Positions 1 through 64,000 of a stretch of 64,000 nucleotides of DNA are shown in pieces. This DNA is from Acidobacteriaceae bacterium. GTDB taxonomy: Bacteria; Acidobacteriota; Terriglobia; Terriglobales; Acidobacteriaceae. A program made the translations under genes and the position numbers. Where the stretch lies: assembly GCA_903642235.1 (NCBI GenBank), contig CAHJWL010000007.1, positions 124,001 through 188,000 on the forward strand, written 5' to 3'. Within the stretch, counting starts at the first letter, position 1; each line of letters begins with the position of its first letter. The notes beneath the pieces are model-generated. The model was given only the letters and a program-made list of their open reading frames with translations. It did no database searches and was not told the DNA's origin.

Positions 1-89
1 CGCCGCGCGGCCAGGATGCGTCGAATATTTCTACGAATCAGGTCCTCATCGTCTGCAATCCACACGCGCAGCGGCGGTACCTCGTTCAT
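1..89 (-). CDS. Response regulator (LytTR-type), N-terminal fragment cut by window edge
   Basis: Only about the first 29 codons are visible. The translation starts MNEVPPLRVWIADDEDLIRR, and the acidic IADDED stretch is the Mg-binding pocket at the start of a receiver domain. The ATG overlaps the stop codon of the upstream kinase as ATGA (86-89), so the two are translationally coupled. LytS-type kinases normally pair with LytTR response regulators; that output domain is inferred, because it lies outside the window. Confidence 0.8.
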   Translation of the reverse strand, partial: MNEVPPLRVWIADDEDLIRRNIRRILAAR

Positions 90-1357
90 AGGTCAGAACC
101 GGGTGTTGCAGTCGCCGGCTTTTGGGAGTGAGCTGCGTGGGTAGAATGTTGGGCAGGCTCCGTGGCTGTAGCCGGCAACACGATCCTGACCTCGGTGCCA
201 CCCTCGAGAAGGCTGTGCACCTTCAGGGTGTGGCGATCGCCGTAGAGGGAGAGAAGGCGCGCGCGCGTTGCGGCGAGGCCGATGCCGAAGCCCGTGGGTG
301 CATCTGCGTCCGGGTCCAGGCCGACGCGCTCATGGAGCCCGACGCCATTGTCGCGCACGGTAAGGATCAGCGTCCCCGCCTCTAGACTGCTGCCGATGGA
401 GATCAGGCCTTGGCTGCATCCGTACAGGCCATGCTTGAGGGCGTTCTCAACGAGCGGCTGCAGCAGGAGGCTCGGTACGGGCACGGCATCTGCGGCGGGA
501 TCAAGAGCGAAGAGGACGGAGAGGCGGCTGCCGAAACGGACCTGCTCGATCGAAAGATACGACCGCAGCAGGGCGATCTCGTCGCGCAAGGAAATCTCCT
601 TGCGGTAGTCGTTGCTGAGCGCGACGCGCAGGAGGTCGCCCAAGCGGGCGAGCATGGTGCTGGCTGCTCTGGGGTCATCCGCCGTGAGCGATGAGATGTT
701 CTGCAGGCAATTGAAAAGGAAGTGCGGGTTGAGCCGCATGCGCAGCGTCTCAAGCTCAGCTTGGCGCAGTGCGCTTTCCAGCTCCGCGTGTTGGAGAAGA
801 AGCCGTGCGGCCTGCTGCTCCTGCCGCTGTTGCTCCTCTCTGTAGCGCAGAAAGGCGCTTACTCCTAATGTCACAAGATAGAGGACCGCCTGCAGCTCGC
901 CCTCTGTGGCCCGCACATGCAGCGTGAAGGGTGCAGGCGCGACGGAGCGCGGCAGGGCAGCATGGAGCAATGGGAGCGTGTTGAGCGTCGCCACCGAGAG
1001 GCCGTAGCAGAGCGGCAGCCCGATGAGCAGAAGCAACAGGGCATGCTGAGGGGAGAACGGCCGCGTTGCCGGAAATCGGCGCTCCAGGCGAAAGAGCAGC
1101 GGCGTCAGCGGGAGCCACAGGTAGTAGCAGGTGGAGAACTTCAGCAGCCCGAAGAAGGTGTTTTCATGTGCGCCGGTAAGCACACGGTAGTGCACATAGG
1201 AGATGAGGCAGAGCGTCAGCCACAGGGCCAGCAACAGGTGGTATCCAAGGGACGCGTCTCGCGCGCGCACTCCGGTGCCGGGCGTGGCTGCAGGCGGCAG
1301 ATCGAGGCGTTCCCCGTTCATAGCACTACTATCGTGGAAGTCAGAGCCAAATGCCAT
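86..1357 (-). CDS. LytS/YehU-type membrane sensor histidine kinase
   Basis: A 423-residue kinase of the His_kinase (PF06580) class. Four hydrophobic segments lie near residues 40-58, 68-90, 104-125 and 152-171, followed by a Gln/Glu-rich linker likely to be coiled coil. The phospho-acceptor motif LNPHFLFNCLQN places His at residue 212. The ATPase N box (ENALKHG, 304-310) and G1 box (DNGVG, 336-340) follow. No extracytoplasmic sensor domain is visible, so the membrane bundle is probably the sensor. It would phosphorylate the response regulator that overlaps its stop codon. The start is uncertain; an internal Met at residue 13 is also possible. The signal is unknown. Confidence 0.88.
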   Translation of the reverse strand: MAFGSDFHDSSAMNGERLDLPPAATPGTGVRARDASLGYHLLLALWLTLCLISYVHYRVLTGAHENTFFGLLKFSTCYYLWLPLTPLLFRLERRFPATRPFSPQHALLLLLIGLPLCYGLSVATLNTLPLLHAALPRSVAPAPFTLHVRATEGELQAVLYLVTLGVSAFLRYREEQQRQEQQAARLLLQHAELESALRQAELETLRMRLNPHFLFNCLQNISSLTADDPRAASTMLARLGDLLRVALSNDYRKEISLRDEIALLRSYLSIEQVRFGSRLSVLFALDPAADAVPVPSLLLQPLVENALKHGLYGCSQGLISIGSSLEAGTLILTVRDNGVGLHERVGLDPDADAPTGFGIGLAATRARLLSLYGDRHTLKVHSLLEGGTEVRIVLPATATEPAQHSTHAAHSQKPATATPGSDL

Positions 1358-1576
1358 GGCAAACGGGCGAAGTGCTGTTCAGAGCGGGCGAACAGGTTGC
1401 TCATAAGAGTAGACGTTCTACGGTCGTTTGTAGTCGTCTTCCACACAGGCGGTACGTTCGCATCACCATCACAGCCGTTCGCCCAGCATGACATGTCGTT
1501 CACCAAAGATCGCTGGCGGATAAAGAGTTGATCCGCTAGAACCGATCAAGCGATACGGTCAGGGCGAAAGGTTCTC

Positions 1577-2596
1577 ATGCGAGCGTTCACGTTCAAGCAG
1601 GTCGCACGGCAGGAGGAAGCGCTTCTGCTCAGCGACGCGCACGCGGGTGCCTCGCCGGGCGAGGTGCGCTTCATCGCGGGCGGCACGACACTGGTTGACC
1701 TGATGAAGCTGAATGTGGAACGGCCGTCGGTCGTGATCGACATCAATCGTCTGCCGCTCGACAAGATTGAGACGACCCCGGACGGCGGCGTGCGCATCGG
1801 TGCGCTGGTGCGCAACGGCGATTGCGCTCACCATCCCCTGCTCCAGTCGCGCTATCCCGCGCTCTCGCAGGCGTTGCTTTCGGGTGCCTCCGCACAGTTG
1901 CGGAACATGGCCACCACGGGCGGCAACCTCCTGCAGCGAACGCGCTGCACCTACTTTCGCGATACGGTGTGGACCTGCAACAAGCGGGTGCCGGGCAGTG
2001 GCTGTTCGGCCATCGGTGGCGCGAACCGGATGCTCGCCATCCTGGGCGCAAGCGAACACTGCATCGCCACGAACCCGAGTGACATGAACGTGGCGCTCAC
2101 CGCGCTCGAAGCCACGGTGCACCTGCAGGGCAAGGAAGGTGAGCGCTCTGTTGCTATCGACGAGTTCTTTCACAGGCCGGGCACCACACCGCACATCGAG
2201 AACGTGCTGCGGCCGGGTGAGTTGATCACGGCGGTGAGCCTGCCCGCACCGGCACCGGGCAGCCGTTCGCTTTATTTGAAGCTGCGCGATCGCGCGACCT
2301 ACGAGTTCGCGCTGGCCTCCGCGGCAGTGGTGCTGACCGCGGCTTCAGGACGGATCACGCATGTGCGGCTCGCACTGGGCGGCGTGGGCACGGTGCCGTG
2401 GCGGGCGCATGAGGCCGAGGCCGCGCTGCTGGGCAAGGGGCCCTCGCCGGAGATCTTCCGCAGGGCTGCCGAGGCGGTGTTGCAGCACGCGCGCCCGCAG
2501 AGTGAAAACGGCTTCAAGGTGGAGCTCGCCAGGCGCTGCATCACGCATGCGCTGACGACCGCGGTTGCGGGTGGAGGCGAGCAGTATGGCAGTTGA
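1577..2596 (+). CDS. FAD-binding subunit of periplasmic molybdenum hydroxylase (YagS/PaoB-like)
   Basis: A 339-residue FAD subunit of the xanthine dehydrogenase family. The FAD-binding loop IAGGTTLVDLMK is at residues 33-44, and a second conserved stretch, LRNMATTGGNLLQRTRC, is near 108-124. Four cysteines at 124, 134, 143 and 162 are placed like the extra [4Fe-4S] ligands of E. coli PaoB, a feature absent from ordinary xanthine dehydrogenase FAD subunits. It would pass electrons from the iron-sulfur subunit to FAD and on to an acceptor. It is the first gene of a tight cluster, and its stop overlaps the start of the molybdopterin subunit by 11 bp. The substrate cannot be read from sequence; aromatic aldehydes are typical for the family. 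Confidence 0.9.
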   Translation: MRAFTFKQVARQEEALLLSDAHAGASPGEVRFIAGGTTLVDLMKLNVERPSVVIDINRLPLDKIETTPDGGVRIGALVRNGDCAHHPLLQSRYPALSQALLSGASAQLRNMATTGGNLLQRTRCTYFRDTVWTCNKRVPGSGCSAIGGANRMLAILGASEHCIATNPSDMNVALTALEATVHLQGKEGERSVAIDEFFHRPGTTPHIENVLRPGELITAVSLPAPAPGSRSLYLKLRDRATYEFALASAAVVLTAASGRITHVRLALGGVGTVPWRAHEAEAALLGKGPSPEIFRRAAEAVLQHARPQSENGFKVELARRCITHALTTAVAGGGEQYGS

Positions 2597-4910
2597 CACT
2601 GGGAACAACACGCTCATTGGCAAGCCGCAGTCGCGCATCGACGGCCCGGTGAAGGTGAGCGGCCAAGCGCGGTACACGTCGGACTACAGCTTTTCCGGCA
2701 TGCTCTACGCGGTCCCTGTGGGCGCGACGATTGCCCGAGGCAAGCTTTTGTCGCTCGATACAAAGGCTGCCGAGGCGATGCCCGGTGTGCGCGCCGTCTT
2801 TCACGGGGGCAACATCGGCAAGCTCTACCGCGCCAGCTTTCTGATGGCCGATCTTGTTTTGCTCGATGAGAAGCGGCCGCCGCTCGCGGACAACGACATC
2901 AACTACTTCGGCCAGTACATCGCCGTCGCCGTGGCGGAGACCTTCGAGCAGGCCACGGCGGCCGCCGATGCGGTGGAGGCACGTTACGCCGCCGAGCGGC
3001 CGGTGATGAACTTCGACTTGCTTCGCGGCACCGAGCTGAAGCAGAGCGACCATCGCGGCGACGCGGTGAAGGCCTTGGCGGGTTCACCCGTGAAGGTGGA
3101 CGAGGTTTACAGCACACCCGTGCAGACGCACAACGCCATCGAGCTGCATGCGACGGTGGCGGTGTGGGAGGGTGGCAACTGCACGCTGTATGACACGGTG
3201 CAGGGCGTCGGCAACCACCAGCTCGTCATGACGCAGCGGCTGGGTATCGAGCGGGAGCAGATGCGCGTGATCACGCGCTATCTTGGCTCGGGTTTCGGTG
3301 GCAAGATCTCCGCCTGGGGGCACTGCTGCCTGGCGGCCGCGGCGGCGCGCAACCTCGATCGTCCGGTGAAGCTGGTGCTCAGCCGCAGGCAGGCCTTTGA
3401 ATCCGCCGGTCACCGTCCGGCGACGCAGCAGCGCGTACAGCTGGGCGCTTCGGCTGAGGTCAAGCTCGTCTCGTTACAGCACGACTATGTCAACACGACA
3501 GCCATGGTGGAAGATTTTACGGAGTACTGCGCAGAAGCCTCGCCCTTTCTGTACAGCACGGCCAATATGAGCAGCAGCTCCGCGCTGGCGCGCCGCACGA
3601 TCGGCGCGGCCACCAGCATGCGCGGCCCCGGCGCGGTACCCGGCTCCTTCGCGCTTGAGTCGGCGATGGATGAGTTGGCGTATCAGCTTCGCGTGGACCC
3701 CGTTGCGTTGCGCCACCGCAACGAGCCGGCGCTGGATGAGAGCATGGGCATCCCCTTCTCCTCGCGCCATCTGACGGAGGCGCTCAACGCGGGTGCGGAG
3801 CGCTTCGGCTGGTCGCAGCGCACGCCGGAGGTCGGCTCCATGAAGCGGGACGGCCTGACGCTGGGCTGGGGCGTTGCGGTGGCGGCGTGGGGCGCGGGCC
3901 GCTTTGCCTCGTCGGCCACAGTGGACCTGCGAGCCGACGGCACCGCCAGGGTTAGCTGCGGCACGCAGGACATCGGCACGGGCACCTACACCGTGTTGGC
4001 GCAACTGGTTGGTGAGCGTCTCGGCATTGCGATGGACAGGGTCGAGGTGGCCATCGGCGACAGCAACCTGCCTGCGGGACCGCTTTCCGGCGGCTCTCTG
4101 GTGACATCGTCGCTGGTGCCGGCAATCTCCCGCGCCCTGGACGAAGCGTCGCAACGGCTCGTCACGGCCGCGTCGCTGCTGCCTGATTCGCGATGGAGCA
4201 AGGCCAGGCCCGAGGATTTGGAGGTCGTCAAGGGGCGGCTCGGCCTTAAGGCGAACCCGTCCGGGCCGGCCCTGAGCTTCAGCGAGGTCCTGCAGCAGAC
4301 GGGCGTGCGCAGTCTCACCGGGACCGGTTTGAGCGACGGCACGATCCTTGAAAAGCCGAAGCTCTCCAAGCACTGCTTCAGCGCCCAGTTTGCTGAGGTG
4401 ACCTGGCAGCCTGAGATCGCGCGCCTGCGTGTGAGCCGCGTCGTTACCGTGATCGACTCGGGCCGGATCATCAACCCCAAAGCCGGCCGTAATCAGATCG
4501 TGGGGGCTGTGGTGATGGGCGTCGGCATGGCGCTGTTTGAGGGCACCGAGTACGACCCACGCAAGGGTGTCGCGCTCAACAGCAACCTCGCCGATTACGT
4601 CATGACCACGCACGCCGATACACCCGACATCGACGTGATCTTCCTGGACTGCCCCGACTTCGAGGTCAACGAACTCGGTGCCAAGGGCATCGGCGAGATC
4701 GGCATGGCAGGCGTCGCCGGCGCCATCGCCAATGCGGCCTATCACGCAACCGGCATCCGCGTGCGGGAACTGCCCATCCGCATTGAAGCCCTGCTCAAGA
4801 GAAACCAGACCGGACGCGAACTGAAGAAGGAGCCATGGCAGACACACCCAACGACAAAGACAAAGCCGCAACCGCACCGCGCGAACGACTCACCCGACGC
4901 TCCTTCCTAG
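2586..4910 (+). CDS. Molybdopterin-binding catalytic subunit (YagR/PaoC-like)
   Basis: A 774-residue large subunit that carries the molybdenum cofactor and oxidises the substrate. The start at 2586 (MAVDTGNNTLIGKP) fits the family; an upstream in-frame ATG at 2565 lies inside the FAD gene and gives only a short meaningless leader. The glycine-rich GSGFGGK loop is near residue 235, and the C-terminal ELGAKGIGEIGMAG contains the likely catalytic glutamate near residue 704. The tail after about residue 740 is low in conservation and reads through the start of the next gene (76-bp overlap), so the three subunits are probably co-translated. The partners are the flanking FAD and [2Fe-2S] genes. Confidence 0.92.
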   Translation: MAVDTGNNTLIGKPQSRIDGPVKVSGQARYTSDYSFSGMLYAVPVGATIARGKLLSLDTKAAEAMPGVRAVFHGGNIGKLYRASFLMADLVLLDEKRPPLADNDINYFGQYIAVAVAETFEQATAAADAVEARYAAERPVMNFDLLRGTELKQSDHRGDAVKALAGSPVKVDEVYSTPVQTHNAIELHATVAVWEGGNCTLYDTVQGVGNHQLVMTQRLGIEREQMRVITRYLGSGFGGKISAWGHCCLAAAAARNLDRPVKLVLSRRQAFESAGHRPATQQRVQLGASAEVKLVSLQHDYVNTTAMVEDFTEYCAEASPFLYSTANMSSSSALARRTIGAATSMRGPGAVPGSFALESAMDELAYQLRVDPVALRHRNEPALDESMGIPFSSRHLTEALNAGAERFGWSQRTPEVGSMKRDGLTLGWGVAVAAWGAGRFASSATVDLRADGTARVSCGTQDIGTGTYTVLAQLVGERLGIAMDRVEVAIGDSNLPAGPLSGGSLVTSSLVPAISRALDEASQRLVTAASLLPDSRWSKARPEDLEVVKGRLGLKANPSGPALSFSEVLQQTGVRSLTGTGLSDGTILEKPKLSKHCFSAQFAEVTWQPEIARLRVSRVVTVIDSGRIINPKAGRNQIVGAVVMGVGMALFEGTEYDPRKGVALNSNLADYVMTTHADTPDIDVIFLDCPDFEVNELGAKGIGEIGMAGVAGAIANAAYHATGIRVRELPIRIEALLKRNQTGRELKKEPWQTHPTTKTKPQPHRANDSPDAPS

Positions 4911-5503
4911 GCCAGCTTGGCGCAGCCGGTGTCGCGGCAGCCGGCGCTCCCGCGATCGCGGCGGCGCAGGCCGCCTCCCCTGCGTCATCGGACGCCTCAC
5001 TGCTTGCGCCACCCGTTGCGCCGGGCACAGAAGACTTCCTCGACCTGCACCTCCGGATCAACGGGGCGGCGCATGCGGTGCGTGTGGACCCGAGAACGAC
5101 GCTGCTGGACTGCCTGCGCGAGACCATACACCTGACCGGCACCAAGAAGGGCTGCGACCACGGCCAGTGCGGCGCCTGCACGGTGCACATCAACGGCCGC
5201 CGCGTGAACAGCTGCCTGACCTTCGCCGCCATGCACCAGGCCGATGAGATCACCACGATCGAGGGTCTGGGCGAACCCGGCAGACTGCACCCGATGCAGG
5301 CGGCCTTTGTGGAGCACGATGGCTACCAGTGCGGCTATTACACCTCCGGCCAGATCATGTCGGCGGTCGCTCTCCTGAAGGAGCCGTGCGGTCCGAGCGA
5401 CATGGACGTCAAGGAGTACCTGGGCGGCAACATCTGCCGTTGCGGTGCTTACCCCAACATCGTTGCGGCAGTACAGGCTGTGCGCAGGCATTCACTCTTG
5501 TAA
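4835..5503 (+). CDS. Tat-exported [2Fe-2S] subunit (YagT/PaoA-like), one cluster ligand replaced
   Basis: A 222-residue iron-sulfur subunit. The twin-arginine signal (LTRRSFLGQLGA, residues 19-30) plus an Ala-rich segment indicates export of the folded complex to the periplasm. The plant-type cluster ligands are C107, C112, C115 and C127. The second cluster normally uses CGxC...CRC. Here it reads QCGYYTSG (C166, then Tyr at 169) with NICRC (C201, C203), so the expected second Cys of CGxC is Tyr. The third and fourth ligands are intact. The substitution is seen directly in the codons TAT TAC at about 5334-5339. It could be a sequence error, a tolerated change or a damaged cluster. Confidence 0.9.
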   Translation: MADTPNDKDKAATAPRERLTRRSFLGQLGAAGVAAAGAPAIAAAQAASPASSDASLLAPPVAPGTEDFLDLHLRINGAAHAVRVDPRTTLLDCLRETIHLTGTKKGCDHGQCGACTVHINGRRVNSCLTFAAMHQADEITTIEGLGEPGRLHPMQAAFVEHDGYQCGYYTSGQIMSAVALLKEPCGPSDMDVKEYLGGNICRCGAYPNIVAAVQAVRRHSLL

Positions 5504-5530
5504 CGAACGCGTTCTGAAAGAAAGCTGCCG

Positions 5531-7321
5531 ATGACCTTTTGCTACAGAATCCTGCTGTCGCTGCTCTTGCTTTTCCTGCCGCTTTCCTTGAGTGCTCAAA
5601 GCGCCGCTCCGCAGGTGTCTCCGGCCACCGCCCAGCCTGCGCCCTGGTGGAAGCATGCCGTCCTCTATGAGGTCTACCCCCGCAGCTATGGCGACACAAA
5701 CGGCGACGGCATCGGCGACCTGAACGGCATCACCGAGCACCTGGACTATCTGCAACAGCTCGGGATCGGGGCTATCTGGATTGCGCCGTTCTATCCGTCA
5801 CCGCAGGTCGACTTCGGGTACGACATCTCGAACTACCAGGATGTCGACCCGCAGTTCGGCACGCTGGCCGACCTTGACCGTCTCACCCGCGAGACAAAGA
5901 GACGCGGCATGCGCCTGGTTGTGGACATGGTGCTGAACCATACCTCCGACCAGCACCCGTGGTTCAGGGGATCGGCTGGCTCGCGCAACTCCGCCAAAGC
6001 CAACTGGTACATCTGGAACGATGGCATTCCGGCAACCGCGCCGGGAGTTACGCCGTACCAGAAGCGGTATGAACACGACGGCAAGGTGCCGCCGAATAAT
6101 TGGATCTCCATGTTCGGCGGTTCGGCCTGGGAGTGGTCGCCGTTCCGCAAGCAGTTCTACTACCACCGCTTTTACAAGCAGCAGCCAGATCTGAACTGGC
6201 GCAACCCGGAGGTGGAAGCAGCCATGTTTGCCGCGATGCGCTTCTGGCTCGACCGAGGCGTCTCCGGCTTCCGGCTGGATGCGATCTCGATGATCTACGA
6301 GGACGAGCGGCTGCGCAGCGCAAAGGAGTTGGGCGGCGTGGACGCACTCGGCGACCCGCGCCTGGACAAACTCTACCTGGATAACCTCCCGGAGGTGCAT
6401 GGGCTGGTGCGGCGCATTCGTGCACTGGTCGACAGCTACCCCGATCACCCGGTGCTGCTCGGCGAGACTTCGACTGCCAACGTCGCCGACCTGGACCATT
6501 GGTATGGCGGTGCGTCGCAGGACGAATTACATCTCCCGATCAACTTCATGATCGGCTTCGTCGGTACCAACATCTTTTCGGCCGACCACTTTCGCACGAC
6601 TATCGGCGAAGCGGAGACCGGAACGCACGGCGGCCAGCCGCTCATCTTCTTCGACAATCACGACATCGACCGCTCCATCGACCGCTTCGGCGATGGCGTG
6701 CACAATCAGCAGATCGCCCGGCTGATTGCAACGGTGCTCTTCACCGTGCGCGGCACGCCGCTGACGTACTACGGCGCGCCGCTGGGTATGACCACGCAGA
6801 CGCCCACGCGCAAAGAAGATGTGCGCGACCCGTGGGGTATCGCGGGCTGGCCGAAGCAGAAGGGCCGCGATGGCGAACGCACGCCGATGCAGTGGACGCC
6901 CGGTCCACAGGCGGGCTTTTCCACCAACAGCAACACCTGGCTGCCTGTCGCGCCTAACTACAGGACCCTCAATGTGCAAACCGAGAGTGCCGACCCGGGC
7001 TCGATGCTGAATTGGTATCGCACCCTGATTGCGCTGCGCCGCTCCACCCCGGCGCTGCTGGACGGCTCGATGACGATGCTGAACCCGGACGACCACAACG
7101 TCTTCGCTTACCGGCGCACCGCACCGGACGGCAAAGGTTCCGTCCTCGTCGCGGTCAACATTAGCGCCGCGCCGCACACGGTACAGCTCGGCACGGGATT
7201 CGCTGCAGGCGCACAGAAAGCGCGCACGCTCCTCGCGAGCGACCCAGCGCTGCAGAACGTTACGTCGCTCGACAACTTGGTGCTGCCACCCTTTTCTTCG
7301 TGGGTAGGAGAGGCGCAATGA
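5531..7321 (+). CDS. Secreted GH13 alpha-glucosidase (oligo-1,6-glucosidase subfamily)
   Basis: A 596-residue glycoside hydrolase with a clear N-terminal signal peptide (RILLSLLLLFLPLSLSAQ). All GH13 signature regions are present: VVDMVLNHTS near residue 131, the subfamily marker QPDLN, GFRLDA with the nucleophile Asp near 250, LLGETST with the acid/base Glu near 311, and FFDNHD near 375. QPDLN marks the oligo-1,6-glucosidase group, which also includes trehalose synthases and sucrose-acting enzymes, so the exact substrate is open. It would act outside the cytoplasmic membrane on alpha-linked oligosaccharides. It follows the molybdenum hydroxylase genes by 27 bp, and its stop overlaps the next start as ATGA, so it appears to belong to that operon. 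Confidence 0.9.
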   Translation: MTFCYRILLSLLLLFLPLSLSAQSAAPQVSPATAQPAPWWKHAVLYEVYPRSYGDTNGDGIGDLNGITEHLDYLQQLGIGAIWIAPFYPSPQVDFGYDISNYQDVDPQFGTLADLDRLTRETKRRGMRLVVDMVLNHTSDQHPWFRGSAGSRNSAKANWYIWNDGIPATAPGVTPYQKRYEHDGKVPPNNWISMFGGSAWEWSPFRKQFYYHRFYKQQPDLNWRNPEVEAAMFAAMRFWLDRGVSGFRLDAISMIYEDERLRSAKELGGVDALGDPRLDKLYLDNLPEVHGLVRRIRALVDSYPDHPVLLGETSTANVADLDHWYGGASQDELHLPINFMIGFVGTNIFSADHFRTTIGEAETGTHGGQPLIFFDNHDIDRSIDRFGDGVHNQQIARLIATVLFTVRGTPLTYYGAPLGMTTQTPTRKEDVRDPWGIAGWPKQKGRDGERTPMQWTPGPQAGFSTNSNTWLPVAPNYRTLNVQTESADPGSMLNWYRTLIALRRSTPALLDGSMTMLNPDDHNVFAYRRTAPDGKGSVLVAVNISAAPHTVQLGTGFAAGAQKARTLLASDPALQNVTSLDNLVLPPFSSWVGEAQ

Positions 7322-7875
7322 TCTATCTTCCGCGCTGCAAAACCGCTCGTGTCATCGCACTTACACTTCCGCTCGCTGGAGCCGTACTCATGATCGCTGC
7401 AACCTCCACCGCCCAGGCAGACTCGCCGGCGCAATCAGCCGGCAGGCATGCGGACTTCCCTCCGGAACTGGCAGCGATCATCCGGCATGAGGCGGGCAAG
7501 AGGCTTGCCGATCACGGCAGCTTCTTTCTCGATTCGTTTACCGACGACGCCCTCATGGAGTTCCCCTTCGATCCGGGGGGCGGCTTCTCCGTGCAGGGCC
7601 GGAAGGCCATCCGCGAGCTTTTTGTCAAAGTCGAGCGGACGATTCGCATCGAGCACGTGGTGCTGACCCGCACCTACTACATCGATCATGGCGGTTCGAT
7701 GATCCTCGAATACACCGGCAGGCCGCGATTTCTGAAGGAAGATGTGTCGTTCTCCCAGCAGTACATCGCCGTGGTGGAGTTCAAGGCTGGAAAGATCGCG
7801 CTCTTTCGCGAGTACATCAACCCGCTCAAGCCGCTACAGGCTCTGGGCAGCGTTTCAACACCGAAGTCACGCTGA
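7318..7875 (+). CDS. Secreted NTF2-like (SnoaL-type) protein
   Basis: The chosen start at 7318 overlaps the previous stop as ATGA and has an AGGAG ribosome site at about 7305-7309; a longer frame from 7300 would lose that site. The product is 185 residues. It begins with a signal peptide or anchor (residues about 10-33, ending in TAQA) and then shows a single NTF2-like alpha+beta fold: FFLDSFTDDALMEFPF, YIAVVEFKAGKIALFREYIN. Such domains bind small molecules or act as isomerases or dehydratases. No catalytic residues can be assigned here. Translational coupling to the GH13 gene suggests a shared role in extracytoplasmic catabolism. Confidence 0.75.
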   Translation: MIYLPRCKTARVIALTLPLAGAVLMIAATSTAQADSPAQSAGRHADFPPELAAIIRHEAGKRLADHGSFFLDSFTDDALMEFPFDPGGGFSVQGRKAIRELFVKVERTIRIEHVVLTRTYYIDHGGSMILEYTGRPRFLKEDVSFSQQYIAVVEFKAGKIALFREYINPLKPLQALGSVSTPKSR

Positions 7876-7942
7876 TGCAGCTAGGGTCCGCAATCGCTAT
7901 TGCGAACACCCACCCATGAAACGACTCGTCAAGAGAGCGCTT

Positions 7943-8953
7943 ATGTCCCACAACCGACAAATTGTAGAGTTCACGAAACGATCTGATGCTCCGAGCGTTT
8001 TGGCCACACTGATACGGGTGCAAGGCTCCTCCTATCGAAGGCCGGGAGCGAAACTGATAGTCAGCCAAGAGGGACACACCGGCATGATCAGTGGCGGCTG
8101 CCTCGAAGCAGAACTGATGAAGAAGGCCGCATGGTTCACACGCAACGGAGCCGTGGTCAAGCGGTATTCCACAGAGACCGACGATGACGGAGGCATGCCG
8201 TTCGGATTAGGCTGCGGTGGCACGGTCGATCTGCTGCTTGAACCCTCTCGAACTCCAGAGTTCGATGCGTTAATCAACGCGCTGGAACGTTCATTGCATG
8301 GGCATGCAGCGCAAATCATCACCTGGCTGCCGACGGTGCAGTTGCCGATGCGACGGGCGGTGCTCTCGGCATCTGGGCAGATCATTTTTCGGAGTGGAAA
8401 TCTATCCGCGGACGAAATGATGAGTGCCGTGAAGCAAACTTCGCAAGGAACTTTTGTGGATCTTCTCAGGCCTCCGCCAAGGCTTGTCGTCATTGGCGCA
8501 GGAGAGGATGCTCGACCGCTCGTCAGCATCGCCAGCCTTCTCGGCTGGAGAATCACAGTCGTGGATGGCCGTGCAAACCTCGCTCAGAAGATTCGATTTC
8601 CGGAAGCTCAAGAAGTGCTCTGGATACGAGCCGGTGACATTCGAGAACTCACCACCACGGACGCGGACGCTTTTGTTCTGATGACGCACAGTTACGAACA
8701 GGATCTCGCTTGGCTTTCTGCATTGCTGTCCTGTAAGCCTCGATATGTCGGCCTTCTAGGAGCTAAGAATCGATCTCGACAGATCATAAACACGGTCTCG
8801 GAGCAGATCGGTCGACCGATGGACGAGTGCTACAAGCGTGTCAGCTTTCCTGTTGGGCTGAACCTTGGCGCAGAGGGTCCGCAGGAAATCGCACTAGAAA
8901 TAGTTGCGGAGATCCAAGCTCGATCCAAGAGCGCGTTCCATCCGATCAGCTAA
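7943..8953 (+). CDS. XdhC/CoxI-family molybdenum cofactor maturation protein (PaoD-like)
   Basis: About 336 residues. The N-terminal XdhC/CoxI domain (VLATLIRVQGSSYRRPGAKL, then ISGGCLEAEL and GCGGTVDLLLE) is followed by a Rossmann-like domain (LVVIGAGEDARPLVSIASLL) and the C-terminal GLLGAKNR and NLGAEGPQEIALEIVAEI motifs. Family members bind the sulfurated, cytidylated Mo cofactor and insert it into xanthine-dehydrogenase-type enzymes, so the client is almost certainly the hydroxylase just upstream. The frame is open much further upstream. The ATG at 7943 is preferred because AAGAGAG precedes it, whereas the ATG at 7916 has no ribosome site. Confidence 0.88.
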   Translation: MSHNRQIVEFTKRSDAPSVLATLIRVQGSSYRRPGAKLIVSQEGHTGMISGGCLEAELMKKAAWFTRNGAVVKRYSTETDDDGGMPFGLGCGGTVDLLLEPSRTPEFDALINALERSLHGHAAQIITWLPTVQLPMRRAVLSASGQIIFRSGNLSADEMMSAVKQTSQGTFVDLLRPPPRLVVIGAGEDARPLVSIASLLGWRITVVDGRANLAQKIRFPEAQEVLWIRAGDIRELTTTDADAFVLMTHSYEQDLAWLSALLSCKPRYVGLLGAKNRSRQIINTVSEQIGRPMDECYKRVSFPVGLNLGAEGPQEIALEIVAEIQARSKSAFHPIS

Positions 8954-9120
8954 CTCCCGGCTTCTTGGAGCCTGGAAGGACGGTTAGCAAGCCGCTTGAG
9001 CGGCGCAGAGAGCTGTTACTGCGCTGTTTAGTGATCTTTCAAAAATGCTGCGGCATGTACCAAAGCGATCGAAAATGGCGATAGCCGAACAACAAATTGC
9101 CATCAGGAGAGGTCAATAGT

Positions 9121-9795
9121 ATGTGCTCACCGGAGGATCCACAACATGTCGCTGCAATCATTCTTGCTGCCGGTGCGTCGCGGCGATTTGGTCGATTAAA
9201 ACAACTTGCGACCATAAATCACGAAACATTGCTTGCACACTGCATACGTCTGGCGTATCGGGGAGGATGCCGTCCGATCGTTGTCGTTCTAGGTTGCTGC
9301 GCAGAACAAATCCAAGACGGTGTCGTGCTGGACGGGTGCATCGTAGTACGGAACGAACATTGGTATCGCGGGATAGGCACTTCCATCGCAGCTGGCGTGC
9401 GGGTGCTCGAAGGAGTCATAGGTGCGCTTGTCCTGACGTGTGACATGCCATTGGTTACATCCGAGCATATCTTCCTACTCTGCGAAGCAGGAGTTCTGTC
9501 AGGTTCGGAATATGAAAAGCAGATCGGTGTTCCTGCCTACTTTCCTCTTCAATTGTTTGCCTCGTTACTTGCGCTTGAGGGCGATACAGGCGCGAAGCAT
9601 CTCCTCTCTTCGGCACGTTCAATACCGCTGGCGAATGGCCATCTGGATGTTGACACAACAGCAGATCTTGCTCGGGTAAGAGCTCAACTACGACGAATCG
9701 ATCAATCTGAAAGGAGTGGTTCGTCTCATCAGAAGCTGGAGCGGTGCTCTGGGGGAGATAGCTGGACGACCGAGTCGTTCGCCCCGGAGCAATAA
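9121..9795 (+). CDS. Molybdenum cofactor cytidylyltransferase (MocA-like)
   Basis: A 224-residue NTP-transferase. The motif AAIILAAGASRRFGRLKQL is the nucleotide-binding loop of the MobA/MocA superfamily, and LTCDMPLV carries the metal-binding Asp. MocA uses CTP to convert Mo-molybdopterin to the cytosine dinucleotide form needed by PaoABC/xanthine-dehydrogenase-type enzymes, which matches the neighbours. The start at 9121 is chosen because AGGAGAGG sits 8 bp upstream (9105-9112); an earlier ATG at 9097 lies upstream of that site. The last 30 residues are polar and unlike the family. It closes the molybdenum hydroxylase cluster. Confidence 0.85.
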   Translation: MCSPEDPQHVAAIILAAGASRRFGRLKQLATINHETLLAHCIRLAYRGGCRPIVVVLGCCAEQIQDGVVLDGCIVVRNEHWYRGIGTSIAAGVRVLEGVIGALVLTCDMPLVTSEHIFLLCEAGVLSGSEYEKQIGVPAYFPLQLFASLLALEGDTGAKHLLSSARSIPLANGHLDVDTTADLARVRAQLRRIDQSERSGSSHQKLERCSGGDSWTTESFAPEQ

Positions 9796-9959
9796 TCGAG
9801 GACGTGCAATCGAAGCGAGCCGAACCGGGGTACGCGCTCAGCGATGCCTGTACTCCGACAAAGTAGGACGCGCAAGCAAGCGATGAGTTCGCCCAGGTCT
9901 GTGCTCATTGAAACCGCGACGGTCCTCACGCTGCAGCGTGAGGTGCTCGTTGGCGCAGG

Positions 9960-10440
9960 TCTGTAAGAGTAGTTGTTGGCTCCTCGTGGTTAAGCCTGAC
10001 CGATGACGAGGCGGTCGCGAGCAGCTTGTCGCCGATGCACCAGTTCGTAGAGTTTACCGACCCGCGTGCACCTTGTTGAGCCAGGGTTCAAAGGTCGTTC
10101 GGGATGACGAGAGCAAGGTCGCGCAAACACAGTAGCTGGCGCAGCTTCACCAATCAGTTGCGCGGATTTCTCACTAGGCAGTGAAAAGAAGGAAGCGGCA
10201 ATGCATGCTTCTCGAGAGCGAGCCCATCGATCACATCGCGCAACCTGAAGATATCGCGCGTCTTTCGCCCTCATCTATCCGATCTTCCTGACGAGCCCAG
10301 CCAGGCCGGCGCGCTTGTAGTCAGCAACTCACCGCTGAAGCGTTCGGACGGACACCTCAGTGCCTGTAAGAGGGGTCAGAAGGTCTCTCTGGCCCAAAAC
10401 GCGGCTCCAGCAACTGAAAGCGCTGCACGGCAAGTGTCCG
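9960..10440 (-). pseudogene. Decayed Mu/rve-type transposase remnant
   Basis: No open frame covers this stretch, but three-frame reading of the minus strand recovers a collinear chain typical of Mu-like DDE transposases. It contains LAVQRFQLLEPRFG (about 10392-10440), VSVRTLQR followed by a stop (10331-10357), VADYKRAGLAGLVRKI (10279-10327), DVIDGLALEKHALP (10200-10250), RDLALVIPND, and LYELVHRRQAARD (10012-10050). The order and spacing match the N-terminal helix-turn-helix half of such proteins. Several stops and frameshifts break it, and the catalytic domain is not recognisable. It is an old remnant of a mobile element between the molybdenum cluster and the phosphoesterase gene. The rest of 9796-10720 holds nothing else I can support. 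Confidence 0.6.
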
Positions 10441-10720
10441 TTCTTCTCCCGATAGCTGGCTGACAGTCTGCACGCCATGAGCCTGCGACAAAGATCACCT
10501 CAATCTAACGATAGATAGATCCCAAGCTGCAGAGGTGAGCCGTGAAGCCACCGTAAACATTACGGATCTGTAATCCTGCGGTCATAAGCGGGTCAGCAAG
10601 CTCCTGCCATACTTTTTGCATTCGCCTCTCTTTCCGCAACCCGATGATCAGTAACTCTTCTCCGCAAGTGATCAGGAATGCCACACACACTGAAAGACCA
10701 ACGACCGCGAGGGATCATCC

Positions 10721-13700
10721 ATGTTCCATAGAAGTTTTCAGAATGTGATCAATACGACAACGGCGATCAGCAGTGTTGTTTCACTCGCAGGGCTCGTCGC
10801 GGCTGGATTACGCTCGCCAGCAGCTGCACAGTCTGTACCGTTCCCGAGGTACACAGTAGGTGAGAACAAGCATGCGTCAAAGGGGCCGAACTACCCGTCG
10901 ACTCTGCCTACACCGTGGGTCGTCAGTAACGGCCAGATCATCACGCCCGCCGGGACGCAGGTCTATCTTGGCATCACGACGCGCGCGAAGGCCGTCGCTC
11001 TGAACCCGACAGGGAATCACACTGCTGCCGTACTTCAAATGGGCGCGCCACAGGCCGTCACCATCTTCAACACGCGAACCGGCGCCGTGCTGCAGACTTA
11101 CTCCGCGGCCGCGGGCAAGGATGCAGACGGTAGCAGCACCGGCATCACCTACACACCAGACGGCAAATACCTGTTGTTCAGCCAGGATGGTGGTTCCGGT
11201 TCGGGCAGCTATGTTGGCATTGCCAGTGTCAGCGCCAGCGGTCTGCTCTCTGAGCATGCTCACGTGAGCGTGCCACTGGACGTGAACTCCACTGGTTACC
11301 TGACCACTGTGACCTGCTTTCCCACCAGTGTTCCGGGAACGACCGGGAGTGCGGCGATCCCTTGCGGACAAACGGTTTCGCTCACCGGAGATGGGGTCAA
11401 CACGTCATACCCGACCGGCATTGCAGTCTCGCCCGACAACAAGACCGCCTACGCAGTGCTGGACAACAACGACACGTTGACGAAGATAGACCTCACGGCA
11501 CCGACTCCGGCCGAGGGTCCTGAGATCCGAGTAGGCAACGTACCGCACAGCGTCGTGATCTCCCCTAATGGAAAAACCGCCTACGTTTCCAACGAGGCTG
11601 GACGCATTGCCAAAGAGAAAGACTTTCAGCAGTACTCGAACGGAACCCCTGTTGTAGCTGCCTTTCCGACAGGGTCAACGGCCACTGGAACTGTATCGGT
11701 GATCGATCTCGCTTCTTTTAAGGTAAAGGAGAGTATCTCTACCGGCCTACATCCCACGGGCATGGCCGTCTGGGGCAATCAACTTTTGGTCGCGAACACC
11801 TATAGCGACACCATCTCGGTGATCAATATGGGAACCGATCAGGTAGTTCAGACAATAGATCTGGGATTGCCGATCAGAGTGCCTGGGCAGAAAGGAGCGG
11901 CGTATGGTGCGGGACCTAACTCGATTGCTGTCGATCAAAGAAACAATAAAGCTTATGTCGCGCTCTACAACGCCAACGCGATTGCGGTGGTTAACCTTAA
12001 CGGCGGATCAGCCGCGATGGAGGGAATGATCCCTGTAGGCTATGCTCCCAGCTCGGTCGTGCTGGACGTTGCAGACGGTACGCTGCTGGTTGCGAACGAT
12101 AAAGGAATTGGAACTACGGGCTTCGCGGTAGCTCCTCCGCCCACGAAGACAGCAGAAAACTCTTACGGAAAATCACACGGAGTTACCAGCTTCAACACGC
12201 ACCAAGACCTTGGCACAGTGAGCATCGTTCCCTTACCGACGCCTAGTGTATTGGGAGTGCTCACGCAACAGGTGTTTCAGAACAACCACTGGGACCTTGC
12301 GGAGAACATCTTTGCGGCCTCGGGCGGCAGAAAGGAAGCCAAGCCGCTCGCGATACCGGAGAGAATCGGCGCTCCATCTAAAATCAAGCACGTCTTCGTT
12401 ATCATCCGAGAGAATCGCACCTACGATCAGATCCTGGGTGATGTTGCCGGCGGCAATGGCGATCCCTCTCTGGCAGTCTTTGGGGATAACTCCACCTTCG
12501 GCAAAGTTACGCCCAACGCCCACGCCCTGATGCAGCGCTTCCCGCTTTTCGACAACTTCTACGACCCGAGCCGGCAATCTGCTGATGGACACAATTGGAT
12601 CGTTCAGGCAATGGCACCCTACTCTGATGACATTCAATCGCCAGACTGGCTGCGCGACTACCCGTCGAACGGCGGCGATGCAATTGCCTATCAAAAGGTA
12701 GGTCATCTGTGGGATGTGGCGGCGAAGCAGGGCGTCACGTTCAAGAACTTTGGCGAATACATCGAATACAACACATTCCTGACGCCAACCGGTTCGACCA
12801 ATGAGCCGCAATGGATCGACTTTTATAACGACACTCTAGCCTTTGAATCTGGCGCGGAGAAGCAGCTTTATAACTTCAATACAGTTGCATCGCACTCACC
12901 TCTTCCTAACCTGATCAACAACACGGTGCAGAATTATCCGCAGTTCGATCTCGGTATTCCTGATCAGTTCCGCTTCGATGTGTGGAACGAGGAGTTCAAG
13001 AAGGATGTGATGAGCGGCTCGGTTCCACAGTTGGAGTTCATGTGGATCAGCTCCGACCACACCGGAGGGCCACCGACGGCGCAAGCTATGCAGGCCGATA
13101 ACGACCTGGCTCTGGGGCGCTTTGTCGATGCCATCAGTCACAGCGAAATATGGAAAGACTCGGCCATCTTTGTCGAGGAAGATGACGCGCAGGATGGCGT
13201 GGATCATGTGGACGGCCATCGCAGCCCGGGCTACATCATCAGCCCGTATGTGCAGCAGCAGGTGAAGAACGATGGCAGCGGCGCCGGCGTGACTGAAGAC
13301 AGCACCTTCTACACACAGGTGAATATGACTCGTACGATCGAGCAGATTCTTGGCCTGAAGCCGATGAACCAATTTGATCTGACGGCTTCGCCGATGAGCG
13401 AGATCTTCATTGACAACCCGCCTGCCGAGAACTTCAAGCCCTGGACGCATGTTGCGAACGCGATCCCTCTCAATCTGGGAGTGAAACAGACGCCGGCTCA
13501 GCCGATTCCGGTGTCGAAGTTCAGCGCGACGTCCGCACCGGTGGAGAACCCGGCTGTGAAGGTTCTGAGGACGGGCTGGATGAAGAAGAAGGCGCAGGTC
13601 TTTGCTGGCAAACAGCACATTCCGGACTCCGAGGATCCAGCGACGGTCAATCATCTGAACTGGTATGAGGCGACAAACTTCACCATGCCCTACCCGGGCG

Positions 13701-13768
13701 AAAAGAAGGTTCGTCCCGCAAGCGACTTCAAGAAGGCTGCACGGAGCACGAAGGACCTGGACGACTAA
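10721..13768 (+). CDS. Secreted YncE-type beta-propeller / phosphoesterase fusion protein
   Basis: A 1015-residue protein. It has a signal-like N-terminus (hydrophobic residues about 12-36, ending SPAAAQS). A seven-bladed propeller region follows, with repeats such as GIAVSPDNKTAYAVLDNND, VVISPNGKTAYVSNEAG and NSIAVDQRNNKAYVALYNAN. From about residue 550 there is a PF04185-like phosphoesterase domain: VFVIIRENRTYDQILGD, SADGHNW, and EEDDAQDGVDHVDGHR near residue 825. The last motif holds the metal-binding Asp and His residues. It is probably exported and hydrolyses phosphate esters or phospholipids. A paralogue lies at 20643-23429. An intrinsic terminator follows the stop codon. Confidence 0.87.
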   Translation: MFHRSFQNVINTTTAISSVVSLAGLVAAGLRSPAAAQSVPFPRYTVGENKHASKGPNYPSTLPTPWVVSNGQIITPAGTQVYLGITTRAKAVALNPTGNHTAAVLQMGAPQAVTIFNTRTGAVLQTYSAAAGKDADGSSTGITYTPDGKYLLFSQDGGSGSGSYVGIASVSASGLLSEHAHVSVPLDVNSTGYLTTVTCFPTSVPGTTGSAAIPCGQTVSLTGDGVNTSYPTGIAVSPDNKTAYAVLDNNDTLTKIDLTAPTPAEGPEIRVGNVPHSVVISPNGKTAYVSNEAGRIAKEKDFQQYSNGTPVVAAFPTGSTATGTVSVIDLASFKVKESISTGLHPTGMAVWGNQLLVANTYSDTISVINMGTDQVVQTIDLGLPIRVPGQKGAAYGAGPNSIAVDQRNNKAYVALYNANAIAVVNLNGGSAAMEGMIPVGYAPSSVVLDVADGTLLVANDKGIGTTGFAVAPPPTKTAENSYGKSHGVTSFNTHQDLGTVSIVPLPTPSVLGVLTQQVFQNNHWDLAENIFAASGGRKEAKPLAIPERIGAPSKIKHVFVIIRENRTYDQILGDVAGGNGDPSLAVFGDNSTFGKVTPNAHALMQRFPLFDNFYDPSRQSADGHNWIVQAMAPYSDDIQSPDWLRDYPSNGGDAIAYQKVGHLWDVAAKQGVTFKNFGEYIEYNTFLTPTGSTNEPQWIDFYNDTLAFESGAEKQLYNFNTVASHSPLPNLINNTVQNYPQFDLGIPDQFRFDVWNEEFKKDVMSGSVPQLEFMWISSDHTGGPPTAQAMQADNDLALGRFVDAISHSEIWKDSAIFVEEDDAQDGVDHVDGHRSPGYIISPYVQQQVKNDGSGAGVTEDSTFYTQVNMTRTIEQILGLKPMNQFDLTASPMSEIFIDNPPAENFKPWTHVANAIPLNLGVKQTPAQPIPVSKFSATSAPVENPAVKVLRTGWMKKKAQVFAGKQHIPDSEDPATVNHLNWYEATNFTMPYPGEKKVRPASDFKKAARSTKDLDD

Positions 13769-13787
13769 CTGAAAGCCTCAAAGGTAC

Positions 13788-13823
13788 AGGCCCTCTTCCG
13801 CATCATGGGGAGAGGGCCTTTTT
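13788..13823 (+). terminator. Rho-independent terminator
   Basis: A 9-bp perfect stem, AGGCCCTCT (13788-13796) pairing with AGAGGGCCT (13811-13819), with a 14-nt loop, ends in a run of five T. It lies 20 bp after the phosphoesterase stop codon and before the convergent kinase gene. Confidence 0.9.
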
Positions 13824-13858
13824 GCATGTGACGATCGACGGCGATGGTCTGCGTCGTC

Positions 13859-15334
13859 CTAGGCTACGGGGGCGTTCCGCGGGTGTCGCTTGGGCAGGCA
13901 CAGCGTGACCCGGGTTCCCACGCCGGGCGTGCTTGCGATCTCGACGTTGCCTCGGTGCAGCTGGGCGATGCCCTGAACGATGGAGAGGCCCAGCCCTGTG
14001 CCGCCGGAGGCCTTGGACCGCGACGGATCGACGCGGAAGAAGCGATCGAAGACTCGCGGAAGTGCATCGGGAGGTATGCCGACACCGGTGTCCGCGACCG
14101 CGATGCGAACGTTTTCGGCCTCGGACTCAGAGAGGATCGCAACCGTACCGCCCTCCGGAGTATGCGCGACCGCGTTTGAGACCAGATTGCTGACGGCGCG
14201 CTGCATCAAGGTGCGGTCGAGATCGACGATGACCGGCTCAGCTGCCCCTCCGCTGGTGAGAGTGACGCCGGCGTCCGCGGCGGACGCCTCGTAGTACGCG
14301 CGCACCTGCTCCAGCAGCTCCGCGAGGTCGACTGCTTCGAGCCGCAGATGGGTCAACGGGCTTTCGGTGCGCGCCAGAAACAAGAGGTTTCCGATCAGCT
14401 CAGAGAGACGCACCGTCTCTTCGAGGGACGACTCCAGTGCATCCCGGTACTCCTCAATGGTGCGGGCGCGCGCGAGCGCTACTTCGGCTTCACCCCGGAT
14501 GTTGTTGACCGGTGTTCGAAGGTCGTGCGCGATGTCGGCGGAGAAGCGCGAGATGCGCTCGAAGGAGTCCTCCAGCCTGTCGAGCATGTTGTTGAAGGTC
14601 AGGGCCAGGGACGCAAGCTCATAGGGGTACCCCTCCGCCGCGATGCGTTCTCCGAGGTGGCTCGACGTAATGCGGCGCGCGGTGGTTGCGATCTCTTCGA
14701 CCGGCCGGATCCCTTGCCTGGCAATGCGGTAGCCGACAAGAGGAAACAGCACCAGCAGGATCCCGGAGGTGCACCAGAACCACAGCCTGAAGCGCCGCAG
14801 CAGACCGTCCTTCTGCGAGACATCGACGGCAACCTGAATCGTGACAGGACGACCCTGCGTGCCACCAACATGGGCTGTCGCCGCGATCACACGAAAAGAC
14901 TTTCCCTGTGTGCCCGTCATCGGGAGCGCCGCTCCGCCGGGAGCGTTTAGAAGGCTCGACAGCATGGAGAGGTTTAGCTGGTCCGCCATTCCCGGCGTCA
15001 TCAGCAAGACCTTGCCTTCCTGATCCTTGAGGCAGATATAGAACTGCTCGTACCGCCTGGCTGCAGACTCGAGTTCGACCTCCTCGCGCAGGCTGTCCGC
15101 ATCGTCCGGACGTTCCCGCAGCATGGTGCTCAGGACGTTCACTTTGTCTCTGAGAAACAGCTCCGTGCTCCTGTTGAGCTCCGAGACCAGCACCAGGTAG
15201 AGGCTGAAGGTGGCGAGCAGGACCAGGCCCAGACCCGCGGAGGCGTAGGCGGCTGTCAGCCGGAACGCCAGTGTTCGCCAGATCTTTGCGAGGCTTGACG
15301 GGGCGCTAATCGGCTTCGAGGACATAGCCCGCAC
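13859..15334 (-). CDS. Membrane sensor histidine kinase (CusS-like)
   Basis: A 491-residue kinase with the usual layout: transmembrane helix 1 near residues 25-50, a periplasmic sensor loop, helix 2 near 184-204, a HAMP linker, and a HisKA motif [15 protein letters not shown] with His at 270. The ATPase boxes follow ([36 protein letters not shown]). Its start overlaps the end of the response regulator by about 29 bp, or 20 bp if the second Met is used. Kinases of this shape, paired with CusR/CopR-type regulators, often sense copper, silver or other envelope stress. That ligand assignment is inference only. Confidence 0.92.
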
Positions 15335-15977
15335 CGCGAACGGTATGGATCAGTTTTGAACCGAAAGGGTCGTCCACCTTGCTGCGAAGTCTCCTGACGC
15401 TTACGTCGACCACGTTTGTGTCACAGTCGAAGTTCATATCCCAGACGGCCTCGGCGATGACGGTGCGGGAGAGAACCTCTCCGGCGCGGCGCGCCAGCAG
15501 AGAGAGCAGGAGGAACTCCTTCGTCGTCAGTTCAAGCCGCTGGCCGGCTCGAGTGGCCCGGTGCCGGAGGAGATCGATCTCAAGGTCAGCCGTACACACC
15601 GTGCTCTGCGGCCGGGCCGGCACGCGGCGCAGGCGGGAACGAACGCGCGCAAGCAACTCCGAGAAGGCAAATGGCTTGACCAGGTAGTCATCCGCTCCGA
15701 GTTCAAAGGCCCGTACCTTTTCGTGGACCGCATCTCGAGCTGTCAGGAAGAGAACCTGCGTGGTCCTGCCGGCGTGGCGCAGGCCTTCAAGGACCTCCCA
15801 CCCATCCAGGCCAGGAAGCATGATGTCCAGAATGATGAGGTCGAAGTCGACGTTCCTGGCGAACTCCAGGCCATCCACGCCGTTTGAGGCGACATCGACA
15901 ACGAAACTTGCTTCGCCGAGCCCCTTCTTCAAGAACCTGGCTGTCTTGGCTTCGTCCTCGATGATCAGAAGTCTCAT
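15306..15977 (-). CDS. OmpR/CusR-family response regulator
   Basis: A 223-residue regulator. The receiver domain has the acidic pair EDE at residues 7-9, the phospho-acceptor Asp at 51 ([14 protein letters not shown]), Thr in FLTAR and Lys in DDYLVKPF. A winged-helix DNA-binding domain follows ([49 protein letters not shown]). It is co-transcribed with the overlapping kinase gene. Possible targets include the outer-membrane receptor gene immediately upstream on the same strand, but no binding site could be verified. Confidence 0.93.
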
Positions 15978-16115
15978 AAAGGTCCCTGGACCGCTCCATC
16001 CGCTCTTACCAACTCTAGTGAAGGCCTCATCAAGCCTGTGTGCACGGACGATGAAAGTTTATGACCCTTTAGTTCTTAGCTCGTCTCCTACAGTTCAGCC
16101 GTGAGATCGACGCAC

Positions 16116-16613
16116 TCAGCGGCCGGCAGTCTCAGGAGGCTGGCGAAGGTAAACGATGGTCTGGGTGCGAGCTGCATCCGCATCTCCGCCGGCACTATTG
16201 CGCTGCACCTGAAGCTCGGAGCCGTTCGCACTTAGCGTCCAGGTCTCGCTTAGAGGAAGAACGCGGCCATCCTCATGTTCTTCGATCGAGAAGACGAGGC
16301 TCTGATCTTTCCAGACGACGGACGTGTGAAACTCATCGCCGTCAGCTCCGGTCGACACGGTCACGCCGCCATCGATGCGATAGCGCTGCATCGCGTGCCG
16401 TGGCGGTCCGGAGTTGCGAAGGATCGTTGTCTCCACAACCAGGTCAGGACTGTGAATGTCGATGCGCCGCGTGACGTGGCCGGTCCGTTTCGGCACGCAT
16501 CGCTCGTTGCTCTGCTCCCACACTCCGGAGAAGTCCGGCCGCGGCGGGAGGCAGACTGCGCCGGGAGCAAGAAGAAGCGGTGGGAGCAAAGCTAGAAAGC
16601 GCCGCCGTCTCAT
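16116..16613 (-). CDS. Small secreted hypothetical protein
   Basis: The frame is open from 16694, but the ATG at 16613 is the likely start: AGGAG sits upstream and the product begins MRRRRFLALLPPLLLAPGAV, a clear signal peptide. The mature part (about 140 residues) is mostly predicted beta strand: PDFSGVWEQSNERCVPKRTG, followed by alternating hydrophobic stretches and a final YLRQPPE. FSGVW openings are common in small acidobacterial secreted proteins that may adopt a lipocalin-like barrel. No function is assigned. It starts 47 bp after the TonB-receptor gene on the same strand, so the two may be co-transcribed. Confidence 0.7.
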   Translation of the reverse strand: MRRRRFLALLPPLLLAPGAVCLPPRPDFSGVWEQSNERCVPKRTGHVTRRIDIHSPDLVVETTILRNSGPPRHAMQRYRIDGGVTVSTGADGDEFHTSVVWKDQSLVFSIEEHEDGRVLPLSETWTLSANGSELQVQRNSAGGDADAARTQTIVYLRQPPETAGR

Positions 16614-16659
16614 AACTCGGAGCTCCTGCCGTGCTGTGTTCTTCCCAACTGCAGACTCA

Positions 16660-19600
16660 TCAGAACTCCAGTCGCAGCGCGAACTGGATCTCACGCGGCG
16701 TTCCTGAGCCCACGGGCGTGATCGGGTTCACGATGGCCGTGTTAAGGTTGACGGTGTTGATGATGCTGCCAAATCCGTTGGCTCCGAAGGTGGCTTGCGG
16801 CTGCCCCAGCTGCGGATGATTGAAGATGTTGTAGAACTCCGACCTAAACTCGAGGTTGGCGCGATCTCCCACAGGAAATGTTCTTGCAACGCCGGTATCC
16901 ACCTGCCAGGTGCCCGGCCCAACGACCGAGTTGCGTCCTGCGGTGCCCGGCAGGGTCGATCCCGCGGCGGCGTCCTTCGCGGGCATCCTGAAAGCCGCCG
17001 GATTGATCCAGTGGCCGATGGTCCTGCCGGTGGCCGGCACAACCGAGACACCCTGAACCCGGTCGGGCCGCAGCGTACCGGAGTTGCCGTAGGGAGAGAT
17101 CGCGCTGCTCGGCAGGAGCACATTGACCGGGAAGCCGGTGCGGGCCAGGGCGGCTGTGGTCAGCTGCCAGTTGCCGGCGATCGCACCGCCTACACCGTGC
17201 GTTAAATATTGTCTCCCCCGGCCGAAAGGCAGCTCGTACACGGCATTGCCATTCACGACATGGCGGGCATCCCATGCGCCGCTGGCCCACTCGCAGGACT
17301 GGCATGTGGGGTTCTGCGGAGAGATCTCATCGCCGTCGCCGCTGCCGTTTGATCCGTTGTCGAGCTCATGCGAATAGGTGTAGTTGAAGGCAACAAGAAG
17401 CCCACGCGTAAAGGGGCGTCGCAGGGATGCGACCAGCCCGTTATACGAACTGCCTCCCACAGATCCGCGCCAGCCGATGGCAGGGGACAATCCCGGATAC
17501 TGCGTGGTTCCAGTGAGGGGGTCGGTCAGGTTGACATAGCCTGTTTGCAGCAGATGGACGCCGTGGCTGCCGAGGTAAGAGAGCGTGCCAACGAAGTTCG
17601 CGGGCAGCTCCTGCTGCAGCGACAGATCCCACTGCTCCGTGTAGCTGTCCTTGCGGTTGCGCTGTTCGGCGTTCGGCGACAGACTGCTCTTGTTCAGGTA
17701 TGGCGTGACCGGGTAGGTCACATTGGTGACCCGATACGACGGAACCTCATTCTTTGCGGGGAGGTTCTGGTCATCAAGCTGACCGTCCTCGTGGTACATG
17801 CCGAAGCCGCCGCGAACAACGAAGGCACGGTTGCTGTTAGGCGAGTAGCTGAAGCCCAGGCGTGGATCGACATCACCGTAGTTCTGCTGACCGAAGCTGG
17901 CGCCCACGCCACAGAAGCCGCCAGGTCCACAGGTGGAGAAGTCAAACGGGTTCGCCAGACCGTGCGCTTCATGGAAGAGACCGAAGACGGTGTAGCGCAC
18001 GCCAAGGTTCAACGTTAGGTTCTGGGCGGCCTTGTACTCATCTTGCGCGTAGCCGACGGACCAGGTCTTGCGCAGATCGTTCGCCGGCAGCGCCCCGGTC
18101 AGACTCGCCTGCCGAACTTTGTTCGCTTTGAGTGCCTGCAGGTTGGCGAAGCTGACAGTGCCATGCTGGCCATAGTGCTGGTTCAGCTGAATCTCGCGGA
18201 TCTCGACGCCGGCTTTGATGGTCTGGCGGCCGTGAAGCCAGGTCAGGTCATCGATCTCCGAAAACGAGTTCCCGACATAGATGCTGTTGTACGTGTAGTT
18301 CTGCGTGACAAAACCGGGTCCGGGCGCGGAGGAGACGGCGATCTGATACACCGCCCCGGTGCCGCTGGTATTGAAGGTGTTATCCGTAGACCGGTTGAAG
18401 CCGAACTTCGCCTCGTTCGTCAGGAAAGGGCTGAGGATACGCAGGTATTCGACGACGCCGGTGATAGGTGTGGCGACTCGCTGGACGAGATCGGTGGCCG
18501 CGGCGGAGGCGGGCTGCGTGTCCACAGAGCGGTCGTAGTTGAAGCGGAAATAGGCCGTGTCTTTTGCTGTAAAGTGCTGGTCAACCCGCAGCATCGCGGT
18601 GTTCTCATTTGCAACCTGGGTGCAGGCACAGGTGAGCAGCGCGTAGTCGGCGTAGTTGGCGTCGCCCGGATCGGTCGCCTGGGTATAGGGAGTTACGATC
18701 GTCTTCGGGCCGGGGCCTGGGTAGGCGTTCACAACCGCATACAGGGGCGACGTCGGTTGAAGGGACGCTCGGAATGCTGCGCTCGGGACGACGCCGCTCA
18801 CAGGGTAGCCCCACACCTGGCGGTATGCCTCGGAGGCGAGATAGAAGAAGGTGCGGTCGCGCACAAGAGGGCCGCCGAACGCGCCGCCGAACTGATTCAA
18901 GCGAAGCGGCTGCTGCGTTTCGCCCCCTGACGCCCAGGCCGGCTCAGGAGCGTCGAAGATGTTGTTGCGGAAGTATTCGAACAGTCGGCCGTGAAACTGA
19001 TTGCTCCCGGAGGGCGAAACCACCGCGAGCTGCGCGCCCCCGGTTGCACCTTGCTCGGCAGTGGCCAGCAACGTATCGACACGGAACTGCGAGATTCCAT
19101 CCAGTGGAATGGAGAGCCGCGCCCATGGACGCTGTGTCTGGTTGATGATGCTCGTTTCGTCGATGCCGTCGTAGGTGAAATTGCTATCGTCCAGGCCACG
19201 GCCGGCGAAGCGGACCGAGCGCTGGTTGCTGCCGCCAGTGTCGATGGCGCCAGGAATGTAAGCCGTCAGGGATGCCCAGTTGCGCCCGTTCAAGGGCAAC
19301 TCATCGGCCTGTTTTCGCTCGATCAAGCCAGTCACCGTGCTTGTGTTGCGATCGACCAGCTCCGAGCTTGCGGCTACTTCCACGTGCTCCTCGCCGCCCG
19401 ATACCACCAAGCTCGCGTCCAGCGTGCGGGTTCGCCCCACCACCTGCTCCACATCGGCAAACGTCAGAGATTCAAAGCCAGGGTAACTAACAGTGATGGT
19501 GTACCTGCCCACGGGCAGCCCGGCGATGCCATACCTTCCAAGCGTGTCCGAGACACTCTCGCGCCGCAGCTGCGTCGAGTTCTCTACCGCCGTGATGTGT

Positions 19601-19752
19601 GCCTGCCCCAGCAGCCTTCCAGCCGAGTCCGTTACCGTGCCAGTCACGGCGCTTCGATCCACTTGTGCAGAAAGAGGGGTTCCGCAGAGAAGAAACACCG
19701 CGGCGATGGCAGCGAGCACAGACGAAGAGAGAAGTATTTGAAAGTTGCGCAT
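16660..19752 (-). CDS. Oar-like TonB-dependent outer-membrane receptor with carboxypeptidase-regulatory N-domain
   Basis: A 1030-residue outer-membrane protein. A signal peptide (LLSSSVLAAIAAVFLLCGTP) precedes a carboxypeptidase-regulatory-like fold (SAVTGTVTDSAGRLLGQAHI ... GRYGIAGLPVGRYTITVSYPG). A plug domain follows (LPLNGRNWASLTAYIPGAID), then a long beta barrel ending REIQFALRLEF with the typical terminal aromatic residue. This architecture is strongly expanded in Acidobacteriota and is thought to take up large polymers or peptides with TonB energy. No ligand can be named. The gene may be transcribed with the small secreted protein downstream and is followed by the two-component system. 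Confidence 0.9.
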   Translation of the reverse strand: MRNFQILLSSSVLAAIAAVFLLCGTPLSAQVDRSAVTGTVTDSAGRLLGQAHITAVENSTQLRRESVSDTLGRYGIAGLPVGRYTITVSYPGFESLTFADVEQVVGRTRTLDASLVVSGGEEHVEVAASSELVDRNTSTVTGLIERKQADELPLNGRNWASLTAYIPGAIDTGGSNQRSVRFAGRGLDDSNFTYDGIDETSIINQTQRPWARLSIPLDGISQFRVDTLLATAEQGATGGAQLAVVSPSGSNQFHGRLFEYFRNNIFDAPEPAWASGGETQQPLRLNQFGGAFGGPLVRDRTFFYLASEAYRQVWGYPVSGVVPSAAFRASLQPTSPLYAVVNAYPGPGPKTIVTPYTQATDPGDANYADYALLTCACTQVANENTAMLRVDQHFTAKDTAYFRFNYDRSVDTQPASAAATDLVQRVATPITGVVEYLRILSPFLTNEAKFGFNRSTDNTFNTSGTGAVYQIAVSSAPGPGFVTQNYTYNSIYVGNSFSEIDDLTWLHGRQTIKAGVEIREIQLNQHYGQHGTVSFANLQALKANKVRQASLTGALPANDLRKTWSVGYAQDEYKAAQNLTLNLGVRYTVFGLFHEAHGLANPFDFSTCGPGGFCGVGASFGQQNYGDVDPRLGFSYSPNSNRAFVVRGGFGMYHEDGQLDDQNLPAKNEVPSYRVTNVTYPVTPYLNKSSLSPNAEQRNRKDSYTEQWDLSLQQELPANFVGTLSYLGSHGVHLLQTGYVNLTDPLTGTTQYPGLSPAIGWRGSVGGSSYNGLVASLRRPFTRGLLVAFNYTYSHELDNGSNGSGDGDEISPQNPTCQSCEWASGAWDARHVVNGNAVYELPFGRGRQYLTHGVGGAIAGNWQLTTAALARTGFPVNVLLPSSAISPYGNSGTLRPDRVQGVSVVPATGRTIGHWINPAAFRMPAKDAAAGSTLPGTAGRNSVVGPGTWQVDTGVARTFPVGDRANLEFRSEFYNIFNHPQLGQPQATFGANGFGSIINTVNLNTAIVNPITPVGSGTPREIQFALRLEF

Positions 19753-20101
19753 TTGAGCCTCGATCGAAGCAGAGCAGCCGGCCTCGCTCTAAGGCATGTG
19801 GGACCCGTGAGGAGTTCGCGGGCACAATGACAGAGAACCGGGACCAGAATGACAATGCTGTAATGGCAACTTTCTACTCCGTCTTTGTTACAACTCATGT
19901 GTGACCTGTGCTCTTCGGATTTCTTCGCGAGACTGTAAAGCTTTCGCGCGCGAGAAAAACATTCCCTTCTGCACGACCAGGCACCATGCTGCGAGGGAGA
20001 GCTTGAGCGGCGTGTGCTCCGCTCCTTACCTCACAGACTTTTCACAATCGGTATGACGGGATGCTTGTAAAGTGGCAGCACCTCTCTCAAGGAGACTTCC
20101 C
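19753..20101. promoter_or_regulatory. Divergent intergenic region (TonB receptor / PEP-CTERM gene)
   Basis: These 349 bp separate two divergently transcribed genes and must hold both promoters. No convincing gene, RNA or strong dyad is visible. An AAGGAGA ribosome site at about 20090-20096 serves the PEP-CTERM gene. Confidence 0.4.
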
Positions 20102-20650
20102 ATGCGAATCAGCTGTTTTGTAGCCTTTATCGCCATCATGTCAGGCAGCCTTGCTGCTCGTGCCGATAGCTTTAACTTCAGCTTTGGCACTTCTTCTGAT
20201 TTCTTCAGCGGCTCTGGCACACTCAGTACAGGCACTCTGCAAGCCCCGGGTCAATACTCAATAACGAGCGTAAGCGGAAGTGCTGCCACTGCCTCCAATA
20301 GCCCGGACCTAACCATTACGTCCATTCTGGCTCCTGGCACCTTTCCCACGCCCTCGAACGGTGGAACTTTTCCCGCAAATGACAATAGTCTCTTTGTGAC
20401 CAACGGCATCGGCAGCCTGGACGGCTACGGGTTGGCTTTCATTCTGAGCAATGGAGCGCAGATCAACCTCTACAATCCCCAGGGCTCTGCGTACGATGCC
20501 CTGCTTGAACAACCGGACGGGCGCCTCAACTTCGCAAGCTTGACGACGACAATCACCGCAGTCGCACCTGCTCCTGAACCTTCCACCCTGGTTCTTCTTG
20601 GAACTGGGCTATTGGGCGTCGCCGGCGGGGCGTATCGTCGCCTTGCGTAG
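20102..20650 (+). CDS. PEP-CTERM sorting-domain protein
   Basis: The start at 20102 follows AAGGAGACTTCCC, a strong ribosome site. The 182-residue product begins with a signal peptide (FVAFIAIMSGSLAARA). It continues with a Ser/Gly/Thr-rich, beta-rich body and ends with the sorting tripartite tail APEPSTLVLLGTGLLGVAGG followed by Arg residues (the PEP motif, a hydrophobic helix, then basic residues). PEP-CTERM proteins are processed by exosortase (EpsH/XrtA) and attached or released at the cell surface, usually together with exopolysaccharide. No exosortase gene is in this window. The stop codon overlaps the preferred start of the next gene. Confidence 0.85.
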   Translation: MRISCFVAFIAIMSGSLAARADSFNFSFGTSSDFFSGSGTLSTGTLQAPGQYSITSVSGSAATASNSPDLTITSILAPGTFPTPSNGGTFPANDNSLFVTNGIGSLDGYGLAFILSNGAQINLYNPQGSAYDALLEQPDGRLNFASLTTTITAVAPAPEPSTLVLLGTGLLGVAGGAYRRLA

Positions 20651-23429
20651 AACCTGCGTCTTCGTTGCCGCGTCTTTCCTGTGGCTACTGAGTCCGCATG
20701 GTCTAGCGCAGCCACGGCCGCGTCCGACGAGACCCGCAGCCACCCCTCTTCCGCTGCGGTCTACACCTCTGCGCGGAGGTGGCGTGGAGGCGGACTCCGT
20801 AGTGGCGACGCTACCGAACGGCCGACGCGTGACGCCGATGGGGGAATGGATCAAGGTGGCTCCGTATCCTTTTGCCCTGGCGGTGCGGCCCGACGATGGA
20901 GAGGTGGTGCTGCCCTCGATCGGCTGGCCGTTCTCGCTGAGTGTGATTGCTGCACCGGAAGCAGGGGGGAGTGTCTCGCGAAAGACACCGGTGCGACAGC
21001 TTCCTGCAGGACGAAAGAACGACCCCAACGTGCAGGTGATGACGGGAGTGGCGTACTCGCCGGATGGCAAGCTGCTGTACGACACAACCGGCGACACGGG
21101 GGCTGTAGATATCTATGCGACGGAAAGCTGGAAGCCGGTCGCGCGAGTGACCCTCGACGGTATGACGGCGGGGAAAGTGTACGCGCAGAGCTTTGCGGCT
21201 TCGCTGGTGCTGAGTGGAGACGGGCACCTGCTCTACGTCGTCGATCAGGGAAACTGGCGAGTGGTCGTGATCGACACAACAACACGTGAACGCATTGCCT
21301 CGCTGCCAACGGGCGCAAATCCATTCGCGGCAGCACTTTCGCCGGATGGGAAACGGCTCTACGTCACGAACTCCGGCCTCTTCGAGTACAAGACAATTGC
21401 CGGGGTAGAGGCAAAGGATGTGTTGAAGACGGGGCTCCAGTTCCCACCATTTGGCTATCCCTCAAAGGCGGCGCGAGAGGGTGCGATGGTGGAGGGCCAC
21501 GCCGTGCCGGGGCTGGGTTCAGAGAACGACGCACGTGGAAGCTCACTATGGACCTATGAGACGGAAAATGGAGCAACGGCACGACTCGTGGCGAAGCTGC
21601 GTCTGGGTGAAACGATCGGTGAAGACTCGCCCAGCGCCGCAAGGATGGCTATCGGAGGTGCGGCGCCGACCGGTGTGGTCGCGACTGCGGACCGGGTCTA
21701 TGTCTCGCTTGCACACCAGGATAGTGTGGCCGTCATCGCAGCGGATGGAAGGAGTCAAATCGCGGAGATCCCGCTAACACCGTTTCGCGGGTCACGCTTT
21801 GAGGATGCGCAGAGCCGGCCATTGCGTGGCGTGATGCCGGCCGGCCTTGCCACGCGTGGACGCCGCTTATTTGTAACTGAAGCAGGCATCAATGCTGTAG
21901 CCGTACTTGATACTGAGACAAACAAGGTCTTGGGCCATCTGCCGGTGGGCTGGTATCCGAGCGCGGCGGCCGTTTCGGCGGATGGACGACGCCTCTTCGT
22001 GGTGAACACCAAGGGCCGCGGGACGGGACCGAACGGTGGTGAGGCGTTTCATCCGGAGGACAAAGCAGGGAGCTACATCGGCGAGCTCGAGTACGGCAGC
22101 TTGTCCGTGATCGCCTTGGAGGGAGACCAGCAGCTTCGCAAGGGAACCGAGGCGGTACTCGGGAACAACCTGGCTGCGCTCGGGTCAGACGACGTGTTGC
22201 CTCGGCTGAAGCACGTGTTCCTGATCATCCGGGAGAACCGGACCTTCGATGAGATTCTTGGAGACCTGCCGGGAGCGGATGGGGACCCGAAGCTGGCACG
22301 CTGGGGCATGCATGGCTGGCTGGAAGCAAACCCGGAGGACAAGACCGTGGCAGTCACGCCGAACGCGCACGCTCTGGCGCGGCGCTTTGGGACGAGTGAT
22401 CGCTTCTTTGTGGACAGTGATGTCTCGGCAGACGGCCACCGGTGGGCGTTTGCCGCAGCGGAGACACCGTGGTTTCATGTGGCGTGGACCACAAACTACG
22501 GCGGCCGACGAACGGGCGACGTGGCGAGCTCGGCACCGGGACGACGGGCGATGGGTGGAGGCTCCGATGGTCTTTCGCCCGAAGATGAACCAGAGTTCGG
22601 AACCCTATGGGAGCATGTGGCGAATGGGGGGCTGTCGATCCGGAACTATGGAGAAGGCCTTGAGCTCGAGGGGAGCGAAGAAGTAGACGGAGCAGGGCCC
22701 ACGGGGCAGCGGCTGGTGCTCAATGCGCCGGTGCCTCAGCCGGTCTTTACCTCAACCGATCGTAACTTTCCGACCTTCAACTTGGGCATCCCGGACCAGG
22801 TGCGCTACGCCGAGTTTGCGAAGGACTTCGAAAGGGTTCTTGCGAGCGGCAGGGTGCCGTCCTTGATCGTCATTCGGCTGCCCGGCGATCACACGGCATC
22901 CCCGCGCGCACGCGATGGCTACCCTGATCACGCGTCGTATGTTGCCGATAATGACCTGGCGCTTGGGAAGATTCTCGACCTGATCTCACACTCAGCGGTG
23001 TGGAAGGAGAGTGCCGTGTTCGCGATTGAGGATGATGCGCAGGGCGGTGTGGACCACGTTGATGCGCATCGAAGCATAATGTTGGCAATGAGCCCCTACA
23101 TTCGTCCGGGAAAAGTGTCGCACCGGCACGGGAGCATGGGAAGTCTGCAGAAGACGGCGTACGAACTGTTAGGGCTGGGACCCCTGAATTTGGAAGATGC
23201 GCTTGCGGACGATCTGAGCGATCTATTCGACACGACCGCGCATCCTGCACCTTTCATTGCTGAAGCGCCGGACAAGCGCGTCTTTGATCCCGACAAAGCA
23301 AGAGTTGCGAGGCCGAAGAACGCCGAAGAAGCGCGCGAACTGCGAGACTGCGATGACCCCGACGAGATCAGGGCGGAGTTCCGTCAAAGAGCCAGGCGAA
23401 GGACGAGCGCCCACAAGGTCGGAGAGTAA
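20643..23429 (+). CDS. Secreted YncE-type beta-propeller / phosphoesterase fusion protein (paralogue)
   Basis: About 928 residues from a TTG at 20643, overlapping the PEP-CTERM stop. That start gives a good signal peptide (RRTCVFVAASFLWLLSPHG); the upstream frame from 20598 does not, and no ATG is available nearby. The propeller has repeats such as GVAYSPDGKLLYDTTGD and ALSPDGKRLYVTNSG. The phosphoesterase domain has VFLIIRENRTFDEILGDLPG, VSADGHRW and EDDAQGGVDHVDAHRS, the same catalytic signatures as the 10.7-kb paralogue. The C-terminus is a charged tail rich in Arg and Glu. It is likely exported. Overlap with a surface-sorted protein gene suggests joint expression at the envelope. Confidence 0.85.
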   Translation: MRRTCVFVAASFLWLLSPHGLAQPRPRPTRPAATPLPLRSTPLRGGGVEADSVVATLPNGRRVTPMGEWIKVAPYPFALAVRPDDGEVVLPSIGWPFSLSVIAAPEAGGSVSRKTPVRQLPAGRKNDPNVQVMTGVAYSPDGKLLYDTTGDTGAVDIYATESWKPVARVTLDGMTAGKVYAQSFAASLVLSGDGHLLYVVDQGNWRVVVIDTTTRERIASLPTGANPFAAALSPDGKRLYVTNSGLFEYKTIAGVEAKDVLKTGLQFPPFGYPSKAAREGAMVEGHAVPGLGSENDARGSSLWTYETENGATARLVAKLRLGETIGEDSPSAARMAIGGAAPTGVVATADRVYVSLAHQDSVAVIAADGRSQIAEIPLTPFRGSRFEDAQSRPLRGVMPAGLATRGRRLFVTEAGINAVAVLDTETNKVLGHLPVGWYPSAAAVSADGRRLFVVNTKGRGTGPNGGEAFHPEDKAGSYIGELEYGSLSVIALEGDQQLRKGTEAVLGNNLAALGSDDVLPRLKHVFLIIRENRTFDEILGDLPGADGDPKLARWGMHGWLEANPEDKTVAVTPNAHALARRFGTSDRFFVDSDVSADGHRWAFAAAETPWFHVAWTTNYGGRRTGDVASSAPGRRAMGGGSDGLSPEDEPEFGTLWEHVANGGLSIRNYGEGLELEGSEEVDGAGPTGQRLVLNAPVPQPVFTSTDRNFPTFNLGIPDQVRYAEFAKDFERVLASGRVPSLIVIRLPGDHTASPRARDGYPDHASYVADNDLALGKILDLISHSAVWKESAVFAIEDDAQGGVDHVDAHRSIMLAMSPYIRPGKVSHRHGSMGSLQKTAYELLGLGPLNLEDALADDLSDLFDTTAHPAPFIAEAPDKRVFDPDKARVARPKNAEEARELRDCDDPDEIRAEFRQRARRRTSAHKVGE

Positions 23430-23951
23430 GAATGGCACGCCAAGGCTAAACGCAAACAAGAGCAAACGAAGGGAAGCCAACCGACGCCTAGCTTTTGGAA
23501 GTTCGACGCAATACACCGCGGGTGGTGCGGTAGATCTATCGACGAGCAAAGCATAGAAGCAGGCGGGAGTCGTTGAGGCACCAAGCGTTGTCTTGATCCC
23601 CTTCCTTTAACACCTGCGACGAAATGACTTTCTCTGTAATGAGTCAGGTGGCAGCTACCAGGAAGGTAGGCATGACTCAGCATCGCAGCCATCCAACGCC
23701 TTCGCCGGACGGAGAGATTACTTCGTAAGTTCAAAGCCGACCTGAACGGCACCTTATCGTCAGCCTCACCTTCGCGCCGACAGATGTTCGCTGTTCGAAC
23801 ACCTTCTGTTCGAGGTTCATGCTTACTTGGGCATCTGCGAGCTCTTTCGAAACAAGCCGAGGCGAACCATGTCAGCCTTTATTCCCGATCGAATCCCTCA
23901 TGCACGTGCCGGGTATCATAGCGAAGGGAGCGTTACAGAAGGGATTCACTG

Positions 23952-24263
23952 GTGACAGCCAAGCATGGCCTGCTTCGTGGCCCCAAGTTCAACATGCGTC
24001 ACACGACGATTATTGAGTCCGCTCTGCCCTTCGTACAAATGCTCAAGGCATCGCCGGCTGTAAAGAAAATCTCACTTGGCGTGATCAAGCCAGTGACCGG
24101 CGGTCACTCCCGCAAAGGTGGGTCGAATCAGGTCAAAGCTCTTGTCCTGTCAACGGCTGTTCGGTTCAGTTTTCGAGGGGGAAGCTCCGTGCAGCAGTTC
24201 CACGTATTTGGGCCGGACCTAAAGGTGATCGCAGCTCTGGGAGCTGCATGGTCTCATTTCTAA
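23952..24263 (+). CDS. Small protein resembling DUF2103 putative metal-binding family
   Basis: 103 residues from a GTG with GAAGGGA upstream. The pattern (HTTIIESALPFVQMLK..., KKISLGVIKPV, then RFSFRGGSSVQQFHVFGPDL) follows the order of conserved blocks I associate with DUF2103: an early His, a GVIKxV block, a basic loop and a terminal beta pair ending in a hydrophobic Val. The assignment is from memory of the family and is tentative. It stands alone between two decayed stretches. The region 23430-23951 upstream holds no gene I can support. Confidence 0.45.
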   Translation: MTAKHGLLRGPKFNMRHTTIIESALPFVQMLKASPAVKKISLGVIKPVTGGHSRKGGSNQVKALVLSTAVRFSFRGGSSVQQFHVFGPDLKVIAALGAAWSHF

Positions 24264-24379
24264 GCAACGCAACACCATACTGGGTAATAGATTCCGCGGT
24301 TCGGAAACGAGCATAGACAGTGTGCGTGCGTATGCCGAAGGAATGCTGCTTACGTTGACCGCATCCAGCATCGATCAGA

Positions 24380-24958
24380 TCAGAAGGAAGCACATCCATC
24401 TCGAGGAGCTTTTTCGGTTGGTTGGTAGAACTGCCATGACTCCTCTACGGCGAAGGGGCCGCCCGCGTCGAGGTAGATGAGCCCTGAGACGCGGCCGGGG
24501 TGGTGTTTGGACACGGAACTCATCTCTTGACCCGCAATTGAATGCCCGACCAACACAGGAGTGGGCAGATGTAGCGCGTCAAGAACCGCTACAACATCGT
24601 CCCCGAACTGCTTGGCCGTATACCCGTTTGAGGGGGCCGAGGATCGACCAGTTCCACGCCTGGTGATTCCGTAGACGTGGAACTGCTTCGCGAGCCTGGG
24701 AGCGAGACTCGCATACACATGAGCGGTGTTCCCTCCACCAGCGAGCAGGACAAGATCCCGTCCGGATCCGCCCCAGTCGAGAACTTCGAGTTTGACGTTA
24801 GGAGCGACTGTGACGAAGCGCTGCCCTGGATGAGCTGAACTTTGGCGAGCATCCTGAGAAAGACTCGCAGGCGAAAAGATAAGGCAGATAGCCATTGAGC
24901 ACAAGCGGGTGAGTGTTGAGCGGAGCACTGGCACTCGATGCGTGGTGTTCTTGTTCAT
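24380..24958 (-). pseudogene. Secreted alpha/beta hydrolase, C-terminally truncated
   Basis: 192 residues against roughly 310 expected from its relatives. A signal peptide is followed by VKLEVLDWGGSGRDLVLLAG, FHVYGITRRGTGRSS and VLVGHSIAGQEMS, where Ser in GHSIAG is the nucleophile. The frame ends in DGCASF shortly after the LIYLDAGGPF strand, so the lid, the acid residue and the catalytic His region are gone, and the next 200 bp does not restore them. It is the same family as the hydrolases at 25145, 55376 and 56546. A copy of the cassette-like repeat lies about 40 bp upstream of the start, in the same orientation. Confidence 0.65.
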
Positions 24959-24994
24959 CACAGCTAGAGCATAGCCTGCTCGCGAACAGGTGGC

Positions 24995-25030
24995 GGGGCT
25001 CTGGAAGGCGCATAGTTGGAAGTGAAACAG
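24995..25030 (-). repeat. Cassette-like repeat core, copy h (divergent)
   Basis: On the minus strand this reads CACTTCCAACTATGCG then CCTTCCAG. It matches copy g at 21 of 28 aligned positions and the family consensus more loosely. It sits about 40 bp upstream of the truncated hydrolase at 24380-24958, the same placement as copies a, c and e. It is the weakest of the eight copies. Confidence 0.4.
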
Positions 25031-25144
25031 CCCGAGAAGTCCCTCCGAAGCTGCACTCTGATCTCTGGCTTCGGGGAAGAGTCGCTCTCAGTACTGAAAT
25101 GCGAGTCCCTGTACTCTGCACTCATCGGGCGTAGGATTTGCAAC

Positions 25145-26152
25145 ATGAGGCTCTGTAAAACACGCCGGGCTTGCTGTCTCCTTTTGCCTTCGCTGGGCAT
25201 CGCACTTTGTGCTCAGGAGAAACCTGATTTAACCAAGCACACTGTGCGGATGGTGTCCGTAGAAAAGGGTGTGAGTCTCGAGGTGCTCGACTGGGGTGGT
25301 ACCGGAAGGCCATTGGTCCTGCTGACGGGACTAGCCGATGACGCTCATATCTTCGACCAGTTCGCTCCGAAGCTTACGGCGAAGTATCACGTTTACGGCA
25401 TCACTCGTCGTGGCCGGGGCATCTCCAGTTCGCCCCACCCTGAAGGACGGAACTATTCCGCTGACAGATTGGGAGAAGATGTATTGTCCGTCATTGATGC
25501 CTTGCATCTTGACAAACCCGTAATCGCGGGGCATTCCATCGCTGGCGAAGAGCTGAGCTACATCGGATCGCGTCATCCCGAGAAGGTAGCTGGACTCATC
25601 TACCTGGAAGCTGGCTATCACTACGCTCTTTACGATCAAGCTCATGGCGAATTGGAACTGGATGCCATTCATCTACGAGACCAGTTGCGTCAGTTCACCA
25701 ACGGGTACGCCCTGGAGCCTGTGAAAGACTTCGATGGCGTGATCGCGAATCTGGAACGTGTAAAAGATGAGATCAAGCAACTCGAGCAGAAGACCAAAGA
25801 CCTTCCTCCTACTCCGATAAGCCCCAGGATGACCCCGGAGCTGTTCGCCGTCATAGAGGGCGAGGAACAGTTCACGACCATTCACGCACCTGCCCTCGTG
25901 ATTATGGCCGGAACGGAGGGGGAGAAACCTGTTCCCATTACAGGAGATGATCCATAGTCCCGTGCCCAGGCCGCGAGACAGGTGCTTGAGATACAACGCA
26001 AAGAGCTGCAGTATCCCGTCTTTGCACGGCAGGCGCCGGCGGTTCATGTGATCAGGCTGGCGCACGCTACTCACTACATCTTTGAGTCCAACGAGGCTGA
26101 AGTCCTCCGCGAGATGAACGCCTTCATTGCCACACTGCCGCCAGTCACGTAG
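25145..26152 (+). pseudogene. Secreted alpha/beta hydrolase interrupted by an in-frame TAG
   Basis: A signal peptide (CCLLLPSLGIALC) precedes the family blocks VSLEVLDWGGTGRPLVLL, YHVYGITRRGRGIS and VIAGHSIAGEELS. The frame stops at TAG 25955-25957 just after ITGDDP. Reading on in the same frame gives 64 more well-conserved codons, including VIRLAHATHYIFESNEAEVL with the likely catalytic His, ending at 26152. The paralogue at 55376 has GDDPKS at the same point, so the TAG replaces a Lys codon by one base change. Without readthrough the protein lacks its His. It is either a recent nonsense pseudogene or a rare case of amber readthrough. Confidence 0.8.
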
Positions 26153-26186
26153 GTGAGAGAGCAGTTGTTGTAGAGGTGCAATTCAA

Positions 26187-27128
26187 CTATTTCTTGGCTT
26201 GCTCCTGTGCTTCAGACAGCACCTGCAGGACTGCGGCGATCACTGCCTGAGGTTGATCAATCATGATGAAGTGGCCAGTGTCGGGAACCACAATACTGAG
26301 CCCTTTGCTCGAAAGATTGGCGAGGGATTCAGCGTTCGCAGCGAGTGCAGGGCTACTGAGAACGATTAAGGGCTTGTTGCCCAATTCCGGGGCCTGTCCA
26401 TGGTCAGCGTTTTGGACTTGAGCAGCACACTCTGTGCCTACTTCCCGATTTCGGTCCATCACTGCTTGGTGGTTTGGCAGTGCGTCCGCCCATTGGTGCA
26501 GCGCAAAATCTTCCAACGGAAGCTTCTGCCATTCAAGCTCGTCCTTCGCTGAGGTAGCGGGGGAGAGCGGCGGTGCGAACGAAAGCGTGCTGCTGCTCGT
26601 AGCGGAAGGTGGCTTTGCAGCTTCAAACAAGGGGCTTGGCAGAGCTGATAGTGGTTTGTGCGTTCCTATGGACGGCACGGCGTGGTCAACGAAGACTACT
26701 CCTGCGACCTGTTGCGGGTAAGTGAGCGCGTAGAGCCGCGAGACGAGAGCGCCGAGGGAGTGCCCGACTAGGACGTAGGGACCGGACACCCTCGCTCCGA
26801 CCAAAGCAGCATGCAGTTCCTTGACGCGGAGGGCACAGCTGTCGGCCGGCCCAGGATCACTCCAAGCGACATCAGAGTGGTCGTAGGCACACACCTCCGT
26901 ATGTTTTGCTATCTCAGGCTGGACCAGTCCCCAGTCAAAGGAGTATCCCGCGCCTGTGATGATGACCGCTGGCGAACCACTTCCACGGCAATAGAGGTGA
27001 ACGCGGTACCCGCCGACATCTACCAGCCTGCCGAGCGGCCTTGGCCGTTCGGCAGATAGGGGACTGGCGAAGCTGACGAAAAGCAGTGAGTAGAAGAAGC
27101 TCCCGCGGACCCATCGTTGAAGATGCAT
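26187..27128 (-). CDS. Secreted alpha/beta hydrolase (intact, different subfamily)
   Basis: 313 residues with an N-terminal signal (GSFFYSLLFVSFASPLSA). The motifs are GYRVHLYCRGSGSPAVIITG (oxyanion region), VCAYDHSDVAWSDPGP, VLVGHSLGALVSRLYA (nucleophile Ser), an acid region near LIVLSSPALA, and VPDTGHFIMIDQPQAVIAAV with the catalytic His. The full triad is therefore present. Unlike the four family members at 24.4, 25.1, 55.4 and 56.5 kb, this is a distinct and complete branch of the fold. The substrate is unknown; small esters or lactones are likely. Confidence 0.8.
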   Translation of the reverse strand: MHLQRWVRGSFFYSLLFVSFASPLSAERPRPLGRLVDVGGYRVHLYCRGSGSPAVIITGAGYSFDWGLVQPEIAKHTEVCAYDHSDVAWSDPGPADSCALRVKELHAALVGARVSGPYVLVGHSLGALVSRLYALTYPQQVAGVVFVDHAVPSIGTHKPLSALPSPLFEAAKPPSATSSSTLSFAPPLSPATSAKDELEWQKLPLEDFALHQWADALPNHQAVMDRNREVGTECAAQVQNADHGQAPELGNKPLIVLSSPALAANAESLANLSSKGLSIVVPDTGHFIMIDQPQAVIAAVLQVLSEAQEQAKK

Positions 27129-27262
27129 GACCGACCTCCAAGCTGCCGTAATCCAGTGATCGTTGCTCTCAGGATTTGAGGGTACAGGGCAGGAGTGTTA
27201 GGTATACGTGAGCGAGTGTGTCCTGCGACACATGCGAGTGATGAGGGTCTGGCTTGGATTGC

Positions 27263-27304
27263 TTGACTTAGCAGTCCCAATCGCTGTATGTATACACCAG
27301 TACA
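27263..27304 (+). promoter_or_regulatory. Promoter and likely autoregulatory operator of GntR-ABC operon 1
   Basis: TTGACT (27263-27268) and TATGTA (27287-27292) form a promoter with an 18-bp spacer. Overlapping the -10 is an inverted repeat TGTA (27285-27288) ... TACA (27301-27304). A similar repeat precedes the second GntR-ABC operon. The first in-frame ATG (27288) lies inside the -10, so the real start is downstream. Confidence 0.5.
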
Positions 27305-27308
27305 TCTT

Positions 27309-27704
27309 ATGCTTTTTCGACTAAAGCAAATCGCCGGTCAGCCGCTCTACCTACAGCTTATGCAGCAGATTCGTCATGCCATAGAGAAGGGGCTTCTTCG
27401 GGAGGGCGATCAGCTGCCTGGAATTCGTTCGCTTGCTCAGGAACTTGTCATCAGTCCAACAACCGTCTCAAAAGCTTATTCCGAACTCGAACACGAGGGA
27501 TTGCTTGATCTACGCCAAGGTTCGGGCGCGTTCATATCCGTCGGCGACTCCCCGAGGATGCGCACTGAAGGCTTTCAAAAGGCCAGCCGAGACGTTCTTG
27601 AACTGATCGACAGCCTCCGCTTCAAGGGGCTGAGTGATGAGGAGATTCGAAGAATCTTTGAATCACAACTACTTCAATCGGCAGAGGCGTTGAAAGAAAA
27701 GTGA
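27309..27704 (+). CDS. GntR-family regulator, YtrA type
   Basis: 131 residues. A winged helix (QPLYLQLMQQIRHAIEKGLL, LPGIRSLAQELVISPTTVSK, HEGLLDLRQGSGAFIS) is followed by a short alpha-helical tail instead of a ligand domain, which defines the YtrA subfamily. The start at 27309 (MLFRLKQIAG) is preferred over 27288, because the earlier ATG falls in the promoter -10; the leader would then be only about 10 nt. The stop overlaps the GTG of the ABC ATPase as GTGA. YtrA regulators repress their own transporter operon, and the operator-like repeat over the promoter fits that. Confidence 0.85.
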   Translation: MLFRLKQIAGQPLYLQLMQQIRHAIEKGLLREGDQLPGIRSLAQELVISPTTVSKAYSELEHEGLLDLRQGSGAFISVGDSPRMRTEGFQKASRDVLELIDSLRFKGLSDEEIRRIFESQLLQSAEALKEK

Positions 27705-28621
27705 CCTGGGAACCCGTCATACAGCTGCACAATCTCACAAAAGCTTACGGCCAGGCCGCAGCCGTGACGGGATTGAACCTCGCCATAAGGCCGAATCAGG
27801 TGACGGCGTTTCTCGGCGTTAACGGCGCCGGCAAAACCACGACGATCAAGATGCTGCTAGGAATGATTCAACCCAGCAACGGAGATGCCTTTGTGCTGGG
27901 AACGAGCATCCGCAATGCGAAGGACTCCGTCAGCCTGAGACGGGACATAGCCTACGTAAGTGAAAGTAAGCAGCTCTATGACTACATGACTGTAGGCCAA
28001 ATTCTCCGCTTCACGAGACCTTTCTACTCGGATTGGGACACGGGGCTGGAGAAGGAGCTCTTGGACACATTCGAGCTGCCTCTCGACCACCGGATCAAGT
28101 CGCTTTCGAAGGGCATGCGAACGAAGACCGCACTGCTTCTTGCATTCGCCCGCCGTCCGAAACTCCTGGTGCTTGATGAGCCGAGTGACGGTCTCGATCC
28201 GATCGGCATCGAGCAGATGCTGCAAAGGCTTGTCACTCAGTGCAGCGAAGGAACGACTGTCTTCTTCTCTTCCCATCAGATCGCCGAAGTTGAGCGGGTC
28301 GCCGACAACGTTTGCATGCTGCACCGTGGCTCATTGGTGCTTGACTCGCCGATGGACCAATTGCGTGAGTCTTACCGGCAGGTCGACGTTGGCTTCTCCC
28401 ATCCAATCGATCCCTCAGCAATGCTCATGCCTGGTGTAGAGAACATCCGGTGCGACGGACGCCAGATGAGGATCACGGTCCGCGAAAACGCTGACTTGGT
28501 GATGGGAAGAGCAAACGATCTCGGCGCAATTTCCGTTGAGGCGGCCCCAGTGGGCTTGAGAGAGATCTTTCTTGAGAAAGCCGGAGGACCGAAATATTGC
28601 TCTGGTACAAAGCCTGGTTAG
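27701..28621 (+). CDS. ABC transporter ATP-binding protein
   Basis: 306 residues from a GTG overlapping the regulator stop. Walker A is GVNGAGKT (near residue 45), the signature is LSKGMRTK, Walker B is LLVLDEPSDGLDP, and the H-loop is SSHQIAEVERV. It is a single nucleotide-binding domain with a C-terminal regulatory extension, as in YtrB/CcmA-like exporters. It would power the small membrane protein encoded next. In this operon type the exporters often respond to cell-wall or peptide antibiotics; that is family knowledge, not shown here. Confidence 0.9.
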   Translation: MTWEPVIQLHNLTKAYGQAAAVTGLNLAIRPNQVTAFLGVNGAGKTTTIKMLLGMIQPSNGDAFVLGTSIRNAKDSVSLRRDIAYVSESKQLYDYMTVGQILRFTRPFYSDWDTGLEKELLDTFELPLDHRIKSLSKGMRTKTALLLAFARRPKLLVLDEPSDGLDPIGIEQMLQRLVTQCSEGTTVFFSSHQIAEVERVADNVCMLHRGSLVLDSPMDQLRESYRQVDVGFSHPIDPSAMLMPGVENIRCDGRQMRITVRENADLVMGRANDLGAISVEAAPVGLREIFLEKAGGPKYCSGTKPG

Positions 28622-29304
28622 AGACCCGGATGCGCTTCTGCATAGCTCTGGTGCTTTGTGTGGGTCTTTGCTCGGAACTCATCATCTCTCTTCCCCGGTC
28701 CGGATCAGGAAGTGTAGATCTCGTGGGTCTACATGGAGTCCATTCCGCGCTCGTCTTCGTCTGGACGTTGGGTGTCACCCTGTTGATGATGGGAGGATTG
28801 CTGAGCGAGAGGGCCGGTGGATCTTCATCCTTCACCTTGTCGCTGCCTGTGAGTCGCTTCCATCTTATGGCCGTTAGAACGCTCGTCGGGGCCATCGAGA
28901 GTATCGGTCTAGCAGCGGCCCCATGGGTTGCCATGTTGATCCTTGCGGGCCATAACGGGGAACCTCGGCGATATCTGACACAAGCCGGTCTACACATTCT
29001 TCTGTTGCTTGGAGGGGGAAGCGTCCTTCTGACGATGACCCTGCTGTTGTCTACACTGATTGAGGGGGAGTACACGGCACCTACTGCAAGCTTGGGCATC
29101 ATCATCCTGCTTGCGTACACCTTCAGCGGGAATGACCTCGTTGCCTACAGTCCGTTTGCGTTTATGACTGGCCTTAGATACTTCAACCGTCGTGATGGAG
29201 CCCTATCGGGGCCTGTGCCCTGGATTCCCGCCCTCTATTTTCTGGCGGCTGCAGCATGCTTGTTTGCCGTGTCGGTCACTATTATCAGGCGCCGGGATTT
29301 CTAA
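28597..29304 (+). CDS. ABC transporter membrane subunit
   Basis: 235 residues from a TTG at 28597, overlapping the end of the ATPase gene by 25 bp. About six hydrophobic segments are visible (for example FCIALVLCVGLCSELII, SALVFVWTLGVTLLMMGGLL, IPALYFLAAAACLFAVSVTI). An ABC-2-like pattern LSERAGGSSSFTLSLPVSRF lies between helices 2 and 3. It forms the permease for the ATPase just upstream. No ATG start is available, so the TTG is inferred from position and overlap. Confidence 0.75.
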   Translation: MLWYKAWLETRMRFCIALVLCVGLCSELIISLPRSGSGSVDLVGLHGVHSALVFVWTLGVTLLMMGGLLSERAGGSSSFTLSLPVSRFHLMAVRTLVGAIESIGLAAAPWVAMLILAGHNGEPRRYLTQAGLHILLLLGGGSVLLTMTLLLSTLIEGEYTAPTASLGIIILLAYTFSGNDLVAYSPFAFMTGLRYFNRRDGALSGPVPWIPALYFLAAAACLFAVSVTIIRRRDF

Positions 29305-29409
29305 TCGAGGCCGCCGGCCTACGCGTTACAGCAAGAAGTTCACTTGCAAGCTAAGAGCGGGAAGGAACCTGAATAACCTCAAGAGTAGCCGAGTCGCTCA
29401 TCCGCCATG

Positions 29410-29485
29410 CTGTCACAAACGAAGGTTTGTAACAGCGTACCCGTCCTCGATTCCCTACAACAACGTTTTATCGGGAACATATGTC
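29410..29485 (+). repeat. Cassette-like repeat, copy f (divergent)
   Basis: The core reads ATTCCCTACAACAACG then TTTTATCGGGAACATATG (29450-29483), matching the consensus with one inserted base. A 10-bp near-perfect hairpin (TGTCACAAAC / GTTTGTAACA, 29411-29434) precedes it, in the place where other copies have their apical hairpin. It lies in the 253-bp gap after the ABC permease. No plus-strand gene follows it directly. Confidence 0.5.
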
Positions 29486-29557
29486 CACGCTCTGGGCAAA
29501 GATCGGCCATCACGACCCGTTGTGACCTGAATCCAAGTACACAACGGGCATGACGTG

Positions 29558-30337
29558 CTAAATCAGAGTTCCACCCGAGACCTCAATACGCTGGGCGTTC
29601 ACCCAACGGTTCTCCTCGGAGAGGAGCGAAGCGATCATCGGTCCGATATCGTCGGGTTGGCCGACCCGTCCCAGCGCCGTGAGGCTGGCAACCTGCTTAT
29701 TGACCGCAGGGTTGTCTCGAACCATACCACCGCTGAAATCAGTTGCGATGGCACCCGGAGCCACGGTGTTGACAGCGATACCACGTGGCCCCAGTTCTTT
29801 TGCCAAGTATCTTGTAAGCACCTCGACAGCACCCTTCATGCAGGCATACGCGGTGCTTCCCGGGAATGCAAAACGTGCCAGTCCTGAAGAGATCATGACA
29901 ATCCGTCCGCCATCATTGAGCAGCGGCAGGAGCTTTTGCGTGAGAAAGAACACACCCTTGAAATGAATGTTGTAAAGGCTGTCGAGGTCTTCTTCAGTCA
30001 CCTTGTCAAAGGGGGCGTGATGCGAAGTGCCGGCGTTGTTGACCAGATAGTCAAAATGCTCCACTCCCATCTTCTTGAGGGCGACTACGACGTTCTGTAC
30101 GAATGGATCGAAGGTGGTGATCCTTCCGGCGTCGAGCTGCAGTGCAATGGCCTTTGCTCCGATCTGGGCCACCTCTTTGACAAGGCTGTCAGCTTCTGTA
30201 CGATTGGAGTTGTAGGTGAAGATCGAGTCTACGCCTCGGCGGGCCAGACTCAACACGGTATTACGCCCGAGTCCACGGCTTCCGCCAGTTACGATTGCAA
30301 GTTTCTGACCTTTTTGTGCTGTTTTCACTTCAGACAT
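29558..30337 (-). CDS. SDR-family NAD(P)-dependent oxidoreductase
   Basis: About 259 residues from the ATG at 30337 (MSEVKTAQKG), which has GGGAGTG upstream; the frame also opens from a GTG at 30355. Classical SDR motifs are present: the cofactor loop TGGSRGLG, NNAG in LVNNAGTSHHAP, catalytic Ser in VMISSGLA, and YACMK (Tyr and Lys). The C-terminal block is VNAQRIEVSGG. It would reduce or oxidise a small alcohol or ketone. It is divergently transcribed from the AraC-type gene, a common regulator-target arrangement. The substrate is not predictable. Confidence 0.9.
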   Translation of the reverse strand: MSEVKTAQKGQKLAIVTGGSRGLGRNTVLSLARRGVDSIFTYNSNRTEADSLVKEVAQIGAKAIALQLDAGRITTFDPFVQNVVVALKKMGVEHFDYLVNNAGTSHHAPFDKVTEEDLDSLYNIHFKGVFFLTQKLLPLLNDGGRIVMISSGLARFAFPGSTAYACMKGAVEVLTRYLAKELGPRGIAVNTVAPGAIATDFSGGMVRDNPAVNKQVASLTALGRVGQPDDIGPMIASLLSEENRWVNAQRIEVSGGTLI

Positions 30338-30469
30338 TCTCACTCCCAATGACACGTTTTCATGTCAGACTACGTTCCAGGCACAGACAAAACCAGACCG
30401 AAACTTCCTTCGTTCTTGCCTATTCCTGCTTCGGTGACGAACTCATTTGCTAGGCCCGAGGGTGACCAC

Positions 30470-31345
30470 ATGGAAGAATGTCTCGCAGAACTCGTGTTGC
30501 GGTACACCGAAGCGCAGCCCGGCCAAAGCCCTTTTCCGACCTGCATTGAAGGCTTGACGATCCTGCGATCGGATCACCAACGCCGGGCCAACCCCTTGAT
30601 CTACAAGCCTGCCCTCTGTATTACAGTGCAGGGATCGAAATCAGCTGCTTTCGGTAATCAGAGCCATCGGTACGGTGCCGGTCAGGCCTTGCTTGTGAGC
30701 GTCGAGATGCCCGGTTTCGGGACTGTTACGGAGGCAAGCGCTGACAAGCCTTATCTCGGAGTAATTCTTGAGCTCGATCTCGCGGTCCTGCGAGCCGTTG
30801 CTAGTGAGCTTGTACATCCTCCCAGACCCAGCGAAAGCATCGGGAATGGTGTATTTGTGACCGACTTCGACGGCCCTCTGGAGGACTGCACGCTCCGCCT
30901 TCTCCGTCTACTCGATCGCCCCCGCGCCATACCTATTCTTTATCCAGCCATCATGCGGGAGATCTGTTACTGGCTGCTGTCCGGCCCACATGGCGGGGAC
31001 GTGGTCAAGATGACGCTAAGCAACAATCATGAGCATCGCATTCTTGATGCCATTCACTACCTCCGCGATCATTTCGCAGAGTCGGTTCGCATCGGCGACT
31101 TAGCTGCCGTCGCTCAACTCAGCCCTTCAGCCTTTCATCGTCAATTCAAAGCTGTCACAGCTATGACTCCGCTCCAATATCAAAAGCAGCTTCGTCTTCT
31201 CGAAGCTCGGCGCTTGATGACCGCCAGTGCAGCGAACGTGGAAGATGCAGCGTTCCGCGTCGGTTATGAAAGCCCCTCACAGTTCAGCCGTGAATACGGC
31301 CGCATGTTCGGCCTGCCACCCCGACGCGACGTAAACCAAATTTAA
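30470..31345 (+). CDS. AraC-family transcriptional regulator (AraC_N type)
   Basis: 291 residues from the ATG at 30470, with GAGGGTG upstream; this matches the usual N-terminus (MEECLAELVLRYTE). The frame is open from 30362, but that start would sit in the promoter region of the divergent SDR gene. The N-domain (ITVQGSKSAAFGNQSHRYGA) is followed by two helix-turn-helix units (IGDLAAVAQLSPSAFHRQFK and VEDAAFRVGYESPSQFSREY). It probably activates the divergent oxidoreductase gene in response to a small molecule. Confidence 0.88.
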   Translation: MEECLAELVLRYTEAQPGQSPFPTCIEGLTILRSDHQRRANPLIYKPALCITVQGSKSAAFGNQSHRYGAGQALLVSVEMPGFGTVTEASADKPYLGVILELDLAVLRAVASELVHPPRPSESIGNGVFVTDFDGPLEDCTLRLLRLLDRPRAIPILYPAIMREICYWLLSGPHGGDVVKMTLSNNHEHRILDAIHYLRDHFAESVRIGDLAAVAQLSPSAFHRQFKAVTAMTPLQYQKQLRLLEARRLMTASAANVEDAAFRVGYESPSQFSREYGRMFGLPPRRDVNQI

Positions 31346-31421
31346 ACACATTGCTGCTTAAATGTGGGCGCTTCCAGTTGTGCAGTCGGGGAATCGTTCT
31401 ATTGACAACCAAATGTTTACG

Positions 31422-31540
31422 CCAGGAGCGAGCCGCGGAGCTGCGGCGGAGGCTCGAGATAGGAGAAAATAAGTCTCCCTAGCGCGAGAGTTCGGAGTGG
31501 ACCGGACGACGGTGTACCGCTATGCGAAGCTTTGGTGGTT
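31422..31540 (+). pseudogene. C-terminal remnant of a serine recombinase
   Basis: Reading frame one gives QERAAELRRRLEIGENKS and then a stop; shifting one base gives LAREFGVDRTTVYRYAKL. Together these match the linker and helix-turn-helix end of resolvase/invertase proteins. A frameshift at about 31480 separates them, and nothing of the catalytic domain remains. It lies just upstream of cassette-like repeat copy a. Confidence 0.55.
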
Positions 31541-31628
31541 ACTGCGGTTGATGTGGCCGAGGTCGCTCGGAAAATCAACGGCACTTGGCCATCGCCCGAT
31601 TGATACCGACGAGTCGCGTTGTCGTCAG

Positions 31629-31705
31629 TAACGCGCCTCAGCGGCGGGTCTGGCCAGGACAAAGCCGCCAGCTTCCCACAACGGCGTTTCTGGGGAGTAA
31701 TGACC
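31629..31705 (+). repeat. Cassette-like imperfect dyad, copy a
   Basis: The core is CTTCCCACAACGGCGTTT followed by CTGGGGAGTAATG. The outer arms TCAGTAACGC and GCGTTTCTGG pair at 8 of 10 positions, the inner arms GGCGG and CCGCC pair fully, and an apical GTCTGGCCAGGAC hairpin lies between. The start codon of the TonB-domain gene is 46 bp after GCGTTT. With copy b it encloses exactly that one gene. Confidence 0.6.
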
Positions 31706-31730
31706 TGCCCTTGCGATATCGTGGTGATCG

Positions 31731-32204
31731 ATGACGGTCAAGTTTGCACTTGTCGCTTCGTGCTTTCTCTTCAGCCAGGCGATGTTCACCGTGGCGCAGG
31801 ATCGAAAGCCCATAGCCATTCCCGAGAGAACGATGGCGGCGAGGTTGCAGACGTTTGCGACTCCTGCTTTCTCGACGCCTGCTTCGGCAAGTCGCTGCTC
31901 TAGCGCACTAGCGGTCGTTCATATCATCGTTGACGGCGATGGGCATGTAAGCAGTGCCGACTACTTAAGTGGCTACGATGATTTGAAAGAACCCGCACTG
32001 GCTGCCGTGCGACGATGGACTTACAAGCCCCGTCTCATTGACGGTCAGCCTGTACTGGTTGACACCAAAGCATCCATCTTCTACCTCGGTGACGGGACTT
32101 CGATGCCGATGTACGTGCCTGATGGAAAAGGCGGCACAAAGGGCGGGAACATCATTCCACTCCCGCCTGGTTGCGGCCAAGGACCGCAGATTAACAGGGA
32201 CTAG
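31731..32204 (+). CDS. Secreted TonB C-terminal-like domain protein (single-gene cassette-like unit)
   Basis: 157 residues with a signal peptide (ALVASCFLFSQAMFTVAQ). It contains a TonB_C/energy-transducer fold (VVHIIVDGDGHVSSADYLSG, DLKEPALAAVRRWTYKPRLI, GQPVLVDTKASIFYL), where RWTYKP is the family signature. There is no N-terminal membrane anchor or Pro-rich linker, so it is not a full TonB. Acidobacterial genomes hold many such stand-alone domains of unknown role. It is bounded on both sides by the cassette-like repeats a and b. Its last residues are Gly/Pro-rich. Confidence 0.75.
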   Translation: MTVKFALVASCFLFSQAMFTVAQDRKPIAIPERTMAARLQTFATPAFSTPASASRCSSALAVVHIIVDGDGHVSSADYLSGYDDLKEPALAAVRRWTYKPRLIDGQPVLVDTKASIFYLGDGTSMPMYVPDGKGGTKGGNIIPLPPGCGQGPQINRD

Positions 32205-32263
32205 TATCTCCGCCTCAACATTGGCGGCTCAGCCGGATCGGTACCGCAGAGTCGCATCATCGG

Positions 32264-32342
32264 AAACGGTCCGGCCCAAACCGGCGTCGAGGCGCGACAG
32301 ATCGGCCAACTTCCCACAACCGCGTTTATCAGGAGCTATCTC
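32264..32342 (+). repeat. Cassette-like imperfect dyad, copy b
   Basis: The core is CTTCCCACAACCGCGTTT followed by ATCAGGAGCTAT. The apical hairpin is GTCG-aggcg-CGAC, with AAACGG upstream partly pairing with the core. The segment from the apical GAC to GCGTTT is nearly identical in length and sequence to copy a. It begins 60 bp after the TonB-domain stop. The rest of 32205-32501 has no supported gene. Confidence 0.6.
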
Positions 32343-32501
32343 TGTCTCCGACTTGCCAGCGGAGTTCGATTATGCCTAAAGCTGCATAATATCGCTCCTC
32401 GAAGAAAAGCCAGTGAAACGAGATTCTGCGAAGTTTCGACATTGCAACCATCCGGACTGCTCGGCCCGGCTAAGGTCATTGCCGAAGCCTAAGCGGTGCT
32501 C

Positions 32502-33776
32502 TCAACGATGTGGAACGGCAAGATTCGATGCCCCAGGCCTCGATTCTGAGGCCTGTCTTGGTATGACAGGGCGACGCATCTTCTTAATGAAGATAAGAAA
32601 TCCGGTCACACTCAGCATGACGATCACCAGGCCCGTGATGCAAACAAGCACTCGAAACCACAGACCGAACACCTGCGCCTCATGCAGATTCTCGATCCAT
32701 GTAGAAAAGGTGTTTGCCGATGTCTCTCCAGTGGGTACGGTGACTGTCAGAACCTCCGCTGCATCCCGCCCAAAGGTGATCTGGGTGTTGCCCAGTATCC
32801 CGATGTCCCGTGTGCTCTTCACGCGATACATGAAGACGCATCGCTGGGGGTCATAGCTGATGAAACGCTCCGAGCGCACCCGGAATTGCAGCCGTTGCGC
32901 CTGCTGATCCATCAAACCCTGCGCCCTGCGATAGGCGTCCTGCCAGTCCAAGGCTGGAGCTGGAACGGCACTGCAGAACGAGTTGGAGGGCGCGTAACGC
33001 TCATCCGAAGCGCCAAAGATATGCATGACTGGGCCATACACAGAGGGCAGGTTGAAGGCTACGCCAGACCACGCAAAGATCAGCAGCATGACCCAGAGCC
33101 ACAGGCCGCTGGCGCGGTGCAGATCGTAGGTGCGACGAGCGGCACCTTGCCTCCAGCGGATGATCCACGCGGGACGCCAGCGCATGGGCCATCGTCGGAT
33201 ACGCGCTGCCAAGGGCTTCCCAGTTGCCTTTGTTCTTGCCGGAAACGTCAGGTACATTCCGATGAAGCAGTCGATGGTCCAGAGCAGTGCGGCGATTCCA
33301 AGGGATAGCTGCCCGACTTCGCCGAGCGCAAGTTCCTCATGCAGACGATAGACAAATGGAATCAGGTTTTTTCGCCCCTGGAAGATGTCGCCGGTCATGC
33401 GTTCGCCGAGGATACGCCCGGTATACGAATCGACAAATACGGTGTCGTTCTCTAAGTGCTGAGGTCCATTCCCATTTACTGCGGGAGGCAATTCCAGGGA
33501 GAACTGAACGGGAGCATCCGGCAGCCGCTGAAGATCGGCTCCGTTCACCTGAGCTTCAGGGTGGGCATGTGCCACAATCTCCCGCAATAGAAAGGGATCG
33601 AGCATCGCCATCGAGGGACTATGTGCTGGCAACACGAAGAGCTTTGGAGCGAAGACCCGCTCCAGAGCGTCATTCCATGCAATCACCGATCCCGTAAGCC
33701 CAACCACGGAGAGGAATACTGCCAGCAGCAGGCCGTTGACCCGATGCACCAGCATCCAGAAGCGACGCCGACTCAT
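32502..33776 (-). CDS. PepSY-associated membrane protein (putative siderophore-iron reductase)
   Basis: 424 residues with four membrane helices: RRRFWMLVHRVNGLLLAVFL at the start, LSLGIAALLWTIDCFIGMYL, LWLWVMLLIFAWSGVAFNLP, and LVCITGLVIVMLSVTGFLIF near the end. Conserved His residues include HRVNG and LHRASGLWLW, typical of the PepSY_TM family that reduces ferric siderophores at the inner membrane. It lies 9 bp from the TonB-dependent siderophore receptor gene on the same strand and would act after uptake. The last 20 residues overlap a strong inverted repeat and are unlike the family. Confidence 0.85.
   Translation of the reverse strand: MSRRRFWMLVHRVNGLLLAVFLSVVGLTGSVIAWNDALERVFAPKLFVLPAHSPSMAMLDPFLLREIVAHAHPEAQVNGADLQRLPDAPVQFSLELPPAVNGNGPQHLENDTVFVDSYTGRILGERMTGDIFQGRKNLIPFVYRLHEELALGEVGQLSLGIAALLWTIDCFIGMYLTFPARTKATGKPLAARIRRWPMRWRPAWIIRWRQGAARRTYDLHRASGLWLWVMLLIFAWSGVAFNLPSVYGPVMHIFGASDERYAPSNSFCSAVPAPALDWQDAYRRAQGLMDQQAQRLQFRVRSERFISYDPQRCVFMYRVKSTRDIGILGNTQITFGRDAAEVLTVTVPTGETSANTFSTWIENLHEAQVFGLWFRVLVCITGLVIVMLSVTGFLIFIKKMRRPVIPRQASESRPGASNLAVPHR
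32534..32555 (-). terminator. Inverted repeat at the end of the receptor-PepSY operon
   Basis: A perfect 8-bp stem CAGGCCTC / GAGGCCTG with a 6-nt loop lies inside the last codons of the PepSY gene. There is no T-tract. It could be a terminator or part of a decayed element that extended the reading frame. Confidence 0.4.
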
Positions 33777-33785
33777 ACATCGATC

Positions 33786-36146
33786 CTAGCGGTTATGCCG
33801 CGATGGGTTGATCTTCAGGCTGAAGATCGCGTTAGTCGGGGTGCCAGGATACAGCTCATAGTTCTGCGACGTGTAGTAGACGACGTTGCTGATGTTCTGG
33901 ACGTTGGCGGAGAGCTCGATAGAGGGGCGAAGATGCCAATGCACGGCTGCGTCGAACCGGTTGTATTTCGGAATCATAATTGTGTTGGGAAGTTGCGCTT
34001 CGCGCTGGCCCACGGCGAACCAGCCGAAGTTCACGTCGACTCGACTGTGCGGTACATGGGCCTCCGCCCACATGGCACCCTGAAGGCGTGGTACGTTCAG
34101 CAGCCGCGAACCGACGGGAATCGTGTTGTCCGCTGTCACCACGGCCCGCATATCGGCGATGTTGGCCCGAAGCAGGACACCATGCCGTAGCTGTACGGTC
34201 GCGTCTGCTTCCGCACCGGCAGACTCTTCAGCGCCTGTGAGGATCGAGTAGTCGGGGTGGTTTGGATCGCCTTCGGCGTTGTTGGTCTTGGTGATGCGGA
34301 AAAGGTCCGCTGAGGCAGTCCAGCGCCGATCGTTCGAGCTGTACTTTACCCCGACTTCTTCCTGACGGCCTCGCGATGGCTTGGGGGTTTCTCCGTTGAA
34401 GAGGACCGTCCCCTGCTGCGGATTGAAGCTGCTGGCGTAGTTGGCATAGAGCGACAAGACCGGGGCAGGTTGATAGACCACGCCGACGCGGGGAGAGAAG
34501 GCACCCTGATTGAGCCGCGTCGTGTAATCCGCGACGACATCGCCGTCGTGATAGTTGAACTGGTCCTGCCTCACGCCCGCAAGAACGTGAATGCGTGAGC
34601 CAATGGAGATCAGATCTTGCGCGTAGCTTCCCGTGTCGTAGGTATAGCCGTGGAAGAGTCCCGTGGATGGGCCCTGTATACGTTGAAAGCCGCCATACGC
34701 GGGGTGAAACGGGTCGATATCCGGCACGTCGAGCGTCCCGATGCCAAGGCTGGTGCTGTTTTCGGTGAAGTTATAGAAGCTGTAGATGCGCTGGTAGTCC
34801 ACTCCAACTACCAAATGGTGATGCAGGTGGAAGGTGTCCGCATCGCCCGCGACCTCGCCGAGGCCGTTGAGGAACGAACTTTCGCCGTAGACGATAGTCA
34901 ACTCACGCGCCAGGAGCGCGGGACTGTTTGGATCGGTTCCGTCGACCTCAACGTTGTTGCGATAGTCGCTTAGCTGGAAGAGGTTCGCGCCGGCCCGGGC
35001 CGACCAGCTCTTCCCGAGTCCGTGCTGCACCATGCCGGAGTAATTGTTGTTGCGCTGTTTGTAATTGTCGTCGGGTTCTCCGAGGTTGCGCGAGATCGGA
35101 AGCTGGAAAGGCAGGCTGGGGTTATCGCTGAGGATCGGCAGACCCCGGTCGGCAGAGCCATTCAGGTAGAAGACATTGGCGGATGCCTGAACGAGGGTAT
35201 TCGGCGTGGCGTTCCAATCGAGGCTGACCCCGGTCGTGAAGCGGTCGCCGTAGATGAAGTCGCGGAAGCTGCCCGTATGCTCGGAAGCGCCAGTCGAACG
35301 AATGCGAAGGGTATTTGTGATTGGAGTTCCGAGATCATACTGGCCCCGGAAGGTTCCGTATGTGCCGGTGGTGAGAAAGACCTCGGACACGGGACTCGCT
35401 AATGGACGTTTGGTGACTACGTTGATAACGCCGCCGGGCTCAAGGAAACCTTCGGTCACCGACGATGGACCCTTGATGACCTCAACTCGTTCCACCTCGG
35501 AGATGTCGTTGACGGTGCCGTAGAAATCACGACGGAAGCCGTTGTAGAGACTCGTTGAGGCGTCAAAGCCACGGATATTGAAGTCGTCTGTAACGCCGAA
35601 GTAGGCTTCCTTGCTCGTGACTCCGCTCACGTTGCGGACGACATCAAGGATTCGCGTAAAGCCCTGATCTTGGGCGAGAGTGACAGGCACACTCTGAATG
35701 GCAAGCGGCACGACCATCGGGTCTGCATCCAGCTTGACGACTTGAACGGCATCCTGCCGTGCCTGGACTGTGACCGATGTGGTTACGTCGGCGATTTGAA
35801 GTTTGACGAGGATCGTACGGCCATCTGCCCCTACAGGAAGGGTAAGTACCTGGGCGTAAGGAGTGAACCCTGAAGCTTGGACCTTGACGGTGCAGGTGCT
35901 CTGAGCAGCTTCGACCTCGAAGGAGCCATCGGCCGTAGATGTAGTCTCTCTGAGGTATGGGCCACACTGCGCGGTCAGCTTCGCGTTGGGAATCGCCGCG
36001 TCGGAAGAATCGACGATCTTCCCATGAAGCGATGATGTGGCGGCCTTTGCAGCGATTCCAGACAGCGATATCAGGATCAAAATGCTAAGTTTGCCCCATA
36101 ACGAATAGCTAAAACCTGACAGTGTGCTTCTTTTTGTAGCGCTCAT
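33786..36146 (-). CDS. TonB-dependent siderophore receptor
   Basis: 786 residues from the ATG at 36146, which has GGAGAG directly upstream; a longer frame opens at 36170. It has a signal peptide, a carboxypeptidase-regulatory-like domain (SLHGKIVDSSDAAIPNAKLT), then a plug with VNDISEVERVEVIKGPSSVT and LEPGGVINVVTKRP, which are typical of ferric-siderophore receptors. A 22-strand-type barrel follows with AYANYASSF-like and VGVKYSSNDRRW strands. It is followed by the PepSY gene. Tandem operator-like repeats lie about 85-115 bp upstream, suggesting metal or redox control. The siderophore type is not predictable. Confidence 0.88.
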   Translation of the reverse strand: MSATKRSTLSGFSYSLWGKLSILILISLSGIAAKAATSSLHGKIVDSSDAAIPNAKLTAQCGPYLRETTSTADGSFEVEAAQSTCTVKVQASGFTPYAQVLTLPVGADGRTILVKLQIADVTTSVTVQARQDAVQVVKLDADPMVVPLAIQSVPVTLAQDQGFTRILDVVRNVSGVTSKEAYFGVTDDFNIRGFDASTSLYNGFRRDFYGTVNDISEVERVEVIKGPSSVTEGFLEPGGVINVVTKRPLASPVSEVFLTTGTYGTFRGQYDLGTPITNTLRIRSTGASEHTGSFRDFIYGDRFTTGVSLDWNATPNTLVQASANVFYLNGSADRGLPILSDNPSLPFQLPISRNLGEPDDNYKQRNNNYSGMVQHGLGKSWSARAGANLFQLSDYRNNVEVDGTDPNSPALLARELTIVYGESSFLNGLGEVAGDADTFHLHHHLVVGVDYQRIYSFYNFTENSTSLGIGTLDVPDIDPFHPAYGGFQRIQGPSTGLFHGYTYDTGSYAQDLISIGSRIHVLAGVRQDQFNYHDGDVVADYTTRLNQGAFSPRVGVVYQPAPVLSLYANYASSFNPQQGTVLFNGETPKPSRGRQEEVGVKYSSNDRRWTASADLFRITKTNNAEGDPNHPDYSILTGAEESAGAEADATVQLRHGVLLRANIADMRAVVTADNTIPVGSRLLNVPRLQGAMWAEAHVPHSRVDVNFGWFAVGQREAQLPNTIMIPKYNRFDAAVHWHLRPSIELSANVQNISNVVYYTSQNYELYPGTPTNAIFSLKINPSRHNR

Positions 36147-36230
36147 TTCTCTCCAAACGTGAAGTCTCACAAAAAACTCGCAGGCGACCAGACTGGCGAT
36201 CCATCGCCACCCTGATTCGCAGGGGCAATA

Positions 36231-36300
36231 TCAGACTGATTCGGTCGTAGTAGTGGTGAACTCAGACTAAATCGGTCTTATATTTTTGGCAAATCGGTTT
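36231..36300. promoter_or_regulatory. Tandem operator-like repeats upstream of the siderophore receptor
   Basis: AGACTGATTCGGTC (36233-36246) and AGACTAAATCGGTCT (36264-36278) are 31 bp apart, about three helical turns, and a partial third copy AAATCGGTTTT follows at 36291. The second copy is an inverted repeat (AGAC...GTCT). They sit 85-155 bp upstream of the receptor start. Regulators of the Rrf2 or Fur classes are plausible; this is inference. Confidence 0.5.
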
Positions 36301-36364
36301 TGACATGTCAATTCGGGGCCCTAGCATTAGTAACGAGAGGTCGCATAGTGTGGAGTGACGCCGG

Positions 36365-37309
36365 TCAGGGAGGGTCCGGTTCCAGCCCGATCCTGTCGTT
36401 GACGGCGTTCCGGAGCCGTTGCTTGCACCCCAGGTAACGCTCCGTGGTCTGGACGGAGACGTGCCCAAGGAGGAACTGGATTTGTTCGAGCTCGCCTCCC
36501 GCTTGATGGCATAATCGGGCGCAGGTTCGACGGAGATCGTGAGGAGCCACAGTACCGAAGCCGCAGTCGGTCGCCGCCTTGCGAACGATGGACCAGATGA
36601 CTTTAGAGGTGAAGCCGCTACTTCGAACTTTACCGGTCTTGCCAACCGGACGGAATAGCACCCCGCTCTGCAGGTTCGCAGAGCTCGTCCAGGCATCCAC
36701 GGCGAACTTGACCCATCCCGGCACCGGTACGGTACGCATGTGACCACCCTTGCCGATGAGGTCTGCCAACACCCAGTGATCCTCTCGAAGCTCGAAATCC
36801 TCCACGGAGATGGTGACAACCTCAGCCCGGCGCAGACCACAGCCGATCAGCATGGCCAGGACTGCTCGGTTACGCGTCGCCCGGAGCTCTGGGCCAGACG
36901 GAGAAGCGACAAGCTTTCTGCCTTGCTCGGCGGAGAGCCAGTTGCCCACCCTGACGCCGAGTCGCTTGGCTCCTTTTACCCGGCGAATGCCGGCGGCCAA
37001 GTCGGGGCTAAGGAGGCCGGAGTCAGACGCCTCGAATGCCAGCCGGCGAACGGCAGCCAGGCGAAGATTGATGGTCGCCGGAGCGTACCGCCGTTGTTCC
37101 AAGGCTATCCGGTACCGTGTCACGACCGTTCTGTTGAATGACAGCCGTGGCTCAGAGCAGTACCAGTCGATGAAGTCTCGGATGGCGTGATCATAGGACC
37201 GCCGTGAACTAACCGAGCTGAGGCTGTTCAGAACGGCGTTCTTGGAGTGCTCCAGGTCCGGCAGCTTCAGGACCGTCTTGGGATTACGCTTTTTAGCTCT
37301 CTTCGTCAT
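36365..37309 (-). CDS. Tyrosine recombinase/integrase (intact)
   Basis: 314 residues from the ATG at 37309 (MTKRAKKRNP), preceded by GGAGG; an upstream ATG at 37339 is less likely. The N-terminal SAM-like domain (SSRRSYDHAIRDFIDWYCSE, TINLRLAAVRRLAFEAS) precedes a complete catalytic set: Arg in GCGLRRAEV, Lys in IGKGGHMRTVPV, HDLRRTCARL, His in LLGHVSVQTT and Tyr in ERYLG. I see no IntI-specific insertion. It resembles a recombinase family common in Acidobacteriota. It is the only intact tyrosine recombinase in the window and so the best candidate to act on the cassette-like repeats. Confidence 0.88.
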   Translation of the reverse strand: MTKRAKKRNPKTVLKLPDLEHSKNAVLNSLSSVSSRRSYDHAIRDFIDWYCSEPRLSFNRTVVTRYRIALEQRRYAPATINLRLAAVRRLAFEASDSGLLSPDLAAGIRRVKGAKRLGVRVGNWLSAEQGRKLVASPSGPELRATRNRAVLAMLIGCGLRRAEVVTISVEDFELREDHWVLADLIGKGGHMRTVPVPGWVKFAVDAWTSSANLQSGVLFRPVGKTGKVRSSGFTSKVIWSIVRKAATDCGFGTVAPHDLRRTCARLCHQAGGELEQIQFLLGHVSVQTTERYLGCKQRLRNAVNDRIGLEPDPP

Positions 37310-37530
37310 CGCACGGCCTCCAGACCGTGCGACAAGCATGAGCCAGCGAGGATTGCTGACGCCTGCCGTGCTTATGAGGAGTAATCATTCCGAACGGAGC
37401 GTGGGCGAGTGATCGAATCAGCCAGGGCCGAGTCTCCTTTGTGTGAAACCCGTCCTAAAAGGTATCGTCAGTATCCTTACTAGAGTGCAGCGCGATCCGG
37501 GATGAATGTTGCCGGGTGCGTGGGAGAGCT

Positions 37531-38787
37531 ATGGGAAAAAGGATGGTCCTGGCCGGTGCCGTTGCGCTTACGGTGGCTTCGGGTTATGTAAGCCTTGCGC
37601 GGGTCGGGGCAAAGATGATCGAGCGAACGTCCCCTGATCGCCAGACCCTCGCGGTGGTCGACGCGACGTCTGCGTTTCTTGCCTCGCTGACCGCGGATCA
37701 ACGGCACAAGGTTCAGTTTGCTTTCACACCACAGAAGCTTGGCGCCAACGCTCCCTTTCATAGAACTACGGACGGTGGCGTAGCACCGGGAGCACCAGCA
37801 GGTGGTCAGCAAGCTGGTGCCGGTGGCCCCGGACGCGGACCCGGCGGCCCGATCGGGCAAGGGCGAGGCCCGGGCGGCCCCGGAGGACCGGGCGGGTTTG
37901 GAAGCGGACCTCCCGGTGGCTTCATTGGAGAGCAATACGGTCAGGCCGTGTGGTCGAACTATCCGGTAAGCGATGTGCTGCGGCCAGGACTTCGTCTGGG
38001 CACGTTGACAGCGCCGCAACGCGCAGCGGCCATGCATCTGTTACAGACCGTCCTCAGCCCCATGGGCTACCAGAAAATGCTTGAGATCATGGGATCAGAC
38101 CAGGCCCTGACGGATGCCAGGACCAACTTCGCTTCGGGCGAGGCCGTGTACACAATCGGCATCTTCGGCGAACCCAGCACGACCAGGCCGTGGATGCTGG
38201 AGTTTGGTGGACATCATCTTGCCTTGAACATCGTGATCGCCGGACCGGGTGGCACCATGACCCCGACACTTACCGGCGCTCAGCCATCCGTGTACACGCA
38301 CGGTGGCAAAACAGTCCGCGTGCTCGCGCAGGAGAACGATACGGCCTTTGCTCTACTAGATACTCTGGATGAGAAGCAAAAGAAGCAAGCCATCCTGAAC
38401 TATCAAGTGAACGACCTGGTGCTTGGGCCCGGTCAGGCTGGAAAGCAGATTCAGCCGGAAGGATTGAAGGCATCCGAGATGAGCGCGAAGCAGCGCACCA
38501 TGCTGCTGAACGTCATCTCGCAGTGGGCGGGTATTGTCAACGATGCCTATGCGAAGACTCGCATGTCGGAGATTGAGGCTGATCTGAACGACACCTACTT
38601 CGCGTGGAGCGGACCGGTGACCCACACTCCGGGCAGGAACGGCAGTTCTTATTACCGCATCCAGGGGCTGCGACTGGTCATTGAGTTTTCACCGCAGGGC
38701 GTCGGTGGAGATCCGACCATGCACGTACACACCATCTATCGTGACCCCACCAACGACTATGGCGTAAAGCTCACAGGTACAAGATGA
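37531..38787 (+). CDS. DUF3500 protein with Gly/Pro-rich linker
   Basis: About 418 residues from the ATG at 37531, with GGGAGAG upstream. It begins with a signal-like helix (MVLAGAVALTVASGYVSL), then a helical segment, a low-complexity GPGG linker (residues about 82-135), and the DUF3500 core: RPWMLEFGGHHLALNIVIAG, TPTLTGAQPS, HVHTIYRDPTNDYG. The paired His in FGGHHL and HVHT could bind metal, but no function is established. It is the first gene of a coupled operon: its stop overlaps the next start as ATGA. It belongs with a second DUF3500 gene and a HupE-like membrane protein. Confidence 0.8.
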   Translation: MGKRMVLAGAVALTVASGYVSLARVGAKMIERTSPDRQTLAVVDATSAFLASLTADQRHKVQFAFTPQKLGANAPFHRTTDGGVAPGAPAGGQQAGAGGPGRGPGGPIGQGRGPGGPGGPGGFGSGPPGGFIGEQYGQAVWSNYPVSDVLRPGLRLGTLTAPQRAAAMHLLQTVLSPMGYQKMLEIMGSDQALTDARTNFASGEAVYTIGIFGEPSTTRPWMLEFGGHHLALNIVIAGPGGTMTPTLTGAQPSVYTHGGKTVRVLAQENDTAFALLDTLDEKQKKQAILNYQVNDLVLGPGQAGKQIQPEGLKASEMSAKQRTMLLNVISQWAGIVNDAYAKTRMSEIEADLNDTYFAWSGPVTHTPGRNGSSYYRIQGLRLVIEFSPQGVGGDPTMHVHTIYRDPTNDYGVKLTGTR

Positions 38788-39923
38788 AACGAATACTCTC
38801 TCTTGCCATTGCGGTCGTCTTCTGCGTACCAACGTCCATCAAGGCGCAAGAGCCAAGCTCAACCGAAGCCGTTGTTCATGCGGCGAATGACTTCCTTGCA
38901 ACGCTCACCCCGGAGCAGAAGCAGAAAACGTTGTATGCCTTTGACGATGCGACGCAGCGGGCGCGGTAGTCAAACTTCCCAACCGGAGTGGTTGCACGCG
39001 GCGGCATCAGCCTGAAGCAGATGAGCGCGGAACAGCAGCAGGCGGCCATGAAGCTGATGGGCACGGTGCTCAGTCCCATGGGGCTTGAAAAGGTGAACGA
39101 GATTCGCCAGGCCGACGATGACTTCAAGGCCAACGGATCGAAGCGTGGACCAGGTGGCGGCGGCCCGGGTAGCGGCAGACCGCGTCCGCAGGGCCCACCG
39201 CCGGGCGGCCTTCCACCGCAGTTTGACGGGCGCGGGCCAGGCGGCCCCGGTGGCCGTCCTCCAGGAGGCGGTGACCTCTTCGGCAGCGATCTTTACTTCA
39301 TTTCCTTCCTCGGAACGCCATCCGCAACACAACCGTGGATGCTGCAATTTGGTGGACATCACCTAGCATTGAACATCACCATTGCGGGTAGCAGAGGCGT
39401 GCTGACACCGACGCTGACCGGCGCACAACCGGCGCTATTCAAACTCAAGGGCAAGACCATCCGGCCCGTTGGACGCGAAAGCGACAAGGCGCTTGCGCTC
39501 CTGAAGTCGCTGGATGGAGCGCAGCAGAAGCAGGCAGTGCTGGGCTATCAGGTTGCTGACCTTGTGCTTGGCCCGGGGCAGGACGGCAAGAAGATCAGCC
39601 CGGAAGGCTTGAAGGCTTCGAAGATGAACGCGAAGCAAAAGGCCATGCTGCTGGACCTCATCGCGGAGTGGTCCGGCATCCTGACCGAGCCGTACGCCAA
39701 TGCGCGTTTGAGCCAGATGAAAGCCGATCTGGACGAAACGTACTTTGCATGGAGCGGCGCAACTACGGCAGAGGCCGGCACCAACATCACCGCGTACTAC
39801 CGGATCCAGGGGCCGCACCTGGTCATTGAATACGCTCCTCAGAGCGATGAACCCGGCAACCACGTGCACACCATGTACCGCGATCCGATCAACGACTACG
39901 GAAGCGCTCTAGCGAAACAATGA
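38784..39923 (+). pseudogene. Second DUF3500 protein, interrupted by an in-frame TAG
   Basis: The frame starts at 38784 with a signal peptide (ILSLAIAVVFCVPTSIKA) and runs 61 codons to TAG at 38967-38969. In the same frame it then continues uninterrupted for 317 codons with the full DUF3500 core (PWMLQFGGHHLALNITIAG, NHVHTMYRDPINDYG). The paralogue upstream reads AVWSNYP where this copy reads R-stop-SNFP, so TAG replaces Trp (TGG to TAG). A Gly/Pro linker is also present. The 3' part could be translated from a GTG at 38988 but would lack the signal peptide. Its stop overlaps the HupE-like start. Confidence 0.8.
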
Positions 39924-41236
39924 AGCCGAAACCAGCTGCTTTGGTCGCATCGGTTTTTCTGATTTCCTGCATACCAGCGTGGGCGCATCGAATCGACGAG
40001 TATCTGCAAGCTACAATCCTCTCCCTGAAATCGAATTGTGCGCACGCGTCCATGCGCCTGATCCCGGGTGTCATGGTCGCGCCTTCCGTCATCGCGACGA
40101 TCGACACCAATCACGACGGATCTTTTTCAGAACCGGAGAAGCGTGCCTATGCAGAACGGGTCCTCCGCGACCTGTCGATCACGATCGATGGAAAGACAGC
40201 CAAGCCTCAGCTCGACGCGTGGGCCATCCCCGATGCGTCGCAACTAGGCGATGGCCTGGGTGAGATTCACCTGGAGTACCATGTGGATCTTCCGCCATCG
40301 GCAGCATCCAAACGAAGCTTGATCGTTTCGAATTGTCATCTGAACAACACCTCCGTTTACCTCATGAACGTTGAGGTGCCGCAGGATCGCGATCTTCGCA
40401 TCGTGGACCAGAAGAGGAATGCGCGCCAGTCAACCTACGAGGTCGACTACGTACAAGCCGCCGTTGCGGCAACTCCGACCGGCACGAGGGCGGATATTCG
40501 CGCGTGGTGGAATGGCCTGCAGTTTTCCAACCTGTTCCGCCTTGGCATGCGCCACATCGCAGAGGGCACAGACCATCTGCTTTTCCTTCTGGTGCTATTG
40601 CTTCCAGCGCCGCTGCTGGCGGTAGGCCCACGGTGGGCCGCCCCTGCAAGTACTCGTCAAAGTCTGCTTCACATCTTCGGCATTGTTACCGCGTTTACCA
40701 TTGGCCATTCTTTCACGCTGACGCTGGCTGCGATGAACTTCGTCCATGTCCCCGCGCAGCCGGTGGAGGTACTTATCGCCATATCGATCCTGGTTTCGGC
40801 AGTGCACGCCTTGCGTCCGATTTTCCCCGGTAGGGAGGCGTGGATTGCGGCCTTCTTCGGTCTCATCCACGGCTTGGCGTTCGCATCCACGTTGGATCGA
40901 CTTGGGCTCGCCCGATGGGATCGTGTTGCAGGCATTCTGTCATTCAACCTAGGCATTGAAACGATGCAACTGATGGTGGTCGCACTCGTCCTGCCGTCGT
41001 TGCTGTTGATGAGCCGCACGCAAGCTTACTCTGCTTTCCGCACCACCGGGGCAGCATTCGCGTGCGTTGCCTCCGCCATGTGGATTGCCGAACGGCTCCT
41101 GAACATTCAGACCCCAATCGATGCAGTTGTGAACGTGGTTGCGCAGAGAGGTATCGTCTGCGCGATCCTATTGTTCGCAGCAAGCCTTCTTTGTCAGCTC
41201 CTCGATAAGCGGTTAGAGGTATTCAAGTCCTCATAA
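39920..41236 (+). CDS. HupE/UreJ_2-family membrane protein with EF-hand-like loop
   Basis: 438 residues. A signal peptide (ASVFLISCIPAWA) is followed by a periplasmic domain that contains an EF-hand-like loop IDTNHDGSFSEPEKRAYAE. From about residue 200 the conserved membrane half follows: FRLGMRHIAEGTDHLLFLLV, IVTAFTIGHSFTLTLA, and FGLIHGLAFASTLDRLG, with several helices and conserved His residues. HupE/UreJ relatives are linked to nickel or cobalt transport, so a metal role is plausible. The start overlaps the second DUF3500 gene (ATGA), which ties the three products together. Confidence 0.85.
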   Translation: MKPKPAALVASVFLISCIPAWAHRIDEYLQATILSLKSNCAHASMRLIPGVMVAPSVIATIDTNHDGSFSEPEKRAYAERVLRDLSITIDGKTAKPQLDAWAIPDASQLGDGLGEIHLEYHVDLPPSAASKRSLIVSNCHLNNTSVYLMNVEVPQDRDLRIVDQKRNARQSTYEVDYVQAAVAATPTGTRADIRAWWNGLQFSNLFRLGMRHIAEGTDHLLFLLVLLLPAPLLAVGPRWAAPASTRQSLLHIFGIVTAFTIGHSFTLTLAAMNFVHVPAQPVEVLIAISILVSAVHALRPIFPGREAWIAAFFGLIHGLAFASTLDRLGLARWDRVAGILSFNLGIETMQLMVVALVLPSLLLMSRTQAYSAFRTTGAAFACVASAMWIAERLLNIQTPIDAVVNVVAQRGIVCAILLFAASLLCQLLDKRLEVFKSS

Positions 41237-41264
41237 GTCGCATTAGCGGAAGTAATCTGGCCTG

Positions 41265-41290
41265 TCATCACAATCTACCGTTTGTGATGA
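41265..41290. repeat. Perfect 9-bp inverted repeat between HupE and recombinase genes
   Basis: TCATCACAA (41265-41273) pairs with TTGTGATGA (41282-41290) around an 8-nt loop. It lies 29 bp after the HupE stop and 106 bp before the serine recombinase. It may be a terminator lacking a T-tract or part of a recombinase binding site. Confidence 0.5.
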
Positions 41291-41395
41291 TGTTTATAGC
41301 TTATCAACTTTGTTGAAGATGGGAGCCGAAAACAGCATCTTTACTCTAGTCAGAATCAACGTAGCTTAACTAACCCTTTGTGCTAACTTACTTCC

Positions 41396-41977
41396 ATGTT
41401 GATCGGCTACGCCCGTGTCTCGACCGAACAGCAGGAAACCGAGGCGCAGCACCCCGCTATCAAGAAGGCGGGGTGCAAGCGCATCTACGAAGAAACCGTC
41501 AGCGGCGGGACGCTAGAGCGTCCTGTCCTCGAGAAGTGTCTGGAGCGGCTTGAAGAGGGCGACACCCTCGTAGTGTGGCGCTTGGATCGGCTCGGACGCT
41601 CGATCCGGGATCTGCTCCAGATCATGGATCGTCTGGAACGTCGCAGAACTCACTTCATCTCTCTGACAGAGAAGTTCGACACCAGTTCTGCAGCCGGGAG
41701 GCTGGTCTTTCACTTTTTTGCGGCTCTGACACAATTTGAACGAGAGCTGATCCGGGAGCGCACCATGGCCGGGTTATCGTCGGCCCGAGCGCGAGGAAGA
41801 CTGGGTGGACGCAAGAGAATCCTTTCAGTGCAGCAGGCGAAGGTCGCGAAGACGATGTGGGATAGTCGCGACCACACCAGAGCTGACATCGCTTCGCATT
41901 TTAATGTATCGCCGGCGACTATTGATCGCATTCTGCGGGCAGCTCGAACGGCGCCGGAGATCAGGGGAGGGAAGTGA
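41396..41977 (+). CDS. Serine recombinase (resolvase/invertase family)
   Basis: 193 residues. The catalytic domain begins MLIGYARVSTEQQ with the nucleophile Ser at residue 9. It contains LVVWRLDRLGRSIRDLL (Arg cluster), the long E helix (FFAALTQFERELIRERTMAG) and a C-terminal helix-turn-helix (TRADIASHFNVSPATIDRIL). It is complete. Its TGA overlaps the ATG of the next small gene by one base (TGATG), so three genes form an operon: recombinase, a 67-residue protein and an HNH protein. The target site is not identified; the inverted repeat at 41265 is a candidate. Confidence 0.92.
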   Translation: MLIGYARVSTEQQETEAQHPAIKKAGCKRIYEETVSGGTLERPVLEKCLERLEEGDTLVVWRLDRLGRSIRDLLQIMDRLERRRTHFISLTEKFDTSSAAGRLVFHFFAALTQFERELIRERTMAGLSSARARGRLGGRKRILSVQQAKVAKTMWDSRDHTRADIASHFNVSPATIDRILRAARTAPEIRGGK

Positions 41978-42180
41978 TGCGGGTTCTTGCAGAAACGCTA
42001 GAAGACGTGATCGAAGGCGACATCATTGATGGCGAGCTGCTTGACGGCGTGAGCGGTCAATTTGATCTTGGGGCGGAGTTCACGGTGCGCTGCGACGATG
42101 GGCAGTGTGTCCGGGTCCATGGCTGGCTGGTAGAGATCGAGGTGGTCTTTGAAGAGCCGGTATCCTCATGGATAATGTGA
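41977..42180 (+). CDS. Small acidic hypothetical protein in recombinase operon
   Basis: 67 residues, starting at the ATG that shares one base with the recombinase stop. It is acidic (LEDVIEGDIIDGELLDGV) with a predicted beta-rich second half (FDLGAEFTVRCDDGQCVRVH). I do not recognise the family. The position between a recombinase and an HNH protein, with overlaps, suggests it is a real co-translated gene. Confidence 0.65.
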   Translation: MRVLAETLEDVIEGDIIDGELLDGVSGQFDLGAEFTVRCDDGQCVRVHGWLVEIEVVFEEPVSSWIM

Positions 42181-42184
42181 GCAG

Positions 42185-42649
42185 ATGACCCGCGTTCTCC
42201 AACGTGCGATGTGTTGCCCCTGCGGCAGAGACCAGGTTCTTGCGCTTGGCTTGTGCTCTGTTTGCTACACGCTACGGCGGCAGGACGACGAGTACTTCGG
42301 AGGCCACCGTGAAGCGGTGCTTACCAGAGATGGGTATCGTTGCAGCGTGTCTGGATGCACCACCATCAAGCGAGGAAAGCGGTCAGTCGCGGTGCATCAC
42401 CGTAAGCCGGGCAACAGCGATCCAAAGTGGATGGTGACGCTGTGCCTAGCCTGTCATGCGAAGGTCTCTCGGACGAGATTTCTGCGGCAGTCGTGGCCTC
42501 CCTTTCTGATCCTGCTCTGGCGTGAGCAGCACCCTGATGCGCATGAACAAACTGGCCTCGACTTTGCACGAAAGCTGCCGCCGTTACGGCACACTCCGTT
42601 ATTTGAGCACCATTCGCTAGAACATGGCAGGTCGCGTTTGAAGAGCTGA
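42185..42649 (+). CDS. HNH-type zinc-binding nuclease-like protein
   Basis: 154 residues. An N-terminal zinc ribbon (CCPCGRDQVLALGLCSVCYT) is followed by an HNH fold: VLTRDGYRCSVSGC, VAVHHRKPGNSDPKWMVTLC and LACHAKVSRTRF. The paired Cys and VHH/ACH residues fit the beta-beta-alpha metal site. It starts 5 bp after the small acidic gene. With the serine recombinase upstream it looks like a mobile module; whether the nuclease acts on recombination products, on invading DNA or as a homing function cannot be told. Confidence 0.75.
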   Translation: MTRVLQRAMCCPCGRDQVLALGLCSVCYTLRRQDDEYFGGHREAVLTRDGYRCSVSGCTTIKRGKRSVAVHHRKPGNSDPKWMVTLCLACHAKVSRTRFLRQSWPPFLILLWREQHPDAHEQTGLDFARKLPPLRHTPLFEHHSLEHGRSRLKS

Positions 42650-42904
42650 GAACAGCGATTGCCTGTTCACAAATCTGGCGACTCTGCCCCGTTGGCCTTC
42701 GCTAGGAAGCAGACGTTCTCTCCACGGACGTAGAAGATTGGTAATCTCTTTAGAGATCGGCTCACTTTCTTAAGTGTCAGCCGCCACCTTACATTATCAC
42801 TGCGCTCGAGCGGTATTGAATCAGGCGTTCGCGGCGGCAAGCAAACATGATCACCTAGCCAACTTTGAAGCAGTGAAGAGGGCTAGCAGCTAGAATGTGT
42901 CGAA

Positions 42905-43528
42905 ATGAGCACACTACCGCCAACTTCTCCTTCTGCCGCTCCTTCAAACCCATCATGGATAGAGCTCAGCAAATTTATACAGGCTCAAAATGAGGCTGGC
43001 CGCGCTGTCATAGACCGATGGTTCACGCTAGCAACTGGAGTTTTGGAGGTTCTGGTAGTTGCGATTTCAGTAGGTCTTGGGCTATTTGGATGGAAAACAC
43101 TAGCCGACGCAAGAAACACTGCTGAACAAGTGGCCCGAGCCAAAGCCACCGAAGTGGCGACATCGGAAGCGAAGAAAGTGGCGAGGCAGGTTGCGGATAA
43201 AGCAGCCTCAACAGCAGCGACCGAGCAGGTAAAACTGATCATGCAGGATCCTCACGTTCAAAAGCTAGTACGCGACACAGCAGCCCAACTCTTCCGAGAA
43301 GGCGCATACAAACGAACCGTTGAGGAAGCAGTTCATGAACAGATGCAGGCGGCGATTGCTGATGGTGTCGTTGGTAATTACGTGGCTTCGGTGAAATGGA
43401 ATACCGAATCAGAGCTTGGGAATAACGAGAAAGCTACCCAACAAATAGAGCAGCTGATCACAATCAGCGGCTCTAAATCAAGGCGGCTCCGTCTCAGTCC
43501 TATTCTGAACAACAACTGCCTAAGATGA
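42905..43528 (+). CDS. Hypothetical membrane-anchored coiled-coil protein
   Basis: 207 residues. One transmembrane helix (residues about 45-65, VLEVLVVAISVGLGLFGW) is followed by a long Ala/Lys/Glu-rich coiled coil (ARAKATEVATSEAKKVARQV ... AASTAATEQVKLIMQD) and a helical tail. There is no recognised domain. The gene stands alone; 42650-42904 upstream holds nothing else I can support. It converges on the disrupted integrase gene with about 5 bp between the ends if the integrase frame is restored. Confidence 0.65.
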   Translation: MSTLPPTSPSAAPSNPSWIELSKFIQAQNEAGRAVIDRWFTLATGVLEVLVVAISVGLGLFGWKTLADARNTAEQVARAKATEVATSEAKKVARQVADKAASTAATEQVKLIMQDPHVQKLVRDTAAQLFREGAYKRTVEEAVHEQMQAAIADGVVGNYVASVKWNTESELGNNEKATQQIEQLITISGSKSRRLRLSPILNNNCLR

Positions 43529-43533
43529 CCGCC

Positions 43534-44501
43534 TTAGTAGGCAATCCGCTCCACCTCATCGAGCGCGATGGTGTCATCGCGCCGGTCATAAAGCCCGGTA
43601 GTGCGCGCTGACTCATGCCGGCCATCTGCTGGGCGATCTCGAGCTTGCCGCCGTTCTGCAGGTAGGTTGTGATCCCGGTTGCGCGAAAGCTGTGGGCGCT
43701 GATCTTGGTCTTGAGCCCCGCAGCTCGCGCCCGCCTCTGAATCATCAGGTGCACATTGGGCTGGGGCAGGGGGGTGTGGCCGTTCAGCCGTCCATAACGC
43801 AGGGCAGGGAAGAGCGGTGCCTCGGACTCGCTGGCGAGCCCGGAGGCGGCGATCCACTCCTCTAGATACTGATCGAGGTTGTGATGGCAGGGAAGCTCGG
43901 TCACCTTGCCGCCCTTCTCGTGAAGCCGTACCCAACCGCGGCGCTTCTGGACGTAGTAGTCCTGGACCCGCATGCCGGTCGCCGCGCCGACGCGGGCGAA
44001 GGTGTAGCCCATGAGCGCGATGAGGGCACGATCGCGGAGCCCAAGCAGGGAAGTGGTGTCGATGGCGGCGAGCAACTCGTGCATCTCCTCGGCCGAGAGC
44101 ACGGAGGTCTTGCCTTTGCGGACGCTGTGTTTCGGTCCGCGTACCGCATGGGCTGGGTTGGTCTCCATGATGTGCCCGGTCACCAGCCAATCGAAGAGCA
44201 TCCGGATCGCGGCGAGATGCTGTTTGACGGTCGGCTTCGCGAGGGTGCGGCCGAGCTGCTCGACGTAGGCCGCCACGTGCATCGGCGTCACCTCGGCTAG
44301 ATCCCCCAAGCCTTTCTCCTCACACCAGGCTGCGAACCCCTGGACGGCTTTGAAGTAGGCGCGACGGGTGTTCGGGTTGCGGATGTTGACGGTGAAAAAC
44401 TCCCAAAAGCGCCGGCCGCTCTCGGGCACAGCCCGAAAGAGCGCCGGCAGGCGACTATCGGCTGATGTGGCTGAGGGGAGCGCGAGCTCTAGCCAGGTCA
44501 C
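43534..44501 (-). pseudogene. Tyrosine recombinase (XerC/D-like) frameshifted before the catalytic Tyr
   Basis: The frame from a GTG at 44501 shows the N-domain (VKQHLAAIRMLFDWLVTG) and catalytic Arg (LMGYTFARVGAATGM), then HSFRATGITTYL. After AQQMAG the sequence shifts: the continuing frame reads nonsense to 43500. Another frame gives HESARTTGLYDRRDDTIALD ending VERIAY at 43534, exactly the family C-terminus with the Tyr nucleophile. The shift is near 43617-43622 and looks like loss of one C. In the present sequence the enzyme lacks its Tyr and should be inactive. Confidence 0.8.
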
Positions 44502-44503
44502 GG

Positions 44504-44872
44504 CTATGCGCGTCCGTTACAGCGGAGAGAAATCACACGGTGTTTCGCTGGATCGTAGCTGAGGCGGATGACCCCGCATGCGCCATCCATAATGATTGGA
44601 AAGCTCGGCGCGATGTGGATCTTGTTGTCGCGTCCAATTCCATCAGCTAGAATTTCGCCCCTGATGACGCGGCTTCCGTTCTCGTAGTACCCGTAATAGT
44701 AGCGCGTCGAGTTTGCCAATTGAGAAGGATCGGGTTTGGCGAGATGGCCCTCCAAATCTTGCACCTCCGCCAGCGTGGGCACCCAGCGGTCTTTGGTTTG
44801 TTGCGGCGAGGCATACGCGCTGGCCATCGTGCACAGGACTATGACTATGGTGCCCGCTTGGTGTCGCTCCAT
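44504..44872 (-). CDS. Small secreted hypothetical protein
   Basis: 122 residues from the ATG at 44872, with GGAGG upstream; the frame extends further upstream but without a start site. A signal peptide (AGTIVIVLCTMASAYA) is followed by RWVPTLAEVQDLEGHLA, STRYYYGYYENGSRVIRGEI and PSFPIIMDGACGVIRLSYDP. The YYYGYY...RGE pattern occurs in small secreted proteins of unknown role. It ends two bases before the integrase pseudogene start and is divergent from the DUF2339 gene. Confidence 0.65.
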   Translation of the reverse strand: MERHQAGTIVIVLCTMASAYASPQQTKDRWVPTLAEVQDLEGHLAKPDPSQLANSTRYYYGYYENGSRVIRGEILADGIGRDNKIHIAPSFPIIMDGACGVIRLSYDPAKHRVISLRCNGRA

Positions 44873-45001
44873 ACGGCCTCCACATATACATATGATAACG
44901 TCCCTTATGTGTACATGACGAGCTCCGCACCCGAGCCCTGGAAGCCTGGACTGTATGTGCGATGTCATCGATTGCCTCTGGGCTGATAGATTGTTCGCAC
45001 G

Positions 45002-46864
45002 ATGAGTCCGAAGATCCCACGCAGCCTTGAAGATCAGGTGCATGAGCTGCGTAGCCGTATAAGCGTGCTTGAGACCGCTTTAGAGACTCATGGCATCTCC
45101 ATGCAGTCGGAGCAAAGGCTAAAGCCCTCGGCAACCACCGAAGATCAAACCCCACCGCCACCCCTGCCCACTGCGGAAGCAGCAACGCAAGAGATCAGGG
45201 TCTCGCCTTCTTTTCCGGAATTTGCGAGCGTTACTAGATCCACCCGTGAGCGATCGCTTGAGAGCCAAATTGGTTCGCAATGGTTTAATCGGATCGGCAT
45301 TCTTGCTGTGCTTGTCGGCATGGGGCTCTTTCTAAAGTTGGCCATTGACAACCATTGGGTTGGTCCGCTCGGTCGGGTACTGATCGGACTTCTAGCCGGG
45401 GTCGGCTTTATTGCCTGGTCAGAGCGGTTCAAGCGTCAGGGCTACACGGCTTTCGCCTACTCCCTTAAAGCGATAGGGAGCGGCATTCTCTACCTCTCGC
45501 TGTGGGCTGCGTTCTCGCTCTTCCACCTCGTACCAGCCAGTGTATCTTTCGCTGCGATGGTTCTTGTGACGGCTTTCAACGGCTTAATGGCTTGGATTGA
45601 AGACGCCGAACTGCTGGCCGTCTACTCCATTGCAGGTGGCCTAAGCACCCCTTTGCTTGTATCGACTGAAGGAAATCACGAAGTCTCGCTGTCCAGCTAT
45701 CTCCTCATGCTGAATCTTGTGGTGTTGTGGCTTTTCGTTTTGCGCCCTTGGTCGCGGCTCCTTTTTGGCACATTCACTGGCACTGTGCTGTTCTTTTCTG
45801 GATGGTGGTTCGGGTATTACTCGCCTGCCCAGTTCGGCCGCACTGCGTTCTTTACCACTTGCTTTTTCCTAATTTTTGCATTCGCACCCCGGCTCGTACG
45901 CATTGATGATCCCGTGGAGGGCGATTCAAACTGGGATCGTTTGACGATGGTGCTGATGCCAGTGGCAAATGCTGGCTTTGGCTTTCTGGCCTTCTATGGC
46001 ATGTTTGAACGTTCAAGCATCGAGTGGGCCGGCCCATGGATCGCCGTCACCTTCACCGCCTTCTTCCTGCTCCTGCTGCGTCTCCCCGCTCGCGGGATGT
46101 TGCGTGCTAGTCCACGCATTTTGTCAGACCTTCATTTGACGATAGCAGTCGTTTTTCTCGCTCTCGCGATCCCCCTTAAAGCTCACGGGCGCTGGCTGAC
46201 GGTCGGCTGGCTGATTGAGGGAGCCGCCTTGTTATGGGTTTCAACCCGCATCCGGTCGCAATTACTGCAAGTACTCGCTCTCCTCTGCCTTGGACTTGGT
46301 CTCGCCGCGCTGCTGCTCATTAACACGCCTGCCTCAACCACGCCCTTGTTCAACGAGCGGTTCGCGACCTACTGCGTTGCCATCGCGGTCTTTGCTGGTA
46401 CCGCGTATCTGGCCAGGCTGTACCCCTCCGAGGAAGAGCGACACCCCACACTCAGCTGGCCTATGATTGCAGCCGGCGCCATACTCCTAGTGAATGTCTT
46501 GACTCTGCTCGCGCTCAGCCTGGAGATCCACAACTACTGGTGGTTCGCACGCTGGGCAGGACAGTCTCAGCGCATGCATGAGTTCAAGATCTTCGCGCAG
46601 TTCAGCTACTCGGCTCTGTTTATGGCGTATGGAGCAATATTGCTGGGTATTGGGGTCTGGCGACGATCACCGTTTGTCCGCTGGCAAGCCTTGGTTCTGG
46701 TGGCAGTCGCCATCGGTAAGGTCTTCCTCGTGGATGTCCGCGAACTCAGTCAGGGGTACAGCATCCTGAGCTTTTTGGGCCTGGGCGCGCTGCTCCTCGG
46801 GGTGAGTTTCATCTATCAGCGTGATTGGCTCCACTTGCGCAATTTCAACGAGCCAACCCTATGA
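45002..46864 (+). CDS. DUF2339 multi-pass membrane protein
   Basis: 620 residues. An N-terminal coiled coil (VHELRSRISVLETALETHG) and Pro-rich linker precede about 18-20 hydrophobic segments. The DUF2339 hallmark after the linker is SLESQIGSQWFNRIGILAVL followed by GMGLFLKLAIDNHWVGP. The function is unknown; proteins of this family often pair with DUF3999, as here, where the stop overlaps the next start (ATGA). This suggests a membrane complex with a periplasmic partner. Confidence 0.85.
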   Translation: MSPKIPRSLEDQVHELRSRISVLETALETHGISMQSEQRLKPSATTEDQTPPPPLPTAEAATQEIRVSPSFPEFASVTRSTRERSLESQIGSQWFNRIGILAVLVGMGLFLKLAIDNHWVGPLGRVLIGLLAGVGFIAWSERFKRQGYTAFAYSLKAIGSGILYLSLWAAFSLFHLVPASVSFAAMVLVTAFNGLMAWIEDAELLAVYSIAGGLSTPLLVSTEGNHEVSLSSYLLMLNLVVLWLFVLRPWSRLLFGTFTGTVLFFSGWWFGYYSPAQFGRTAFFTTCFFLIFAFAPRLVRIDDPVEGDSNWDRLTMVLMPVANAGFGFLAFYGMFERSSIEWAGPWIAVTFTAFFLLLLRLPARGMLRASPRILSDLHLTIAVVFLALAIPLKAHGRWLTVGWLIEGAALLWVSTRIRSQLLQVLALLCLGLGLAALLLINTPASTTPLFNERFATYCVAIAVFAGTAYLARLYPSEEERHPTLSWPMIAAGAILLVNVLTLLALSLEIHNYWWFARWAGQSQRMHEFKIFAQFSYSALFMAYGAILLGIGVWRRSPFVRWQALVLVAVAIGKVFLVDVRELSQGYSILSFLGLGALLLGVSFIYQRDWLHLRNFNEPTL

Positions 46865-48137
46865 AGCTGTATGCACCTGTTCTGCTCCTCGCGGTGGCCA
46901 CGGTTGCTCCCGATCAACGCTTTTTTCTTTATGACCGGACCGTTGACACAACGCCAGCCGTGGCCGGCCAGTCCTGTTTTTCCCTTGATGCCGACACCTT
47001 CACCCATGCGAGCCCGCGCCTTAACGATCTTCGCCTCTACCGCGACAACGTCGAAACGCCCTACGTCATAAACGTTGCCGCGCCTACCCAAGTTGCCGCC
47101 TCATCTATTGGCTTTCTGAACTTGGGCCTCCATGGAAAACAGGTAACCTTTGACGCCGCCATGCCAGAGGGGAGGTACAGCGATCTCACGCTGGGGACCA
47201 CAGCGCAGAACTTCATCGCGACTGTGACTGTTTTTGGCTCTCACGCAGCAACAGGTGATCTTGGCACCAAGCTTGGCTCCTACACCATCTTTGACCTGAC
47301 GAGCCAAAAACTCGGCCGCAGCACAATCATCCATTTGCCTGAATCAGATTTCCGTCATCTGCATTTTGAGATCGCTGGCCCACTAACGCCGGACCAGATA
47401 ACGAACGCGACCATCGACAAACTCCCTGCCAGCCAGCCCAAGTATCAGCCCGTTGCGAGCTCCTCAGATGTCCTAACGAAGGGTCACACCAGCGTCTTCG
47501 TGCTTACCATCCCGGCCCATGTGCCCGTTGATCGCCTCGTGTTTACTCCGGGTTCTATCCCCGAGATGTTTAGTCGAGATGTCCAAGTGGAGGTGCAGCC
47601 TACCCCTTCAATACCGAGGAGTGATGACAGCGAGCCCCCGTCGCCTATCATCGCCACCGGCAACCTGCTCCGCGTGCACCGCAAGGAAGACGGCCACCAG
47701 ATCGACGAAGATCGCCTCACCATCGCTGCACCAGCGGTGGATTTTGCCGGTCCGTCCACGTGGACGATTAACATCGAGAACGGTGATGACGTTCCGCTAG
47801 AGACCTCCGTCCGCCTCGAGATGTTTCAACGCGACCTCTGTTTGAGACAACGAGCAACGCGCACTACACATTGTTCTATGGCGACCCCTCGCTTTCGGCT
47901 CCTGTTTACGACTACACCGCGTTGTTTTCTCGGCAACTTAAAGCGGTCCAAGCCAACGAAGGTTCGGAGCGACGCAATCCGCTTTATCGAGAGCGTCCTG
48001 ACGTAAGGCCTTTTACGGAGAAGCATCCGGCTCTGCTCTGGACAGCGCTGATTGCAGTGATCGCCCTCTTGGGCAGTATCGCGGTCCGTTCTTTCCAAAC
48101 CGATCGTAGCAGCCAGCCGCCGCCTGGTACTGCGTAA
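46861..48137 (+). pseudogene. DUF3999 periplasmic protein with a frameshift
   Basis: It starts at 46861, overlapping the DUF2339 stop. The first 320 codons are a typical DUF3999 ectodomain (FFLYDRTVDTTPAVAGQSCF, LRLYRDNVETPYVI). Near 47830 the frame shifts: it continues as LCLRQRATRTTHC to a stop at 48006. Another frame gives PLFETTSNAHYTLFYGDPSL, APVYDYTALF and a C-terminal anchor helix (LLWTALIAVIALLGSIAV), ending at 48137. The restored C-terminus is clearly native. Either a real frameshift has inactivated the membrane anchor or one base was misread. Confidence 0.8.
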
Positions 48138-48272
48138 CCTACGCTACGACCTCCTCGAGATCTTTCCTGTAGGGCATCAAACGCACGTTTCAGTAAATAC
48201 AGGGACAGGAATGAAATCAGTTGCCCACCTGTTCGCCTGTCCAGGCAATTCCAATAACGTAAGAAGCACCCA

Positions 48273-48297
48273 AGAGAAGAACTCTGACTTCTTCTCT
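48273..48297. terminator. Perfect 9-bp inverted repeat between convergent genes
   Basis: AGAGAAGAA (48273-48281) pairs with TTCTTCTCT (48289-48297) around CTCTGAC. It lies between the ends of the DUF3999 and 48310-48836 genes, so it may terminate both. No long T-tract is seen. Confidence 0.5.
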
Positions 48298-48309
48298 CAC
48301 CGATGACTC

Positions 48310-48836
48310 TCAAGTCGTTCCATTCCAGAACTTGGGCCCGTACTCGTTCACGATGTTAACTTCCACTCCATGCGCAAGCAGTGCCTCTTTATACAAGCTC
48401 AAGAGTGGAACTGGACCATGGGCCAGCAATCCGTTCCCTATACTCAACAACTCTGAAAGTGGCAGATTCTTGTTGAACTGCGAGCCGAAACTGATCCAAG
48501 CTCCAACAGCTTTCGAATGAATTTCGTACAGAGCACCTACGCACGCAGCACTGTTCGCGGGAATGCCGGAGAAGAACGCCGGTGCGCTGGGATACATGAA
48601 CTCCCAGAGCAAGGGATGATCCTTTAGCAGGTCCAGTGAAAACCCACCTTCGTTGCTCAGTATGCTCTTGAGTTGTTTTCACAACGGATGAGCCACGTGC
48701 CTAGATCAGGACCGTCCGCGACTGAGATTTCGACTGTCAGTTGAGCGACGGCCCTGACCAAGTCGTCTCTGTGATCTTCACCGAGAAGATCCTCTTCTTC
48801 ATCTCCTTCCGCAATCAGATTCAGTAGCTCTTCCAT
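48310..48836 (-). pseudogene. Hypothetical protein split by a frameshift at an A-run
   Basis: A small frame from the ATG at 48836 (MEELLNLIAEGDEEEDLLGE ... DGPDLGTWLIRCE) runs to a stop at 48657. An overlapping frame continues KQLKSILSNEGGFSLDLLKD, then HPLLWEFMYPSAPAFFSGIP, to 48310. They join at the short A-run in TGTGAAAACAAC (about 48677-48688), so one intact gene of about 170 residues is likely to have been broken there. The family is not recognised. As it stands, only the 100-residue downstream part could be made from a TTG start. Confidence 0.5.
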
Positions 48837-48950
48837 CGCTTACTCATCCAGCCAAAGCATCTTGGCAACAAGATCAAACCGGGTAGGCTTTCATTCACCC
48901 CGACAACTCTGGTTGTTGGGGTTAAGGAGAAGGAAACAGTAGACAGCCGG

Positions 48951-48971
48951 TGTACTGTGTGTAATAGTACA
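48951..48971. promoter_or_regulatory. Operator-like inverted repeat of GntR-ABC operon 2
   Basis: TGTACT (48951-48956) and AGTACA (48966-48971) form a perfect 6-bp inverted repeat with a 9-bp spacer, ending three bases before the likely GTG start. The arms resemble the TGTA/TACA repeat over the promoter of the first GntR-ABC operon. Confidence 0.6.
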
Positions 48972-48974
48972 CAT

Positions 48975-49412
48975 GTGATTCCATTCAGCGTCCACTTTGA
49001 GCCAGGTCGATCCCTCTTCGAGCAGACCGTCTACGCCGCGAAGAAGGCGATGATTGCAGGCCAGCTGCGGCCTGGCGATCCTTTCCCTTCCGTGCGCGCG
49101 CTCTCGCGCGATCTCAAGATCAATCCGAACACTGCTCACAAGGTTGTCACTCATCTGATCGCTGAGAATCTCCTTGAGACGCGCCCCGGCATTGGCACTG
49201 TCGTCGCCGAGCTACCAAGCTCGTCTCGCAAAGAGCGCACTGCGCTGCTTGGACGTGATGTGGAAGCTCTTGTTGTGGGTGCCAAGCGCCTGTCGATCGA
49301 GCTTGAGGATGTCCTTGAATCCGTAACCACAAAGTGGCAGCGACTCACGCCCGACTCGTCCCCCAAACCCTCAACCCGTTCGCCTCAGGATGGAGACCGC
49401 AGACTCCGATGA
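48975..49412 (+). CDS. GntR-family regulator, YtrA type (second copy)
   Basis: 145 residues from the GTG at 48975; an earlier GTG at 48957 lies inside the operator-like repeat. The winged helix is RSLFEQTVYAAKKAMIAGQL, FPSVRALSRDLKINPNTAHK and VVTHLIAENLLETRPGIGTV. A short helical tail with LLGRDVEALVVGAKRLSIEL follows, without a ligand domain. The stop overlaps the ABC ATPase start as ATGA. It probably represses its own operon. Confidence 0.85.
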   Translation: MIPFSVHFEPGRSLFEQTVYAAKKAMIAGQLRPGDPFPSVRALSRDLKINPNTAHKVVTHLIAENLLETRPGIGTVVAELPSSSRKERTALLGRDVEALVVGAKRLSIELEDVLESVTTKWQRLTPDSSPKPSTRSPQDGDRRLR

Positions 49413-50392
49413 CCACTCCGCTTGCATCCAGCGTCACCCCGATTGAAACCCATAATCTCTCGATGCGCTTCGGCAGGGAATCTGCCCTGATGGACCTCTC
49501 TCTTATCGTTCCGGACGGGGCCATTTACGCCTTGGTAGGTCCGAATGGAGCCGGCAAGAGCACCTTCATCAAACTCCTGCTCAACATCCGTCGACCAACA
49601 TCAGGCACCGCTTCGGTTCTCGGTCGTCCCTCAGCTTCGATCTCTGCCGAAGCGTTCACCGAAATAGCCTACGTTTCCGAAAATCAGGAGCTGCCGGAGT
49701 GGATGACGGTTAGCCAGCTTCTGGCGCATCTGCGCTCCTTCTATCCGAAGTGGGACACAGCACTCGAGCAACAACTTGCGACGCAGCTCAATATTCCCAT
49801 GTCCCGCAAGCTGAAGCACCTCTCCCGGGGTCAGCGTATGAAAGCATCTCTCCTAAGCGTTCTGCCCTACAACCCCAAACTGATCATCCTTGATGAACCG
49901 TTCTCGGGCCTTGATCCACTCGTACGTGATGAGCTCACCGAGGGTCTCCTGGATCGTGCCGCTCAACCGTATCCCCCCACGATCCTGATCTCATCACACG
50001 ACCTTGCTGAAGTCGAGACGATCGCCACTCATGTTTGCTTCCTTGATCGCGGTCGTCTCCTCTTCTCTGAAGAAAGCTCAACGCTCACGGATCGCTTTCG
50101 ACAGGTGACCGTGACGCTTGCTGCCAGCGCACCACCTTCATCGCTACCACGCGGATCTCATCCGGACTCTGCTTATCCTGCCGATTGGATTCTGCCCGAG
50201 CTTGGGCCATCCGTTCTTCGCTTCGTCCATCCACATGCTGATGAGGCGACTATCCGAAGTGAAGTCAACCGCACTCTCCTGAACGCCCAAGCCGTCGAGA
50301 CAGAGCCTATGAGCCTGCGTTCGATCTTCGTTGCCCTTGCCAAGTCCACTCGCTCGACAACGCTGGACATTCTCAAAGCTAACCGGAGATAA
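49409..50392 (+). CDS. ABC transporter ATP-binding protein (second GntR operon)
   Basis: 327 residues. Walker A is GPNGAGKST, the signature is LSRGQRMK, Walker B is LIILDEPFSGLDP, and the H-loop is SSHDLAEVETI. The C-terminal extension is longer than in the first operon's ATPase, but the two are the same type. It is followed after 2 bp by a membrane protein gene. The start at 49409 is fixed by the ATGA overlap with the regulator. Confidence 0.9.
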   Translation: MTTPLASSVTPIETHNLSMRFGRESALMDLSLIVPDGAIYALVGPNGAGKSTFIKLLLNIRRPTSGTASVLGRPSASISAEAFTEIAYVSENQELPEWMTVSQLLAHLRSFYPKWDTALEQQLATQLNIPMSRKLKHLSRGQRMKASLLSVLPYNPKLIILDEPFSGLDPLVRDELTEGLLDRAAQPYPPTILISSHDLAEVETIATHVCFLDRGRLLFSEESSTLTDRFRQVTVTLAASAPPSSLPRGSHPDSAYPADWILPELGPSVLRFVHPHADEATIRSEVNRTLLNAQAVETEPMSLRSIFVALAKSTRSTTLDILKANRR

Positions 50393-50394
50393 GC

Positions 50395-52083
50395 ATGAAC
50401 CAGATACTTCACATCTTTCGCAAAGATGCACGCCACCTGTATCCGGAGATTGTTGTCACCTTTGCAGTCCTCATTGCGTTTGCCAGCTCCGCCCCTCGGC
50501 TGTGGAAACCCAACTGGGCAAGCACGGGTGGGGTCGCGTTGCTTGTTCCCGTTCTCCTTCGCATGCTCTTGCCCGTTGCGTGGCTCGTGCTTATCTCGCG
50601 CCTCGTGCATGAGGAATCTCTCGTTGGTGATCGCCAGTTCTGGATTACCAGGCCCTATCGTTGGGGCGCTCTGCTGGCAGCGAAGGTACTTTTCGTCTTT
50701 CTCTTCCTCTCGGTACCTTTCGTGCTGATGCAGGTTTACCTGGTACAGCATGCAGGTCTCGACATCAGGTCCTGCATTCCGGATCTGCTTCTCTACCAAC
50801 TGAGGCTTTCGGCCCTTTTCTTCATACCCTTCTTCGCCATCGCAGCAGTTACCTCTAACTTCGCTCGACTCACCCTAAGCCTTCTTCTTGGTCTCTTGTA
50901 CCTCGGCCTCCTTTTTGCGATTGGCAATCACGTCATGGACGGGCACTTGTTCCCACAAAGCCTATCCATCGCGGGTCTGATCTTCTTCGCCCTGGCTCTT
51001 CTCTCCCTCATCGTTTTCCAGTACGCCACACGTCGAACCCTCACGGTCCGCGGCGGCCTTTTTGCGCTACCTGTGCTGCTTCTTCTCCTCGGTCTTGTCG
51101 CTCCCACCAGATCCCTGACCCAGGGCACCCACCCTACCTTCTCAACACCGCAGTGGAGCATCAATCGCAACCCCGCCCGGCAGCAGGCCGCCAACAGCCA
51201 ACCGGTCGAAGTAGGAGGCTTGATGTTCCTAAAGCTTCCTGTTCAACAAATCACTTCGTCCACTGGCGAGCGTTTCAAGATTAACGGTGTCACGGCGACC
51301 ATCGACGCTCCCGGGTTTCATTGGAGTTCTCCCTTTGTAAACAACACTAACGACGACTTATCCGACGCGGCGCATGACCCGACCGTCACAGTCGTAATCC
51401 CGAAAAACGTCTTCGATCAAGTTCGAACTACCCCTGTCGATCTTCATCTTCAGTTCGTCTCTACGGCCTATGGAACGAACCCTGCAACTCGAGAGCGTGC
51501 GTTAATACCAGCGTTTCCTGCACCTGATCATGGGCTCTGTCCACTTACTGCCGAAGGCGTTGTGGGGAACTGCCGGTACGCCTATCGTCTCGCCACCCCT
51601 ATCGACATTTCGATGCCGGTTTCAGCATTACCCTGCGACAGCGTTCAGGCGCCAGTCGATACCCAACCTGCGACACCGAGCCTGACCACTTTCATCGGTT
51701 CGGACGATGATCGGCTTGCATTCGACTTCGATCCCATTGCGACCACATCACTGAATCTCGTCCTGCCGGGCTCAACATTTGACCACCCGCTCCCAGCTTT
51801 CCTGTGTAAGGGCAGTCCTGTCTCCTTTACGTCGCACCCGATCCTGCGTCGCGGTTCATTCGCCATCACAGCAAAGACCTGGTGCTTGGCAAGTACGCGC
51901 AGCGGGGCAACTAGTGGAATCTTCATGGGCCGGATTCGACGGCTCCCTCCGCCTCTTCGAAAGAACATCCGCAAGGATTGCTGTACGCTGCAATTCCGTC
52001 CACTCATCTCCAGGAACTCCCAGACCTTCGTCTCCGCCGTCTGGCGGAAGGGTAGTTTGGACATTCCAACTTTGCAGAAATAG
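50395..52083 (+). CDS. ABC-2-like membrane protein, 3' end disrupted by insertion sequences
   Basis: 562 codons are open. The first 240 residues hold about six helices (for example LLLYQLRLSALFFIPFFAIA, LTLSLLLGLLYLGLLFAIG, GGLFALPVLLLLLGLVAP), the permease of the ATPase upstream. The rest is a periplasmic domain up to about LVLPGSTFDHPLPAFLC. Beyond about 51830 the frame looks non-native, and coding-like patches appear in other frames. It finally runs into the terminal repeats of a mobile element (52059 on). It is probably a truncated gene. Confidence 0.65.
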   Translation: MNQILHIFRKDARHLYPEIVVTFAVLIAFASSAPRLWKPNWASTGGVALLVPVLLRMLLPVAWLVLISRLVHEESLVGDRQFWITRPYRWGALLAAKVLFVFLFLSVPFVLMQVYLVQHAGLDIRSCIPDLLLYQLRLSALFFIPFFAIAAVTSNFARLTLSLLLGLLYLGLLFAIGNHVMDGHLFPQSLSIAGLIFFALALLSLIVFQYATRRTLTVRGGLFALPVLLLLLGLVAPTRSLTQGTHPTFSTPQWSINRNPARQQAANSQPVEVGGLMFLKLPVQQITSSTGERFKINGVTATIDAPGFHWSSPFVNNTNDDLSDAAHDPTVTVVIPKNVFDQVRTTPVDLHLQFVSTAYGTNPATRERALIPAFPAPDHGLCPLTAEGVVGNCRYAYRLATPIDISMPVSALPCDSVQAPVDTQPATPSLTTFIGSDDDRLAFDFDPIATTSLNLVLPGSTFDHPLPAFLCKGSPVSFTSHPILRRGSFAITAKTWCLASTRSGATSGIFMGRIRRLPPPLRKNIRKDCCTLQFRPLISRNSQTFVSAVWRKGSLDIPTLQK

Positions 52084-52101
52084 GACATTCCTACTTGGCA
52101 G
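52059..52101. repeat. Terminal-repeat remnant of a second insertion sequence
   Basis: Two 19-bp direct repeats, GGACATTCCAACTTTGCAG (52059-52077) and GGACATTCCTACTTGGCAG (52083-52101), differ at two positions and are 24 bp apart. They resemble the tandem subterminal repeats of the adjacent element but lie outside its boundary. Probably they are the surviving end of an older related element that truncated the ABC gene. Confidence 0.5.
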
Positions 52102-52329
52102 CCACCAAGCGTGTTTGCGCTCAGTAGAAACGACAGGGTGCTGCGCCCAATAGAAATGTCAGTATAAGTCCGTAGTCGTAGTGCGGTGGGAGTGTGTGAA
52201 ATCACGAAGTGATTTCCAAGATCTGAGGGAAGGGTGGGACGGCTTTATCGTTCCACGCTTCCCATCAGACCGGCATTTCCACCGCAGTGGTGGCGCGCAT
52301 TTTTGCCCGCTGATTGTGGCGATGCGTAT

Positions 52330-52704
52330 TCAGCTTCGAGCAATACGATCAAGCAGCTTGCGGGCAGCGCCAACGTCGGAACCGATGCGGGTCTCGAACT
52401 CGCCTTCAAGGTCCAGCCCGTTACAAATCTCGTTGAGCGCGTTTTGAACGATGCGTAACTCGTCAAGACTCAGTTCTAACCGAATGGTCGGTGCTGCGGC
52501 CACGGCAACCAGTCCACTATGGCCGCTGGGGAACTCACGCTGCTCGACCATGACCGCTTGCCCACTCTCGAAAAGCCACGCCTCGTCATCGGGCTTGGTG
52601 TCGGTGATCCGGAAGACTGCTGGACTCAACAACTGAGCACATACCGGCTTCCACACATCGGTACCCTCATCACGCAAAGGGACGTAAATGAGTTGAGTCT
52701 GCAT
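52330..52704 (-). CDS. Passenger gene of the insertion sequence: two-domain hypothetical protein
   Basis: 124 residues, inside the insertion sequence and overlapping the transposase 3' end by 35 bp. The N-terminal half (YVPLRDEGTDVWKPVCAQLL ... WLFESGQAVMVEQREF) resembles a small beta-rich domain seen as a stand-alone protein. The C-terminal half (LELSLDELRIVQNALNEICN, FETRIGSDVGAARKLLDRI) resembles another helical stand-alone family. I do not know a function for either. It is not part of the transposase and is carried as cargo. Confidence 0.75.
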   Translation of the reverse strand: MQTQLIYVPLRDEGTDVWKPVCAQLLSPAVFRITDTKPDDEAWLFESGQAVMVEQREFPSGHSGLVAVAAAPTIRLELSLDELRIVQNALNEICNGLDLEGEFETRIGSDVGAARKLLDRIARS

Positions 52705-54055
52705 GGATGGAATCGTAGCAGTCTGCAGCGTTGGCTGTACCTTGCTGAGCTGCTGATGGTGCTTTAGCTCTCAGGCCGCGCCTCTTGTAGCCGGTCTTCT
52801 CGCTGTTGGTCATGACCTTCGTTGCCAGCCGGAGGTCCTGCTGGGCCTTCACGACAGCGAGCGCATGGCCCAGCCGCTTGTTCTCGACGATGGCGGTATG
52901 GCTAACACGCTGGTCCTTGCTGAAGACACGATAGGGAAGAACGTGTCCTCTCCAACGCACTTCGAGCGGCCTATCCCAGTAGTCGAACAGCTCGACGTAC
53001 TGGCCTTCAAGACTTTTCGCCACGTCGGTCTGCTCCAGGATGATCTGCTTGCGGTCGTAATGGAACGTGAGCTGAGCGCCCACGTAGCGCTGCTCGCGGT
53101 GGCAGCGGATGTCGTTCAGCCGGGGCGTGGTCGTTCGCAGTGGCCTATGCAAGTCTTGCATCTTGGCTGCCGGCACGGAGAAGCGCTCGTTGTAGCGCTC
53201 CATGAACGCAGGCAGGAAAGCGTTGCCGGCCGCCATGTCGCTGATGCTTGCGAGCCGTAGCTCCTTCACGAGCCGGTCCTGCAGCGTGCGGTTAGCACGT
53301 TCGACGCGGCCCTTCGCCTGGCTGGAGTTCGCGCATAGGATCTCGATGTTCAGTTCGGAGAACGCACGGCCGAACTGCGTCATGCCTTGGCCGCCCTTGG
53401 TGTCCTGGCGCACGACGCGGAAGACGGAGTGCTTGTCGGAGTAGAAGGCGACAGGGCAGCCGTGCTCGTGCAGGTAACCGCGTAGAGCTTGGAAGTACGA
53501 CTCCGTGCTCTCGCTCGGAACGAAGCGCAACTGCATCAGCTTGCTCGTGGCGTCGTCCACGAAGACCAGCAAGGTGCAGGGCTCTGCACGATCCTCGAAC
53601 CAACGGTGTTCGCTGCCGTCGATCTGGACCAGCTCACCATACGACTCGCGCCGGAGTCGTGGCTGGTGAAAGGTCTTGCGCTGCTTGCGTGAGAGCCGGA
53701 CACCCTCGGCCATCATCCATCGCCGCAAGGTCTCGCGGCCTACGTGGATCGCGTGACGTTCGGCTAGAGTCTCGGTGGCCAGCGTCGGTCCAAAGTCGGC
53801 ATAGTGGGTCTTGACCAGCTCAACAGCGAACTTCCGGATGCCGGGGTTATGGCTCCGGTTCGAAGCGCAGCCTTGCGCCTTGTGCACTAGACCAAAGCCG
53901 TCGTTCTCCTGGTACCGCGCCAGCAGCCTGTACGCTTGCCGCTCGCTCACGCCCAGCACGGAAGCCGCAGCGGTCACTGTGCGCCTGCCGGACTGCACCT
54001 CGTTCAGAACTTCAACACGCCGAACTTCGCGCTCGCTCATCCTCGTCCACGCCAT
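52670..54055 (-). CDS. ISNCY/IS1202-family DDE transposase
   Basis: 461 residues and apparently complete. The N-terminal helix-turn-helix (RRTVTAAASVLGVSERQAYR) is followed by LRRWMMAEGVRLSRKQRKTF. The rve catalytic core has Asp in GELVQIDGSEHRW, Asp in VAFYSDKHSVFR, and Glu in SQAKGRVERANRTLQDRLVK. The C-terminal domain (LTFHYDRKQIILEQTD) is typical of this group. It lies 58 bp inside the right terminus and should mobilise the element. Confidence 0.92.
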   Translation of the reverse strand: MAWTRMSEREVRRVEVLNEVQSGRRTVTAAASVLGVSERQAYRLLARYQENDGFGLVHKAQGCASNRSHNPGIRKFAVELVKTHYADFGPTLATETLAERHAIHVGRETLRRWMMAEGVRLSRKQRKTFHQPRLRRESYGELVQIDGSEHRWFEDRAEPCTLLVFVDDATSKLMQLRFVPSESTESYFQALRGYLHEHGCPVAFYSDKHSVFRVVRQDTKGGQGMTQFGRAFSELNIEILCANSSQAKGRVERANRTLQDRLVKELRLASISDMAAGNAFLPAFMERYNERFSVPAAKMQDLHRPLRTTTPRLNDIRCHREQRYVGAQLTFHYDRKQIILEQTDVAKSLEGQYVELFDYWDRPLEVRWRGHVLPYRVFSKDQRVSHTAIVENKRLGHALAVVKAQQDLRLATKVMTNSEKTGYKRRGLRAKAPSAAQQGTANAADCYDSIHADSTHLRPFA

Positions 54056-54173
54056 CCTTAGAACCTGACAGTTCTAATGGGCGGGAACCTGACAGTTCTA
54101 ACGAGCGCCTACAAAGCGACTGTACATAAGATGCGTTATCAGACATAATTATTGACCTGATTAGACTTGTGGA

Positions 54174-55221
54174 CTATATGAGTTTACTCTTCCGGTCAAC
54201 ACGTTCTCCCTGAGGAGCCTTCCGATCAACTGTTGTCTCGTCTTCCTTGGCAACGGCTCGGGAGTCTTTGTCCTCTCGAAGGGCGACAAAGCTTGCATGG
54301 CGTAGATGGTCGTTCGGGGTCCATTCCAAGAAGCGGAACTGCGCGACGGCCTCTGGGCGAAGCCAAGTGCAGTTCTTCATTTTTGCAGTGGTGAGTTCCT
54401 GGCCCCAGCGCCCCGGCGCTGGCTTCTGGCAGATTGACGAACGGGCAGACCTCGGCCTGCAGCGGGGCGAGCTGCGCGTGGAGAGCGCGGCGGCTTGTCG
54501 GAACAAACCCGGCGCGAACACTGGCGCAGAAATGGAGACGGTCGCCTCGGTAGAAGCCAACCAGGACAGCATCGAAGCCGTGAGTCCCTGGCGTCTAGCC
54601 GCCGATGACAAGCTCTTGAGAAAGCTCGACCCGCATCTTGGTCCAAGCGCCGGTGCGTCTTCCCTGTTCGTAGGTGCTTGAAAGGCGTTTAGCGACAACA
54701 CCCTCCAAGCCATGGCTTCGAACTAGCTCAAGCATCTGCGCAGCGGGAATGTTTAAGCTCTCTGAAAGCTGAACTGTAGCAGTGGGACGAAGAGACGCTC
54801 GCAGGAGCGCGCGGCGCTCCGACAATGGCCTCTGGGTGAGGTCCGCTCCATCAAGTCTTAGGAGATCGAAGGCAAGAAAAACGAAGGTAGCATCGCTGGT
54901 TGCGGAGTTCTGAATGAGGCTGAAGCTCGGCCTTCCTGATGGATCAAGGGCGACCAGCTCACCGTCGAGTACGGAACCAGGTGGAACCGCCTTAGCGAGT
55001 TCCGGCAGGAGTGCCGGAAACCGCTGTCCAAGATCTTTGCCGTTGCGAGAGAGTAGCTGGGTGTGTTCTCCGTCGCAGAGGGCCTGTGAGCGATAGCCGT
55101 CCAGCTTGATCTCGTATGTCCACTCTGGCCCTTCTGGGAGTCTGGATACCAGAAGGCACTCCATCGGCTCGTGAAAGCTCATTTGGCGTGAGGATGCAGG
55201 ACCGCGTTTTTCGCTAACCAT
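54174..55221 (-). pseudogene. ATP-dependent DNA ligase (LigD-type ligase domain), inactivated
   Basis: The start at 55221 gives MVSEKRGPASSRQMSFHEPM, then the nucleotidyl-transfer motif EIKLDGYR with the catalytic Lys, LDGELVALD and GLEGVVAKR. The frame ends at TAG 54595-54597 in VIGG-stop-TPGTHG, where relatives have Tyr. The same frame then continues FDAVLVGFYRGDRLHFCASV to about 54415, where a one-base shift leads to GRWGQELTTAKMKN and the OB-fold end EWTPNDHLRHASFVALREDK. With a nonsense codon and a frameshift, the OB domain cannot be made. The intact form would seal nicks in non-homologous end joining or base repair. Confidence 0.85.
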
Positions 55222-55264
55222 AGCGTGCAAGTTTATGGGCAGCGGATTGGCAAATCCAGGGGAG

Positions 55265-55335
55265 TTACTTGCCAGCCATTACAGGCGGTGGCACCTTACA
55301 ACTGCCGAGAACGGCGTTTAGCAGGACCTACGGAT
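55265..55335 (+). repeat. Cassette-like repeat, copy e
   Basis: The core reads CAACTGCCGAGAACGGCGTTT then AGCAGGACCTACGG (55299-55334). It has three differences from the consensus before GCGTTT and a good AGGACCTA tail. The start of hydrolase 55376 is 61 bp after GCGTTT. With copy c it encloses exactly that gene. Confidence 0.55.
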
Positions 55336-55375
55336 TGGACTCTGTAATCTGGTTTGGTCATTTAGGAGCCACGAC

Positions 55376-56363
55376 ATGAGATTTAGAGTGCTGTGCGTTC
55401 TGGTTTCTTTGGCCCTCTTCGTAGGTGGATTGATTGGTCAGGAGACGACCGTTTCCTCGAAACCTGCGGTCCGAATGGTCGAAGTGGAGAAGGATGTCAG
55501 TCTTGAGGTCCTTGACTGGGGCGGCACGGGCAGACCGCTTGTTTTGCTCGCAGGCCTGGGCGACGACGGACACATCTTCAACGATTTCGCTCCCAAACTC
55601 ACTGCCAAGTATCACGTGTACGGCATTATGCGCCGTGGGCGCGGTGCCTCAAGCAAGCCTGTCCCGACGGATGCGAACTACAGCGCTGACAGGTTAGGCG
55701 AAGACGTGCTGGCTGTCATCAATGACTTGCATCTTTTGATGCCCGTCCTTGCGGGGCACTCTTTGGCTGGCGAAGAGCTGAGCTGTATCGGCTCCACTCA
55801 TCCCGAACGCGTGGCCGGCCTTATTTACCTGGAAGCCGGCTACCCCTACGCGCTCTACGATCAGCGTCATGGCCAGTTGGATCTCGACGTCATTGAATTT
55901 CGCAAGCAGTTACGTCCTCTCATCAATGGGTACGCTTTTGAGGCGGTCAAGGACTACGGCGGTCTGATTGCCAATTTGCAGCGGGTTGAGAAGGAGCTCG
56001 AGCAGCACCAGCAGGAAACGAAAGGTCTTCCTCCTTCCTGGGTGAGTCCGCGCATGACGCCCGACCTCTTCGCGATCATGGAAGGGCGGGAAGAATTCAC
56101 TTCGATCCGAACACCTGCACTCGTGATCTTCGCAACCGATCCCAGTCCTATTTCTGGAGATGATCCCAAATCTCACGCCGAGGAGGTGAGGCAAGAGCTA
56201 CTGATGGCCGGCAAGAAATACAGATCGAAGCTTTCAAACGGCAGGTCCCCTCCGCTCACGTCGTCCTCATCCCGCGTGCGACGCATTATGTATTTCAGTC
56301 CAACGAAGCCCAACTTCTACGTGAGATGGAAGCGTTCATCGCCACACTGCCACCAGAGAAGTA
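55376..56363 (+). pseudogene. Secreted alpha/beta hydrolase with a frameshift before the catalytic His
   Basis: A signal peptide (VLVSLALFVGGLIG) precedes VSLEVLDWGGTGRPLVLLAG, YHVYGIMRRGRGASS, and VLAGHSLAGEELSCIG with the nucleophile Ser. After GDDPKSHAEEVRQELL, near 56195-56215, the frame shifts. The native ending (KRQVPSAHVVLIPRATHYVF, then EMEAFIATLPPEK) lies in another frame and stops at 56363; it holds the catalytic His. Unshifted, the frame reads on into the next hydrolase and creates an artificial 554-codon ORF. It is the closest paralogue of the interrupted gene at 25145 and lies alone between repeats e and c. Confidence 0.8.
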
Positions 56364-56440
56364 GTGCTCAGGAACATGCACCGAAGGGTTGTGTTCGCCC
56401 TAGTGTCGCGGGCAAGTTCTCCGAAGTCGCATTCTCGTCT

Positions 56441-56515
56441 GTAAACATGCTTGGGGGAGCCCCCGCAGGTAAAGCGTCGGCAACTTCTCACAACCGCGTT
56501 TGTAGGGACCTATGC
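56441..56515 (+). repeat. Cassette-like imperfect dyad, copy c
   Basis: The core is CTTCTCACAACCGCGTTT followed by GTAGGGACCTATG. Upstream GTAAAC partly pairs with the core GTTTGTA, and the apical hairpin is GGGGG-AG-CCCCC-like. It begins 78 bp after the restored stop of the preceding hydrolase, and the next hydrolase starts 50 bp after GCGTTT. Confidence 0.6.
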
Positions 56516-56545
56516 GACTATGAAGCAGTTGCTAAGCGAGATTCC

Positions 56546-57515
56546 ATGTCAAGGAAAATGCAAGTTCTAGCAGCAGCTTTGGCTTGTCTGATCAGTGGCA
56601 CTCTGACGGCCTCAGCTACTCCGGCCCCAGCTGTAAGTTTCGTGTCCGTCTCGCCGGATGTCCGAATCGAGGTAGTGGACTGGGGAGGCTCTGGACCGCG
56701 GCTGGTTCTGTTGGCGGGCTCTGGCGATACCGCGCACATCTATGATGACTTCGCACCGAAGCTGACCAATGAGTTTCACGTGTATGGCATTACGCGGCGT
56801 GGCTATGGCGCTTCGAGCGCACCTGCTACGGGGTATTCAGCCGACCGTCTAGGCGACGATGTGGTTGCTGTGCTTGATGCTCTGCACCTTAGCAAACCGC
56901 TTCTTGTTGGCCATTCCCTTGCTGGTGAGGAAATCAGCTCGATAGCTATACGCCACAGTTCAAATAGCTGGGGCGGTGTACATGGACGCCGCATTGCCGT
57001 TCGCTTACCAGAATCCGGCATACCCGCAGCATCCCTCTGACTTTGAGGCTCTGCAGGCTGAACTTTCCAAACTTGCTCCGATGAGCGCTCCCACTTCGGC
57101 GGATACTGCCAGCTTTCCTGCCTTCCAGATATGGCTAGCCAAGATGCTTGGGGTACAGTTCCCCATTTCGGAGCTGAAGGCGACTTTGAACACTGATGCT
57201 GCCGGGCACATCACGAAGCAGAAGACAGGTAGCACAATCAGTGAAGCGATTCATAAAGGTGAAGAGCGGTTTACAAGTATTCCGGTCCCGGCACTGGCAA
57301 TTTTTGCGATCCCGCATGCCTTTGGAGCGAATTTCGATACCCTCCCGAGATCAACGCGGGAAGCTTTTGAAGCGAAGGAAGTCACGGAACTCGGCAAGAT
57401 GGCTGACCAGTTTCAATTGGGCGTTCCTTCTGCTGAAGTCGTTCGTATCGCACATGCCAATCACTATGTTTTCATCTCAAATGAATCCGAGGTGCTTGCA
57501 GCGATTCGCAGCTGA
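56546..57515 (+). pseudogene. Secreted alpha/beta hydrolase with a mid-gene frameshift
   Basis: It starts at 56546 with a signal peptide (AAALACLISGTLTASA), then VRIEVVDWGGSGPRLVLLAG, FHVYGITRRGYGASS and LLVGHSLAGEEIS. Around 56957, after SSIAIRH, the frame shifts. The native continuation VQIAGAVYMDAALPFAYQNP runs in another frame, with the acid strand VPALAIFAIPHAF and the His region VVRIAHANHYVFISNESEVL, to a stop at 57515. All catalytic parts exist but in two frames. It resembles the truncated copy at 24380 most closely. It lies alone between repeats c and d. Confidence 0.8.
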
Positions 57516-57576
57516 TCTTCGTCTGAAGGGCCTGATTCAGGACTAGGAATAAGAAGTCTTATCGTCGGAAGTGATT

Positions 57577-57645
57577 GAACCGAAAGCCGGCCTGAGCCGA
57601 AACCAGCCCCAAACTTCCCATAACGGCGTTTCTCGTTACTAATCG
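57577..57645 (+). repeat. Cassette-like imperfect dyad, copy d
   Basis: The core is CTTCCCATAACGGCGTTT followed by CTCGTTACTAATCG. The apical hairpin is CGGC-CTGA-GCCG, and GAACCG upstream partly pairs with CGGCGTT. It begins 62 bp after the stop of the preceding hydrolase. No plus-strand gene follows; the next gene is convergent. Confidence 0.6.
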
Positions 57646-57696
57646 TGAAGGGATTGATCTGTAGAAGCCAAGCGACTGGCCCGCGTTCAATACTCT

Positions 57697-60359
57697 CTAC
57701 TCCGCTCGCAAAGCGGTCACGGGGTCGATGCGCATCGCTCTCATTGCCGGAAGCAAGCAGGCAGACAGTGCTACGAGCAGTAGGACAGACAACATCGAAC
57801 CGAACGTGAGCGGGTCAGAGGCCTTCACCTCGAATAGCAGACTGCTCATGATGCGCGTGAGTGCCAGGGCACCCATGACTCCGGCAACAAGTCCGACAGC
57901 TGCCAGCTTCGCGCCTTGCCTGAAGACCCATGAGAGGATGCTCAGGCGGCGCGCCCCCAGCGCCATACGAAGGGCAATGTCGGCCGTACCCTGCGTCATC
58001 AGAAATGAGATGACGCCGTACACTCCGATGGCGGCGAGTATCAGAGCGAACGCAGCAAAGCCGCTCAGCATGAGCATCGCAAAGCGCTGGCGTGCCAGGG
58101 AATCCCGCAGGCGTTGGGACATGGTGGCGACGTCAGAGACGGGTACGTTGGGATTGATCGAGTTCGCCAATCGCGCGATCTGGTTGCTAAAGGCGTCTGG
58201 ATCAGTCTGAGTGCGCGCAACGAAATACATCGTTCCAGCGGAGTGTTGAGCGTGGGGAAAGTACATCACCATCCGTGTCCCGGCATCGAGCCCATATTCC
58301 TTGACCACTCCCACTACTCCCACCACCGTCGCCCATGGGTCATCATCGTCACGGCGAACATGCTTCCCGATGGCATCGCCGTGCGGCCAGAAGCGGTCGG
58401 CCATCTTCCGATCAATGATCGCAACTGGTGGCATCGTTTGCGTGTCGTTTTCTGCGAAGGTACGCCCGCCGATCAGAGGTACCTGCATTGCGTGGAAGTA
58501 GCTTGGCGTAGCGACTCGAAAATCAGCTTGGACTTCAGGCTCGTTGGGAGGCGGGGTGTAGCCTTCGACATGCACCTTACCCCAGCCAACCGATGGGGTA
58601 AGCGGAAGTGCAGAGACCGCGCCGGCAGCGGTGACCCCGGGCAGGTGATTCGTACGGTCTGTAAGTTCTTGGTGAAACTGAATCCGCTTAGCGGGCGTGT
58701 TGAGCGTGAGTCCGTAGGCGCTGATGTTCATGGAAATCACGTGCTGCGGATTAAAGCCAGGAGGCACGTCGGAGAGCCGCATGAAGCTGCGGACTAGGAG
58801 CCCAGCCGCAACCAGCAGGGGTAGCGAAATGGCTAGCTCCGCAATGACCAGGGTTCCGCGCAGCCGGTCCCCGCGCAGGCTCAGGCCTCCCTGCAACGAT
58901 CCTTTGCCGCCGCTCTTCAGACTTGCCGTGAGATTGACACGTGCAGCACGCAGCGCGGGCGCGAGGCCGAAGAGCACTCCAGTTGCCAGCGAAACGGCGA
59001 ACGTGAAGGCAAGAACACGCCAGTCCAAGCCCAGTCCGTCGAGCCTTGGAACGTTAGCCGGATGCATCTTGCGTGCGAGCAGAATGCATACAGCAGATAA
59101 TCCTGTTCCTGCGATACCACCAAGTAAGCTTAACAGGACCGTCTCTGTCAGTAACTGTCGCACCACACGTGCGCGCCCGGCTCCTAGAGCAGCTCGAACC
59201 GCAATCTCACGTTGTCGCGCCGTTGCGCGTGAAAGCAGCAGATTCGCGACGTTTGTGCAAGCTATCAGCAGTACCAACGCTACTGCTCCAAAGAGAATCA
59301 GCATTGCTGTACGAATGTCGCCGACCACCTGATCCATGAGGGAGACAACGCTGATGGTGAACGAAGGATCGCGAGACTTGTCTTTCCGTATGCGCGCGGC
59401 AATCACGTCGACGTCGGCCTGTGCTTGCTTTACGGAGACACCCGGCTTCAGCCGTGCCAAGATGTTGAAGTTCTCCGAGCCATAGTTTGTCGCATCCCGA
59501 GCCTCGTCGGAAGGCGGCATGAAGAATTCAGGTTTAGAGATACTGCCAACGGTTGGGATCACTTCATGATCCAGCCTGAAGCTCGCAGGTAGAACGCCAA
59601 CCACTGTATGGAGATGGCCGTTCAGTGTGACATTCTGTCCTAGGATGTGTGGGTCACTCGCAAACGCCTGCTGCCATAACCCATAGGTAAGCACCACAGT
59701 TTGTGGCGTCCCAGGCCGGTCTTCCTCGGGTAAGAAGAGTCGGCCCAACATGGGCTTTGCGCCCAACATGGGCAGCAAGTTTGACGTGGCCTCCATGCCC
59801 CCAACCTTGATCGCCTTTGCTCGGTCGGTAAGGATGAAGTTGGACCCGGTCACCAAGGCAGAGTCGTCGAAAACATGATTCTGCGTCACGATATCGTGGT
59901 ACTGGCCGGGTGAAGGCCAGTCCTGCAGAATGCCAATGCCGGGCGAGCGCAACCACAAAATCGTGAGCCGATCAGGATTGGGGTACGGCAGCGGATTGAG
60001 GAGAAGCGCAGTCGTGAAGCTGAAAACAGCGGTATTGGCACCAATGCCGATTGCTAGCGAAAGCAGGTCATAGCCGTCATTCCTGGTGTTTTGGCGAACG
60101 ATCGGATCGCGAATCGTATGTCCTGCAGGAGCTCTTCTAGGAATTTGGTTCCACGCGATTCGCGGACTTGCTGTTTCACCTGCTCAGGGCCACCAAGCAC
60201 CAGACGGGCGCGACGCATCGCCTGGTCTGGAGGGAGTCCTGTATGGCGCAACTTCTCCGCCTCGTACTCAAGGTGCCCGCGTAACTCTTCTTCCACCTCG
60301 GAATCCATTTGTTGCCCGCGAAATAAAGCCCGGAGCCGGTAGAGGATGTCAGTAAGCAT
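57697..60359 (-). pseudogene. ADOP-family ABC permease (MacB/FtsX-like) with a frameshift
   Basis: The start at 60359 (MLTDILYRLRALFRGQQMDS) gives the acidobacterial N-domain (EVEEELRGHLEYEAEKLR). After KTPGMTAM, near 60065-60075, the frame hits a stop. Another frame continues LLSLAIGIGANTAVFSFTTA and LLLNPLPYPNPDRLTILW, and remains open to 57697 (about 770 codons). That part has two FtsX-type four-helix modules, for example LILFGAVALVLLIACTNVAN. The restored length (about 885 residues) equals normal ADOP proteins. The frameshift falls in the first transmembrane helix. The gene overlaps the PadR gene by 11 bp. Confidence 0.82.
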
Positions 60360-60699
60360 TTGACTCTCCTGCCGTCATGTCAAGCACAAGGCCCACTGCA
60401 GCGGCGAGTTTGCGCCATGCAGTGATCTCGGCCTCCAATTGCTTCTGTCCGCGCGGCGTCAGCTTGTAATACTTTGCGCGGCGGTTGTTCTCGCTCGCAG
60501 CCCACTTTGCGCCAATCCAGCCTCGGCGCTCTAAGCGATGCAGAGCGGGGTAGAGCGATCCCTGTTGTACTTGCAGGGCTTCATGGGAGATCTGCTGTAG
60601 CCGCTCTGAAATCGCCCAACCGTGCATCGACCCCAGCGCCAGCGCTTTCAGAATGAGCAAGTCCAGCGTGCCCTGTGGCAGATCTAATCGTTCTTCCAT
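60349..60699 (-). CDS. PadR-family regulator, acidobacterial type
   Basis: 116 residues. The winged helix is LPQGTLDLLILKALALGSMH, then GWAISERLQQIS and VQQGSLYPALHRLERRGWIG. The wing is NNRRAKYYKLTPRGQKQLEA. Its last codons overlap the start of the ADOP permease. This pairing is a hallmark of Acidobacteriota and the strongest taxonomic marker in the window. It likely represses the permease gene, which is itself frameshifted. Confidence 0.93.
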   Translation of the reverse strand: MEERLDLPQGTLDLLILKALALGSMHGWAISERLQQISHEALQVQQGSLYPALHRLERRGWIGAKWAASENNRRAKYYKLTPRGQKQLEAEITAWRKLAAAVGLVLDMTAGESNAY

Positions 60700-60830
60700 A
60701 TCGCTTCTCCACCCTGCTGCTTCGACATGAATATAAGCGCTCGTAGTGTCGAAGCACCAGGGGAAAGCTAGTTCTGTCCAACCACAATGATTCCGGCATT
60801 GCGCGCGGCATCCGTTCGTTAGATGTGCAT

Positions 60831-60890
60831 GGCGCTAGGTACTGAAAGTCGCAATATGGGAAGTGATCCGAGCCGAACCGCTCTCGAGTT
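60831..60890 (-). repeat. Cassette-like repeat, copy g
   Basis: On the minus strand this reads CACTTCCCATATTGCGACTT followed by TCAGTACCTAGCG, keeping ACTTCCCA, GCG, TTTCAG and ACCTA of the consensus. A CGAG/CTCG pair flanks the upstream loop. It is oriented towards the PadR/ADOP genes and lies 136 bp before the PadR start. Confidence 0.5.
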
Positions 60891-61003
60891 CATCGCAAGT
60901 GTCAACTTCCGTCAAACGCGTTAGCGTTGTCGATCTCATCTCCATGGGCTGGTGCTCAGTCCGGAAGACCACGAGGATCCGCAAAGCCCATGAGCCATAC
61001 CTG

Positions 61004-61195
61004 TCAGATCGAAATGCCATCCATGAGAGCGAGCAGCGCGAAGGCTGAGGCCCATAAGCCTACGAACCGCGGAGTAGCCTTGCCAATCGCTCCGAGCGCA
61101 AGACCCAGTAAGCTCGGGATCGTTGTGAACAGCAGGTATGTCGACTCCAACCCGTCAAAGGGCTTCTTCTGCCAGAAACGAATACAGGACCGCGG
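61004..61195 (-). other. Possible small membrane protein or gene remnant
   Basis: A minus-strand frame gives FWQKKPFDGLESTYLLFTTI, then PSLLGLALGAIGKATPRFVG and LWASAFALLALMDGISI, ending at 61004. It shows two hydrophobic segments and a natural-looking stop. No ATG start is present, so it may be the 3' end of a decayed gene. The rest of 60891-61375 holds no supported gene. Confidence 0.3.
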
Positions 61196-61375
61196 TTCTT
61201 ACTTCAAGGAAAGCGGACCTCAAATCACGCCTCTGGAGAATGGCGGAGGACGAAGGGCAAAATGGCGAGCTGCAAAGGGAAGAAGAGCAAAGAAAAAGGC
61301 GCAAAGGGCGCAAATGGCGCGTATTTAGCCGAGATTCGGCACTTGCACCGGAGAGTCTCTAGTGGCCAGACTCAA

Positions 61376-61468
61376 TGGCGGAGAGTGGGGGATTCGAACC
61401 CCCGATAGAACTTTTGGTCCTATAACGGTTTAGCAAACCGCCGCCTTCAGCCACTCGGCCAACTCTCC
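61376..61468 (-). tRNA. tRNA-Ser (GCU anticodon)
   Basis: The minus strand folds as a class II tRNA. The acceptor strands are GGAGAGT and ACTCTCC, the anticodon stem-loop is GGTTTGCTAAACC with GCT in the loop, a long variable arm follows, and the T-loop is GGTTCGAATCC. The 3' CCA is encoded (61376-61378). It reads AGC/AGU codons. It separates the accessory region from ordinary backbone genes. Confidence 0.95.
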
Positions 61469-61538
61469 ACGCGGGTCCTGCTTTAGCTTCGCTGATTATA
61501 GCTCGACCCCGCGCGGGTGCGCTGCGTCGCGTAGATTT

Positions 61539-62939
61539 GTGCTTGCACGTACACAAGCAGCACAAAAAGAGACTCCGGACACGGTGGGTGGGGCAGTGCA
61601 GACAGGCGCAAGAAAGAGGGCAGCCGGCAAGCTGCGTCTGGTACCGCTCGTTGCCGCAACGTACTTCATGGTGTCGGGTGGGCCGTATGGTCTCGAGGAC
61701 ATCATCGGGTCCGCGGGGTATGGCCGCGCGATCGCTCTTCTGCTGCTGGTGCCGATCTTCTGGAGCCTGCCGGTCTCGCTCATGATCGGGGAACTCGCAA
61801 CCACCATGCCGGCTGAGGGTGGGTTCTACCGCTGGGTCGGGCGGGCGATGGGACCGTTCTGGGGCTTTCAGGAGGGCTGGCTGTCACTGGCAGCCAGCGT
61901 CTTTGACATGGCCATCTATCCCACAACCTTCGTGCTCTATCTCACGCGTGTGGCCCCCATGCTGACCGTGGGACACCGCGGTCTGCTGGTCAAGTTTGCC
62001 ATCATAGCGATCGCGTGTGTCTGGAATCTGCGTGGGGCCGTGTCGGTGGGAAGCGGTTCGGTTCGGCTGATGGTCCTCTCGCTGTCGCCCTTCGTGGTTC
62101 TGCTTGGCTTGGCGGCCTGGCGGATCGCCGCTCGCGGTGTGGCGGCAGCTCCTGCCGGCGCGCCCCTTCATCCGGATCTCGCGGGCGCCCTGCTGGTTGC
62201 GCTGTGGAACTACATGGGCTGGGACAACGCGTCGACGATCGCGCAGGAGGTTGAAGACCCACAGCGCAACTACCCGCGCGCCATGCTCTCGGCCGTAGCT
62301 CTGGTGAGCTCGGTGTACCTGCTGCCGCTTCTGGCGGTTTGGCGCGTCGGCATTCCGGCGGAGCGTTTCTCGACCGGTGCCTGGGTGGACGCGGCCGGGC
62401 TGCTGGGCGGCGGCGTGCTCGCTCTGGCCGTGGTGCTGGCCGGGTCGCTCGATGGTCTTGGAACCTTCAATGCGCTCGTGCTCTCGCTCACCCGGCTGCC
62501 CTTTGCCATGGCGGAGGACGGCCTGCTGCCGCGGCTGTTTACCCGGCGGCTGGCGAACGGCGTTCCCTGGGTCAGTTTGCTGGTGTGCAGCAGTGCCTGG
62601 GCGATGGCGCTGACGTTCTCTTTCGAGCGCCTGATCTCCATCGATCTCGTTCTCTACGGAGGAGCCCTGCTCCTGGAGTTTCTGGCTCTGCTGCTGCTGC
62701 GCCGGCGAGAGCCGGCCATGGTGCGGCCGTTTCGCATTCCGGGTGGATGGATCGGGGCATGGCTGGTCACTGCCGGCCCGGTCGGCCTTGTGGTCTTCGC
62801 TCTATGGGCGGCACGCGGCGAGCGCGTGGCGGGGTTGCCGGCATTGGCGTTCGCTACCCTGGTGGCATGTGCCGGCCCCGTGCTCTTCTGGGCCGCGGGC
62901 GGGCGACACAAAAGCCGACAGCCGAGCTCCAAGGACTAA
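61539..62939 (+). CDS. APC-family amino acid permease
   Basis: 466 residues from a GTG at 61539. About 12 membrane helices are visible. The family motif near the start is LVPLVAATYFMVSGGPYGLE followed by GELATTMPAEGGFYRWVGRA (helix 3), and LVALWNYMGWDNASTIAQEV lies in helix 6. It belongs to the amino acid-polyamine-organocation superfamily; the substrate is unknown, and the pattern GPYGLEDIIG is common in plant-like and actinobacterial polyamine/amino acid permeases. It stands as a single gene between the tRNA and the pyrophosphatase. Confidence 0.9.
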   Translation: MLARTQAAQKETPDTVGGAVQTGARKRAAGKLRLVPLVAATYFMVSGGPYGLEDIIGSAGYGRAIALLLLVPIFWSLPVSLMIGELATTMPAEGGFYRWVGRAMGPFWGFQEGWLSLAASVFDMAIYPTTFVLYLTRVAPMLTVGHRGLLVKFAIIAIACVWNLRGAVSVGSGSVRLMVLSLSPFVVLLGLAAWRIAARGVAAAPAGAPLHPDLAGALLVALWNYMGWDNASTIAQEVEDPQRNYPRAMLSAVALVSSVYLLPLLAVWRVGIPAERFSTGAWVDAAGLLGGGVLALAVVLAGSLDGLGTFNALVLSLTRLPFAMAEDGLLPRLFTRRLANGVPWVSLLVCSSAWAMALTFSFERLISIDLVLYGGALLLEFLALLLLRRREPAMVRPFRIPGGWIGAWLVTAGPVGLVVFALWAARGERVAGLPALAFATLVACAGPVLFWAAGGRHKSRQPSSKD

Positions 62940-62964
62940 CGGCCAACTGTACGCAGTCACGGAA

Positions 62965-62994
62965 GGAGAGCCGCCCCGCAAGGGACGGCCCTCA
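62965..62994. terminator. Hairpin between convergent permease and pyrophosphatase genes
   Basis: GAGAGCCGCCCCGCAAGGG then ACGGCCCTC forms an imperfect GC-rich stem-loop in the 74-bp gap between two convergent genes. It could terminate both. No clear T-tract is present. Confidence 0.4.
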
Positions 62995-63013
62995 ATGCAG
63001 AGTGCCGCCCGGA

Positions 63014-63559
63014 CTACTTCGCCGAAGACTTGCCGGCGAGCTTGTCAAGGTAGCGCTGCTGCGCCTCTCGTACCTTCTGCTTGGCCACGGTAGCGTCACG
63101 CCAGCCTTTGACTTCGACCCGCTTGCCTTCAAGGTCTTTATAGATAGCAAAGAAGTGCGTGATCTCCTTGAGCATGTGCGGGTAGATCTGCGAGTAGTCA
63201 TGCACGTCGTGGTATCGCGGATTGCCCTTGCCTACGCAGAGCACCTTTTCATCGCCCAGACCCTGGTCGAGCATGTCCAACACGCCGATAGGCCGCGCTT
63301 CCATCACACACCCGGGAAAACTTCCGGCGTCAACCAGCACCAGAACATCCAGCGGGTCGCCATCTTCGCCGAGCGTGCTGGGAATGAAGCCATAGTCCCC
63401 GGGGTAGTGCACGGGGGAGTACAGGTTGCGATCCAGCCGGAAGACACCCAGCTCCTTGTCGTACTCATACTTGTTAATTCCTTCGAGCGGAATCTCGATC
63501 ACAGCATTGATCACGTCAGGCGATTTTGGCCCGATAGGAAGCTCAAGGTAGTTCGGCAT
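63014..63559 (-). CDS. ppa: Inorganic pyrophosphatase
   Basis: 181 residues, full length for the family I soluble enzyme. Signatures: AVIEIPLEGINKYEYDKELG, the active-site DGDPLDVLVL with three metal-binding Asp, and YPGDYGFIPSTLGED. It hydrolyses pyrophosphate made by biosynthetic reactions in the cytoplasm. It is divergent from purS with 174 bp between starts. Confidence 0.96.
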   Translation of the reverse strand: MPNYLELPIGPKSPDVINAVIEIPLEGINKYEYDKELGVFRLDRNLYSPVHYPGDYGFIPSTLGEDGDPLDVLVLVDAGSFPGCVMEARPIGVLDMLDQGLGDEKVLCVGKGNPRYHDVHDYSQIYPHMLKEITHFFAIYKDLEGKRVEVKGWRDATVAKQKVREAQQRYLDKLAGKSSAK

Positions 63560-63733
63560 CGTTCGGTGTCTCGTCTCTCTTGACTAGGGTATGTGAGGCC
63601 TGGCGGTCGCCGGCGCGAGAAGCACCCGCGCGGAAGCAGGGGAAAGATGCCGAAGTCCCTTCCCGCGACAGGCAGAGAAAACCGATCGCCCGGCGCAGAG
63701 AGGAACCAGCCCACGCCTCTATAATCAGACACG

Positions 63734-63979
63734 ATGAAGGCTCATGTCTATGTCACGTTAAAGCGCACCGTGCTCGATGCGCAGGGAAAGACGATCGCCG
63801 AGGCGCTCGGCCGCATGGCCTACAAGGGTGTAGAGGACGTCCGCCAGGGCAAATATTTTGTGCTCACACTCGCGCCTTCGCTTACCGAAGAGGAGGCGCA
63901 GGCAGAGGTCGACCGCATCGCGCGAGAGGTTCTGACGAACCCCGTCATCGAAGAGTACAGCATCCGGCTCGAGCCCTGA
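63734..63979 (+). CDS. purS: Phosphoribosylformylglycinamidine synthase subunit PurS
   Basis: 81 residues, typical of PurS. It begins MKAHVYVTLKRTVLDAQGKT and ends NPVIEEYSIRLEP; GKYFVLTL and the acidic EEEAQAEVDRIARE helix fit. PurS bridges PurL and PurQ in the fourth step of purine synthesis. purQ would be expected just beyond the window edge. Confidence 0.95.
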   Translation: MKAHVYVTLKRTVLDAQGKTIAEALGRMAYKGVEDVRQGKYFVLTLAPSLTEEEAQAEVDRIAREVLTNPVIEEYSIRLEP

Positions 63980-64000
63980 AAAGCCGTCCTCTATGCTCTA

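Follow-up and report, generated by a model that had tools for sequence, protein, structure and literature searches.

Repeats e, c and d and the two hydrolase genes between them lie in a 64,000-nucleotide stretch of an Acidobacteriaceae genome, here called the window (bases 124001-188000 of the 228-kb contig C7; the genome comprises 3.79 Mb in 29 contigs). The repeats belong to a family of sites that are conserved and base-paired and that, in related genomes, are found at recombination junctions. We regard it as fairly probable that e, c and d are paired dif-like sites and that the gene units between them are swapped by an Xer-type tyrosine recombinase, in a manner resembling inverted Xer/pdif modules.

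The e-c-d array and its two hydrolase genes

An earlier reading of the sequence alone (the sequence-only reading) had placed e, c and d in one orientation around two one-gene intervals, and a pattern search confirmed this arrangement. The core pattern was matched five times in the window (31672, 32310, 55302, 56484 and 57614, all on the + strand), compared with 0.29 matches expected, and five matches were reached in none of 100 shuffles. Half-site matrices trained outside the window gave 14 matches at 13 places with scores of at least 14, where 0.3 were expected; the match at 57003 (minus strand), inside a hydrolase gene, is probably due to chance. The array has the following features, where R1 and R2 denote a covariance model of the element family and its refined version.

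55211-55333, + strand: element e, a degenerate paired site (R2 match, E 0.0068)
55376-56364, + strand: alpha/beta-hydrolase gene 1, cargo of unit e-c (ORF and translation; PF00561, E 1.2e-9)
56410-56515, + strand: element c (R1, E 3.9e-19; R2, E 8.3e-12; in both training sets)
56546-57515, + strand: alpha/beta-hydrolase gene 2, cargo of unit c-d (by similarity; frameshifted)
57540-57645, + strand: element d (R2, E 8e-13; in the training set)

Each repeat contains an inverted pair of dif-like half-sites, which the first reading had overlooked. In element e the right half (55301-55331) is good, with a score of 34.3, and the left half is poor. With the matrices trained outside the window, element c scored 21.2 for its left half (56412-56442) and 28.4 for its right half (56483-56513), and the corresponding values for element d were 16.7 (57542-57572) and 38.4 (57613-57643).

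Some of the distances proposed earlier had to be revised. The core-to-core spacing of 1130 bp was correct, whereas the other, given as 1181 bp, was measured as 1182 bp. Start codons had been placed 50-61 bp past the core; the starts at 55376 and 56546 lie 57 nt past it, which agrees, and 45 nt past it, which does not. The next repeat had been put 62-78 bp past each stop; when both halves are counted in taking the element starts, c begins 45 nt and d 24 nt after the hydrolase stops. Each interval does contain a single alpha/beta-hydrolase gene, as proposed, but neither gene is intact. Gene 1 is frameshifted in its last third, where homology switches frame between nt 759 and 834, and its initial frame is open as far as 57040. 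Gene 2 has 12 stops in the initial frame from 57040 on, its homology carries on in the ORF 56976-57515, and a tblastx comparison with gene 1 places the frame switch between nt 438 and 701.

The earlier family of five copies also proved too small, as the window holds a further full element and lone half-sites at 36326 (listed below with intA) and 41223:

31597-31703, + strand: element a, bordering the single-gene unit at 31.7 kb on its left (R2, E 7.4e-15; in the training set; half-site scores 29.0 and 36.4)
31731-32204, + strand: TonB C-terminal-domain gene, cargo of unit a-b (ORF; PF03544, E 4.3e-7)
32235-32341, + strand: element b (R2, E 8.1e-15; in the training set)
41223-41253, + strand: lone left half-site with no recognised partner half (score 26.9; pattern match)
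60832-60937, + strand: full element downstream of the array (R2, E 2.7e-9; in the training set)

Anatomy and spread of the element family

Seven aligned copies revealed a second conserved motif, about AAGTCGCATTATSGGAAGTGA, located 59-63 nt upstream of the core. This 5' motif is an imperfect reverse complement of the 3' motif, which makes every element a pair of inverted half-sites, left (LH) and right (RH), each of about 28 bp with a dif-like 11-6-11 layout and separated by a loop. The right half reads about ACTTCC[CT]ACAA-CGGCGT-TTATCNGGACT in its long form, the cores are GTCGGC/CGGCGT, and conservation extends about 16 nt beyond the core. In the folded element the outer box is set off by a spacer of 4 unpaired nt from the inner box, which holds one extra base, and the hairpin closes with a loop. 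Half-site counts were taken on 55 of 72 matches, 17 being dropped for want of an anchor; the distance from AAGT to GTTT was 32-91 nt in 54 of these 55 elements and 214 nt in the remaining one.

Base pairing was supported by covariation. In alignment A4 (39 matches of R1 from 31 sources), which was fitted to the model, 71.7% of the cells were paired and covariation was 0.214 compared with 0.148 ± 0.010 after shuffling (reached in 0 of 500 shuffles) and 0.05-0.09 in slid controls. The signal appeared only with 39 copies; on 11 copies covariation was no higher than in shuffles. DNA folding of five single copies gave none that clearly beat its shuffles (z from 0.28 to -1.38), RNAalifold predicted no pairs on 8 copies, and an Rfam search of the window from 24 to 60 kb produced three sub-threshold matches, none within an element.

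R1 detected the family in 30 of 62 genomes of the genus (E <= 0.01) and R2 in 72 of 300 genomes of the family, representing 24 of 79 genera (E <= 0.001). The elements are located in the Acidobacteriaceae. In genomes G012, G024, G183 and G306 they lie on contigs of 4-6 Mb, and they also occur on G061:C4, which matches a plasmid of Granulicella tundricola MP5ACTX9. A search with one core pattern across 84,980 genomes gave eight stretches, three of them in Chryseobacterium/Kaistella, which we took as chance.

The half-sites resemble dif, which in B. subtilis reads ACTTCCTAGAA-TATATA-TTATGTAAACT (PMC3025954). A matrix built on three published dif sites placed 66 of 108 half-sites (33 of 54 for each of the right and left types) in the top 1% of a background of 1.58 million positions, with orientation hardly discriminated. 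A search for the host dif in about 0.8 Mb of G012 gave nothing convincing.

Recombination junctions between genomes

We compared elements and their surroundings between related genomes. The element at G012:C2:234257 apparently has no counterpart in G011, as judged by the genus model search. When the 3 kb around it were compared with the genus, its left side matched G024 at 97% up to element position 28 with no match beyond. The 19-kb regions of G012 and G024 have a single block in common, of 1623 bp and 97.1% identity, between unrelated flanks. This block carries a LysR regulator and a lipocalin-like gene and is bordered by elements on both sides; of the four element matches involved, two are weak (E 0.036 and 0.0061). 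Elements with different DNA beyond them were found at both block ends for G012/G024 and G023/G547 and at one end or more for G032/G021, G021/G030 and G024/G399, and the blocks of G030/G531 (L079/L098) and G020/G042 (L040/L084) also end in an element. In three pairs (G012/G024, G021/G030 and G024/G399) identity is lost once it has passed AAGTC or AAGTCGGCTT in the left half, and in G032/G021 about ten nt farther on; in G023/G547 it starts at the TTT of the right core.

Among 45 interior block ends from 31 large loci (blocks of at least 200 bp and at least 72% identity), 18 lay within 15 nt of an element compared with 1.35 expected (maximum 11 in 2000 random placements), and both partners' ends lay at elements in five cases compared with 0.0125 expected. 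This is strong evidence but not independent, since the loci were chosen for elements or intA or came from the G012 follow-up and blocks share loci. Recombinase-gene blocks account for ten of the 18, and without them the count is 8 of 22.

The exchange that we propose would involve elements built of two inverted half-sites of about 28 bp (11-bp arm, 6-bp core, 11-bp arm) with a short loop, which could fold into a long hairpin. A gene unit would span from the right half of one element to the left half of the next. An Xer-type tyrosine recombinase would cut within the cores, near the step from AAGT to C in the left half and from G to TTT in the right half, and exchange would join like halves, left with left and right with right, because the left and right cores differ. 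We infer both the strand exchange within the core and this like-with-like rule; units may thereby be swapped into new places. One crossover in a right half and one in a left half would yield a common block consisting of the unit plus its inner arms. Such an exchange of one crossover per half (RH + LH) agrees with the right end of the G012/G024 block and the left end of the G023/G547 block. At the left end of the former, the right arm itself is not common to both genomes, and at the right end of the latter the left arm is not; thus no block fits core exchange at both ends. In L096/L097 the common block comprises a gene and a whole element, which would be more like an integron cassette.

In the Acinetobacter xrs/pdif modules, as described in PMC11705084, genes lie between Xer-type sites that frequently are inversely oriented and have divergent central regions; the pdif sites have unusually palindromic arms and are recombination hotspots between replicons. 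The same account observed no excision and proposed that exchange proceeds through cointegration followed by resolution. The units described here are similar to these modules in being flanked by inverted dif-like 11-6-11 sites with differing cores and in having junctions of shared and unshared DNA at the sites (18/45 block ends). They differ in that the Acidobacteriaceae sites form tight inverted pairs within one hairpin, that Xer action is putative here, and that the Acinetobacter modules, as far as that account goes, are on plasmids whereas the Acidobacteriaceae elements also occur on chromosome-sized contigs of relatives.

Arrays and cargo in relatives

A same-strand array in G306 consists of one right half and four full elements with spacings of 667, 744, 639 and 414 nt. 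Among 31 inter-element units of up to 2.6 kb each, the longest ORF ran along the element in 15 (the frameshifted e-c hydrolase being counted here) and opposed to it in 16, a mixed gene orientation that differs from integron arrays. G306 and G321 each have a SnoaL-like gene as a single-gene unit. The sharing of this unit (76.6% identity over 475 bp) is suggestive; the block ends away from elements.

A candidate recombinase, and the elements as possible transposon ends

The window encodes one candidate enzyme, intA, with a half-site on each side:

36326-36356, + strand: lone left half-site, just beyond the intA 3' end (scores 18.5 and 19.1)
36365-37339, - strand: intA, Xer-type tyrosine recombinase, candidate enzyme (PF00589, E 6.3e-20)
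37355-37385, + strand: weak half-site, of the right type but ambiguous (score 13.3; L130 2488-2518)

The weak half-site lies 16 nt upstream of the intA start and is under the threshold of the scan at scores of at least 14. IntA scored 104 bits with the XerC profile and 44 bits with the integron integrase profile (cut-off 265), and its nearest solved structure is an XerC-like recombinase. Homologues occur in 82 of 300 genomes of the family (E <= 1e-40). At seven of 30 loci, the window included, half-sites scoring at least 12 lie within 150 nt of a gene of the intA clade; the gene edges gave 10 matches compared with 0.25 expected, and the 68.6 kb of remaining flank gave eight. No such half-site was found at the gene edges in the other 23 loci. 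The half-sites at gene edges link intA to the sites, and on these sequence grounds catalysis by intA is putative. The enzyme would be a member of the intA clade or the host XerC/XerD; elements are present in G007 and G041, which have no intA homologue at 1e-40. Two other candidates were rejected, namely a recombinase pair adjoining the G306 array, initially taken for the enzyme of the system, and the recombinase by the elements in L083 and L113, which is part of an IS91-family element (PF04986, PF14319).

The position of intA also bears on a different explanation, according to which the hairpins derive, in the manner of MITEs, from an autonomous tyrosine-recombinase transposon (left half, intA, right half) or form its ends, and the genes between them are bystanders. 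In L136, and weakly in the window, intA does lie within an element whose left half adjoins the 3' edge of the gene and whose right half adjoins the 5' edge, and a half-site is present at one edge of the gene in L134, L144, L149 and L155. Moreover, copies of about 74 nt standing alone are frequent in the genus, gene orientation in the units is mixed, and a partial second copy consisting of the left half plus intA is found on the same contig at 96% (L136/L192). On the other hand, intA is itself cargo between two elements or half-sites in L114, L131, L132 and L133, and hopping predicts contiguous flanks without the copy, whereas the shared blocks showed one-sided homology (noticed in passing). 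We consider this explanation rather unlikely. Known elements of related kinds also differ from the present ones. Tn6283 and a 7.1-kb element of Vibrio, which have four coding sequences in common (PMC9345347), are likewise tyrosine-recombinase elements moving cargo genes, but they are from Vibrio and the abstract mentions no arrays of paired hairpins. RIT elements have three tyrosine recombinases, compared with one here, and most of the units examined carry none.

Comparison with integrons

The core motifs of attC sites are GTTRRRY and the complementary RYYYAAC. An attC site is an imperfect palindrome whose outer and inner boxes pair, with an unpaired spacer, an extra-helical base and a variable loop (PMC8946536). 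Ghaly et al. built an attC model for Acidobacteria (PMC8352920), so canonical integrons are known in this phylum. The present elements have a similar fold (two paired boxes, unpaired spacer, extra base, variable loop), and small unrelated genes are arrayed on one strand of the elements, as would be expected of cassette attC sites (CALIN) on which an IntI supplied from another source acts. Other families of the class do have IntI, with matches in 6 of 399 genomes at 1e-50, five above the cut-off. However, GTTRRRY and RYYYAAC were each found in 0 of the 55 anchored elements, and conservation about 16 nt past the core and the mixed gene orientation also set the elements apart. IntI was detected in 0 of 250 genomes of the family at 1e-60 (at most eight candidates scored per genome; no control gave a match), and the window's own genome gave no IntI match above the cut-off. 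The 99 kb surrounding the IntI genes of the class contained no R2 match up to E 5, and the repeats beside IntI in G086 read GCCTAAC...GTTAGGC. Complementarity between the left arm and the start of its own unit, a test of cassette boundaries, showed no excess over random (23 neighbour pairs, from the 55/72 anchored matches), although two single pairs, in L051 and L113, were striking. A reading as canonical attC sites was rejected on the sequence, the lack of an IntI match and the comparison with the attC-like repeats of G086, and we hold an integron origin of the elements to be very improbable.

A more far-reaching possibility, which we put forward tentatively, is that self-folding paired dif-like sites and a dedicated Xer-type recombinase of the intA clade together form a separate cassette system, distinct from both integrons and Acinetobacter pdif modules, by which genes are captured and swapped across the Acidobacteriaceae. 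If so, it would provide a route for the movement of single genes among Acidobacteria, which abound in soils. Integron finders would probably miss these sites because the attC core is absent. Being structurally intermediate between the duplex dif and the folded attC hairpin, the sites would bear on the origin of integrons from Xer systems. A literature search on attC and integrons of Acidobacteria and on tyrosine recombinases with inverted repeats, largely confined to papers outside subscription, found no description of such elements.

Possible mobility of the two hydrolase units

The elements might also be ordinary conserved intergenic hairpins, with a terminator or regulatory role, where breakpoints accumulate from tolerated rearrangement between genes. 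The window copies are indeed intergenic, synteny frequently stops at gene ends, and many block ends (27/45) are away from elements. Yet the number of block ends in elements far exceeds expectation (18 compared with 1.35), and in four pairs identity enters the element and is lost at the core or just beyond it, and in a fifth it begins at the core. The fixed AAGT/GTTT asymmetry (45/55 each, a count that the anchoring step favours) is no feature of terminators either, and we find this explanation less credible still than an integron origin. That the two hydrolase units arose by tandem duplication including the repeat, an alternative named in the sequence-only reading, would agree with the same protein family in both units but can practically be dismissed, because a paralogue at 25.1 kb (70% over 235 aa) resembles gene 1 more closely than its neighbour gene 2 does (67% over 66 aa plus shorter pieces).

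The central proposal of the sequence-only reading, that the repeats bound mobile units, is partly supported: the support comes from relatives, where blocks end at elements, but the two hydrolase units themselves were not seen moving. For e-c-d we infer mobility from these relatives, and both hydrolase units may have arrived by site exchange. Homologues of the window hydrolases are found within a unit in G547 (L105) and, in G598 (L108), between two elements 6.6 kb apart.

Further hydrolase, recombinase and transposase genes

Besides the two frameshifted alpha/beta-hydrolase genes between elements e, c and d, the window contains the following genes:

24446-26153, two more hydrolase paralogues, divergent
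41396-41977, resolvase-like gene (by reading), adjoining a lone left half-site
43500-44501, second tyrosine recombinase
52670-54055, transposase-like gene (N-terminal helix-turn-helix)

Reading of the sequence showed that the hydrolase paralogue starting at 25145 carries a TAG in frame at 25955, and all three plus-strand hydrolase copies of the window are therefore disrupted. Relatives of the transposase-like gene were found close to elements in two loci of the compared genomes, L111 and L201.

Paired site beside an IS91-family element

In two species, an IS91-family element has a paired site directly 5' of its recombinase gene (locus L083, 529-1570; locus L113, 8362-10586). The element of L113 encodes a tyrosine recombinase and a Y2 transposase with a zinc domain. 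The outer arm of the paired site upstream of the recombinase gene is unusual in both loci, and the block that they have in common covers 68 of the 70 nt of this site.

Candidate dif and canonical integrons

Across all loci scanned, the top match to the dif matrix was ATGTCCGATAACACATATTATGTACAGT, on the minus strand of L111 at offset 3408 (score 21.2), and this sequence is possibly a true dif. The IntI genes of L122 and L123, from two genomes of another family of the class (G078 and G086), scored 463 and 459 bits, respectively, and GCCTAAC...GTTAGGC repeats lie near them; these genes and repeats are canonical integrons.

Additional motifs and palindromes around the elements

A second repeated motif, approximately AAATCGCCAATGCACTCATCGA, was seen by eye directly 5' of many short elements (L068, L072, L074, L079, L082, L086, L088 and L092), and in inverted form 3' of others (L083 and L085). 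Locus L092 also contains a near-perfect 38-nt palindrome composed of outer arms only (1501-1538), with 38-nt matches in genomes G011 and G012 as well, giving three species in all. Finally, at 29450-29490 of the window a degenerate right-half-like sequence, with the hairpin CACAAACG..GTTTGT, lies 3' of an ABC transporter gene; this hairpin is also present in the loop of the elements of genome G057.
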